A stretch of DNA of 36,521 bases from Bacteroidota bacterium (GTDB lineage Bacteria; Bacteroidota; Ignavibacteria; Kryptoniales; JAKASW01), in NCBI GenBank assembly GCA_021845665.1, contig JAJZVO010000043.1, forward strand, positions 1 through 36,521. The letters are read 5' to 3'. A program made the translations under genes and the position numbers. The notes beneath the pieces were generated by a model. That model was not told the DNA's origin. It ran no database searches and saw only the letters and a list, made by a program, of their open reading frames with translations. Positions 1-36,521 of this stretch are shown in pieces (position 1 is the first letter of the stretch; the number at the start of each line of letters is the position of its first letter).

Positions 1-35
1 GTCCCGCTGGTCTGCGACAAATTTGTGAAACTATC

Positions 36-57
36 GCCATTCATTAAAATGAACGGC
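36..57. repeat. small hairpin (first of three)
   Basis: GCC-A-TTCAT (36-44) pairs with ATGAA-C-GGC (49-57) around a TAAA loop, with one A/C mismatch. It is the first of three consecutive stem-loops in the non-coding start of the window. No function can be assigned. Confidence 0.4.
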
Positions 58-70
58 TCAAAAAGTCTCA

Positions 71-88
71 AAACCCCATTCGGGGTTT
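71..88. repeat. perfect 7-bp hairpin
   Basis: AAACCCC (71-77) and GGGGTTT (82-88) form a perfect stem with loop ATTC. No T-run follows on the plus strand, so it is not a standard terminator by itself. On the minus strand it is followed by TGAGACTTTTTGAG, so it could end a minus-strand transcript. Confidence 0.5.
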
Positions 89-91
89 CGG

Positions 92-145
92 GCACCTTCA
101 CAGGCGTCCATTTTTAATGGATGCCGAGGGTGCGTTATATTTTTG
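92..145 (+). terminator. two-tier hairpin with T-rich tail
   Basis: The inner stem 103-111/117-125 is fully paired in RNA with one G-U pair and loop TTTTA. The outer stem GCACC (92-96)/GGTGC (129-133) encloses it with an internal loop. TTATATTTTT follows at 135-144. This suits a Rho-independent terminator for a plus-strand gene ending left of the window, or a structured leader. I favour terminator. Confidence 0.45.
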
Positions 146-374
146 TCGCACACCCCGGTCCGGCATACCCGGTCTCAGTATTTGCTAAATGGATCGTGAT
201 TTTCCGGCCGCCGGGCCCAGCAAGTACCGCAAAGTACCGTCCTCCGTTTGCGTGCCCATCATGGCATGTTTCACTATTGTGTTTATGAGGCAGCAGGTAA
301 TTGTGACGATATATTTTTCCTTAAGCTGAAACCAGTTTCTGTTTTTTGCATCAAAAAATAAGAATGGAGTTGTT
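146..374. other. intergenic region upstream of the osmC-like gene
   Basis: I see no gene here. A short tandem AAGTACCG occurs twice at about 220-238. The promoter of the 375-1387 cluster should lie in this stretch, but I cannot pick out convincing -35/-10 boxes. Confidence 0.3.
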
Positions 375-830
375 ATGGCAGAGAAATCCGCGGTAGTAAG
401 ACAAGTCAGAGGAATGACATTTGCCGGGCTGACCGAGTCGGGCCACTGGGTAACAGTTGATGGGCCGCCCGAGTTTGGCGGCAGCAGCGCGGCCATCAGA
501 CCGAAGGAATTGATCCTTATATCGCTCGGCGCGTGTACCGGCAGCGACGTCGTTTCGATTCTGCAGAAGAAGCGTGTTAAGCTGGGCGGATTTGAAGTCA
601 GGCTCAAGGCCCAGGTAGCAGAAGAGCATCCCCAGGTTTATACCAAGATTCATATCGAGTACGTATTCTACGGAGAGAACCTTGCCTCTTCCGACCTCGA
701 AAGAGCGATCGATCTTTCCCAGAACAAGTATTGTCCCGTAAGTGCCATGCTGAAAAACTCCGTCGAGATTACAAATTCTTATGTGGTCCTTCCGTCTGAC
801 GATTTCCACACCATAAAAACAGGAACATAG
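375..830 (+). CDS. OsmC/Ohr family peroxiredoxin-like protein
   Basis: OsmC-family thiol protein of 151 residues, the usual length. Members reduce organic and fatty-acid hydroperoxides through two conserved cysteines. Both are visible: Cys54 in LGACTGSDV, at the start of the long central helix, and Cys120 in KYCPVSAML. The N-terminal strand region includes the typical GPPEFGGSSAAIRPKELIL segment just before Cys54. There is no signal peptide, so it should be cytoplasmic. The ATG at 375 is preceded by GGAG. Twelve bases separate its stop from the glutaredoxin gene and groES follows, so the three are probably cotranscribed as a stress cluster. Whether it is closer to OsmC, Ohr or the YhfA-like subfamily cannot be settled by eye; the KYCPVSAML form resembles the YhfA-like type. 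Confidence 0.9.
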   Translation: MAEKSAVVRQVRGMTFAGLTESGHWVTVDGPPEFGGSSAAIRPKELILISLGACTGSDVVSILQKKRVKLGGFEVRLKAQVAEEHPQVYTKIHIEYVFYGENLASSDLERAIDLSQNKYCPVSAMLKNSVEITNSYVVLPSDDFHTIKTGT

Positions 831-842
831 CGAGAAGAAGAC

Positions 843-1094
843 ATGGTTACGCCTCAACCCAAAGTGATTATTTTCACGACACCCACCTGCAGCTTTTGCA
901 GGGCAGCTAAACAATACTTCAACGAAAAGAGAGTCAGATACACCGAGATCGATGTGTCCCGTGATCAACGCGCCGCCCAGGACATGTTAAGAAGGACGGG
1001 GCAGATGGGAGTCCCTGTGATCCTTATAAACAACCGGCCGATAGTTGGATTCGATAAACCAAAAATAAACAATTTGCTCGGAATCAAAGAATAA
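843..1094 (+). CDS. glutaredoxin (NrdH/Grx-like)
   Basis: Small thioredoxin-fold oxidoreductase of 83 residues. The active site is Cys16-Ser-Phe-Cys19, directly after the first beta strand (KVIIFTTPT). The cis-proline loop is MGVPVI with Pro58, and GFD at 69-71 matches the C-terminal glutaredoxin motif. It would reduce protein disulfides or feed electrons to partners such as the OsmC-like peroxidase just upstream; that pairing is inference from adjacency. CSFC differs from the CPYC of classical glutaredoxins and the CVQC of NrdH, so the electron donor (glutathione or thioredoxin reductase) is uncertain. The gene starts 12 bases after the osmC-like stop. Confidence 0.88.
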   Translation: MVTPQPKVIIFTTPTCSFCRAAKQYFNEKRVRYTEIDVSRDQRAAQDMLRRTGQMGVPVILINNRPIVGFDKPKINNLLGIKE

Positions 1095-1111
1095 AAGAAA
1101 CAGGAGTAGAG

Positions 1112-1387
1112 ATGAAGATTCAACCTCTGGACGACAGAGTCCTTGTGGAATTTGAGGATGAAACCGAAGAGCGGACTGTGTCCGGCCTTTATATACCGGA
1201 CACGGCTAAAGAGAAACCCAGGACCGGCCTGGTCGTTGCCGTCGGTACTGACGAAGACCTGCAGTCTAAAGTGAAAGTCGGCGACAAGATCCTATTCGCA
1301 AAATACGGTGGCGAGGAAATTCAGATGGATGGGAAGGATTTCCGCATCGTCCAGCGGAGCGATATCCTGGGCGTCTTCCAGAACTAA
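1112..1387 (+). CDS. groES: co-chaperonin GroES (orphan copy)
   Basis: Ten-kilodalton chaperonin, 91 residues. The N-terminus IQPLDDRVLVE is canonical, and the mobile loop that docks on GroEL reads SGLYIPDTAKEKP at about residues 24-36. The core GLVVAVGT and VGDKILFAKYGGEEI segments follow. It should form the heptameric lid of GroEL. The odd point is that no groEL follows: the next gene is convergent on the minus strand. It starts 17 bases after the glutaredoxin stop, preceded by AGGAG, so it looks cotranscribed with the two thiol genes. The main groESL operon presumably lies elsewhere, or groEL stands alone. Confidence 0.95.
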   Translation: MKIQPLDDRVLVEFEDETEERTVSGLYIPDTAKEKPRTGLVVAVGTDEDLQSKVKVGDKILFAKYGGEEIQMDGKDFRIVQRSDILGVFQN

Positions 1388-1452
1388 CCGGCATCTTCAG
1401 GGCGCGCGGCATGGGAGTGTTGTTTGTGGTAGCGTGCAGCCGCGCGCTCGAC

Positions 1453-3282
1453 CTACCTTAACTTCAGTTTCTTAATTACGCGGATAGCTTCTCCCGTCAC
1501 CAACGACGTTGAAATGTCCTGCGGGTAGTGTTCGGTGGCATCGATGCCGCACCGTGGCAATCCGTTTACGCAGTTCGTGAATCCATGAAGAGTGAACATC
1601 TCCGTCAAGATCTCTTTCAGTTTTGCTGCTTCCTCCCTACACGAGTCCATGTAACTCCCGGATTCGGCAAGGTAGATTGCCATTAGATTGCATGCGTGCC
1701 CCGGACCGGTGTGCAATTCCCGCTTGTCGAGCGAGTCGAGCAATCTCGACGACAGATACCTCCACAGCTTCTCCTTCTGTTCGTCCGTCATCGGTGCATA
1801 GGGCAGAATGAGCGGCAGCACCATATCTGAGAGCAGTACGGTACCTTCTCCAGACCCTTTGTATCTTCCATCGGCGGTAAAAAACTCAGTAAAGTAGACT
1901 GATTCAATCTCCGCTGTAGTCTCGCTGTAAGCCGTCGACGATTCGCCTGACGATTTGGCTTCGTCTATCATCTTCAGAAGATTGTACCATAATGCGTTGA
2001 CCGATGCGTTTTCGACCACCGTTCTGTAACCTGATTCTTTGCCTCCAGATATGTCGATCAAACTCGTGCCGCGCAATCTCATCCCACCAATATTGTTCTG
2101 CATGAGAATTTCCGCAGCATCCTCGAGCATCGAAAGGTAGCGCTTCATCCAATCGGTGCTTTTGTCCTTTTCGGAAAGACGCTTGACGGCAAGCGCGAAA
2201 TACAGCGGGACTTTCGGATCGTCGTAATTAATGTGGAAGGTGTCTTCGTCTATCGTGGACGGGAAAGTGCCGCTCACCTCGTTAGCTACCAGGTCATACA
2301 GGTACTCCTGCTCGTACTTCGGTCTGTCCGACGAATAGGCTATGCCGTCCATAGAGATAAGCGAATCCTTCATTGTCAGCCCTCCGTACGGATAGCCGTC
2401 GATTATGGCGAAGCTCCGTATCGCCCGGCTTTGCGTGAGGTGGTTGTACGCGGAATCGGAAAGATTAACGAAACGCTTCGGAAGTCCGCTCGCGGCTCGC
2501 CTTTTTTCGATGGATTCAATGTGTCTTGCCTCAATTTCGAGGTAATCATATTCCGCGAGATCCCTTGTTGAAGCCGCAAAAGTGAGTCCCTTTCCAGGTT
2601 CCAACTCGGTCTCCCAGAAACCGATATTGAAAAGATCTTCCCGATCGTTGTTGTAAAGGTCGGCGTCGTGCGCGTAAATGAAGTTGTAATACCAGTGCGA
2701 CTCAGGGGAAGTCGTGTATATCTGAGATAATTTAAGATATAGCTTCGGCAAATTCAGGTCGGCGATTATCCGCACACCATCAGGCAACTCATCCACCAGA
2801 AAACCATCTCCAGCTTTCTTGAGCGTATCCTTTGACCGGAAACTTATAAGAGGAAGAAGGCGGATCGTCATCGATTTGTTTGAGCGGTTCTCGTAATGGC
2901 AGAAGACGGTGCTCGATCCCCTCGGCATAAGCACCTTCTTGACAATCTGGCTCCCCTCAAGGTCGAACGTCAACTGGGGAAAATGGTCGAAGATGAACTT
3001 CCCAAGGTATTTAAAGCCCTCCGGAAAAATCGTTCCAGGATAATGATTGGTCGAGAGCATGTAAGACTTGCCCTCTATGATCACTTCTTCGTCCAGTTTG
3101 TTTAGAAGCGTGAATCTCTTGAGAGGATGATTGGTCGAGACCGTCAGGAGAGAATGTTGTCTCCTTGTGTTCATGAAAGAGATGGTGCTGCACGCGTAGC
3201 CGCCGTCACCGTCGGTCAGAAGCCACTCCTTTGATGTGGAGAAAGCCGGATCCTTAAGCTGCTTCTGAGTATAACTGATCAT
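1453..3282 (-). CDS. glycogen-debranching-enzyme-like (GH133-type) protein with altered active-site motifs
   Basis: Full-length homologue of prokaryotic amylo-alpha-1,6-glucosidases (GDE_N beta domain, then GDE_C alpha/alpha toroid), about 609 residues. The N-terminus EWLLTDGDGGYACSTISF and NTRRQHSLL match the family (typically NTRxYHGLL). The middle WYYNFIYAHD, EDLFNIGFWE and SVNALWYNLL segments align well. Several catalytic-region motifs are changed: the usual WGRDT is TMKDS, TWMD is SLID, PVEINALWY is NASVNALWY, GTxWPW is GPGHACN, and ISE near the end is CVN. Activity is therefore doubtful. I chose the ATG at 3282; an in-frame TTG lies at 3300. Neither has a strong ribosome site. It is transcribed divergently from the TPR gene with 106 bases between the starts. 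Confidence 0.8.
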   Translation of the reverse strand: MISYTQKQLKDPAFSTSKEWLLTDGDGGYACSTISFMNTRRQHSLLTVSTNHPLKRFTLLNKLDEEVIIEGKSYMLSTNHYPGTIFPEGFKYLGKFIFDHFPQLTFDLEGSQIVKKVLMPRGSSTVFCHYENRSNKSMTIRLLPLISFRSKDTLKKAGDGFLVDELPDGVRIIADLNLPKLYLKLSQIYTTSPESHWYYNFIYAHDADLYNNDREDLFNIGFWETELEPGKGLTFAASTRDLAEYDYLEIEARHIESIEKRRAASGLPKRFVNLSDSAYNHLTQSRAIRSFAIIDGYPYGGLTMKDSLISMDGIAYSSDRPKYEQEYLYDLVANEVSGTFPSTIDEDTFHINYDDPKVPLYFALAVKRLSEKDKSTDWMKRYLSMLEDAAEILMQNNIGGMRLRGTSLIDISGGKESGYRTVVENASVNALWYNLLKMIDEAKSSGESSTAYSETTAEIESVYFTEFFTADGRYKGSGEGTVLLSDMVLPLILPYAPMTDEQKEKLWRYLSSRLLDSLDKRELHTGPGHACNLMAIYLAESGSYMDSCREEAAKLKEILTEMFTLHGFTNCVNGLPRCGIDATEHYPQDISTSLVTGEAIRVIKKLKLR

Positions 3283-3388
3283 GCTGGATAATATAAACAA
3301 ACTCTCGGCAAGTGGAAACTTGAGGGCTCTTCAAGTAGACTTAGAAGTGAGCTTGATTAACTCCTTGTTGGACTATAAATTCGTAAAA
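3283..3388. promoter_or_regulatory. divergent intergenic region
   Basis: The 106 bases separate the starts of the debranching-like gene (-) and the TPR gene (+), so both promoters should be here. A loose TTGATT (about 3353) lies some 15 bases before TATAAA, giving a weak candidate for the plus direction. The reading frame from the TPR gene stays open through this region, so a longer N-terminus from the ATG at 3281 cannot be fully excluded. Confidence 0.35.
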
Positions 3389-6300
3389 ATGAAGAACGTC
3401 CAAGCAGTCATATTTAGTATCATGGTTCTGGCCGCACCCTCCGTTTCACTGTGCCAGGTCGCAGGAGGAACGGTTGCGGAACAGCAGGACTACACCTTCG
3501 CGATGGGGCTGTACCGCGACGGGCAGTATCCCATTGCACTTCAGCAATTCAAGTCGTTCATCAATCATTATCCCGGGTCGCACCATATCGACGAGGTCAC
3601 GTTCCTCGCTGGTGAGTGTCTTCTTCAGGAACGCATGTTCGACAGTGCCTTGAGTTATTATCAGCGAGTGATGGAGCAATTTCCCGGCTCTCATTATTTC
3701 GCCCAATCAGAGCTGCGTTCCGGCGAGATATATCTCCAGTTGAAAAAGCTGGGTAAGGCCGAAAGGCTGCTGAAGAACGCGCTGGCAAATTCCGGCGACA
3801 ATAGCGTGAAGGGCGAAGCCTCCTATAAGCTGGGACAGCTTTTTGTGGCCCGGGGAGACTATAACAACGCTATAAAGTATTTCGACCTTACATATCAAGG
3901 CTATCCAAAATCAGAATTCGCGGACTACGCGATGTACGGGGCCGCATGGAGCTACGGTAAGCTTTCCCAATTTGCCGAGAGCAAGAAGGCCTTCGCAGCG
4001 TTGTTGGCCGATTACCCCAACACCAAACTCCGGGCAGATGCCGTCGAGAAGATGGGTGAGTGCGATTTCTTTCTCGCAAATTATCGCGAGGCTTCGAACG
4101 AGTTTTCAAATGCCATATCGTTGACGAAGAACAGCGAGATAGTCGAACCCTCCCTTTATTACAGAGGACGTGCCTTCATGGCGGTAGGAGAGCCCGACAG
4201 CGCCGGGATCTCGTTTGAGGAGTATCTGGATCAATTTCCATCCGGTGATCACTCGCAGGAGGTCCGCGTCCTCTACTCCACGATTCTTATCTCAGCCAGG
4301 TCCGACATACCTGAGGCGCTCCGTCTGCTGGCACAGATCAAGCCCGATGATCCTATGTATTTCAATGCAAGATTGGAAACAGCTCGCGCATACGAAGCAT
4401 CCGGAGACAGAGACTCCGCAGAGTCGACGCTGCTGCAATTGGCAAGTTCATCGAAGGCCGAAAGTCAGGTTGCACGATCTTATTTCGAGCTTGGGAAATT
4501 CTATTTTCAAAACAAATCCTACGGACAAAGTCAGGAAGCCTTTCTTCTGGCTTCCAAGTATCCAGCGCTTTATGCTGAGGCAATGAAGAACGCAGCCGTC
4601 TCGGCTGCTGCTGCAAGCGATTATGCGAATGCAAAGCTCTATTTCCTCAATGCCATCTCGAAGCTCAAAGGTGCCCAGTCCGTGAAGGCGCACTTCGATT
4701 ACGCCGCTTCTCTGTATGCGTCCCGCGATTTTGCAGGAGCGGCACAGATTTATACGACTGCGGCGGATATCGCTCCTACCGACAGCGAGAAATCGCAAGC
4801 GCTCTACATGGCTGCCGAATCATCTTACAGAGCGGGTATGTATAAGCGTGCTACGGCGGATTATCAGGAATACCTCAAGTCTTATCCCGCCGGTGATCAC
4901 GCCGAATCTGCCGCACTCGGCATCGGATACTCACTGTATTTCTCCGATCATTTTGCCGAGGCTGCGAAAACTTTCCAGAACTTTATAAACCGCTATCCCT
5001 CTTCGCCGATGCTTTCGGATGCGTACTTGAGGATGGGCGACTGTTATTATTACGCGAAGGATTTTCAAAGGGCTCTCGATATCTACAAGAGCGCGGCTTC
5101 GTCGTTTGCCGGAGACACTTCGGCGGCCTATGCGTGGTACCAAATCGGCCAGACTTATTTCCAGCTGGGTCAGTACACTCAATCGCTGAGTGCGTTCCAG
5201 TTTGTGATCGGCAAATATGCCTCGTCGTATGTCGCACCCGAAGCACGCTATGCGATCGGCTGGGTTTACTTCTCCGAGAAAGATTACACCGATGCCATAT
5301 CAAACTTCAGTAGAGTGACCGAAGACTACCCGAGCAGCGATGTCGCCGCACGAGCCATTTACAGCAAGGGCGATTCTTACTATAACTCCGGTAATTACGA
5401 AAGCGCTCTAATCAATTACAGGCAGCTCCTTGAAAAATATCCCACGAGCCAGTATGTGGACAATGCGATAGTCGGCATGCAGTACTGCCTGACAATACTT
5501 GGCCGGACGCAGGAAGCCGAGCGCGTCATAGACGATTTTGTAAAGAATCATCCGAACCTTCCCAACGTAGACAGAATCTATTACAAGAAGGTCGAGTATG
5601 CGCTGAATCAGAAACACTACCCCGAGGCGAAGCGGGATCTTCGGGAGTTCCTGGCAAAGTTCCCGCATAGCGCTCTCGTGCCCAAATCACTTTACAACCT
5701 CGGTAATGTCGAGGTCCATCTCGGTAATTCCCAGGAGGCGATTCAGGATTTCAGAAAGCTTATTTCCACTTTACCGTCCAGCGACTACACTACTGCCAGC
5801 CAGGTCAAGCTTGCCGAGATATACAGTGGCGAAACCAATTATGCCAAGGCGGAAAAACTTCTCAACGAAGCGGCCGCCGCGTCGAACGACTATGGCACTA
5901 CGGCTCAGGTCGACCTCGGGAAATTGTACCTCCAGCGAGGCGACACGCTCAGAGCGGAATCGAATCTGTCCAAGGCCGCGTTGTCGCAAACTGATTCCGT
6001 CAACGACGGAGACAAGGCCGAGGCAAAGGTTCTTCTCAGCGGAATTTACTTCGACAAAGGCCGCGTAGCGGACGCTATTTCGCTTGCCAACTCGGTCGCA
6101 AAAACGCGCGATGATATTATCGGGGCTGAAGCTCAACTCCATGTCGCCGAATACTATTGTGCCTCAGGCGACAGTTCCGACGCGGTATTGGCTTTCCTCA
6201 GGGTGAAGTATGTGTTCTCAAGTTTTCCGGACATGGTTGCAAGGTCGCAGCTCGGGCTCGCGCGGTGCCTGGTCAAGTACGGCAATATCAGCGACGCAAA

Positions 6301-6391
6301 GTCGCTCCTCGAGGAGTTCATAAAGGAGAGGAGCCCCGATGCTTTTACCAGGACTGCCAGGGAAGAATTGAATAAGCTCAATTCCCGTTAG
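3389..6391 (+). CDS. large secreted/periplasmic tetratricopeptide-repeat protein
   Basis: About 1000 residues built almost entirely of TPR-like helical hairpins of the YbgF/BamD-like kind (repeats such as YxxGxYxxALxxFxxFINxYPxS). I chose the ATG at 3389 because it starts a signal peptide (MKNVQAVIFSIMVLAAPSVS); the in-frame ATG at 3281 would put 36 unrelated residues in front. The repeats run to the C-terminus without another recognisable domain. Such solenoids scaffold envelope complexes. It is followed after 13 bases by a di-haem cytochrome and then a barrel protein, so it probably acts in the periplasm or at the outer membrane with them. The specific partner is unknown. Confidence 0.88.
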   Translation: MKNVQAVIFSIMVLAAPSVSLCQVAGGTVAEQQDYTFAMGLYRDGQYPIALQQFKSFINHYPGSHHIDEVTFLAGECLLQERMFDSALSYYQRVMEQFPGSHYFAQSELRSGEIYLQLKKLGKAERLLKNALANSGDNSVKGEASYKLGQLFVARGDYNNAIKYFDLTYQGYPKSEFADYAMYGAAWSYGKLSQFAESKKAFAALLADYPNTKLRADAVEKMGECDFFLANYREASNEFSNAISLTKNSEIVEPSLYYRGRAFMAVGEPDSAGISFEEYLDQFPSGDHSQEVRVLYSTILISARSDIPEALRLLAQIKPDDPMYFNARLETARAYEASGDRDSAESTLLQLASSSKAESQVARSYFELGKFYFQNKSYGQSQEAFLLASKYPALYAEAMKNAAVSAAAASDYANAKLYFLNAISKLKGAQSVKAHFDYAASLYASRDFAGAAQIYTTAADIAPTDSEKSQALYMAAESSYRAGMYKRATADYQEYLKSYPAGDHAESAALGIGYSLYFSDHFAEAAKTFQNFINRYPSSPMLSDAYLRMGDCYYYAKDFQRALDIYKSAASSFAGDTSAAYAWYQIGQTYFQLGQYTQSLSAFQFVIGKYASSYVAPEARYAIGWVYFSEKDYTDAISNFSRVTEDYPSSDVAARAIYSKGDSYYNSGNYESALINYRQLLEKYPTSQYVDNAIVGMQYCLTILGRTQEAERVIDDFVKNHPNLPNVDRIYYKKVEYALNQKHYPEAKRDLREFLAKFPHSALVPKSLYNLGNVEVHLGNSQEAIQDFRKLISTLPSSDYTTASQVKLAEIYSGETNYAKAEKLLNEAAAASNDYGTTAQVDLGKLYLQRGDTLRAESNLSKAALSQTDSVNDGDKAEAKVLLSGIYFDKGRVADAISLANSVAKTRDDIIGAEAQLHVAEYYCASGDSSDAVLAFLRVKYVFSSFPDMVARSQLGLARCLVKYGNISDAKSLLEEFIKERSPDAFTRTAREELNKLNSR

Positions 6392-6404
6392 GAGAAAACA
6401 TTAG

Positions 6405-6839
6405 ATGAACAAGACAGCCGTGTTTTACGGTACTCTCATTACTATAATTGTGCTCGCTCTCATTATCTCGTCGGATTTGAATAAGACTCCTGATTACAGA
6501 CCGAAATTCGCCGGCTTCGTGACGGAGCAGATACTCTCTAAGGATACTACAAACACCTACGGTCAAAACCTTCAGGTTCTGCACGGCATACATTCGAAAG
6601 AGCAACTTCTAAATGTTATGCAAGGGTTTTCCGAAGCACTTGGCGTCAAATGTGATTTCTGCCATAACACCGACGATTTTGCAAGTGATTCAAAAGCCCC
6701 AAAGCGAATGGCCAGGATCATGATTAGAATGGTGAGAAACATCGACGAGAACTATTTGAACGGTCCCCAGATCAAGAAGGTCACTTGCTTCACCTGTCAT
6801 CGCGGGCAAGCAATTCCAAAGCTGGTTGCCGAAAGGTGA
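6405..6839 (+). CDS. membrane-anchored di-haem c-type cytochrome (reaction-centre cytochrome-like family)
   Basis: 144 residues: an N-terminal hydrophobic anchor (about 7-23, TLITIIVLALIIS), then a domain with two CxxCH haem sites, CDFCH (83-87) and CFTCH (128-132). The layout HSKEQLLNVMQGFSEALGV before the first site and CFTCHRGQAIP at the end match the family named after the photosynthetic reaction-centre cytochrome subunit, which is widespread in non-phototrophic Acidobacteria and Bacteroidota. Methionines upstream of each site could be axial ligands. The start has an AGGAG site, 13 bases after the TPR stop. Its stop overlaps the GTG start of the next gene. Function in electron transfer is likely; donor and acceptor are unknown. 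Nothing else in the window suggests phototrophy. Confidence 0.88.
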   Translation: MNKTAVFYGTLITIIVLALIISSDLNKTPDYRPKFAGFVTEQILSKDTTNTYGQNLQVLHGIHSKEQLLNVMQGFSEALGVKCDFCHNTDDFASDSKAPKRMARIMIRMVRNIDENYLNGPQIKKVTCFTCHRGQAIPKLVAER

Positions 6840-8521
6840 GAGCGAAGATTTTAGCAGTAGTCGCTGTACTGTGCGCCTGCGCTGTGGGCGCGAACGCGCA
6901 GGGAATCGTAACGCCGCCGGTATCGACCTTCCAGCCCGATTCTGCTCTCCCCAGTGTCAAAGTCCCGGAATTTGTTATCACCGGTAAAACACAGGTCTCA
7001 CTTCCCAAAGCCGCCAAGCCGACGGTGAAAATTGACTCGAACTATTTCCAGGGTAAGAGAATCCGTGGCATAGAAGCCGAATTCCCGTCGAACCGTGAGA
7101 TAAGCAGGGAAATCCTGGGAGGTGCTCAGGCAAGGCCGGGACTGTTCGCACGTGCCTCAATCGGTCATTACACGACCGCGAACTATCTCCTGTCGGGAAG
7201 CGAAAGCATAAGTGGCTTCGACCTTAACGGCAGCGTGTCCGGCGACTATACTGCCGGATTCATTCCTAACACCGCCAGCAGGGGCTTCTCAGTTAGCGCC
7301 GGTCTTGCGAAGGACATCGATTCCCGCGAGATGATCAAGTCGAGCAATTCCCTGGACTTCGGCTACTCGCGATCGAGCTTCTCGCTGTATGGCGGTCCGC
7401 TGCCGACGCTTCGAAGGGAAACTTCAAAGGTCCGGTTCGGTGTGAACTCGGATATGTATCTGGGCAAGCTTCCGCTCGCATTCGGACTGGACTTTAATGA
7501 TTTTACGGTCGACGACTACTGGCATGATTCCCAGTCTTCGCTCGGCCTCATGGCCAGCACCCAGGTACAGCTTCCGTCGGGTTGGCTTGGGTTCAGAGGC
7601 AACCTCAAATTCGGCAATCACACCCTCAGCGGACCTAAAGGCGGGCTTGTTAACAATCCGGTAGTTCCGCCCGATTCGGCGGGACTGAACAGGTCCATTT
7701 ACGACCTACGCCTGGGCGGCAGCTACGGCAATTCGTTGATGCTGGGAAGCTTCACTTACTCCTTGGGACTCACCTATTACCAATTCCGCGACGACTCGTC
7801 GAGCACGGTTGCCAAAGTGTACCCTGACTTAAGGGCCGACTACAGAGTGAGCGATATCGTTTCGCTCTACGCGAGCCTCGATGGGTCCGTCAGACAGGGA
7901 AGTCTGGAAAAGTTTCTGTCCGAAGATCAATACGTGGACGGACTGTTGCCCCTTATCGATACGCAGAATAATCTCGTGATTACATTCGGAAGCAGGATTC
8001 TAGTTGCAGACGGCTTTACACTCATACCGCAGGTCGGATACAGGCGTGCGAAGAATTTGCCGCTCTTTTACTCCGATTTGACAAATGTCACCCGTTTGAC
8101 TTATTCGACTAGTGCCTCGATAACTTCCGTGTCACTTTCAGCCGAATACAACATGGAGAATTTTTCTGCAAATCTCGGCCTTGAATATCAGAATGGAACC
8201 GCCGATTCCCTTTCTTCGATACCGAACCTCCCGCCTTTCAATGCTGACCTGGGGCTCGATTACCGGTTTACGCCTCAGCTTAATGCCATAGCGCACTTCC
8301 TTTTCCTCTCATCGAGGTATTCAGACCTTGCTCTTACACGAAAGGTGAGCCCGGTCGGATTGCTTGATCTCAGGCTTTCTTATGATTTCAAGATCATGGA
8401 ACTGCCCGTCCAGGTATTTGCGGGTGGGAATAACTTACTCAATGAGAAGTACTACATATGGCAGGGATACCAGGCGTTCCCCCTGACCCTCTACGTCGGT
8501 CTGAGCAGTAGAATCTTCTGA
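6836..8521 (+). CDS. outer-membrane beta-barrel protein (TonB-receptor-barrel-like, no plug)
   Basis: About 561 residues from the GTG at 6836, which overlaps the cytochrome stop (GTGA) and directly begins a signal peptide (VRAKILAVVAVLCACAVGANA); an upstream in-frame TTG at 6785 would put 17 extra residues before it. The mature start carries VPEFVITGKT, reminiscent of the VxVTG segment of TonB-dependent receptors, but no plug domain follows. The rest is alternating beta strands, and the end (FAGGNNLLNEKYYIWQGYQ, then a terminal strand ending in Phe) resembles the last strands of TonB-receptor barrels. It is probably a pore or binding protein in the outer membrane that works with the neighbouring TPR and TonB proteins. 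The substrate is unknown. Confidence 0.75.
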   Translation: MRAKILAVVAVLCACAVGANAQGIVTPPVSTFQPDSALPSVKVPEFVITGKTQVSLPKAAKPTVKIDSNYFQGKRIRGIEAEFPSNREISREILGGAQARPGLFARASIGHYTTANYLLSGSESISGFDLNGSVSGDYTAGFIPNTASRGFSVSAGLAKDIDSREMIKSSNSLDFGYSRSSFSLYGGPLPTLRRETSKVRFGVNSDMYLGKLPLAFGLDFNDFTVDDYWHDSQSSLGLMASTQVQLPSGWLGFRGNLKFGNHTLSGPKGGLVNNPVVPPDSAGLNRSIYDLRLGGSYGNSLMLGSFTYSLGLTYYQFRDDSSSTVAKVYPDLRADYRVSDIVSLYASLDGSVRQGSLEKFLSEDQYVDGLLPLIDTQNNLVITFGSRILVADGFTLIPQVGYRRAKNLPLFYSDLTNVTRLTYSTSASITSVSLSAEYNMENFSANLGLEYQNGTADSLSSIPNLPPFNADLGLDYRFTPQLNAIAHFLFLSSRYSDLALTRKVSPVGLLDLRLSYDFKIMELPVQVFAGGNNLLNEKYYIWQGYQAFPLTLYVGLSSRIF

Positions 8522-8531
8522 GACTTGGCGC

Positions 8532-8543
8532 ACACGGCTTTTC
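8532..8543. repeat. ACACGGCTTTTC motif, copy 1
   Basis: Exact 12-base match to 11022-11033, with similar flanks (ATTTTGA here, GTTATTGA there). Both copies lie in intergenic DNA upstream of plus-strand genes. It may be a shared regulatory site or chance. Confidence 0.3.
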
Positions 8544-8571
8544 ATTTTGACCGATGTGTCGTTAAATGAGG

Positions 8572-8609
8572 TTGAATCAATTCAAAATATTTCGCACTTT
8601 GAGTGCGAA
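8572..8609. promoter_or_regulatory. two adjacent dyads in the leader of the SPOR gene
   Basis: TTGAAT-CA-ATTCAA (8572-8585) is followed by TTCGCACT-TTG-AGTGCGAA (8591-8609), a perfect 8-bp hairpin. They lie 15 bases before the AGAGGAGG ribosome site (8624-8631). Either could be a repressor operator. The second could also be an mRNA structure or a processing site that separates the SPOR/TonB genes from the upstream TPR/cytochrome/barrel genes. No T-run follows, so it is not a typical terminator. Confidence 0.5.
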
Positions 8610-8638
8610 GAACTCCAACCAATAGAGGAGGAATGACG

Positions 8639-9226
8639 ATGGGAAATCTGAATTTTCAGGAAGGCCAGAACGAGAATCCCGAACAGGATCCTAACCAGAA
8701 CCAGGGACCGAATCAGCCTGAAGAAAACGAGAGGAACCTGAGGGCAGACGAAGGCTATATCGATGATCCGACAAGCGGCTCGTCCAAGTTTCTCTGGATT
8801 GCTATCGTAGTCGTACTCATTGCGGGCATCGGGGGTGCGCTTTACATGCTGAACCGGGCGGGCTATTTGAAGTTTTTGAATAAGAAAAAGCCTGTAATCA
8901 CGACGATTACTACACCGGCTCCCGCAGCCACAGCACCTGCGACCGTTACGAGCATGACGAAAGCTGCCGCTAAGCCGACGCCGGCACCACAGGGATCTTT
9001 CGCATTGCAGGTAGCAGCCTTCACAAACAGGCAGCAGGCGAACAGGTTTGTATCATCCATGAGGAAAAAAGGAATCGATTCTTACGTGGCTGAGAGCCTG
9101 GCCGGCGGTAAAAGATGGTACAGAGTCTGTACGGGTTCGTTTGATACTAAGCTGAAGGCGATTGCAGCCATTCACAACATGAAGCAAAAAGTTGGAACCG
9201 ATGTCTGGGTTGTACCCGCTCAATGA
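8639..9226 (+). CDS. SPOR-domain single-pass membrane protein
   Basis: About 195 residues. I chose the ATG at 8639 because AGAGGAGG (8624-8631) sits 7 bases upstream; ATG 8633 is too close to it. The order is an acidic, Asn/Gln/Pro-rich cytoplasmic N-terminus, one transmembrane helix (FLWIAIVVVLIAGIGGALYML), an Ala/Pro/Thr-rich linker and a C-terminal SPOR domain (GSFALQVAAFTNRQQANRF to the end). SPOR domains bind peptidoglycan strands stripped of stem peptides, often at division sites. Its gene overlaps the next one, a TonB-like protein, so the two may act as a cell-wall-spanning pair. This is inference from context. Confidence 0.9.
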   Translation: MGNLNFQEGQNENPEQDPNQNQGPNQPEENERNLRADEGYIDDPTSGSSKFLWIAIVVVLIAGIGGALYMLNRAGYLKFLNKKKPVITTITTPAPAATAPATVTSMTKAAAKPTPAPQGSFALQVAAFTNRQQANRFVSSMRKKGIDSYVAESLAGGKRWYRVCTGSFDTKLKAIAAIHNMKQKVGTDVWVVPAQ

Positions 9227-10127
9227 CAAGTCAAGGAGCATAGCCGGTTCGTACTTCTACAGGCAGTACGAACTTAAGAGAATTTATCGGAAGAATTTCT
9301 ACAACGGCATGTTTCTCGCCATCGGTGTGCATGCCGTTATCTTTCTGTTCCTTATCCTTTATGCGCCGGCTCTTAGTAAACCGCCTGAAGTAAAAATGGT
9401 TCTCTTACCTCCTGTCGATGTGCACTTCAATGTGATGCAAATGAGAATGGTCGGCAGTAAGCAATCGGGTATGGATGTATCTGGAGCGGGCGGAGGTAAC
9501 GGTACGATTCGCCATAATGCCGCAGCCGCTTATGCTATTGCAGTCCCTTCAAACCGGGCGAATCCGTTGAACTCGATCGATCAGAAAGCTTCCGTTGTCC
9601 CGCGGTCACTTCAGGGCCCCGGCATGAACAACATTGTCGGGATAAGCAGGCGCCCGGTCTATTTCGATACTGTGAACGGCTTCAGCGGCAATTCCATGAA
9701 CGGCACAGGATCGGGCGGCGGTATTGGAACAACGATCGGCGACACGATCGGCACAGGAGCGGGGCTCACCGGCAAACCGGGGTTTGGCGGTGGCTTCGGT
9801 AACCGGTTCGTCCCGGGTAACCCGGGGAATAACTCTGCATCCGGAACTCCTTATGCTATTTCATGGAACGGTGTCGCGCGGGCTCTCGTGGCCGGAAACA
9901 GACCTGAGTTTCCACGAGGTGCTGAAAGTGGCGGAGTGGTCAGGATTAGAATCGTCGTGAATCCCGCGGGAGATGTAATCTCGATGGTCCCTGTGGAGAA
10001 ATCGGGAGCACGATTGGATGAGGCGGCCATGTCGGCGATCAGGACCTGGCGCTTCAGCAGGCTGGAGAGAAACTATCCGCAAGTCAACCAGTCCGCGGTC
10101 GCTACCTTCGTGTTCAAGGCGGAATAG
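9201..10127 (+). CDS. TonB-like energy transducer with Gly/Asn-rich linker
   Basis: About 308 residues from the ATG at 9201, which overlaps the SPOR gene by 26 bases; a TTG at 9192 is an alternative. A basic N-terminus precedes one transmembrane helix (about 33-55, MFLAIGVHAVIFLFLILY). A long periplasmic linker rich in Gly, Asn and Thr (for example TGSGGGIGTTIGDTIGTG) replaces the usual Pro/Lys-rich spacer. The C-terminus has the TonB_C pattern: GGVVRIRIVVNPAGDVISM, SGARLDEAAMSAIRTWRF. TonB proteins pass proton-motive energy from ExbB/ExbD to outer-membrane receptors. No exbB or exbD is in the window. The barrel protein two genes upstream is the obvious candidate partner, but it lacks a plug. 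The AgmX-type TonB-like family is an alternative assignment. Confidence 0.82.
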   Translation: MSGLYPLNDKSRSIAGSYFYRQYELKRIYRKNFYNGMFLAIGVHAVIFLFLILYAPALSKPPEVKMVLLPPVDVHFNVMQMRMVGSKQSGMDVSGAGGGNGTIRHNAAAAYAIAVPSNRANPLNSIDQKASVVPRSLQGPGMNNIVGISRRPVYFDTVNGFSGNSMNGTGSGGGIGTTIGDTIGTGAGLTGKPGFGGGFGNRFVPGNPGNNSASGTPYAISWNGVARALVAGNRPEFPRGAESGGVVRIRIVVNPAGDVISMVPVEKSGARLDEAAMSAIRTWRFSRLERNYPQVNQSAVATFVFKAE

Positions 10128-10132
10128 CTCGC

Positions 10133-10906
10133 TTGAGTTCAGCCGAGATGCACAAACGGATAATCCGCAAACCCAAAAGCATCTCAAATCGGTTGGAAGT
10201 AGTCGCTTCAAGGCTCCGCGATCTTTTCGGGGTACCTGTAAGAAAGCGCAGACTGCCCGATCCTCTCGATCTCTTGGTGGCTACAATACTCTCGCAAAAT
10301 ACCAACGACATCAACAGTCATAAAGCATACCTCAATCTAAAGAGCAGATACCCGGACTTTATGGATCTGGCCGTTGCGCGCCCGCGTGAAGTGGAACGTC
10401 TTATCAAAGTGGGCGGCATAGCGAACAAGAAGAGCAAAACCATAGTAGCCGTAGTGGCCCAGATACAGAAAAAGTTCGCCGGTTTTGAAAAAAGAAAACT
10501 TCGAAGAGAGAACAGGGATACACTCATCGATTTGCTCACGGAGTTGAACGGTGTCGGCTATAAGACTGCCTCATGCGTTGCGCTCTTCGCTCTCGGCGAC
10601 GACGACGCGTTTCCGGTCGATACCCACGTTCACCGCGTATTGAACCGGCTCGGGATAGTCTGCCAGAAAACTCCCGACAAAACTTATCTCGCAGTCCGGG
10701 ACTCCATTCCGAAAGGGATGGGATTCGAAATCCATTTGAATCTCATCAAGTTCGGAAGGAAGGTATGCACGGCTCAAAAGCCGAGATGTTATGAATGTGT
10801 GCTTTTCGACGTGTGTGATTGGAAAGAAAAGAACCTTGGAGCGGAAAAGAAAGCGCCGGTAGCGGATGAGGATAAAATCCAATTCATGCTCCTGGAAGAA
10901 GTTTGA
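10133..10906 (+). CDS. nth: endonuclease III (base-excision repair DNA glycosylase/AP lyase)
   Basis: Full-length Nth. It removes oxidised pyrimidines and cuts at abasic sites. The helix-hairpin-helix is LNGVGYKTASCVA with catalytic Lys144, and FPVDTHVHRV carries catalytic Asp163 (numbering from the TTG at 10133). The 4Fe-4S loop is complete, with Cys spacing 6-2-5 in CTAQKPRCYECVLFDVC. The gene begins 5 bases after the TonB-like stop; AAGGCGG lies 10 bases before the TTG, while the ATG at 10148 has no better site. It appears to be read through from the envelope operon. A lysine-rich C-terminal tail of about 30 residues extends beyond the cluster-binding loop. Confidence 0.95.
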   Translation: MSSAEMHKRIIRKPKSISNRLEVVASRLRDLFGVPVRKRRLPDPLDLLVATILSQNTNDINSHKAYLNLKSRYPDFMDLAVARPREVERLIKVGGIANKKSKTIVAVVAQIQKKFAGFEKRKLRRENRDTLIDLLTELNGVGYKTASCVALFALGDDDAFPVDTHVHRVLNRLGIVCQKTPDKTYLAVRDSIPKGMGFEIHLNLIKFGRKVCTAQKPRCYECVLFDVCDWKEKNLGAEKKAPVADEDKIQFMLLEEV

Positions 10907-11021
10907 ACTTCGAGATGGAAAGTATTCGGGGCAACAAATTCAAGTGTGTGAGGAATATCAGCCTGCGATAATCGTTTGAGAGAATAGGAGTTACGCCTAA
11001 CCGGTAGCAGTGGGAAGACCT

Positions 11022-11033
11022 ACACGGCTTTTC
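11022..11033. repeat. ACACGGCTTTTC motif, copy 2
   Basis: Exact match to 8532-8543, located 39 bases before the ATG at 11073. The spacing would suit an operator or an upstream promoter element of the thioredoxin-like gene. Confidence 0.3.
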
Positions 11034-11072
11034 GTTATTGAATTTTATCAGACTATTCATTAAGTAGATACA

Positions 11073-12074
11073 ATGAAACGGTTGGAAGAAACACGCGCCC
11101 CGCGAATCAGCGGGATCAACGTTTCGGGAGAGACTGTCGGGGTCGATTATTCAACTCATCTGATGAACATCCTGCTCTTCTTCGAACCGGTTTCGAAGTA
11201 TTGCTTGGATTCCGTCGAACGCGTTCGGTTGATTTCAACCCGTTATGAGAATCTCTCCACGGGATTCTGGTATGTAATGGAGCCCCGGTTGTCGTGTATG
11301 CTGCATTCAGATGTCGCGAAGAAGGCACTCGACAGGATGAGCGTTTTTTCGAATGTCCTCTTCGATCCGAATAACATGATTGCTTTGCAATCCGGGGTGC
11401 AGACTGTTCCGGCAGTCTTTGTCGTCGATTCGAACGGCTTCCTGACCTCGCGGTATGAAGGGGAGATAAGCTGGGTCGCGATCGAACGGAATATTCAGGC
11501 GAGAATTGCGCAGTCCGGTTACCGCGACGAACTGCCTCCCATGCCGAAGCCGGACAACTATTCCGGCACAATCCGGTCTGCATCCATCATGCGCCAGATG
11601 GGCTACGCTAACTGCGATTATGTGTTTGGCAGCGTTATCGTTCCTGAATCGGATCAGCAATTTTCTCTCCCCGATTTCTATCTGCTAAATACGATCTATC
11701 CGTTCGGTGCCTGGTATGTCAGCAGAGATTTCATCGAGGGTAAATCGGGAAGCACTTTGTATATAAGCTGTGCCAGAGACGAATCGGTGTATTTGTTCGC
11801 CGGTTCGGAGGAACGTACCCTCCTCAGATTGCATACGTCAATCGAATCTTCTCAGCACTTATCGTTCGGGAAGGACATTAAGACAGAGAACGGCTCGCTT
11901 CGAATTGAAGTAGACGACTTCAGACCGTATGAGCTTTTCTCTAATACCGGAGATTCCGACATGCTTATCAGTCTGCAGGTGATATCCGGCTCCGTGCAGC
12001 TGTTTTCGGTTGAGTTTTGTCCTCAGCTTGAGATCCTTTCCGGCGTGAATGCAGCGCACCCGATGCATCCGTAA
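11073..12074 (+). CDS. thioredoxin-fold protein (SxxC) with DipZ-like C-terminal domain
   Basis: 333 residues in two parts. Residues about 15-150 are a thioredoxin-like fold: strand MNILLFFEP, then SKYC where thioredoxins have CxxC, so the first (nucleophilic) cysteine position is Ser41 and only Cys44 remains; the cis-Pro loop is VQTVPAVFVVDSNG. Residues about 200-310 (FYLLNTIYPFGAWYVS, STLYISCARDESVYLFAG) resemble the beta-sandwich domain found after the thioredoxin domain in DipZ-type proteins. There is no signal peptide or membrane segment, so unlike DipZ it appears cytoplasmic. A classical disulfide reductase role is unlikely with one active-site cysteine; a monothiol, peroxidase-like or binding role is possible. 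It stands alone between intergenic gaps. Confidence 0.7.
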   Translation: MKRLEETRAPRISGINVSGETVGVDYSTHLMNILLFFEPVSKYCLDSVERVRLISTRYENLSTGFWYVMEPRLSCMLHSDVAKKALDRMSVFSNVLFDPNNMIALQSGVQTVPAVFVVDSNGFLTSRYEGEISWVAIERNIQARIAQSGYRDELPPMPKPDNYSGTIRSASIMRQMGYANCDYVFGSVIVPESDQQFSLPDFYLLNTIYPFGAWYVSRDFIEGKSGSTLYISCARDESVYLFAGSEERTLLRLHTSIESSQHLSFGKDIKTENGSLRIEVDDFRPYELFSNTGDSDMLISLQVISGSVQLFSVEFCPQLEILSGVNAAHPMHP

Positions 12075-12128
12075 TTTATCCTTCATATTGGCAGGGGCTC
12101 ATGTCAAATTTTCCCCGGGTAACTCTTC

Positions 12129-12374
12129 CTACGAACAGGGCTCTATCCCTTCTTCGAAATAGCTGATATATGAAGCGTTGTTCACATGGCCCAGCGCGTC
12201 CATGTCAGAGAAACGCACCGGTACGTCGACGCTGAATTTGAAATCTTCTCTATTTATACGCGACAGGTTAATTAATGGAAGGCACACATTCAACGCTGTG
12301 AAGCTTTGGACAAGCCCGGAGATCCTTGCACCGTCTACCGCGTCTGCCTGCCAGGCGATGGAGAAAGATTGCCA
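12129..12374 (-). pseudogene. remnant of an acyl-CoA thioesterase (4HBT family)
   Basis: In one open minus-strand frame between two stops I read NREDFKFSVDVPVRFSD followed directly by MDALGHVNNASYISYFEEG. This is the N-terminal signature of 4-hydroxybenzoyl-CoA-type thioesterases (VRFxDxDxxGHVNNxxYxxYFE), with the Asp and His that define the active-site region. It stops at 12129-12131, right after EEGIEPCS, leaving about 40 of the usual 130 or so residues. A different frame just downstream reads GKFDMSP, which could be a shifted continuation. No ATG precedes the domain in frame; GTG at 12287 is the best start. I interpret it as a decayed, truncated gene. Confidence 0.6.
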
Positions 12375-12459
12375 CTAGAGCTGCGACTGCATGCGTTGCC
12401 CTTTCGGGTTCTATCGGTTAGATTAATACAAGTTAACCCCAACTAAACCGCAGATTACA

Positions 12460-13440
12460 ATGGAAACAAAACTTATTGAAACTATCAAATCTAAGGCAAA
12501 AACCCTTAATCGCCACATTGTGCTTCCTGACGCCATGGATGATCGGGCCATACAGGCGGCGCGTAAAATCACAGACCAGTCGATTGCAAAAGTTTCCCTC
12601 ATCGGAGATGAAAAAGAAGTCCGCAGGAAAGCGGCCGATCTGAACGTCCATCTGAATTCCATCGACATAATTGATCCTGCCAGGAGCAGCGATCTCGAAA
12701 AGTATTCGACCTCATTCTACGAGAAGAGAAAATCGAAGGGAGTTACTCCCGAGCAAGCGCTTGAAACGATGAAGAAGCCGCTGTTTTTCGGTGCCATGAT
12801 GGTCAAAGAAGGGCTCGCCAATGGAAGTGTAGCGGGTTCCCTTTCAACTACCGGCGACGTTCTACGTGCAGGGATTCAGGTCATCGGCATGAAGGAAGGA
12901 ATATCGATCGTCTCAAGCTTCTTCCTGATGGTGTTTCCATCAAAGATTTATTCGTTCGCTGATTGCGCGGTTGTTCCGAATCCGACGGCCGAACAGCTTG
13001 CCGATATCGCCATAACGACGGCCGAGAACCACAGGAAACTGGCAGGCGACGAGCCGCGTGTCGCAATGCTTTCATTTTCAACGAAGGGAAGTGCGAATCA
13101 TGAGCTGGTAGATAAGGTGGTACAGGCTACCGGGATTGTGCAGAGAAGGGCTCCCAACCTCAAGGTTGACGGCGAGCTTCAACTCGACGCGGCTGTGGTT
13201 CCCGATGTCGCTAAGAGGAAGGCACCGGCAAGCGCGGTCGCCGGCGAAGCGAACGTTCTGGTGTTCCCCGATCTGAACGCCGGCAACATCGGCTACAAGC
13301 TTGCACAGCGGATGGGCGGCGCGGACGCGCTCGGCCCGATCGTACAAGGCCTGAAGAAACCAGCATTCGATCTCTCCAGAGGATGCAGCGTGCAGGATAT
13401 CGTCGACGTCGTCGCGATTAACTGCGTAATGGGAGCCTGA
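12460..13440 (+). CDS. pta: phosphate acetyltransferase
   Basis: 326 residues, the short single-domain form. It interconverts acetyl-CoA and acetyl phosphate in acetate metabolism. Family motifs are present: [16 protein letters not shown] at the start, [21 protein letters not shown] in the middle, [12 protein letters not shown], and [11 protein letters not shown] with [15 protein letters not shown] near the end. No acetate kinase gene is next to it, unlike the common pta-ackA pair; neighbours are unrelated. The ATG at 12460 has no obvious ribosome site. A phosphate butyryltransferase is a less likely alternative, because the NIGYKLAQR region is typical of Pta. Confidence 0.92.
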
Positions 13441-13452
13441 AGTCCCTCTTCG

Positions 13453-13487
13453 AAGGTCACTAAGGAAGGCGCAAAGGTCACAAAGAG
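13453..13487. repeat. dispersed-type short repeat with internal AAGGTCAC direct repeat
   Basis: AAGGTCAC occurs at 13453-13460 and 13474-13481, within a purine-rich stretch of the form 'AAGGTCACTAAGGAAGGC' continuing 'GCAAAGGTCACAAAGAG'. Strings of this kind are, from general knowledge, found as intergenic dispersed repeats in many bacterial genomes. Only one copy is in this window, so repeat status is inference. Confidence 0.4.
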
Positions 13488-13672
13488 GATCGAAGTATGG
13501 TGATTATGCTCTTGGCAAAGCCGTATTGTTATCTTTCTAACGTGTTTTTTGAAACTCTGTCACCGGTTTGCTAACTTTTCATTTGAGTGACCGCTCGTTG
13601 CCGAGTACTTGCGCCGGTATCGTGTGGAGCTGCTAGGACGAAGACTCCATTATTGGAAAAATCATAAAGAGT

Positions 13673-14497
13673 ATGATAGTCAACTTAAAAGACATCAGGA
13701 TCGGCGAAGACAACCCGCTCGTGGTGATAGCCGGGCCGTGTGTGGTCGAGAGCAGGGAACTTGCGTTTAAAGTCGCTGGGGACGCGAAGAAGATTACCGA
13801 AAAACTCGGGATGCCGTACATTTACAAGTCGAGCTACAAAAAGGCCAATAGGACAAGCGGGAAGACCTTTGTGGGCATCGGTATGGATGAAGCCCTGAAG
13901 ATACTCTCGGATGTCAAAAGGGAGTTCGATCTTCCAATCATTACCGATGTGCATTCTGAGGAGGAAGTGGCGACCGCGGCCGAGGTTGTCGATGTTCTCC
14001 AGATCCCAGCATTCCTTTGCAGACAGACCGAGCTTCTGCATGCTGCCGGAAGAACGGGGAAGGCAGTGAACATCAAGAAAGGGCAGTTCATGGCTCCTGA
14101 AGACATGCGCCTTCAGGCTGAAAAAGTCAAAGACACCGGAAATCAGAACGTCATGCTTACCGAGCGCGGAGCGAGTTTCGGCTACCATAACCTTGTCGTA
14201 GACATGAGGTCGCTTGTTATCATGAAGGAGAGCGGCTATCCCGTGGTGCTCGATATCACTCATTCTCTCCAGCTTCCCGGCGGTGAAAAGGACAGGACGG
14301 GCGGTCAGCCCCAGTTCATCTTTCCGATAGCACGAGCCGGTGTTGCCGTTGGAATCGACGGAGTCTTCCTTGAAACCCATCCCGATCCCTCAAAAGCTTT
14401 GAGCGACGCCGCAACGCAATTGCCGTTCCACCTGTTCGAGCCACTTCTGACGCAGATCAAGAGGATCGACGCGGCCCGCAGGGAAGTGGCCGCATGA
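13673..14497 (+). CDS. kdsA: 3-deoxy-8-phosphooctulonate synthase
   Basis: 274 residues, full length. It condenses phosphoenolpyruvate with arabinose 5-phosphate to give KDO 8-phosphate for the LPS inner core. Motifs: IAGPCVVES with Cys23, YKSSYKKANRTSG for substrate phosphate binding, TDVH, and DITHSLQLPGG. Cys23 in AGPC (Asn in the E. coli type) points to the metal-dependent class known from Aquifex. It is the first gene of a tight operon, and its stop overlaps the kdsC start by 4 bases (ATGA). The ATG at 13673 has no strong ribosome site; GTATGATAG precedes the coding sequence. Confidence 0.96.
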   Translation: MIVNLKDIRIGEDNPLVVIAGPCVVESRELAFKVAGDAKKITEKLGMPYIYKSSYKKANRTSGKTFVGIGMDEALKILSDVKREFDLPIITDVHSEEEVATAAEVVDVLQIPAFLCRQTELLHAAGRTGKAVNIKKGQFMAPEDMRLQAEKVKDTGNQNVMLTERGASFGYHNLVVDMRSLVIMKESGYPVVLDITHSLQLPGGEKDRTGGQPQFIFPIARAGVAVGIDGVFLETHPDPSKALSDAATQLPFHLFEPLLTQIKRIDAARREVAA

Positions 14498-14997
14498 CGA
14501 AACATCAGGTCCTCCTATCTAAGCTGAAGAAGACGAAGGCTCTCCTTCTCGATGTGGACGGAGTCCTGACGGATGGCGCGATCATCTATGGGGCCGATGG
14601 CATTGAACTTAAAGTTTTCGATTCGCAGGACGGGTATGGAATCGTCAACGCAATCAAACAGGGAATAAGAGTCGGCATTATTACTGCCAGGAAGTCTGAA
14701 GTCGTCGAGAGGCGGGCGACCGACCTCGGCATCATCGATCTCTACCAGGGATCGATAGACAAACTCACTCCATATGAGAAGATCAAGAAGGCTTATTCAT
14801 TCCAAGATTCTGAAGTCGCTTATATAGGTGACGATTTGCTCGACATGCCTCTCCTCCAACGGGTCGGTTTCAGCGCGGCACCTGCAAATGCTGTCAGAGA
14901 TGTGAAAATGAAAGTGGATTACGTGGCAAAAGCGAAGGGCGGCCACGGTGCCGTCCGCGAGGTCATCGATCTGATATTGAAAGCACAAAAGAAGTAA
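14494..14997 (+). CDS. kdsC: 3-deoxy-D-manno-octulosonate 8-phosphate phosphatase
   Basis: 167-residue HAD-superfamily phosphatase without a cap domain, as is typical for KdsC, which acts as a tetramer. It releases phosphate from KDO 8-phosphate. The nucleophile motif is LLLDVDGVLTDG (Asp20, Asp22), motif II is IITARKSEVVERR, and motif IV is YIGDDLLDMPLL. The C-terminus VAKAKGGHGAVREVIDLIL is the usual KdsC tail that reaches into the neighbouring subunit. It overlaps kdsA by 4 bases and is followed 9 bases later by kdsD. Confidence 0.95.
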   Translation: MTKHQVLLSKLKKTKALLLDVDGVLTDGAIIYGADGIELKVFDSQDGYGIVNAIKQGIRVGIITARKSEVVERRATDLGIIDLYQGSIDKLTPYEKIKKAYSFQDSEVAYIGDDLLDMPLLQRVGFSAAPANAVRDVKMKVDYVAKAKGGHGAVREVIDLILKAQKK

Positions 14998-15006
14998 GCG
15001 GGGATT

Positions 15007-15984
15007 ATGGACGCCATCGAAAAAGGTAAAGAGGTCGTAAGAATTGAGGCACGCGCCGTTCAGGCTCTGGAGGGCAAGATCGGCGAAGAATTCGCCGGAG
15101 CCGTCGACCTCATAGCAGGAATCTCAGGGCGCGTCGTAATTACCGGGATGGGAAAATCTGGCCTGATCGCGAGGAAGATTGTCGCGACGCTGAATTCGAC
15201 CGGCACCGCAGCCATCTACATGCATCCGAGCGACGCGGTACATGGAGACCTCGGCATGGTACGTCCCGAAGACGTGGTCGTCTGCATATCGAACAGCGGC
15301 GACACGGCGGAAGTGGTACAGCTTCTCCCGATGTTCAAGCGAATAGGTGTCCCCGTCATCTCGATTCTCGGAAATCGTTCCTCGAAGCTCGGCCGCGAAA
15401 GCAGTTTCGTCCTCGATGCGGACGTCGAACAGGAAGCATGTCCTTATGATCTTGCGCCGACGGCCTCGACGACGGCCGCTCTCGTGATCGGAGACGCGCT
15501 CGCGATCGCGCTCCTGGAAAGGAAAGGCTTCACCGAGGAAGAATTCGCGATGTTTCACCCCGCAGGTAACCTCGGCATGCGACTCCTCCTTAAAGTCGAA
15601 GAGCTCATGGTCAGAGGGAAAGACATCCCCACGGTATTGAACTCGGCCTCGCTGCGCGAAACGATATTGGTAATGACGTCGGGGAGGCTGGGAGCGACCT
15701 GCGTTGTGAATCCATCCGGCGAACTCGCCGGAATAATTACCGATGGCGACCTTCGCCGCCTGCTCCAGAAGAATCTGGACTTCTCTCAGATGACCGCTGA
15801 CGACGTGATGACAAGAAATCCAAAGGTCGTCAAGCCGAACGTGCTTGCAGTTGCCGCCATCGAAGTGATGGAGAACTTCAACATCACTCAGCTCATCGTC
15901 GTGGACGAATCACGTAAACCTGTGGGCATGCTTCACCTTCACGATCTTGTGAAAACAGGACTTTCTCCTAAGAATGATGTATGA
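15007..15984 (+). CDS. kdsD: arabinose-5-phosphate isomerase
   Basis: 325 residues. It converts ribulose 5-phosphate to arabinose 5-phosphate, the KdsA substrate. An N-terminal SIS sugar-isomerase domain (VVITGMGKSGLIARKIV, CISNSGDTAEVVQLLP, and DLAPTASTTAALVIGDALA) with the HPAGNLG motif is followed by two CBS domains (VEELMVRGKDIPTV, DDVMTRNPKVVKPN) that may bind a regulatory nucleotide. This is the normal KdsD/KpsF architecture and length. Its last bases overlap the lptC start by 4 (ATGA). Confidence 0.95.
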   Translation: MDAIEKGKEVVRIEARAVQALEGKIGEEFAGAVDLIAGISGRVVITGMGKSGLIARKIVATLNSTGTAAIYMHPSDAVHGDLGMVRPEDVVVCISNSGDTAEVVQLLPMFKRIGVPVISILGNRSSKLGRESSFVLDADVEQEACPYDLAPTASTTAALVIGDALAIALLERKGFTEEEFAMFHPAGNLGMRLLLKVEELMVRGKDIPTVLNSASLRETILVMTSGRLGATCVVNPSGELAGIITDGDLRRLLQKNLDFSQMTADDVMTRNPKVVKPNVLAVAAIEVMENFNITQLIVVDESRKPVGMLHLHDLVKTGLSPKNDV

Positions 15985-16526
15985 TGAGACACCTGGGGAA
16001 TCCGGCCCTCCTCCTCGCTCTTTTTCTCCTCCTCGCGCTGGCCGGCTGCCAGGATAAGCTGAAACCGACGGTCGTGCCGGTTACAGGGAAGCTCCCCGAC
16101 CAGGAAAGCTGGAACTCCACGATCGTCTTCAGCGACAGCGGACAGACCCGCGGCATTCTCTGGGCCGGGCATGTGCTCGTCTTCAATAACATAAACAAAA
16201 CCTTCCTGGGTGACAGTATCAGGGTGGATTTCTACAACGGCCGGGGACAGCATACAAGTTATTTGACCGCAGACAGCGGCATAGTGGACAACAATACGAA
16301 CAATCTCGAGGCGATCGGGAACGTCTATGTCCACAGTGACAGCGGAACATCCCTCTGGACGCAGAAACTCTTCTGGAATAACAACACGCAGAAGGTGACT
16401 TCCGATGTTTTCGTCAAGATAGTATCGACTAAGGAAACGATAGAGGGAATCGGATTCGAATCGGATCGCGATCTGACGAATTACAGGATTTTCAACGTCA
16501 GCGGGGAAGCGAAGACCGCAAAATGA
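15981..16526 (+). CDS. lptC: LPS export lipoprotein LptC-like
   Basis: 181 residues. The N-terminus is a lipoprotein signal with lipobox LALAGC (Cys23), unlike E. coli LptC, which keeps a membrane helix; lipoprotein LptC forms are common in Bacteroidota. The mature part is a beta-rich LptC/OstA-type fold (FNNINKTFLGDSIRVDFYN, YLTADSGIVDNNTNNLEAIGNVYVHSDSG). It would receive LPS from the inner-membrane LptBFG pump and pass it to LptA. Position in the kds-lpt operon, with 4-base overlaps on both sides, supports the call. Confidence 0.88.
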   Translation: MMRHLGNPALLLALFLLLALAGCQDKLKPTVVPVTGKLPDQESWNSTIVFSDSGQTRGILWAGHVLVFNNINKTFLGDSIRVDFYNGRGQHTSYLTADSGIVDNNTNNLEAIGNVYVHSDSGTSLWTQKLFWNNNTQKVTSDVFVKIVSTKETIEGIGFESDRDLTNYRIFNVSGEAKTAK

Positions 16527-17980
16527 TGATGGAGATTGAAACGAAGAATGGGAGAAGGGAGGACATGGAGAAGGGGAGACTCGGGGACACGGAGAAGCTC
16601 ATCACTTCAAGTTCAATGGTATCATGGTCCGGGAAGGTAATTAGTTTTTCGACTCCTGCGTCCCGGGACTCCGCATCACATTTCCGCCCTGTCAAGTTTT
16701 CTCCTGCGGTATCCGCCATTTCACTCTTTTCGTTTGTGGCCTTTCTTCTGACCGCCGTTCTTCTCATCTCTGCCCCCGCAAAGGCCCAGCAGCCCGTCAG
16801 GCTAATCCATGCCGATAGCCTTGTTGGATACACATTAAACGGCGACGCCTACCGCGAGCTTGTCGGGCACGTTAAGCTCGAGCAGGATAGCACGACTCTG
16901 AGCTGCGACCGCGCGCTCCAGGATCTGACACGCGACTCGGTCAGCCTCTATGGCAACGTCCATGTCGACGACGACACCCTAACACTTATTACCCAGCGAG
17001 CGCACTACTCAGGAATTACTAAAACCGTTACGAGTCACACTCCCGTCTATCTGAACGACCGACGGCGTACGCTTACAGCGAACAGCGGCTCATACGATGC
17101 GGAGACAAAAATCGCGAGTTTTTTTGGCGATGTTTTCGTGCGAGATTCATCATCATGGCTGAAGAGCGATACCCTCTATTACTTCAGGATTCCCGACAGC
17201 ACCATAGCTAACGGCAGCGTGAAGATAAAAAGTCTTGACAATAACGTCACGATCTACGGGGCGCATTTCCGAGATTACGGTAAGAGAAACTACAGCCGCA
17301 TGATCGGCAAACCTTTACTCGTCCAGGTCGACACGGCATCTGACGGAAAGATCGACACCTTGATGATAACGGGTAAAACTATGGCGGCGTATCGCGATTC
17401 CTCAAACGAACGATTCGTTGCGGAGGATAGCGTGAAGATTGTCCGTGGCTCACTCTCCGCAAGGTGTGGCTATGGAATTTACCTTTCGTCAGACAGCCTC
17501 GTTATCCTACAAAAGACTCCCGTTGTCTGGTACGAAGAGAATCAGCTGAGCGGCGACAGCATTGCCGTCTACATAAGGAATAAGAACATATCCAGAGTCT
17601 TTGTGTCCGGTGCGGCGTTTGCCGTCTCACAGAGCGACTCGCTTTATACCGACAGGTTCAACCAGCTAAAGGGTAGACAGCTTACGATGTACCTGCATGA
17701 CAGGAAGGTAAGCCGAATCATCGTTGAAAGTAACGCCACCAGTTTGTATTATCTCTACGACAAGAACAAACCCAACGGCGCGAACAAAGTGAGCGGGGAC
17801 AGAGTCGTAATGTACTTTACCGACGGTAAGATCGATAAAATATCCGTGATAGACGGAGTCGAAGGGGATTACTATCCTGAGAACATGGTCAAGGACAAAT
17901 CTGATGCATACAATCTGGTTGGTTTCAGGTATTACAAGGCCCGTCCTCTCAAGAAAACAATGCCAGACGTCTGGAAGTGA
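16523..17980 (+). CDS. lptA: LptA/OstA-like periplasmic LPS transport protein, with extended N-terminus
   Basis: 485 residues. The mature part is a long array of LptA/OstA-type beta repeats (RLIHADSLVGYTLNGDAYRELVGHVKL, TLTANSGSYDAETKIASFFGDVFV) as in the Bacteroidota OstA-like family, longer than the roughly 185-residue E. coli LptA. It would bridge LPS across the periplasm. The start is odd: from the ATG at 16523, which overlaps lptC by 4 bases, about 60 residues of hydrophilic sequence precede the signal-like helix and AKAQQ cleavage site near residue 88. The DNA for residues about 9-26 is purine-rich, repeat-like sequence. An ATG at 16616 would shorten the extension. The gene overlaps lptB by 4 bases. 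Confidence 0.85.
   Translation: MMMEIETKNGRREDMEKGRLGDTEKLITSSSMVSWSGKVISFSTPASRDSASHFRPVKFSPAVSAISLFSFVAFLLTAVLLISAPAKAQQPVRLIHADSLVGYTLNGDAYRELVGHVKLEQDSTTLSCDRALQDLTRDSVSLYGNVHVDDDTLTLITQRAHYSGITKTVTSHTPVYLNDRRRTLTANSGSYDAETKIASFFGDVFVRDSSSWLKSDTLYYFRIPDSTIANGSVKIKSLDNNVTIYGAHFRDYGKRNYSRMIGKPLLVQVDTASDGKIDTLMITGKTMAAYRDSSNERFVAEDSVKIVRGSLSARCGYGIYLSSDSLVILQKTPVVWYEENQLSGDSIAVYIRNKNISRVFVSGAAFAVSQSDSLYTDRFNQLKGRQLTMYLHDRKVSRIIVESNATSLYYLYDKNKPNGANKVSGDRVVMYFTDGKIDKISVIDGVEGDYYPENMVKDKSDAYNLVGFRYYKARPLKKTMPDVWK
16548..16597. repeat. purine-rich repeat-like segment inside the lptA 5' end
   Basis: Units of the form GGGAGAAGGGAGGACATGG, then GAGAAGGGGAGACTCGGGGA and CACGGAGAAG, repeat imperfectly. 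Strings like this are, from general knowledge, dispersed repeats in diverse bacteria. Here the copy is in frame and adds hydrophilic residues before the signal peptide. Confidence 0.45.
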
Positions 17981-18783
17981 GCGGTAGTTTGCCGGAACAG
18001 GATGAAGTGAGCTACGAGGAGCGGCTCGTGACTGATCAGGGGACTAACGGTCGGAGCGCGCTCTATTCGCGCGAGCTTCAGAAAAAGTACAAGAAACGTT
18101 ATGTCGTGAACGGCGTCTCCGTCGATGTCAAGCAGGGTGAGGTGGTCGGGCTCCTCGGGCCGAATGGCGCGGGAAAGACCACCACTTTTTACATGATGGT
18201 CGGCATGATAAGGCCCAACGCGGGCAACGTCTTCATCGACGATTCGGTCATTACCGGTATGCCCATGTACAGGCGAGCGCTTCTCGGAATAGGATACCTC
18301 CCGCAGGAAGCCTCGATTTTTAGAAAGATGAGCGTTGAGGATAACATAGAGGCGGTGCTCGAATACCGAAAATTACCCCGCACAGAAAGAAAAGCGCGCC
18401 GCGATCGCCTTATCGATGAGTTGGGGATCGGAAATATTAGGAAGACGCTCGGTTATGCTCTTAGCGGTGGTGAGAGGCGCCGCACTGAAATTGCTCGCGC
18501 ACTCGCAACTGAACCGAAGTTCATGCTTCTCGACGAGCCGTTTGCCGGCATCGACCCGCTTGCAGTCGAAGATATTATGAAGATCGTCGTCAGCCTGAAG
18601 GAAAAAGGCATCGGGGTTCTCATAACAGACCATAATGTTCACGAGACTCTGTCGATCGTGGACCGTGCGTATCTTCTCTTCGAAGGCAGGATATTAAAAT
18701 CGGGCACATCCGAGTCCCTCGCGAACGATCCCGAGGCGAGGAAACTCTATCTCGGTGAGAATTTTAGACTGGATAGGTATTAA
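17977..18783 (+). CDS. lptB: LPS export ABC transporter ATP-binding protein
   Basis: 268 residues. The ATPase of the LptBFG pump that extracts LPS from the inner membrane. Walker A is GPNGAGKTT, Q-loop YLPQEASIFRKMSVEDNI, signature LSGGERRR, Walker B FMLLDEPFAGIDP, and H-loop ITDHN. GIDPLAVEDI and NVHETLSIVDRAY are typical of LptB rather than other ABC ATPases. It starts at a GTG whose last bases overlap the lptA stop and carries about 28 extra N-terminal residues before the first strand. lptF and lptG are not in the window. It ends the operon; I see no clear terminator after it. Confidence 0.95.
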   Translation: MSGSLPEQDEVSYEERLVTDQGTNGRSALYSRELQKKYKKRYVVNGVSVDVKQGEVVGLLGPNGAGKTTTFYMMVGMIRPNAGNVFIDDSVITGMPMYRRALLGIGYLPQEASIFRKMSVEDNIEAVLEYRKLPRTERKARRDRLIDELGIGNIRKTLGYALSGGERRRTEIARALATEPKFMLLDEPFAGIDPLAVEDIMKIVVSLKEKGIGVLITDHNVHETLSIVDRAYLLFEGRILKSGTSESLANDPEARKLYLGENFRLDRY

Positions 18784-19189
18784 TCCAGGACAAATACCTT
18801 AGATCAAAATACGAATCCATAACCGCTTGAAGGTGTGCGCCACCAAAGTTTTTTTGAATCCGCCCTTTCACAAGCTCAACCCCGGATCCGATCACAGGTA
18901 AGTGCGCGTCTTCCTTTGCATTCGCCGTGATCCAGTGAGAGGCCACGGTCAAGGAGATTTGTATGAAACCGGCCGCACAAGAGTCATGTGTCTCTATGGA
19001 AGGTAAACCAGGCATTCAAGGTGACGAGGAGCACCGCGTCTTAAGTCGATAGTTTCGAGATTGTACATATATAGTACTTGCATTATGGCGCAAATTCAGG
19101 GCTGGCGCTGGACGGGATATGCGATACCTTTCTCGCCTGCAAACATCTGATGCAATTATTCTTAATCTTTGATAAGGCGGGTAACACAG
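18784..19189. other. 406-base gap after lptB
   Basis: No conserved gene is evident. It holds a 29-codon frame at 18963-19052 with a good ribosome site, and an AT-rich palindromic stretch GTACATATATAGTAC at about 19064-19078 that may be part of the promoter for the secreted protein downstream. Confidence 0.3.
18963..19052 (+). CDS. possible small protein, 29 residues
   Basis: AAGGAG lies 6 bases before an ATG that opens 29 codons (begins MKPAAQESCVSMEGKPG, ends HRVLSR). The ribosome site is as good as any in the window. The peptide is hydrophilic, with no membrane segment or known motif. Nothing independent shows that it is expressed, and it could be a remnant. Confidence 0.25.
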   Translation: MKPAAQESCVSMEGKPGIQGDEEHRVLSR

Positions 19190-21646
19190 ATGAAATACAC
19201 CTTCCGGGTTTCAGTCATCTTCTCATTATTCGTCATCGGCGTTCATCGCTTGCCGGCGCAGTGGGTTCAAGTTGGGGGACCGGAAGCTGCAGTGGTGCAT
19301 TGTATTACAGGGCACGACTCGGTTGTCTTTGCTGGCACCTATCTGTGTGGGGTCTTCGTCAGCACGGACAGAGGAGCCGATTGGAAATCTCTCGATGCCG
19401 GACTGGCAAATCGAAATATAACCGTCACATCCCTGGAGTCCGACAGTACATCTCTCCTGATAGGGACTTCGAGCGGCGCTTTCCGTGCTACTGACAGCTC
19501 CAAGGAATGGATCGTGGAGGACGCAGGTCTATCCGGAATGAACGTGACTGGAGTTGTAGATGCGGAAACGTACCACTTTGCGAGCACATCTCATGGCGTC
19601 TTCCGTTTGGCCGGTGCCGAAACGAGTTGGGTTGAGGTTGACGATGGGTTGCCGAACAGCCCGATAGAGAGTATAGCGATCAGTCCGGATTCATCGAGAG
19701 TACTCGCTATCGGTACACAGACTCAGGGGGTCTTCGTTTCGACCGACTCGGGCCGAGACTGGTCCGCCGCAAGTAGTGGATTGGGAAGCCTGAATGTCCA
19801 TGTGGTGGCTTTTGATAACACCTCTCCCGATACAGCCGCCCCGCGTCTTTATGCTGGCACAGACCTCGGGGTGTTTCAGTCAACCGATTTCGGGAAAACA
19901 TGGTTCGCATGCAATGTTAACAATTCAGGTATCATATCAATAGGGACATTTGTAAATACCTACGGGGTAAGAAGCATTATTGCTGGGGCATATTTGGAAA
20001 ATGGCGGACCCTTCGAATCGACCGATGACGGAAAGACGTGGATTTCCATCGGTAACAAGCTGCCACCGAACAACGACGTGTTCTCCATCTACACACCGCA
20101 TGATTCGTCAGGATACATCTACCTTGGCCTGGGCGGGGCGGGTGTTATCCGTTCCACAGATTGCGGCGCGACGTGGAGCGCCGCCAATCATGGATTGTTG
20201 GGGTCGGCCATCTCCTCAATTGCCGTGGCCGACAGTGGTGCGGGAGATCCAAAGATTTTCGTGAGCTCTTACTACGCCAACTATGCATCACACGATGGCG
20301 GAGGGGCCTGGTCCGCTATGAGCAATGTGTGGTATCCCACGCCTCTCTGGAATCACATAAAAAGTTTCGCTGTGGACGGGGGAAAAGTATTTGCATGCGG
20401 AGACTTTACGGGGATGGCCTCTAACGTGTATAACACGACTGATTTTGGCATGGACTGGACTCCAACGGCCTCCTTGCCGAGCGCGACCGTCCTCGCCATT
20501 GCGCCGGATTCGCCAGACTTTCTGTACGTCGGGACAAACGGAAACGGAGTTTTCGATTCGCACGATGACGGTAACCATTGGTTTTCCATCGGACTGACAA
20601 ATTCCGACTTAATGTGTCTGGCCAGTGGCACCACGACATCCGGTGGACCGATTCTTCTGGCGGGTACAACGACGGGCGTGTATGGCTCTACTGACGGCGG
20701 CGCTTCATGGTCGCAGATCGGGTTGACTGACAGCGCAACCGGGTTCGCGATAACCGGCAGGGGCATCTTCACCGGAAGCGAGAACGGTGTGTTTCTGTCG
20801 CGCGATGGGGGAAAGACCTGGACGGCGGAAGATTCAGGACTTACAACGCGGAACATTCGCTCGCTAAACGCGATAAGATCAAATGTGTTTGCGGCCACCG
20901 ACTCAGGAGTGTTCTTTTGCAGAAGCACGAGCAACGGATGGGAGAGAGTTAATGAAGGCTTAAGTCATGTCTCGATTAACTGTCTCACTATGGATTCGAC
21001 CTGTCTCTATATCGGTACCTCAAGCCAGGGAATCTGGAAAAGGCCGCTTGTTGATTTCGGGATCATCACCACATGGCCCCGGCATTTTGTTCCGGCTGAT
21101 GATTCGGTACTGACAGTCGAACCGGTGAGCTTTGTTTGGGATCCAATTCCAGCCGCTACAGGGTACGAGTTGCAGATTGCCTACGATTCGACGTTCGGAA
21201 AGATATGTGTGGATTTACCCTCAGCCGGAGACACATCTCTGAACGTTTATCCTTTTCTACAAGACACTGGGTATTACTGGAGGGTGCGCGCATATAGTCA
21301 AAACGATACCGGCGGCTGGTCCGACATTCGGTATTTCAGGACGGGCAGGATCACTTCCATCGAAAAGGGGCCGGTGCAACCGATGTCGTTTTCTCTTTTT
21401 CAGAATTATCCCAATCCGTTCAACCCCACGACAAATATCGGATTTCGAATTTCGGATGTCGGATTTGTTACGCTGAAAGTGTATGACGTGATGGGAAGAA
21501 GAGTTGCGACGCTTGTGGACAAGGTGGAACAGCCGGGGAGTTACGAGGTCCAGTTTAATGGAAGCGATTTGGCGAGCGGAGTGTATTTTTACAGGCTGAC
21601 GGCCCCGTCATACTCAAAAGTCATGAAAATGCTTCTCCTGAAATAA
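19190..21646 (+). CDS. T9SS-secreted protein with Asp-box (BNR/VPS10-like) propeller repeats
   Basis: About 818 residues from the ATG at 19190, which begins a signal peptide (MKYTFRVSVIFSLFVIGVHR, cut near LPAQ). I count eleven Asp-box-like motifs (for example STDRGADW, STDSGRDW, STDDGKTW, STDCGATW, STDGGASW, SRDGGKTW), the hallmark of sialidase/VPS10-type beta propellers. Near residues 630-720 is a fibronectin-III-like segment (VSFVWDPIPAATGYELQI, YYWRVRAYS). The last 85 or so residues are a type A sorting tail: FSLFQNYPNPFNPTTNI, LKVYDVMGRRVATLVD, and GVYFYRLTA. It should be exported by the type IX system and anchored or released. No catalytic sialidase residues can be identified, so the ligand is unknown. 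Confidence 0.88.
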   Translation: MKYTFRVSVIFSLFVIGVHRLPAQWVQVGGPEAAVVHCITGHDSVVFAGTYLCGVFVSTDRGADWKSLDAGLANRNITVTSLESDSTSLLIGTSSGAFRATDSSKEWIVEDAGLSGMNVTGVVDAETYHFASTSHGVFRLAGAETSWVEVDDGLPNSPIESIAISPDSSRVLAIGTQTQGVFVSTDSGRDWSAASSGLGSLNVHVVAFDNTSPDTAAPRLYAGTDLGVFQSTDFGKTWFACNVNNSGIISIGTFVNTYGVRSIIAGAYLENGGPFESTDDGKTWISIGNKLPPNNDVFSIYTPHDSSGYIYLGLGGAGVIRSTDCGATWSAANHGLLGSAISSIAVADSGAGDPKIFVSSYYANYASHDGGGAWSAMSNVWYPTPLWNHIKSFAVDGGKVFACGDFTGMASNVYNTTDFGMDWTPTASLPSATVLAIAPDSPDFLYVGTNGNGVFDSHDDGNHWFSIGLTNSDLMCLASGTTTSGGPILLAGTTTGVYGSTDGGASWSQIGLTDSATGFAITGRGIFTGSENGVFLSRDGGKTWTAEDSGLTTRNIRSLNAIRSNVFAATDSGVFFCRSTSNGWERVNEGLSHVSINCLTMDSTCLYIGTSSQGIWKRPLVDFGIITTWPRHFVPADDSVLTVEPVSFVWDPIPAATGYELQIAYDSTFGKICVDLPSAGDTSLNVYPFLQDTGYYWRVRAYSQNDTGGWSDIRYFRTGRITSIEKGPVQPMSFSLFQNYPNPFNPTTNIGFRISDVGFVTLKVYDVMGRRVATLVDKVEQPGSYEVQFNGSDLASGVYFYRLTAPSYSKVMKMLLLK

Positions 21647-22124
21647 GTGCCGAGCTAAACTGTTCCTTGACTATCTGGATGAGTGGGGAGAGGCGATCTC
21701 CCTCAAAGGTTCCAGACATGGTCCGAAGGATCCTGCGGATAAGACTCTGCAGCCATGTAGCGAGGAGTCGGCATAAAGCCCCGTCAGAATTGTTTATAGG
21801 TCGGGATGGCGCAAGGCGCACACTGGAAACGGTTATATGCTGAGCGACTGGACAAAGTAGTCTGAGAGGACGCGACGCGAAAGACCAGGTTGCAACGTGA
21901 GTGAACGCACCGGGCTTCTTGTGACGCTCAGCATGCATCCAGCAATCCGGTAATGCACTATTCCATTTTTCCCCATTTCCCTTGCACAATTCATTTCTGT
22001 TTAATTATATTCTATCCAATGATAACGAGTTTACAAATACTCCGGCCCGCAGTTTCACCGGATAATGGGTCCGCGAGAACACTCCTTCCCGACTCCCGGG
22101 CGACAAAGAAGGATCCGCTGACTT

Positions 22125-22136
22125 GGGGTTCGCCCC
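22125..22136. repeat. GGGG-TTCG-CCCC hairpin
   Basis: Perfect 4-bp GC stem closed by a TTCG loop, an unusually stable tetraloop in RNA. It lies in the region upstream of aroF. Only structure is evident. Confidence 0.35.
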
Positions 22137-22164
22137 GCGCGGAATTCTACTACTATTTCTATTT

Positions 22165-22184
22165 CCCCCACCGGGGGATATAAT
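22165..22184 (+). promoter_or_regulatory. candidate aroF promoter with overlapping dyad
   Basis: TATAAT at 22179-22184 is a perfect sigma70-type -10 box, 129 bases before the aroF start. The -35 position (22156-22161, TTTCTA) is poor. A CCCCC-ACC-GGGGG dyad (22165-22177) fills the spacer and could bind a regulator. Tentative. Confidence 0.35.
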
Positions 22185-22278
22185 CTTACTCTAGCCATAC
22201 ATAGCCTTAATTTCCCGTGAATTTCCAGAAGCATTCAGATAGAATGTTCCGTTTACCAAAAACGAAAAGAGTTGCAAT

Positions 22279-22303
22279 CCGAAGACTGACTTCGGGGAAG
22301 GAG
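22279..22303 (+). promoter_or_regulatory. hairpin abutting the aroF ribosome site
   Basis: CCGAAG (22279-22284) pairs with CTTCGG (22290-22295) around ACTGA. The stem ends 2 bases before AAGGAG (22298-22303), which is 9 bases from the ATG at 22313. It could tune translation of DAHP synthase. No leader peptide rich in aromatic codons is obvious. Confidence 0.4.
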
Positions 22304-22312
22304 TGAAACAAA

Positions 22313-23332
22313 ATGGTCGTTGTGTTCGATGAAGAAGCGACTGAAGCTGAGATCGAGAACGTGATTAAGGTCATGAACGAATTCGGTTTCGATGTCCATA
22401 GATCTACAGGTGTTTCAAGGACAATATTAGGCGCGATCGGAGTGAAGCCGGACTTCGACCACAGACAAATACAGGTGTTGCCCGGTGTCGACGAAGTCTA
22501 CAGGATAACTGAACCGTATAAGCTTGCCAATCGGTCGTTCAAGCCTGAGGGAACGGTAATAGATATCAAAGGCGTCAAGATCGGAGGGCTGGAGGTCATA
22601 ATTATGGCTGGCCCATGCGCGGTGGAAAATGAAAAGCAGCTAATGGCGGTTGCCGAGCATGTCGCTAAAGACGGCGCCAAGGTGCTTCGTGGAGGAGCAT
22701 TCAAGCCGCGCACGTCGCCGTATTCATTCCAGGGAATGGGTGAAGAAGGATTGAAGCTTCTCCGGAAGGCTGGGGATGAGTTCGGGCTGGTCGTGGTAAC
22801 GGAAGTGATGGACAGAAGCCAGATTGATGCCGTTGCCCAGTACGCGGACATACTCCAGGTCGGCGCAAGGAACATGCAGAACTTCACGCTCCTCAAAGAC
22901 CTCGGAAAGATTTCCAAGCCCATCATGTTGAAGCGCGGTCTCGCAGCCACGGTCGAAGAATGGCTGATGGCTGCCGAGTACATCCTTGCGGGCGGTAACA
23001 GGGAAGTCATGCTTTGTGAGCGGGGAATTCGCACGTTCGAAAATTCTACGAGGAACACTCTCGATATTAACGCCATTCCGGTCGTTCATAAGAAGAGCCA
23101 TCTTCCGGTGATCGTGGATCCTTCGCATGCGACTGGCTTGAGGGAGAAGGTAGTCCCTGTGGCAAGAGCGGCTGTGGCAGTTGGAGCCGACGGCATCATG
23201 GTCGAAGTGCATAACGATCCCGGCAAAGCGCTCTCCGATGGTCCTCAATCTTTGTATCCGGAGCAGTTCACGCAGATGATGAAAGAGATCAGGCTGATTG
23301 CCGAAGCGATCGGAAGAGAAATACCTGCTTGA
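22313..23332 (+). CDS. aroF: 3-deoxy-7-phosphoheptulonate (DAHP) synthase, AroA-Ibeta type
   Basis: 339 residues. The first step of the shikimate pathway: phosphoenolpyruvate plus erythrose 4-phosphate to DAHP. An N-terminal ferredoxin-like regulatory domain (about 1-70, MVVVFDEEATEAEIENVI) precedes the TIM barrel, as in the Thermotoga-type feedback-regulated enzymes. Barrel motifs: IIMAGPCAVEN with the metal Cys, KVLRGGAFKPRTSPYSFQG, QVGARNMQNF, MLKRGL, CERGIRTFE, and VDPSHATG. AAGGAG gives a clear start. It overlaps tyrA by 4 bases (TTGA), forming a two-gene aromatic operon. It belongs to the same fold family as kdsA in this window. Confidence 0.95.
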   Translation: MVVVFDEEATEAEIENVIKVMNEFGFDVHRSTGVSRTILGAIGVKPDFDHRQIQVLPGVDEVYRITEPYKLANRSFKPEGTVIDIKGVKIGGLEVIIMAGPCAVENEKQLMAVAEHVAKDGAKVLRGGAFKPRTSPYSFQGMGEEGLKLLRKAGDEFGLVVVTEVMDRSQIDAVAQYADILQVGARNMQNFTLLKDLGKISKPIMLKRGLAATVEEWLMAAEYILAGGNREVMLCERGIRTFENSTRNTLDINAIPVVHKKSHLPVIVDPSHATGLREKVVPVARAAVAVGADGIMVEVHNDPGKALSDGPQSLYPEQFTQMMKEIRLIAEAIGREIPA

Positions 23333-24453
23333 GTAAACACGAATCTGCTGGTAGCTTATGTATCGGCGTAATCGGATGCGGCCTCATCGGCGGCTCGATC
23401 GCCCTGTCCCTGTCAAATGGCGGACACACGGTCTTTGTAACCGACAGAGTCGAAAACGAAAAGAAGATCAGGAAGCAGATCCGGAAGGCCGTGTTCACAA
23501 AGGATATTCCGGAATTATGCGCCGAGAAGCCGGATGTGATCTTCATATGTGTCCCGTCCTCTTCCGTCGCTGATGTCATCCGCAGGACAGCACCACTGGT
23601 CTCAGAGAGAACGATCATTACGGATGTCGCGGGAATAAAACATCCCATATTGGAAGCGGCGCGAGGAATAATCCCCGACGGTGTCCTATTCGTGGGTGGG
23701 CACCCGATGGCTGGCTCTGAGAAGTCTGGAGTCGAGGCGGCCCAGCCATTTCTGTTTCAGAACGCAGTCTATGTCTTGAGCCCGCTTAAAGACTATCCAG
23801 CTCCGGCTATCGCCCCGCTGGTTTCGTCGATTGAGCAGCTCGGCGGGAGAATCCTTGTGATGGATGCCGCGCAGCACGACAGGATAGCCGCGGCGACAAG
23901 CCATCTCCCGCAGCTGGTTGCGGTAGAGCTCGTCAACCTTCTGAAAGAGGTCTCCGGGGGCGACGAGCATTTCAATACCCTTGCGGCCGGGGGATTCCGC
24001 GACATGACGAGGATCGCCGCAAGCGAGTATACGGTTTGGGACGACGTGATACGCTCAAACAGCGCGAACATCGATTCGATGCTGGCTGCGTTTATCAATA
24101 GGCTTGCAGCTCTGGATGCCGATGTGAAAGAGAGGAACGACAGGAATATCGCGGCTGAATTTGAAAACGCGAGGCTCGCCCGCGCCGGTATCCGGAAAGG
24201 CGGGAAGGGCTTTCTCCATCCTCTTTACGACCTCTACGTCGTCGTGGAGGATAAAGTCGGCGTTCTCAAAGACATCACGTCCTCACTTGCCGATTCCGGC
24301 GTCAACATCAAAGATATCGAGCTTTTAAAGGTCAGGGAAGGAAGCGGCGGGATGTTCAGGCTTTCTTTTGATACTCAGGAAATTCAGGACCGCGCGTCCG
24401 AGTTGCTGGAACAACGCGGCTTCCAGATCCTTAGAAAAGAATTCGAGGGGTAG
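23329..24453 (+). CDS. tyrA: prephenate dehydrogenase with C-terminal ACT domain
   Basis: 374 residues. It oxidatively decarboxylates prephenate to 4-hydroxyphenylpyruvate for tyrosine synthesis. NAD-binding motif IGVIGCGLIGGSIALSL, then GGHPMAGSEKSGVEAA, the helical dimerisation part (HLPQLVAVELV, GGFRDMTRIAAS), and a C-terminal ACT domain (YDLYVVVEDKVGVLKDITSSL) at about 298-374, the likely tyrosine feedback site. The start is a TTG whose last two bases overlap the aroF stop, an arrangement that fits translational coupling. Its stop codon directly abuts that of the convergent polB gene. Confidence 0.94.
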   Translation: MSKHESAGSLCIGVIGCGLIGGSIALSLSNGGHTVFVTDRVENEKKIRKQIRKAVFTKDIPELCAEKPDVIFICVPSSSVADVIRRTAPLVSERTIITDVAGIKHPILEAARGIIPDGVLFVGGHPMAGSEKSGVEAAQPFLFQNAVYVLSPLKDYPAPAIAPLVSSIEQLGGRILVMDAAQHDRIAAATSHLPQLVAVELVNLLKEVSGGDEHFNTLAAGGFRDMTRIAASEYTVWDDVIRSNSANIDSMLAAFINRLAALDADVKERNDRNIAAEFENARLARAGIRKGGKGFLHPLYDLYVVVEDKVGVLKDITSSLADSGVNIKDIELLKVREGSGGMFRLSFDTQEIQDRASELLEQRGFQILRKEFEG

Positions 24454-26763
24454 CTACTCCTCATCATCCTCTTCAATCTTCCCTTCGCCTCCGTCTGCTT
24501 CAGTGATTTTCATCTTCACCCCTTCCAGTGAAGTGGTGAAAAGGGACCCCTCGTCGGTCGAGAATATCTTCCTGAAATCTTCAGGCTCGAAGAATTCGGA
24601 GAACCTGTCGGCGTATTCTCCCAGCTTCCTTGCATAATACTGGGCGTTGTAGTCCGGCGCTTGCTTGTTGTGTTCGTCGAACAGAACAGCATTCATGAAA
24701 GTGCGCGGGTTTGGATCGTTTCCCACGATATAGTAAGAGACCCTGTCTCCCGGCCGAAGGTCGGTGCCTGCTCCGATTGCCGCTTCAAACGTCGCGGTCC
24801 TGTTCCTTCGGCTCATCTTCACCGAAGCGAGGTAGTCTTCGATGCTTTCACGGACAGCTTCGGTCCTTACCATCTTCGCCAGCGGCAATTCCCTGTCCAG
24901 TATCTTCCTCGTATAATCGGAAAATAGTTTGTGAAGCCCTTCGAGATCTTCCCGGAGCATACGGGCGATCGATTCCTGTATGAACTCTCTAGCGAATCTT
25001 TCCATACTTCGGGAAATGAGTGCCGATCCCCGGATCTTTATTTTCCCATCGTATCCGAGTAGGGCATAGTTCTTCTTCTTGTAGCTGAGCATCTTTACGT
25101 ATCTGCCGTCGAGCGATAGATTGATTCCCGTGGGAAGCGTCCCCGCCAGCTCTGAGACAAATCTTCTTTCCGCTTCGTCTCCCTCGATCCCGGGTGGAGG
25201 GACGAAATAGAGGCCGTCCGTGTCCACCTCAAGAAGCTTCCCTCCACGCTCGATAATCCCGGCGATCATTTGGCGGAGAATTTTTTGGCCTGTCTCCGTC
25301 ACCCTGTCTGCGGAGGCATAGTCGTTGAATATGCCTCGCGAATAACCGAGGTATCCGTAGAATGAGTTGATGAGAATCTTGAGTGAGGATTGCATCGCAT
25401 CAAGCCTGGATTTCTCGACCGGGTCGGACGCCTCGCGCATCTCCTTCTTTGTCGAAAGCCTGAGCTTCGTCAGGTGTTTGAGCGTCTTCTGGAACACCCC
25501 GAGCTCATCGGTCGGGGGCGAGATGCCATAAATGATCATGATGGAAGGGTACAGCGACTCGACGTCGGCGTGAATTATCGGGCCGGCGACTCCACGAAGG
25601 AAGACGTCCGTGTATCCGCCGGAAGTCTGTCTGCCAGGCTGGGGGTGGGGAATGGTGTGCTTCTTCCTGAGATACTCTCTTACGAAGAGAGATTCTATCT
25701 TCGTTGCCGCGCCTCTCGGTATCTGACCGTAGTTGTAGGGGAGCATCTGTGCCAGGTAGAAGTTCGTTTGTGAGAGATGCTCGGCAAGAAGCCTTGTCTC
25801 TCGAACGTCGTCGAAGGCGTATTTCACGAGAAGGTCCGGGTCCTTGAGCCACGTCTCTGAAATTTTCGAGCCGTCTATGTATACCCTTTCGGCGGAAGCG
25901 AAGCCGAAAAACTTCGCCACGTTCTTCAGACCGTAGCTTTCGAGTTCGCGCCGCGTTGCGTCGTAGTTCTGGACTAGGAGATAAGTGTCGACGATGTGCC
26001 TTCCGGGAATTTCGAAGCCGAGATACTCTATTTCGCGTTCTCCCCCTTTTCCTGTCGAGAGTTTCGGCTCGAGGAGTTCTCTTCCTATCCTGAACTTCAC
26101 ATTGTTCATCTCGCATCTGCGCAGGATGTAAGGAAAATCGAAATTGTAGACGTTATGTCCTTCGATGACATCGGGGTCTCTATTCCTGATCATCTCGACG
26201 AGCTCGGTCAGCATTTCCGCCTCGCTTTTGTTCCGCCCGTCGATCATGTATTCCCAGCCTGAGTTGTCGGAAAGCGAGATGAGTATGATCCTGTCTTCCG
26301 GCCGGGAAGGATTGGAGAATCCTGATTTGGAAAATGTCTCGATGTCGAGCTGCATTCTCCTCAGGTCCGTGAAGGCCATTTCTTTGAAAAGAGTGATACC
26401 CGTCTGCATCAGGAATTGATAAACAGGATCGGGTTTGAAGAATATTTCTTCCGCCTCCGATATCTCCTGTCTTTTCCCGAGGTTGTTGACTGCCGTCGTC
26501 ATTGCCCGGCGAAGGTCGCTCCAGCGGCGGAAAACGCAAAGATGCCTGTAGTAGTTGTTCCCCGTGAGCTCCACGTCCCAGAATCTCTTGTCGAAGCCTT
26601 TCAACAGGGCCGAATCGCTCAGGAAAAAAAAAGGATAGAGCTTCCGCGTCTCGGTGACGTTCACGCCATCCACGCGTTTCACAAGCTTGACTGTGGATTC
26701 GCCTGCCTGGTAAACTGCGATGACGTTTGTCTCAGCGTTCTTGCCGAAGAGGATCGAGTCCAT
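24454..26763 (-). CDS. polB: family-B DNA polymerase with 3'-5' exonuclease domain
   Basis: About 769 residues, on the scale of E. coli Pol II and archaeal PolB. Exonuclease motifs: Exo I MQLDIETFSK (near residue 140), Exo II GHNVYNFDFPYI, and Exo III YAFDDVRET. Polymerase motifs: A DVESLYPSIM, B KILINSFYGYLGYSRG, and C LEVDTDGLYF. Both motif C aspartates are present, but the usual following Ser of DTDS is Gly. It is probably a repair or translesion polymerase rather than the replicase. It lies 30 bases downstream of udk on the same strand. The C-terminus is very acidic (GKIEEDDEE). ATG 26763 was chosen; GTG at 26766 is directly before it. Confidence 0.93.
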   Translation of the reverse strand: MDSILFGKNAETNVIAVYQAGESTVKLVKRVDGVNVTETRKLYPFFFLSDSALLKGFDKRFWDVELTGNNYYRHLCVFRRWSDLRRAMTTAVNNLGKRQEISEAEEIFFKPDPVYQFLMQTGITLFKEMAFTDLRRMQLDIETFSKSGFSNPSRPEDRIILISLSDNSGWEYMIDGRNKSEAEMLTELVEMIRNRDPDVIEGHNVYNFDFPYILRRCEMNNVKFRIGRELLEPKLSTGKGGEREIEYLGFEIPGRHIVDTYLLVQNYDATRRELESYGLKNVAKFFGFASAERVYIDGSKISETWLKDPDLLVKYAFDDVRETRLLAEHLSQTNFYLAQMLPYNYGQIPRGAATKIESLFVREYLRKKHTIPHPQPGRQTSGGYTDVFLRGVAGPIIHADVESLYPSIMIIYGISPPTDELGVFQKTLKHLTKLRLSTKKEMREASDPVEKSRLDAMQSSLKILINSFYGYLGYSRGIFNDYASADRVTETGQKILRQMIAGIIERGGKLLEVDTDGLYFVPPPGIEGDEAERRFVSELAGTLPTGINLSLDGRYVKMLSYKKKNYALLGYDGKIKIRGSALISRSMERFAREFIQESIARMLREDLEGLHKLFSDYTRKILDRELPLAKMVRTEAVRESIEDYLASVKMSRRNRTATFEAAIGAGTDLRPGDRVSYYIVGNDPNPRTFMNAVLFDEHNKQAPDYNAQYYARKLGEYADRFSEFFEPEDFRKIFSTDEGSLFTTSLEGVKMKITEADGGEGKIEEDDEE

Positions 26764-26793
26764 CACCCTTCCCGTTAATTCCGTGGAAGCCGG

Positions 26794-27429
26794 CTAATGA
26801 CCGTGATCATGGTCCCCGTTGAGTATCGAGCGGATCCGCGACGCTATCATGGCTATCGCCACATTGTTCTCGCCGCCCTTGGGGATAATGATGTCGGCCC
26901 ACATCTTGCTCGGCTCCACGAATTCCAAATGCATCGGTTTCACCGTCTGAATGTACTGTTGCATGATGGAGTCGAGCGACCTCCCTCGCTCCGTTATGTC
27001 ACGCTTAAGTCTTCTAAGAAGCCTTTCATCGGCATCCGTGTCGACAAAAACCTTGATATCCATGAGATCGCGAAGTTCTTTCGGAACGAATATTAGAATG
27101 CCTTCCAGAATGATCACGCTCCTGGGACGTACGATTTCCTTTTCCGGCTTGCGTTTGTAAGTGGTGAAATCATAAATCGGTTTCTGGATCGCACGTCCGC
27201 TCTTGAGGCTGCGCAGGTGTTTGATAAGGAGTGCGGTATCGAGTGATCCCGGGTGGTCGAAGTTTACTTCGTCGGCAAGTTTTCCCCGGAATCTTGCGAG
27301 GTCTTTATAGTAAGAATCGTGTTGAATGATTATCAGGTCGTCCAGGTGGAGGCGGTCGATGATTTTCCTGGTCACTGTGGTCTTGCCGGAGCCGCTTCCT
27401 CCAGCTATCCCGATTATGATGGGTTTCAT
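26794..27429 (-). CDS. udk: uridine kinase
   Basis: About 211 residues. It phosphorylates uridine and cytidine in pyrimidine salvage. Walker A is GIAGGSGSGKTTV, followed by IIIQHDSYYKDL (catalytic Asp and nucleoside-binding Tyr), FDHPGSLDTALL, PIYDFTTYKR, the Walker-B-like strand SVIILEGILIF, and the lid-region segment FVDTDADERLLRRLKRDITERGR. I chose the ATG at 27429 because the P-loop strand starts just after it; a GTG at 27459 would add 10 residues. The His-rich end (DHDHGH) is unusual but short. It is followed by polB, probably in one transcript. Confidence 0.95.
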   Translation of the reverse strand: MKPIIIGIAGGSGSGKTTVTRKIIDRLHLDDLIIIQHDSYYKDLARFRGKLADEVNFDHPGSLDTALLIKHLRSLKSGRAIQKPIYDFTTYKRKPEKEIVRPRSVIILEGILIFVPKELRDLMDIKVFVDTDADERLLRRLKRDITERGRSLDSIMQQYIQTVKPMHLEFVEPSKMWADIIIPKGGENNVAIAMIASRIRSILNGDHDHGH

Positions 27430-27798
27430 CCAGAGACTCAGTCCGAATTTAGTGCGCACATGCCCGCGTTGTTTAGGACGGGATCGTTAAAAAATATAAT
27501 ATGCCGGTGTATGAAGCAATTTGGGGTCTCAAGCGTAATGGGCGATCCGATCCCGTTTGCGAGGCAATGGATCTGAGCTGGGGACGAGCCGGACGCTCCA
27601 GTGAATGAGGCTCGAAGCCCTCTGTAGCATTCTCGAAGCTGTGCGTGATAGTATTGAAGGCGATTCGCTACGGTAAAAGCGACATGTCAAAGCTTTTCTT
27701 GCGGTCTATCATTATTTGCTGACACTGCCGCCTTTTTCAATTGAAGGCAAAAGGGTGATGCTTGCGGCACGATTGGGAAAGGACATGGGGATGAGGAG
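27430..27798. other. intergenic region between udk and the gltA terminator
   Basis: No gene is recognised on either strand. It must hold the udk promoter (minus strand), but I see no convincing boxes. It has no match to tRNA or riboswitch signatures that I can recognise. Confidence 0.4.
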
Positions 27799-27832
27799 AA
27801 AAAAAAGGCGCATCCTGTTGGAAGCGCCTTTT
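27799..27832 (-). terminator. Rho-independent terminator of gltA
   Basis: AAAAGGCGC (27803-27811) pairs with GCGCCTTTT (27824-27832), with an inner TCC/GGA extension. Read on the minus strand the stem is followed by eight T residues (A-run 27799-27806). It begins 25 bases after the citrate synthase stop. Confidence 0.9.
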
Positions 27833-27857
27833 GCCTGCAAAATGTATTGCCTCGTTT

Positions 27858-29150
27858 TTACCTTCGTACCAGCGGTACATACTGCCGCTGCGCGTGGCCG
27901 AGGTAAAGCTGCCGCGGGCGTGCAATTTTCTGCTCGCCGTCCAGAAGCATCTCTTCCCACTGCGCAACCCAGCCCGATGTCCTGCCGATCGCGAAAAGTA
28001 CGGGAAACATGTCGACTGGGAACTTCATGGCCTGGTAGATCAGACCTGAGTAGAAGTCTACGTTAGGATAAAGTTTTCTCTTTACGAAGTAGTCGTCCTC
28101 CAGAGCGATCTTCTCGAGCTCCAGTGCGATATCGAGAAGCGGGTTCCGTCCGGTCACCTCGAACACGTCGTCCGCGAGCTTCTTAATTATTTTCGCCCTC
28201 GGATCGTAGTTCTTGTATACCCTGTGTCCAAAGCCCATGAGACGTTTGTCGCCCTTTCCCTCCTTCACCTCTTTTATGAAGGCAGGAATTTTGTCTTTCG
28301 AGCCGATCTCTTTAAGCATGCGAAGTACCGCTTCGTTCGCTCCGCCGTGTAGCGGACCGTACAGGGCAGCAGAAGCCGCCGCCAAAGCAGAGTACGGATC
28401 GACATGCGAGGAGCCGACGCTGCGCATCGCGTTGGTACTGCAGTTTTGTTCATGGTCGGCGTGCAGGATGAAGAGTACATCCAGAGCCTTCTCGAGAACG
28501 GGATTCGGTTTGTAGTGCGCTTCGCTTCTCTTGAACAGCATTTTTAGGAAATTACCGGCGTAGGTGAGATCGTCTTCCGGGTGAGTGTACGGTAAACCGA
28601 TGGAGTGTCGATAGGCGAAAGCGGCGATAGTCGTCACCTTTCCAATAAGTCTGTAGATCTGAAGCTGTCTCGACTCGGCATCGAAGATGTTCTTTGCATC
28701 GGGGTAGAATGTCGAGAGGGCTGCCATCGTACTCGTGAACATCCCCATCGGGTGTGCATCGTAGTGGAACCCGTCCATAAACTTCTTGACGTTTTCGTGG
28801 ACGAAGGTATGGAGGGTGATGTTCTTCTTCCAGTCTTCGAGCTGTGGTTTCGTCGGGAGCTCACCATGACGAAGCAGGTAGGCCGTTTCCAGGTATGTCG
28901 CCTTCTCCGCGAGCTGTTCGATTGGATACCCTCGATACCTGAGAATTCCCTTGTCTCCGTCGATAAAGGTGATTGAACTTTTGCACGACGCGGTGTTCAT
29001 GAAGGCAGGATCGTAGCTCATCAGGCCAAAATCATCGTCGCTGACCTTGATCTGCCGCAGATCCATTCCTCGAACAGCCCCGTTTTCGATCGGTAATTCA
29101 TACTGTTTCCCGGTTCGATTGTCGGTCACGGTTAAGCTGTCTTTTGGCAT
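27858..29150 (-). CDS. gltA: citrate synthase
   Basis: 430 residues. It condenses oxaloacetate and acetyl-CoA, entering the TCA cycle. Catalytic regions are present: CSTNAMRSVGSSHVDPYSALAA, GPLHGGANE (His), GFGHRVYKNYDPRA (His), and PNVDFYSGLIYQ (Asp). It is close to the type II, NADH-sensitive hexameric length. I chose the ATG at 29150 because GGAGGA lies directly upstream; the frame extends 14 residues further but without a site. It is monocistronic, with a strong terminator and divergent or empty DNA upstream. Confidence 0.96.
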   Translation of the reverse strand: MPKDSLTVTDNRTGKQYELPIENGAVRGMDLRQIKVSDDDFGLMSYDPAFMNTASCKSSITFIDGDKGILRYRGYPIEQLAEKATYLETAYLLRHGELPTKPQLEDWKKNITLHTFVHENVKKFMDGFHYDAHPMGMFTSTMAALSTFYPDAKNIFDAESRQLQIYRLIGKVTTIAAFAYRHSIGLPYTHPEDDLTYAGNFLKMLFKRSEAHYKPNPVLEKALDVLFILHADHEQNCSTNAMRSVGSSHVDPYSALAAASAALYGPLHGGANEAVLRMLKEIGSKDKIPAFIKEVKEGKGDKRLMGFGHRVYKNYDPRAKIIKKLADDVFEVTGRNPLLDIALELEKIALEDDYFVKRKLYPNVDFYSGLIYQAMKFPVDMFPVLFAIGRTSGWVAQWEEMLLDGEQKIARPRQLYLGHAQRQYVPLVRR

Positions 29151-29546
29151 AATTCCTCCGTTTTTTCGGAAATTGCCCGCGGTATGTGTCATCCCATGCT
29201 GACCTGCATGATGCCAGGATTCATTAAGTTGCAGGCATCGGTCGGAGAAGTACGGTTTCCCGCGGGAGCTCCTTCAGTTAAGTACCGTCTGATTTACGGC
29301 ATTTGATTTTTTAAATTGCGAAACGGACATCTCTATGTGAATTGTCTCTTCGCCGAAATGTGGAACTTGATTCGTATGAAAGGAAAGTCACGTATCGTTG
29401 CTGACCGCGTTCTCCGTTCGTCATCGGTAATTTAGACGAATCAGACAGGAGTTGGATTTCCAATTTCAACGGTCTCCACGTGAAAATTTTTGGAAGATGC
29501 AACGACGATACCTTCGATCAATGGTCAACCTCAGCTGCATCTCTCT
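29151..29546. other. region upstream of gltA
   Basis: About 400 bases with no recognised gene. It holds the GGAGGA site of gltA (29153-29158) and presumably its promoter. AT-rich patches around 29300-29320 (TTTGATTTTTTAAATTG) could be part of it. Confidence 0.4.
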
Positions 29547-29903
29547 TCAACTCTTCTTCCGGCTTGATTTCCTCCGATCCGAAACCGTGAACCCGTCAAC
29601 TTGTGTGTGCCGTGCACCGTCGGGGCCTGTTCCGACAATTCTGTACTCAACCTTCTGACCGGAAGTGAAAGGTCCGATTATGGCAGCCCAGTAACTGTTG
29701 TTTCTGCCGTAGTCGTTATAGCGCCATTCGGCATGGACCGTTTGTTTGGATTCCTTCGAATCGGGACCGGAAGTCTCTAATTCCAAAAAAATTTCCTGAC
29801 TGAGTTCGATCGGGTAACTACCGATCCAAATCACAACCTTGTCGCTTGGGAACACCTCAGTTGGGGTCCGGGGAGCATCGTCTGTATTGTGCCAGATTAC
29901 CAT
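29547..29903 (-). CDS. small protein of unknown function, Ig-like/carbohydrate-binding-like beta domain
   Basis: 118 residues. The sequence has the look of a single beta-sandwich: strands KVVIWIGSY, SQEIFLELET, HAEWRYNDYGRNNSYWAAIIG and EYRIVGTGPDG, then VDGFTV. The WxYNxxxxNNSYW and GPFTSGQKVEYRI pattern resembles starch-binding or other Ig-like modules fused to glycosidases, but here it stands alone, without a signal peptide. A basic tail (RRKSSRKKS) ends it. The ATG at 29903 is the first start after an in-frame stop; no good ribosome site is visible. A fragment of a larger lost gene is possible. The function cannot be given. Confidence 0.55.
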   Translation of the reverse strand: MVIWHNTDDAPRTPTEVFPSDKVVIWIGSYPIELSQEIFLELETSGPDSKESKQTVHAEWRYNDYGRNNSYWAAIIGPFTSGQKVEYRIVGTGPDGARHTQVDGFTVSDRRKSSRKKS

Positions 29904-30359
29904 TGCGCTTCAATCCGTCATTCATTGTGTGCCGTGCCGGCGCCACTGAAATTGAATCTGAGATGGAAGTCTCGAGCAGTAAAGGCGAGGACTCAACCGG
30001 CCTAACCTGTTCACCCGGATTTGGGTCTTGAAGACCATATCGCTTCCGAAAGAACCAGCGGTCTGTTCTCGCATCGAGCCCTTCCTTTTGTACTAATGTA
30101 CTTCTCAAAGCATTTAAGCGCAATGCACTCCCGGTGCTTTTCAGAAGAATCTTGATTGATATTTTCAGAATCTACCTCACCGCCTTTGTCCCATGGCGCT
30201 TACATCTCGGCTTGGGTTTTCGGTACCATGAAACCATCATACGCAACCCCTGCACGTCGGTTGTGCAACTTTTTCACGTTAACCATTAGCACCCTTCGAA
30301 ACGGGTTGATTATCCAAACTTCTTTTTGGCACCATCATTGAATTGTTATCGATATGGTT
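29904..30359. other. sparse intergenic region
   Basis: No conserved gene. A 22-codon frame on the minus strand (30172-30240, begins MMVSWYRKPKPRCKRHG) has AGGGG 6 bases before its ATG, and another frame continues as APWDKGGEVDSENINQD, so a small frameshifted gene is conceivable. Otherwise I see nothing. Confidence 0.25.
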
Positions 30360-30534
30360 ACGTCTTTCTGTGAACATTCACCGGCATCCAGAAAGGAGAA
30401 ACAGGGTCAATAGGTTCTGCAGAAACTCGCCTGCGGCTCCCTTTGCCACGGGCAGGAAAGTACGAGAGTTCCTTCATGCCTGCAGTAGACGCCTGCTGTT
30501 TGAGTAATCTTGACAGCGGGCGTCTCTCTTTTTA
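30360..30534 (+). ncRNA. structured leader or small RNA ending in a terminator
   Basis: The segment ends in a strong terminator (30487-30534), yet no plus-strand gene lies upstream, so either an independent RNA or an attenuated leader is implied. Three CCTGC elements (30430-30434, 30479-30483, 30492-30496) can each pair with GCAGG (30452-30456); the third lies in the 5' arm of the terminator. Such mutually exclusive pairings are typical of riboswitches and attenuators. It matches no family I can name (not SRP, RNase P, tmRNA, TPP, cobalamin or c-di-GMP). The 5' boundary is a guess. Confidence 0.45.
30487..30534 (+). terminator. Rho-independent terminator 16 bases upstream of the next ATG
   Basis: Thirteen-base stem 30487-30499/30513-30525 (AGACGCCTGCTGT with ACAGCGGGCGTCT, one G-U pair), 13-base loop, then CTCTTTTT. 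Among the strongest hairpins in the window. Confidence 0.85.
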
Positions 30535-30549
30535 CTTATATAGTGGACT

Positions 30550-30969
30550 ATGAGAGCATCCGGAGTTTTCATAAGAACAGCAACCTTCATTGTACTGTCG
30601 ATTTTTCTCGCCTCGTGTGCAACTCTCTTTACCACTGCGGCAGGCTCGTATAATATCTCTGGCATCGAGGCCGAGGGGAGGAGCAATGGATACGTTTTCA
30701 CGATTGAAGCGGCCGGAAAGATAGGGAGGGTTGAGGCTTGGATGGGACCCGGCAATTGGCTGTATATCTCAATACCGGATACGAACCTCGATTCGGACCG
30801 ATTGAGTAACCTCGCTTCCTGTCCGGTTGTCTCCGGCATGCAATTTTTCCGTTACCACGGATCTGTGCAGGTCACTCTGCATATGAAAACCAAGTTCGAT
30901 CATGTAAGTGTTCTTAATTACAGAGATGACAACAACGTTTATGTCGTTTTGTACAAATATACCAATTAG
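30550..30969 (+). CDS. small lipoprotein, AMIN-like beta domain
   Basis: 139 residues. The N-terminus is a lipoprotein signal (TFIVLSIFLASC, Cys23), so the protein should be anchored in the inner or outer membrane. The mature part is beta-rich (VFTIEAAGKIGRVEAWMGPG, WLYISIPDTNL, and VQVTLHMKTKFDHVSVLNY), similar in outline to AMIN domains of envelope proteins, though I cannot confirm the family. The ATG has no Shine-Dalgarno site and lies just after a terminator hairpin, which suggests controlled read-through. The barrel gene follows after 44 bases and may be its partner. Confidence 0.65.
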   Translation: MRASGVFIRTATFIVLSIFLASCATLFTTAAGSYNISGIEAEGRSNGYVFTIEAAGKIGRVEAWMGPGNWLYISIPDTNLDSDRLSNLASCPVVSGMQFFRYHGSVQVTLHMKTKFDHVSVLNYRDDNNVYVVLYKYTN

Positions 30970-31013
30970 TTAATTGTAGACATTCGAACCAGATAACACA
31001 TAAGAGGACAAAA

Positions 31014-31523
31014 ATGCTGAAACGCCTGTTAGTAATATCATTCGTCGCAATATCATTCTGCACATTTTCAAATAGACTTTATGCTCAAACAACCGGAATC
31101 GGCGTCGGCCTTATGGTAGGGACCCCTACAGGGATTTCTGCCAAATTCTGGACTTCTAATGTGAATGCAATTGATCTCGGGATAGGATGGTCAAACAACG
31201 GTACCTGGACGCACCTAGGGAATGGCTATGCATACTATTACACCCAAAGTCTCTTGCATATACAAGTGGACTATGTCTGGCATGCCTTCCATGTCATCAG
31301 ATCGCAAGAGCGTCTTCCTCTTTACTACGGATTCGGGCTTCATTTCGACAGTGGTAATACTGTCCCTACGGCAATCGGGGTTCGGGGCGTAGGCGGAATC
31401 GATTGGATGCCGCGAACAGTGCCGCTGGATGTCTTTCTTGAAGTTGCGCCGGTGTTCTATGTCGCTCCCACTGCAGGATTGGGCTTCGATGCCGGACTTG
31501 GAGCGCGGTTCTTCTTCCAGTAA
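31014..31523 (+). CDS. small outer-membrane beta-barrel protein
   Basis: 169 residues. Signal peptide MLKRLLVISFVAISFCTFSN ending at LYAQ, then about eight amphipathic strands (GIGVGLMVGTPTGISAKFW, AIDLGIGW, LLHIQVDYVWH, LYYGFGLHF, TAIGVRGVGGIDWM, DVFLEVAPVFYV, and LGFDAGLGARFFFQ), ending in the aromatic strand FFFQ. The size fits an eight-stranded barrel like those of small OmpA/OmpW-type proteins. The ATG is preceded by AAGAGGAC. It is probably cotranscribed with the lipoprotein gene. Its function is unknown. Confidence 0.75.
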   Translation: MLKRLLVISFVAISFCTFSNRLYAQTTGIGVGLMVGTPTGISAKFWTSNVNAIDLGIGWSNNGTWTHLGNGYAYYYTQSLLHIQVDYVWHAFHVIRSQERLPLYYGFGLHFDSGNTVPTAIGVRGVGGIDWMPRTVPLDVFLEVAPVFYVAPTAGLGFDAGLGARFFFQ

Positions 31524-31657
31524 GAGTGAATTCACAACGATTCTGATCGCTTTGAAGGACTCTTATCCCGAAACGGCCAATCCATAAAGTTTTCGAAACT
31601 TTCAATATTTCCTTGCTATTGACTCAAAAAAGCTGTTATTTTTGAGCAAAATTGAAT

Positions 31658-32758
31658 ATGTCAAAATCAAAATATCTGGCAGGAAAGAAAATCGTTCCTC
31701 ACCCCATACCGGGGGGGATAAAAGTCACCGATCTGATCGATAACTATTTTCAAGCTTATAACGCGGCAAGATTGAGAGAAGCTGCTCAACTGTTTGCGCA
31801 GAAAATGCTTGCCCCCGATGTGACGATCGGGATGAGCCTGACTGGGGCGCTGACACCGGCGGGTCTTGGCGGCTCGTGCGTGGTTCCGCTGATTAAATCG
31901 GGATTTGTCGACTGGATTGTATCCACCGGCGCAAATCTATATCACGACACGCATTTCGCGATAGGTCATTCGCTTCACAAGGGAAGTCCGTTCGTTGATG
32001 ATACTCTTCTCAGAAAAGAAGGGGTGATTCGTATCTATGACATCCTTTTCGATTACGAAGTCCTTCTATCCACCGACGCGTTCTTCAGGCACCTGATCGC
32101 ACAGCCTGAATTTCAAAAAGAGATGGGTACGGCGGAATTCCACTACAATGTAGGGAAATATGTTGCGGCAAGAGAACGAAAACTTGGGATAAAGAACGCC
32201 TCAGTCCTTGCGACTGCTTATCGTTACGCCGTGCCGGTGTATACTTCCAGTCCGGGCGACAGCTCGATAGGGATGAACGTCGCGGCGATGGCCCTCGACG
32301 GGTTCGGCCTTAAACTCGACGTTTCGCGGGACGTGAATGAAACTGCTGCCATCGTGCTGAACGCAAAGCGCAAGGGAGGCCGGAGTGGTGTATTGATTTT
32401 CGGTGGCGGCTCTCCGAAGAATTTCATGCTCCAGACGGAGCCACAAATACAGGAAGTTCTCGGCATAAACGAGAAAGGACACGACTTCTTCATACAGATA
32501 ACTGACGCACGGGTCGATACCGGCGGTCTGTCCGGTGCGACTCCTTCTGAAGCTGTGAGTTGGGGAAAAGTGGACCCAAGCAAGCTCCCCGATACCGTTG
32601 TTACATATCTTGATTCAACTGTCGCTATGCCGCTGATCACCTCTTACGCCCTGGCGAAGCGCAAACCGAGAAAGCCGAAGAAACTCTACCTCCGGCTCCC
32701 TGAATTAATGGAGTCGCTCAAGAAAGAACACGATAGGGTAAAACATAAACTAAGATGA
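31658..32758 (+). CDS. deoxyhypusine-synthase-like protein
   Basis: 366 residues from the ATG at 31658 (a TTG at 31652 would add two). The fold family transfers aminobutyl groups from spermidine. Conserved parts: [23 protein letters not shown]-type segment, [44 protein letters not shown], and [12 protein letters not shown]. Lys304 in SWGK aligns with the catalytic Lys of eukaryotic DHS (EAVSWGKI). Bacteria have no eIF5A, so the substrate is unlikely to be that protein; polyamine synthesis (for example homospermidine, reported for some bacterial DHS homologues) is the best inference. It overlaps argJ by 4 bases (ATGA), linking it to ornithine/arginine metabolism. A Lys-rich tail of about 30 residues ends the protein. 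Confidence 0.88.
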
Positions 32759-33963
32759 ATTTCTCTTACGATTGCTCGATTACGTTTCCCAAGGGCTTCA
32801 AGGCCAGCGGAGCAATTGTCGGAATCAAGGCCAACGGTAATTACGATCTCGGCCTTCTGGTCAGCGAAACCGCCGCAACCTCCGCTGCGGTATTCACGAG
32901 GAACAAGTTTAAAGCGGCTCCTGTCGTTCTCAGCCGCGAAAACCTCGTAAAGAGCGGTCATAGAACCAGGGCGATTATCGTCAATAGCGGATGCGCCAAT
33001 GCCCTCACAGGAAGGAACGGTATCCTGGCGGCAAACAGAACCGTCGCTGAGGTTGCCAGACAACTACGGGTACCGAAATACCAGGTCCTTGTCGCTTCAA
33101 CCGGCGTGATCGGCAGACAGCTCCCCCTGCAGGACATCAAGGATAATATTCCGGGCCTTCTTGCCGCTCTTAAATCCGAACCCGACAATCATTTTGTCGA
33201 GAGCATTCTGACGACCGACAAATTCCCCAAACAAGTCTCACTCGAGGTCGCGCTTTCTTCGAAGAAGAGCCTCAGGATCGGCGCCACCGCTAAGGGCGCA
33301 GGCATGATACATCCGAACATGGCAACGATGCTTTGCTTCGTCACGACCGATGCGGTGATTTCACAGAAGAAGCTTGCGGCAGCGCTTGAGCATGCTGTCG
33401 ACAGTTCGTTCAATACAATAACCGTGGACGGAGATACGAGTACAAACGATACAGTCTATGTCCTTGCTAACGGAGCCTCTGGTGTGGAAGTGCACACGCC
33501 CGCTGACTACGAAATTTTCGCGGAAGCACTCGTGAAGGTCCTTCGTGAACTTGCCATGATGATAGTGAGAGACGGAGAAGGTGCAACGCGTTTCGTGACC
33601 GTGAATGTCGAGTCGGCTGCCAGCTATGCGGACGCCGTGAAGGTCGGAAGGGCAGTCGGGACATCGCCTCTCGTAAAAACCGCGATTTTTGGTGGTGATC
33701 CCAATTGGGGAAGGATACTCTCCGCAGTAGGGAATTCTGATGTGAAGTTCGACCCGGCCAAGGTCGAGCTGAAACTCGAAGGAAAGAGCATTTTTAGGCG
33801 CAACGAACCGCAGCCGGTCGATCACAGAATTCTCGAAGAGATGTTCGCGAAGAAAGAGATTGAGATGACCATAAGGCTCAATGCGGGAAAGGAATCGGCT
33901 CGAGTCTTCACATGTGACCTGAGCTACGATTATGTGAAAATAAACGGTGAGTACACCACCTAA
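32755..33963 (+). CDS. argJ: bifunctional glutamate N-acetyltransferase/ornithine acetyltransferase
   Basis: 402 residues. It transfers the acetyl group from N-acetylornithine to glutamate in the cyclic arginine pathway. It is made as one chain that cleaves itself before the catalytic Thr; the site [14 protein letters not shown] is intact with Thr191. Other family features: [10 protein letters not shown], the [12 protein letters not shown] segment, [11 protein letters not shown], and [15 protein letters not shown]. Whether it also uses acetyl-CoA cannot be told by eye. No other arg gene is nearby; the partner is the DHS-like gene whose stop overlaps its start. Confidence 0.95.
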
Positions 33964-33993
33964 TATTAACCCAAACAAAAGAAGGAGTCACGT

Positions 33994-34185
33994 ATGGGAA
34001 GGTACGAAGAACTTCACCAGCTCATCAGCAGCTTTGAAGCGGATTTCCGCAAATTCTACGAGAAGCAGAATAAAGCTGCGGGTACCAGGGTGCGTAAGCA
34101 CATGGGAGAATTGAAGAAGTTTGCCCAGCAGATTCGCCAAGAGGTGCAGGAAGTTAAGCAGAAGATGAAGGACGAGGGTCAGTAA
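33994..34185 (+). CDS. histone H1-like DNA-binding protein (Hc1-like)
   Basis: 63 residues with a good ribosome site (GAAGGAG). The motif FRKFYEKQNKAAGTRVRKHM is the signature of the small H1-like proteins of Bacteroidota and relatives. The protein is helical, Lys/Arg/Gln-rich and highly charged. It probably binds DNA and helps compact the nucleoid. It lies 30 bases after argJ and is followed by a terminator. Confidence 0.88.
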   Translation: MGRYEELHQLISSFEADFRKFYEKQNKAAGTRVRKHMGELKKFAQQIRQEVQEVKQKMKDEGQ

Positions 34186-34195
34186 GAACTTTTGT

Positions 34196-34232
34196 AGATA
34201 CTCCCCTCATCCGATTGGGGGGAGTATCTTTA
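34196..34232 (+). terminator. terminator after the H1-like gene
   Basis: AGATACTCCCC (34196-34206) and GGGGAGTATCT (34219-34229) form a perfect 11-bp stem with a 12-base loop, followed by TTA only. It begins 10 bases after the stop at 34185. The T-tract is short, so efficiency is uncertain. Confidence 0.7.
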
Positions 34233-34377
34233 GGATGCTCATAGCGGATTGAGCAAGTGTAGGGAGTTACATTGGAACGAAGCATCGAATGAAATCGACG
34301 CCTCCGGGGAGTGGTTGTCTCAAGGTGTGAAAGTGGTTGTTGCGGACGAGCTTGGAAACCTTCCAGGCGTCCGGCCA

Positions 34378-35067
34378 TCAGTTTGCATCCTTCTTCTTGT
34401 GAATGTCGATCATATTTAGGTTGTCCACGTAAATCGTGCTGTCAGTATCTTTCAACTCCACGAATTTTCTCGCGATTTCCTTAAGCCTGTCCGCAGTTTC
34501 TGCGATGAGCTGAAGGCCTTTGTCGATTTTTTCGTATTCGCCGTTCTTGATCGATTTCCGCATCATGTCGAGCGCGAGATAGATAACGTTCAAGGGATTA
34601 TTGATTTCGTGACCGACCGTCGCAGCAAGTTCCAGCACGGCTACTCGTCTGGTAAGCTGTTGAATCTCATTATGCAGCGTTCGGACCCGGACACCGCTCT
34701 CGACTCTTGCGAGCACCTCCTGATGTGGAGCGGGCTTAGTGATGTAGTCGTCGGCTCCGGCCTGGAGTCCACGGACCCTGTCCTTCACGTCGCCTTTCGC
34801 CGTCAGGAGTATTATGTAAGTGAATCTCAAGTTCGTATCGCTCTTGATCCATTTTGCCACTTGTTCACCGTCCATCTCGGGCATCATCCAGTCGATCAGC
34901 ATTACGTCCGGTTTGAATTTTGAAGCAGCCTCGAGCGCCTCACGTCCGTTGCTTGCCTCCATTATTTCATAGCCCGCCTTGGAAAGGACTCTCTTGAGGA
35001 TTATTCTCGCATTCGCGTCGTCGTCGACCAACAAAATTTTCGAGCTCAAATGTCTTCCTTTGTCCAT
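34378..35067 (-). CDS. response-regulator receiver fused to HisKA dimerisation domain, no ATPase
   Basis: 229 residues. Residues about 8-128 form a receiver domain: acidic patch VDDD, phospho-acceptor Asp59 in MLIDWMMP, LLTAKG, and Lys111 in ITKPAP. A coiled linker (HNEIQQLTRRVAVLELAA) leads into an H-box, ATVGHEINNPLN, with His153, and a second helix to about residue 205. There is no HATPase_c domain, so the protein cannot autophosphorylate by the usual route. It may act as a phosphorelay intermediate, or dimerise with the PAS kinase whose gene overlaps its start by 22 bases. The start is the ATG at 35067. Confidence 0.9.
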   Translation of the reverse strand: MDKGRHLSSKILLVDDDANARIILKRVLSKAGYEIMEASNGREALEAASKFKPDVMLIDWMMPEMDGEQVAKWIKSDTNLRFTYIILLTAKGDVKDRVRGLQAGADDYITKPAPHQEVLARVESGVRVRTLHNEIQQLTRRVAVLELAATVGHEINNPLNVIYLALDMMRKSIKNGEYEKIDKGLQLIAETADRLKEIARKFVELKDTDSTIYVDNLNMIDIHKKKDAN

Positions 35068-36233
35068 TTAGGTATCGTGAAAGAAACCGTTGTCCCGAGC
35101 CCGGCCCCGTTGCTTTCCATGGTTATTTCTCCGCCCATCATTTCAACCAGGTGCTTGGAGATGACGAGTCCCAGGCCGCTCCCGCCATACTTGCGCGTTG
35201 CGGTTCCATCTACTTGTATGAATTTTTGAAAGAGCTTGTCCTGCTTTTCCTTTGGAATTCCTATGCCCGTGTCTCGCACTTTATACTTCAGGTATTGGCC
35301 GGTTATCTCTACGGATACTACGATTCCGCCTTTGTCCGTGAATTTTATTGCGTTACCGACGAGATTGATAAGGACTTGTTTCAATTTCCTGACGTCGGCA
35401 GCTGCGAATAGAGGAGTCTCAAGCGTGACGCATTCCAGCTTGAGATTCTTCTGATCCGCCTGTACTTTGAAGAGCGCATAGACCTCTTCCATGATTTCGT
35501 CGACATAGACCTTCTCGATCTGGAGCTGCATCCTGCCGGACTCTATTTTTGAAATGTCGAGAAGGTCGTTTATCACATTCAGAAGATGATAAGAACTGTC
35601 TAGAGCGTTTCGCGTGAATAGCCGCAGCTCTTCGTCCCCTTCGTAATATCCTTCGGTAATTAAGGTGAGGAATCCGATTATGGAATTGAGCGGGGTTCGA
35701 AGCTCGTGAGAAGTGTTTGCAAGAAATTCGTCCTTCAGCTGGTTTACCTCCAGCAAGTGCCTGTTAAGCTTCTCCATCTCCCGGAATCGCAGCATCTCCT
35801 TCCGGATTGTCCCTTCGGAAGAAGACTTTCCGTGCCTGTCGGAAAGCGTCACTACACCGGCAATCAACTTGACCAACCCCCGCGTTTCAATTGCCACGAC
35901 TTGTTCGTTGACTATAAGCCTTTTTCCCCCACGCGAGTTTATGCGGTACGAAAGATTCCGAGCGGTCGCTGAAGATTTGGATGTGTATCGGAATCCGTGA
36001 AGACGTTCAACGTCATCGCGATCTATGACAACCTCGTTGTAAAAGTTGTTTTTTAAAAAGGAGGTGACGGGATACCCGGTCAGTTTTGTGAATCCGCCAA
36101 CGCAACTCTTTGGGCTGAACAGCTTGGCCGAAATTTCAGCAGTGTATATAAAACCTGGAATCTGTTCCAGGCCCCGACCATTTTGCTTCTCTATCGGGCT
36201 GGCGTCCTTATTTTGGTGGTCTGCGGTTGTCAA
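35046..36233 (-). CDS. PAS-containing sensor histidine kinase, soluble
   Basis: 395 residues. A PAS-like sensor region lies at about 22-135 (GLEQIPGFIYTAE, GGFTKLTGYPVTSFLKNNF). Then comes a dimerisation domain with SHELRTPLN (His176) and a complete ATPase domain: N-box LINLVGNAIKFT, G1 DTGIGIP, F-box LFQKFIQ, and G2 GGSGLGLVISKH. No membrane helix is seen, so it senses an internal signal. The start is probably the TTG at 36233, since no ATG lies between the upstream in-frame stop and the PAS region. It is translated just before, and overlaps, the REC-HisKA gene, its likely partner. Confidence 0.92.
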   Translation of the reverse strand: MTTADHQNKDASPIEKQNGRGLEQIPGFIYTAEISAKLFSPKSCVGGFTKLTGYPVTSFLKNNFYNEVVIDRDDVERLHGFRYTSKSSATARNLSYRINSRGGKRLIVNEQVVAIETRGLVKLIAGVVTLSDRHGKSSSEGTIRKEMLRFREMEKLNRHLLEVNQLKDEFLANTSHELRTPLNSIIGFLTLITEGYYEGDEELRLFTRNALDSSYHLLNVINDLLDISKIESGRMQLQIEKVYVDEIMEEVYALFKVQADQKNLKLECVTLETPLFAAADVRKLKQVLINLVGNAIKFTDKGGIVVSVEITGQYLKYKVRDTGIGIPKEKQDKLFQKFIQVDGTATRKYGGSGLGLVISKHLVEMMGGEITMESNGAGLGTTVSFTIPKWTKEDI

Positions 36234-36322
36234 TTTGTTGTTCTGTCTCTTGTCCGGAAATCGGCTGTTCTTTCTATCGGATGTTCTACATGATTCTTGA
36301 GTTCATGATTTCCAAAAACTGG

Positions 36323-36521
36323 TTACTCCGGGCTATTCTGCAACAGGCGGTAGTACTTGAGAATGACCTTCTGGTATTCGGGAGGGAAATTCTCCCTTAT
36401 GAGCTTGAGGAGGCGCTGTTCTGCCTCAGACTGCGTACCGGAAATGTTTAGTTGACCCGGACTTCGAGTTATCACATCCTTTCCTGCCCGTGTGACGCGC
36501 CTGTTGTCGTATTTCTGAGTC
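36323..36521 (-). CDS. C-terminal fragment of a gene that extends beyond the window
   Basis: An open frame on the minus strand runs from the window edge to a TAA at 36323-36325, giving 65 residues: about 30 polar ones, then SEAEQRLLKLIRENFPPEYQ and KVILKYYRLLQ before the stop. A PPEYxxxxxxYY-type end is common in large membrane-linked proteins of Bacteroidota (DUF4175-like and relatives), but I cannot name the family. It stops about 90 bases upstream of the PAS kinase start on the same strand. Confidence 0.55.
   Translation of the reverse strand, partial: TQKYDNRRVTRAGKDVITRSPGQLNISGTQSEAEQRLLKLIRENFPPEYQKVILKYYRLLQNSPE

Follow-up and report, generated by a model that had tools for sequence, protein, structure and literature searches.

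Here we analysed a 36,521-nt stretch of DNA (the window; contig JAJZVO010000043.1 of assembly GCA_021845665.1), in which an earlier note had proposed a candidate envelope system of five genes at positions 3389-10127. The gene order is TPR, cytochrome, barrel, SPOR and TonB-like (Table 1), and the genes and junctions, read directly from the sequence, are as that note gave them. The packing is tight, with a 13-base gap between the TPR and cytochrome genes and then a GTGA overlap between the cytochrome and barrel genes. A leader parts the barrel gene from the SPOR gene, which overlaps the TonB-like gene by 26 bases. Rfam gave no family matches anywhere in the window, leader included, and a literature search found no published description of the gene set.

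Table 1. Features of the locus, in window coordinates.
Feature	Positions	Strand	Basis or remarks
TPR scaffold, 1000 aa	3389..6391	+	Pfam TPR families
Di-haem c-type cytochrome, 144 aa	6405..6839	+	two CxxCH motifs (CDFCH, CFTCH)
Outer-membrane barrel, TonB-transporter type, plug-less	6836..8521	+	GTG start within cytochrome stop
VPEFVITG, TonB-box-like, in predicted disordered N-terminal barrel tail	6962..6985	+	conservation and model
Barrel transmembrane strands (predicted), residues 103-561	7139..8515	+	predicted model
Leader between barrel and SPOR genes	8522..8638	+	117 bases; short hairpin around 8591-8609 (fold)
SPOR gene	8639..9226	+	ATG 8639, 7 bases after AGGAGG; an in-frame start at 8603 would give a longer gene
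TonB/TolA-like putative force transducer	9201..10127	+	ATG 9201; mechanical ORF list gives TTG 9192

The TPR protein has a signal peptide ending before Gln23, a residue at least 90% conserved across 48 sequences. Beyond the signal peptide, AlphaFold predicts 53 helices that form a single unbroken superhelix (mean pLDDT 91.3). The top NCBIfam match is tol_pal_ybgF (290 bits), and a PDB search with the TPR profile returned chiefly generic TPR proteins. The TPR family matches are generic, which weakens a TPR-based argument for a Tol-Pal-like role. PorW/SprE identity was considered and rejected, as the match to NF052312 reaches 139.7 bits for the window protein and 98.2 bits for the TPR protein of locus L184, under the cut-off of 250. 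That the locus belongs to the type IX secretion system, with the TPR protein as a PorW/SprE relative, is hardly credible to us. A T9SS sorting domain does lie within the window (19169-21646) and the sub-cut-off match points the same way, but other TPR models score higher, tol_pal_ybgF among them, and at the loci with proteins listed we recognised none of the T9SS genes next to the TPR-barrel pair.

The barrel had been described as TonB-receptor-like and plug-less, and both traits were borne out by the domain scans and the model. Pfam found no plug domain and no family over cut-off in the window barrel, NCBIfam gave only sub-cut-off TonB-receptor matches at the C-terminal part, and none of the four barrels scanned has a plug domain. 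Down to E 0.04, every PDB sequence match is to a TonB-dependent receptor. The model contains 25 strand elements, of which 22 were taken as barrel strands, leaving out 410-414, 420-424 and 541-543. It aligns with BtuB at a Z score of 23.1 over 413 residues (rmsd 3.1) and with FhuA at 23.0, placing the barrel, as a model prediction, in the 22-strand TonB-dependent transporter fold. Residues 21-100 are predicted to be disordered and are too short for a plug. Within this tail, VPEFVITG resembles a TonB box in sequence. Across 66 barrels no other eight-residue window is as well conserved (2.96 bits, where the mean is 1.16), and the motif is degenerate in some Bacteroidia barrels (L192, L194, L199 and L200).

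The SPOR protein (Pfam SPOR, 54.5 bits; cut-off 21) consists of a short cytoplasmic part, one transmembrane segment (~8783-8854) and a periplasmic SPOR domain (~8990-9214), and is without the HU domain found in many relatives. The TonB-like protein has a transmembrane segment with a conserved His (AIGVHAVIFLFL), then a glycine-rich spacer, then a TonB_C domain (~9924-10118; Pfam, 34.8 bits, cut-off 24.6). The TonB_C domain and the transmembrane His together place it in the TonB protein family.

Far from the window, most of these genes recur together. Among the named loci found through the TPR protein, 78 of 80 contain the barrel, and in the two exceptions the sequence stops no more than 41 bases from the TPR gene; stretches found through the barrel contain the TPR-barrel pair in 34/35 cases. 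In a sample of the phylum, 110 of 296 genomes searched had both the best TPR and the best barrel among the matches listed, and the two genes are adjacent in 85 of these 110. A single family, f35, in which TPR and barrel lie apart, supplies 21 of the 25 non-adjacent cases. Direct TPR/barrel junctions show a 4-base overlap in 46/81. After 14 loci had been dropped as same-contig duplicates, downstream genes were counted at the 79 whose downstream sequence reaches 4 kb or more: SPOR is present at 69, TonB at 70, ExbB at 43, and ExbB, ExbD and TonB together at 40. Left out of the architecture counts were L096 and L114, both at contig ends, and L065, a stretch without a barrel. The counts used ORFs without overlap filtering; a greedy ORF caller misses the cytochrome at L031 and L033 and SPOR at L033 and L034. 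With HMMs trained on the class, TPR and barrel alone were detected at the Bacteroidia loci L184, L192, L194, L197, L199 and L200. A divergent ABC ATPase gene, ftsE-like by eye, adjoins the Bacteroidota loci L184 and L199.

Three flanking genes (W03, W09 and W10) lie beside the locus in 9-10 of 11 loci of the window's genus, compared with 0-2 of 90 others. Chance does not explain the grouping, since distant loci again combine TPR, barrel, SPOR and TonB whereas these flanking genes do not recur there. The co-occurrence on which the earlier proposal hinged was thus found, for all five genes within the genus and for four of the five far outside it. We are nearly certain that this is a conserved gene system, in which the TPR-barrel pair is usually followed by SPOR, ExbB, ExbD and TonB. 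The proposed envelope set therefore stands as a single conserved system, but it is not peculiar to the lineage, since the TPR-barrel pair occurs across Bacteroidota.

The fifth gene behaves differently. The cytochrome scores 63.5 bits with Pfam CytoC_RC (cut-off 22.4) and 92.7 bits with NCBIfam NF033196 (c_type_nonphoto; cut-off 70), and with two CxxCH motifs it is a member of the latter family. It is a two-haem PufC-family protein scoring above the family cut-off, like other PufC-like RC cytochromes, but sits inside an envelope operon. It lies between TPR and barrel in 18/18 loci of the Kryptoniota order, compared with 0/81 other loci. The earlier note had counted it as a member of the set; we rejected it as a core part, and the core machine does not need it, because it is absent from all 81 non-Kryptoniota loci. 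The cytochrome is a lineage-specific Kryptoniota addition that would have joined the machine later, possibly in an accessory role. Could it instead have made the barrel part of an electron conduit in Kryptoniota, where barrel and cytochrome would resemble a porin-cytochrome pair, the di-haem protein sitting inside the plug-less barrel or next to it? Its constant position in the order is consistent with this, as is the locus copy being the only one in 6/7 Kryptonium-family genomes. A second copy in the window's genome is flanked, by eye, by an outer-membrane-barrel-like gene and a gene with an N-terminal CxxCH and barrel-like sequence. However, the N-terminal hydrophobic segment resembles, by eye, an inner-membrane anchor that is not cleaved off, a protein with just two haems is poorly equipped to span the outer membrane, and the other 81 loci do without the protein. 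We consider such a conduit highly improbable.

A TPR gene beside a wide plug-less barrel also brings exporters to mind. BcsC, PgaA and AlgK-AlgE combine TPR domains with an outer-membrane barrel of 16-18 strands and are tied to a polysaccharide synthase; to our knowledge, neither SPOR nor a TonB-type motor is among their parts. By analogy, polysaccharide, lipid or protein could be exported or imported through the open barrel here, guided across the periplasm by the TPR rod, with TonB doing the gating. Genes that look by eye like LPS genes do lie in the window, ~3.5 kb further downstream (13673-18783). Yet outside the genus the TPR-barrel pair is not accompanied by any synthase or substrate gene from the window, and the locus has no linked synthase. 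The fold matches are 22-strand TonB transporters rather than 16-18-strand barrels, and the SPOR protein and TonB-type motor are foreign to such exporters. The locus thus falls outside that class, and a transport machine is possible but unlikely.

Alternatively, the barrel could belong to a TonB-dependent transporter for nutrients that obtains its plug in trans, with the TPR protein and the 80-residue tail as two possible sources. The predicted 22-strand fold, the TonB-box-like motif and linked ExbB-ExbD-TonB are shared with BtuB and FhuA. The system differs from the BtuB/FhuA Ton system in its plug-less barrel, TPR partner and SPOR protein, and in having no recognised substrate-linked genes. 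With plugs absent from the four barrels scanned, and with a near-universal distribution in the class and no recognised uptake gene alongside, we think this reading improbable.

Of the earlier interpretation, a single envelope system and its plug-less, TonB-receptor-like barrel remain, while lineage-specificity, the view of ExbB/ExbD and the cytochrome as core do not. The reading we favour, to which we give an even chance, is that a TonB-energised system works as Tol-Pal does, linking the outer membrane with both the wall and the proton motive force while the cell grows or constricts. The linkage counts, the conservation of VPEFVITG, the distribution of the TonB His and the ftsE-like neighbours speak for this reading, whereas the loci at which ExbB/ExbD or most partners are missing, the separation of TPR and barrel in f35, the degenerate tail motifs and the altered TonB strand motif speak against it. 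On this reading a trans-envelope machine is conserved and the locus is its version in Kryptoniota; a long periplasmic TPR superhelix would partner a plug-less 22-strand barrel. A dedicated ExbB-ExbD proton motor, normally in the same operon, would drive the TonB/TolA-like protein. The latter would grip VPEFVITG on the free periplasmic tail of the barrel and pass force to the outer membrane. The inner-membrane SPOR protein would hold or place the assembly at the peptidoglycan, the division site being the likeliest location.

The gene set may replace Tol-Pal, which is not recognisable in these bacteria. TolB_N (PF04052) gave weak matches in 2 of 100 class genomes and none in genome G000. The set and Tol-Pal (TolQ, TolR, TolA, TolB, Pal and CpoB) have in common an operon that combines a putative proton motor of the TolQ/ExbB and TolR/ExbD families with a TolA/TonB transducer, a TPR protein and a domain that binds the wall. 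The set differs in having neither TolB nor Pal, a barrel in place of a lipoprotein, and a TPR protein of ~1000 aa. SPOR replaces the OmpA-type wall-binding domain and is the only wall-binding domain among the window locus genes, where Pfam found no Pal-type OmpA domain. In the sections of a 2025 survey that we draw on, no identifiable tol-pal loci are reported for Bacteroidetes, and TolA and TonB can be impossible to tell apart (PMC12204202). These sections propose PorE as the Bacteroidetes Tol-Pal equivalent, which counts against a Tol-Pal-like reading of our locus, and hold that further systems beside PorE are still to be revealed (PMC12204202). PorE shares with the present system the phylum, a TPR part and the proposed job of tethering outer membrane to wall. 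It is, however, a single lipoprotein that combines TPR, TolB-like, carboxypeptidase-like and OmpA-like parts, and is described in these sections without a barrel or dedicated motor (PMC12204202).

More tentatively, the system could be a division machine throughout Bacteroidota, in which a TonB-type motor pulls on the plug-less barrel, a TPR rod spanning the periplasm braces it, SPOR (often with DNA-binding HU) places the assembly at the septum, and Kryptoniota add a redox subunit. For bacteria of this phylum, which constrict and stabilise their outer membrane without recognisable Tol-Pal, the operon is a concrete and widely conserved candidate mechanism. If this is correct, a TonB transporter has been reused plug-less, as a mechanical anchor and not a gated channel.

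ExbB and ExbD are indeed missing at the window locus, as had been noted, but they are normal members of the system that were moved or lost from the locus in Kryptoniota. In the Kryptonium family, the system's ExbB-ExbD-TonB lies at another genomic site (ExbB at 268 and 283 bits in the two genomes inspected). The window's genome has only one set that we found, a generic ExbB-ExbD-ExbD outside the locus. With the motor genes gone from the locus in the window's genus, TonB, its His kept, would need this set. The ExbBs of the system score higher as TolQ than as ExbB, which we rejected as evidence for Tol, since the generic set of the window's genome has an ExbB with the same preference (120.8 vs 75.8 bits). 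Elsewhere, ExbB/ExbD are absent nearby in 22 of the 69 loci with a TonB gene and without a cytochrome. The TonB transmembrane His is present at 45/47 loci with ExbB/ExbD and at 14/22 that lack ExbB/ExbD and the cytochrome alike (Fisher p 0.001, indicative only because the loci are related). In the window's lineage, the strand that follows the TonB membrane segment has an altered motif (retained in 0/11). In L086 this strand (ELPEFVEVSWG) resembles the barrel motif ELPEY[VI]ITG, a likeness that may be chance.

The five-gene set described in the earlier note is present, in the order and packing stated there, as read from the junctions in the sequence. The TPR and cytochrome genes are spaced by 13 bases, the cytochrome gene meets the barrel gene in a GTGA overlap, and a leader of 117 bases lies 5′ of the SPOR gene. 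The SPOR and TonB-like genes overlap by 26 bases if TonB begins at ATG 9201, a start like that of several relatives. Domain searches placed TPR, CytoC_RC/NF033196, SPOR and TonB_C above cut-off; the barrel had no domain-family match above cut-off. No Rfam family matched the leader hairpin.

Features discussed in this part, with positions in the window unless another contig is named
Feature	Position	Description
Five-gene locus	3389-10127 (+)	TPR, di-haem cytochrome, plug-less barrel, SPOR, TonB-like
Leader hairpin	about 8591-8609	Perfect short hairpin inside the leader preceding the SPOR gene
TonB start	9201	ATG
Gene run	13673-18783	Resembles, by eye, kdsA, kdsC, kdsD, lptC-like, OstA/LptA-like, lptB
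Large protein gene	19169-21646	825 residues; sortilin/BNR-type repeats and T9SS C-terminal sorting domain
L239 (G000:C83, another contig of the window's genome)	7026-10012	Second di-haem cytochrome of the same family, with its neighbours

The barrel had been read as TonB-receptor-like without a plug. Matches of the structural model and of the sequence profile bear out the receptor likeness, and the plug is absent. The AlphaFold model, built from a 66-sequence alignment, has a mean pLDDT of 81.4, with residues 21-100 disordered and 22 of its 25 strand elements counted as forming the barrel. Among solved structures it is matched best by the TonB-dependent transporters BtuB (Z 23.1, 413 residues aligned at 3.1 Å), FhuA (23.0) and PqqU (22.6), and every sequence-profile match down to E 0.04 is a TonB-dependent receptor. 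The most conserved eight-residue stretch in the barrel family is VPEFVITG (2.96 bits versus a mean of 1.16), which has the same acidic-hydrophobic-Val-Thr pattern as the TonB boxes of E. coli. Beyond the window's class, Ignavibacteria, the motif drifts (EIEIV, EVEIRG, EIEVV). There it is degenerate in four loci (L192, L194, L199 and L200), at which ExbB, ExbD and TonB were not detected.

The barrel and the TPR gene form a pair across relatives. As a query, the barrel found matches in 36 of 61 relatives, and a TPR gene of roughly 1000 residues adjoins it, or lies one cytochrome gene away, in 34 of 35 fetched stretches; the remaining stretch, L065, is without the barrel. Querying named genomes with the TPR protein left 80 loci, of which 78 contained the barrel; in the other two (L096 and L114) the sequence stops 40-41 bases past the TPR gene. 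Across 296 genomes sampled from the phylum, 257 had a match to the barrel profile (E up to 1e-5, a threshold expected to admit some ordinary TonB receptors) and 206 to the TPR profile (E up to 1e-40). Among the matches listed, 110 genomes had both a best TPR and a best barrel row, and in 85 of these the barrel immediately follows the TPR gene, comprising 64/66 in the class and 21/44 outside it. Family f35 accounts for 21 of the 25 non-adjacent genomes among the matches listed; its TPR gene is located elsewhere, and in the fetched example (L185) the barrel is still with SPOR, ExbB, ExbD and TonB. In two Bacteroidota loci, L184 and L199, an ABC ATPase gene resembling the division gene ftsE lies next to the TPR-barrel pair in divergent orientation.

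Conservation also extends to the wider set, in that TPR, barrel, SPOR and TonB recur outside the genus and the window genes flanking the locus are nearly absent there. These flanking genes (W03, W09 and W10) served as an internal control: they lie near the locus in 10/11, 9/11 and 9/11 genus loci versus 0/90, 2/90 and 0/90 loci outside the genus, where the same single-sequence search found TPR in 90, barrel in 67, SPOR in 37 and TonB in 60. Downstream of the pair, 99 non-duplicate loci carry SPOR (77), TonB (75), ExbB (48) and ExbD (46). With at least 4 kb of downstream sequence (79 loci), the counts are SPOR 69, TonB 70, ExbB 43, and ExbB, ExbD and TonB together 40. A Latescibacterota record (L111) has the order TPR-barrel-ExbB-ExbD-TonB. 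In many relatives an HU gene is also present, and the SPOR protein starts with an HU-type domain (Bac_DNA_binding, 52.7 bits, in L058; HU-CCDC81_bac_2, 69.9 bits, in L193). A search of titles and abstract openings found no description of this gene set, which does not establish its absence from print.

The absence of exbB/exbD from the locus extends to the window's relatives: none was found in the 12 window-genus and 6 sister-family (Kryptonium family) loci examined, two genus contigs ending soon after TonB. In two sister-family genomes that we inspected, an ExbB-ExbD-TonB module lies away from the locus, with scores resembling those of the system's own genes (ExbB 268 and 283 bits, versus 113 for the generic ExbB of the window's genome), and thus the motor genes are unlinked from the locus in Kryptoniota. 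The window's genome (4.64 Mb) has a single ExbB-ExbD-ExbD-TonB cluster, on another contig, and two further MotA/ExbB matches, each adjoining a MotB-looking gene. The window genus has probably lost its own motor, which the generic ExbB-ExbD set may have replaced. Kryptonium-family genomes (L204 and L207) contain a further TPR (1051 aa)-ExbB-ExbD cluster beside a gene of 985-992 residues, distinct from the present system.

The transmembrane His of TonB is kept at 45/47 loci with ExbB/ExbD, 10/11 with the cytochrome and 14/22 with neither, and the strand motif that follows the membrane segment at 42/47, 0/11 and 10/22, respectively. Where the linked motor is lost, the part of TonB that contacts the motor has therefore tended to change too, in support of the view that motor and TonB work together where both are present. 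In the window's lineage the His is retained and the strand motif is altered, which makes it less certain that TonB there is still powered as usual. In the TonB genes of L086, L084 and L090, the strand following the transmembrane segment (ELPEFVEVSWG) is similar to the tail motif of the barrel (ELPEY[VI]ITG); the likeness may be chance, but the two look as if they might bind the same partner edge.

The TPR model is a single continuous superhelix of 53 helices (mean pLDDT 91.3), which could be long enough to span the periplasm. Septal peptidoglycan is the ligand of SPOR domains, and the TPR member of Tol-Pal is CpoB. TolB_N was not found in the window's genome and occurs in 2/100 class genomes, both matches weak. 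According to a 2025 survey (PMC12204202), Bacteroidetes have no identifiable tol-pal loci, PorE is proposed as a tether there, and TolA and TonB can be indistinguishable. Taken together, the near-absence of TolB_N, the survey, septal binding by SPOR and the CpoB parallel favour a Tol-Pal-like role over any other single reading of the system, with about an even chance of being correct. That the ExbB proteins score higher as TolQ than as ExbB was dropped as Tol evidence, since the generic ExbB of the window's genome does so too. At least 90% of sequences of both TPR and barrel have Gln at position 23, in keeping with the signal-peptidase Q-rule of Bacteroidetes, a rule reported not to apply across the entire FCB group (PMC5837995).

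The TPR and barrel genes flank the cytochrome gene in 18/18 Kryptoniota loci (window genus and sister family) versus 0/81 others. At least two copies occur in 12 of 13 window-genus genomes; the other, G004, has a single copy and lacks a barrel match. The sister family has exactly one copy, in the locus, in 6/7 genomes. Elsewhere in the class, 6/41 genomes have one copy; a barrel was located in three of these (G021, G041 and G053), and the cytochrome lies apart from it. Of the neighbours of the second cytochrome at L239, one resembles an outer-membrane barrel gene and the other carries CxxCH at its N-terminus ahead of barrel-like sequence, so that a porin-cytochrome cluster is possible.

Downstream of the locus, the run resembling kds and lpt genes would cover LPS core synthesis and export. 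About half of the 11 genus loci, and none outside the genus, are followed by the first genes of this run. Given the sorting domain of the 825-residue protein further downstream, the window's genome probably uses type IX secretion.

Follow-up and report, generated by a model that had tools for sequence, protein, structure and literature searches.

A predicted sigma54-type promoter, a conserved intrinsic terminator and an overlapping candidate second promoter upstream of an AMIN-domain lipoprotein operon in Candidatus Kryptoniota

Our preferred reading, to which we assign a probability of about one half, is that two tandem promoters, with a partial intrinsic terminator between and within them, control a lipoprotein/barrel operon in the window, a stretch of 36,521 nucleotides from a 4.6-Mb genome. 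Judged from sequence comparison, the leader of a transcript predicted to depend on sigma54 contains a conserved terminator, which overlaps a predicted second promoter. The comparison covers 13 congeneric genomes (Ca. Kryptoniota), the one that contains the window (G000) included. The relatives that have names are MAGs carrying the label Bacteroidetes or Candidatus Kryptoniota, and G003, G012, G009, G010 and so on are congeners.

The original prediction placed a strong terminator 16 bases before the ATG of the lipoprotein gene, and this holds: the T-run lies at 30529-30533 and the ATG at 30550, leaving 16 bases between the end of the terminator and the start codon. The terminator (30487-30534, plus strand) is built on a 14-bp stem in which 30487-30500 pairs with 30512-30525 (dG of the hairpin, -26.2 kcal/mol), with CTCTTTTT after it; stem and tail CTCTTTTTA together give a d-score of 11.8. 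The element has both parts of an intrinsic terminator, a stable G+C-rich hairpin and then a U-rich tract (tail CTCTTTTTAC), and is predicted to fold with a probability of 0.98 or more. Dinucleotide shuffles of the window yielded, for each strand, 0.8 sites with a d-score of 11.8 or more but just 0.05 that also had dG <= -20, so that such an element is rare by chance. For the full 181-nt stretch, the folding z-score is -3.0 on the plus strand and -2.1 on the minus strand. The T-tract, which begins 3-4 nt past the stem and is interrupted, follows the hairpin on the plus strand only, and a minus-strand terminator was rejected since the reverse hairpin has no T-tract. A terminator scan missed the element because its loop is longer than the 8-nt limit of that scan. 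The counterpart in G003 has a d-score of just 0.7.

A sigma54-type -24/-12 promoter, P1, is predicted upstream of the operon (TTGGCACCATCATTGAA, 30326-30342, plus strand; predicted start at about 30353). This box is the top-scoring 17-mer upstream of the lipoprotein ortholog in all 13 genomes. Its GG and TTG are kept in 13/13, with GC at -12 in 5/13 and GA or GT in 8/13 (GA in the window). The box alone is modest evidence, reaching p < 0.03 in only 8 of the 13 genomes when scored by itself; it becomes convincing because an NtrC-like 17-bp palindrome, a probable enhancer-binding-protein site, lies at a fixed distance from it (TGCACGTCGGTTGTGCA, 30251-30267, plus strand; centre at about -94 from the P1 start). 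In nine genomes the pattern TGC-N11-GCA precedes the box by 73-75 bp, and two more have five of the six palindrome letters at 73-76 bp; control offsets gave no perfect match in 5200. A genus-wide search for palindrome and box together returned almost only these operons, with few stray matches. Given the conserved box and the fixed palindrome, the terminator would lie in the leader of an enhancer-activated transcript that starts at about 30353, with a predicted leader of 197 nt (30353-30549, plus strand). The genome that contains the window encodes rpoN and about 20 full-length enhancer-binding proteins, compared with the three sigma54 activators reported for Flavobacterium psychrophilum (PMC9723704). 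In G005 (L040), three tandem TGC-N11-GCA sites, 13 bp apart, lie upstream of P1 where a single one would be usual.

Five genomes (G000, G012, G003, G009 and G010) have a leader of 196-200 nt in which 24-26 nt separate the hairpin from the ATG. In FastTree trees G001, which is not one of them, falls among these five and leaves their monophyly in doubt. The other eight of the 13 have different P1 starts and mostly shorter leaders, without the hairpin. The T-tract occurs in G000, G012 and G003 only; G009 and G010 keep the hairpin without a proper T-tract, and an upstream hairpin in these two, GGAAG-TCAC-CTTCC-TTTTT, fails as a terminator on d-score. Identity to G003 is 48% at fourfold-degenerate sites, 58% in the 5' leader, 93% in the terminator 3' arm, 100% in the T-tract and 100% (20/20) in the block just 5' of the terminator (GTTCCTTCATGCCTGCAGTA, 30468-30487, plus strand). 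In two sister species the terminator is more conserved than expected under neutrality, and the stem persists in two more. The pair 30489-30523 has undergone compensatory changes, being A-U, G-C or C-G depending on the genome; two pairs are altered on both sides, and the outer stem in G009 and G010 is built from other sequence with pairing retained. Stem cells are paired in 91% of cases, compared with 27-54% after sliding by 1-3 columns. In a shuffle control, the five sequences passed for pairing and did not pass for the number of covarying pairs, and we regard the covariation across them as supportive of an RNA stem, short of conclusive. The covariance search in relatives that had been proposed with the original prediction found the hairpin at five loci of the genus only, and the same terminator and spacing recur nowhere else. 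BLASTN against the source genome found one copy of the element, at the present locus. Two weak extra covariance matches (G000:C95, E 0.0075; G037, E 5.8e-4) resemble ordinary gene-end terminators and were set aside.

The second promoter, P2 (30510-30540, plus strand), is predicted inside the terminator. Its TTGACA (30510-30515) lies in the terminator 3' arm and is followed, after 17 bp, by TACTTATA (30533-30540), which is one base off TAnnTT and lacks the final G. The hexamer and the 17-bp spacing are shared by G000, G012, G003 and G010, the box being TACTTTTT in G012, TACCTTTT in G003 and TACTTTCA in G010. In the genus as a whole, TTGACA-N15..19-TAnnTTTG occurs at 54 sites, against 25 for a reversed control, and the spacing is 17 in 33 of the 54; the spacing in P2 agrees with this peak, which speaks for P2. 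G003 and G010 retain TTGACA though its A breaks a stem pair (C.A at 30499-30513); in G009 the C-G pair is kept and the hexamer is lost (TTGGCA). The promoter motifs have a fixed geometry, and the terminator, its pairs, its T-tract and the P2 hexamer are conserved in the alignments. Since the TAnnTTTG box of Flavobacterium is placed at -12 to -5 (PMC9723704), P2 is predicted to start at about 30545, which leaves five nt ahead of the ATG. P2 would be a housekeeping-type promoter giving a near-leaderless mRNA; leaders this short are uncommon but have precedent, since in Bacteroides thetaiotaomicron about 3.7% of 5' UTRs are shorter than 10 nt (PMC7366714).

We postulate that an enhancer-binding protein binds at 30251-30267 and switches on sigma54 polymerase at P1. 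The P1 transcript would fold the 14-bp hairpin, most polymerases would halt at about 30530-30534, and a leader RNA of about 180 nt would be freed, while polymerases reading through would produce an operon mRNA with a long leader. The TTGACA of the 3' arm could double as the P2 -33 element, and P2 would supply a basal mRNA. Because P1 transcription would be halted at the terminator, a limited share of activated transcription would reach the gene, and the terminator could thereby act as a built-in brake that also keeps P1 transcription from passing unhindered across P2. The most likely role of the element is to limit read-through by partial termination; actual transcription, the efficiency of termination and any regulation of it are what we infer from this arrangement.

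Regulated attenuation is possible. The order of predicted start (30353), terminator (30487-30534) and ATG (30550) is the anatomy of a transcription attenuator, with a terminator in the leader of a gene. The region is like bacterial attenuators in having a promoter, a structured leader, an intrinsic terminator before the first gene and a mutually exclusive upstream hairpin. It differs from them in its sigma54-type promoter and in the second promoter within the terminator, and no sensor domain, leader peptide or known protein site was identified here. The small hairpin, CAGTAG-ACGC-CTGCTG (30483-30498, plus strand), overlaps the terminator 5' arm and is the only candidate antiterminator; it could also be a folding intermediate. 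A protein, a ligand or the elongation complex might stabilise it, or another fold, and so block the 5' arm and pass sigma54 transcripts. The hairpin and the terminator are mutually exclusive, minimum-energy folding of the leader prefix yields the hairpin in each of the three genomes with the T-tract, and the hairpin lies in the most conserved block, where one U-G pair becomes C-G in G012. However, it has just 6 bp against a terminator of such high folding probability, it is partly lost in G009 and G010, it has no Rfam match, and its conservation is equally explicable by the terminator or by P2. We consider regulation of this kind unlikely. A leader peptide from the ATG at 30477 (26 codons, with a stop overlapping the lipoprotein ATG) was also rejected: the frame is open in three genomes, and substitutions, read by eye off the alignment, are spread about equally over codon positions, as in non-coding DNA. 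Quite doubtful, too, is an attenuator specific to the clade, whose CAGUAG-CUGCUG antiterminator would be stabilised by a protein or ligand and would thereby gate enhancer-activated sigma54 transcription into the envelope operon, with the terminator-embedded housekeeping promoter giving a basal, near-leaderless mRNA. To our knowledge, a combined promoter/terminator switch of such layout has not been described.

The likeness to a terminator could instead be incidental to a DNA operator, with a dimeric repressor or activator binding the inverted repeat CGCCTGCTG/CAGC(G/A)GGCG over the P2 -33 hexamer. The repeat overlaps TTGACA, lies 24-26 bp from the ATG and is kept in five genomes, two of them without the T-tract. 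Nevertheless, an RNA stem accounts better for arms of 13-14 bp, for covarying outer pairs and for the outer sequence of G009 and G010, which is rebuilt yet still pairs, and three genomes share an invariant T-tract within the P2 spacer. An operator seems to us rather unlikely.

It is quite improbable that the region encodes an independent small RNA (30353-30533, about 180 nt) that is made from the sigma54 promoter and acts in trans, with the lipoprotein made from P2 alone. Such an RNA would have its own promoter and its own terminator, the fold has z = -3.0, and the downstream gene has a predicted promoter of its own. However, the body of the RNA (30353-30467) is 58% identical to G003, near the value for fourfold sites, the element is single copy and always adjoins the lipoprotein gene, and in eight relatives P1 leads into the gene without the hairpin. 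The 5'-UTR-derived and intergenic small RNAs of B. thetaiotaomicron are likewise short and run from a start site to a Rho-independent terminator; the RNA here differs in being predicted only, in its poorly conserved body and in being tied to one operon (PMC7366714).

The original prediction also described an on/off switch in which GCAGG (30452-30456) pairs with any of three CCTGC elements (30430-30434, 30479-30483 and 30492-30496). All of these are present in the window, but the pairing is weaker than the terminator and is not retained upstream of the orthologs: in G012, GCAGG has become TCAGG and the first CCTGC is CCCGC, and in G003, GCAGG is GATCG, the first CCTGC is CCCGC and another is TCTGC. 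By the condition set out with the original prediction, this loss refutes these pairings. In the three genomes with the T-tract, the strongest upstream rival for the 5' arm reaches about -10.5 to -11.3 kcal/mol, and its position differs from one genome to the next. Rfam searches at the gathering threshold and at E <= 10 returned no family matching the element, a Cyano-2 match being due to chance (10.4 bits against a 40-bit cut-off). A metabolite riboswitch working through GCAGG/CCTGC alternatives is highly improbable: the elements exist in the window but are lost in G012 and G003, no shared aptamer fold was seen and the 5' leader is poorly conserved. What stands of the original prediction is an attenuator-like anatomy, or a short terminated RNA, in the lipoprotein/barrel leader; its riboswitch is unsupported because the switch is not conserved and has no Rfam match. 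The original prediction did not include the sigma54-type promoter or the second promoter within the terminator.

The tandem promoters of the arrangement that we favor have parallels in F. psychrophilum, where sigma54 promoters precede envelope-stress and surface genes, one operon having two promoters (PMC9723704). The remFG-sprCDBF locus of that organism resembles the layout predicted here in having a sigma54 -24/-12 promoter and a promoter for another sigma factor before a surface-protein operon, with -7 boxes of the TAnnTTTG type; a terminator lies between the promoters here, whereas none is described there in the available text (PMC9723704). Searching the literature for attenuation in sigma54 leaders gave no close precedent.

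The operon begins with the gene for a 139-aa AMIN-domain lipoprotein (30550-30969, plus strand; lipobox LASC), which has an ortholog in 13/13 genomes, followed by a gene for a small beta-barrel-like protein (31014-31523, plus strand) that adjoins it in 12/13. As originally predicted, no gene lies upstream on the plus strand; the nearest upstream neighbours, a citrate synthase gene (27858-29192) and a 118-aa ORF with a weak Lmo2446-like_N match (29547-29903), which diverges from the operon, are both on the minus strand. The 118-aa protein is conserved and divergently placed in three relatives examined. These three share the gene order of minus-strand citrate synthase and small ORF, then lipoprotein, barrel protein and a deoxyhypusine-synthase-like gene. 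In the window, 31652-32758 encodes a protein of the deoxyhypusine-synthase family (PF01916), in a bacterium, and directly 3' of it lies an ORF (32755-33963) that we take to resemble ArgJ. Further on, 34378-36233 (minus strand) encodes adjoining response-regulator-like and sensor-histidine-kinase-like proteins, judged from ORF translations.

The lipoprotein aligns with the domain that precedes Amidase_3 in amidases of the same class. Its AlphaFold model (pLDDT 81) matches AmiC (PDB 4bin) with Z 12.9 and rmsd 3.1 over 108 aligned residues, spanning the N-terminal (AMIN) part of AmiC and far above a heat-shock-protein background of 7-8. On the strength of this model, the lipoprotein is an AMIN-domain protein with the AmiC fold, and the operon product is a predicted cell-wall-binding lipoprotein. 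In contrast to the AMIN domains of AmiC and PilQ, which its predicted fold resembles, the lipoprotein stands alone, without an amidase, and Pfam and NCBIfam searches gave no match. The AMIN lipoprotein appears to occur as a stand-alone form mainly in this genus; elsewhere in the class, its relative is the linker domain of cell-wall amidases.

One sequence thus apparently serves both as an arm of an RNA terminator and as a DNA promoter element. If termination is regulated, the region would be a new leader element; if it is not, the arrangement is neat but ordinary. Either way, activator site, two promoters and terminator make up a testable regulatory map for an envelope operon in an uncultured phylum in which regulation is almost unstudied.
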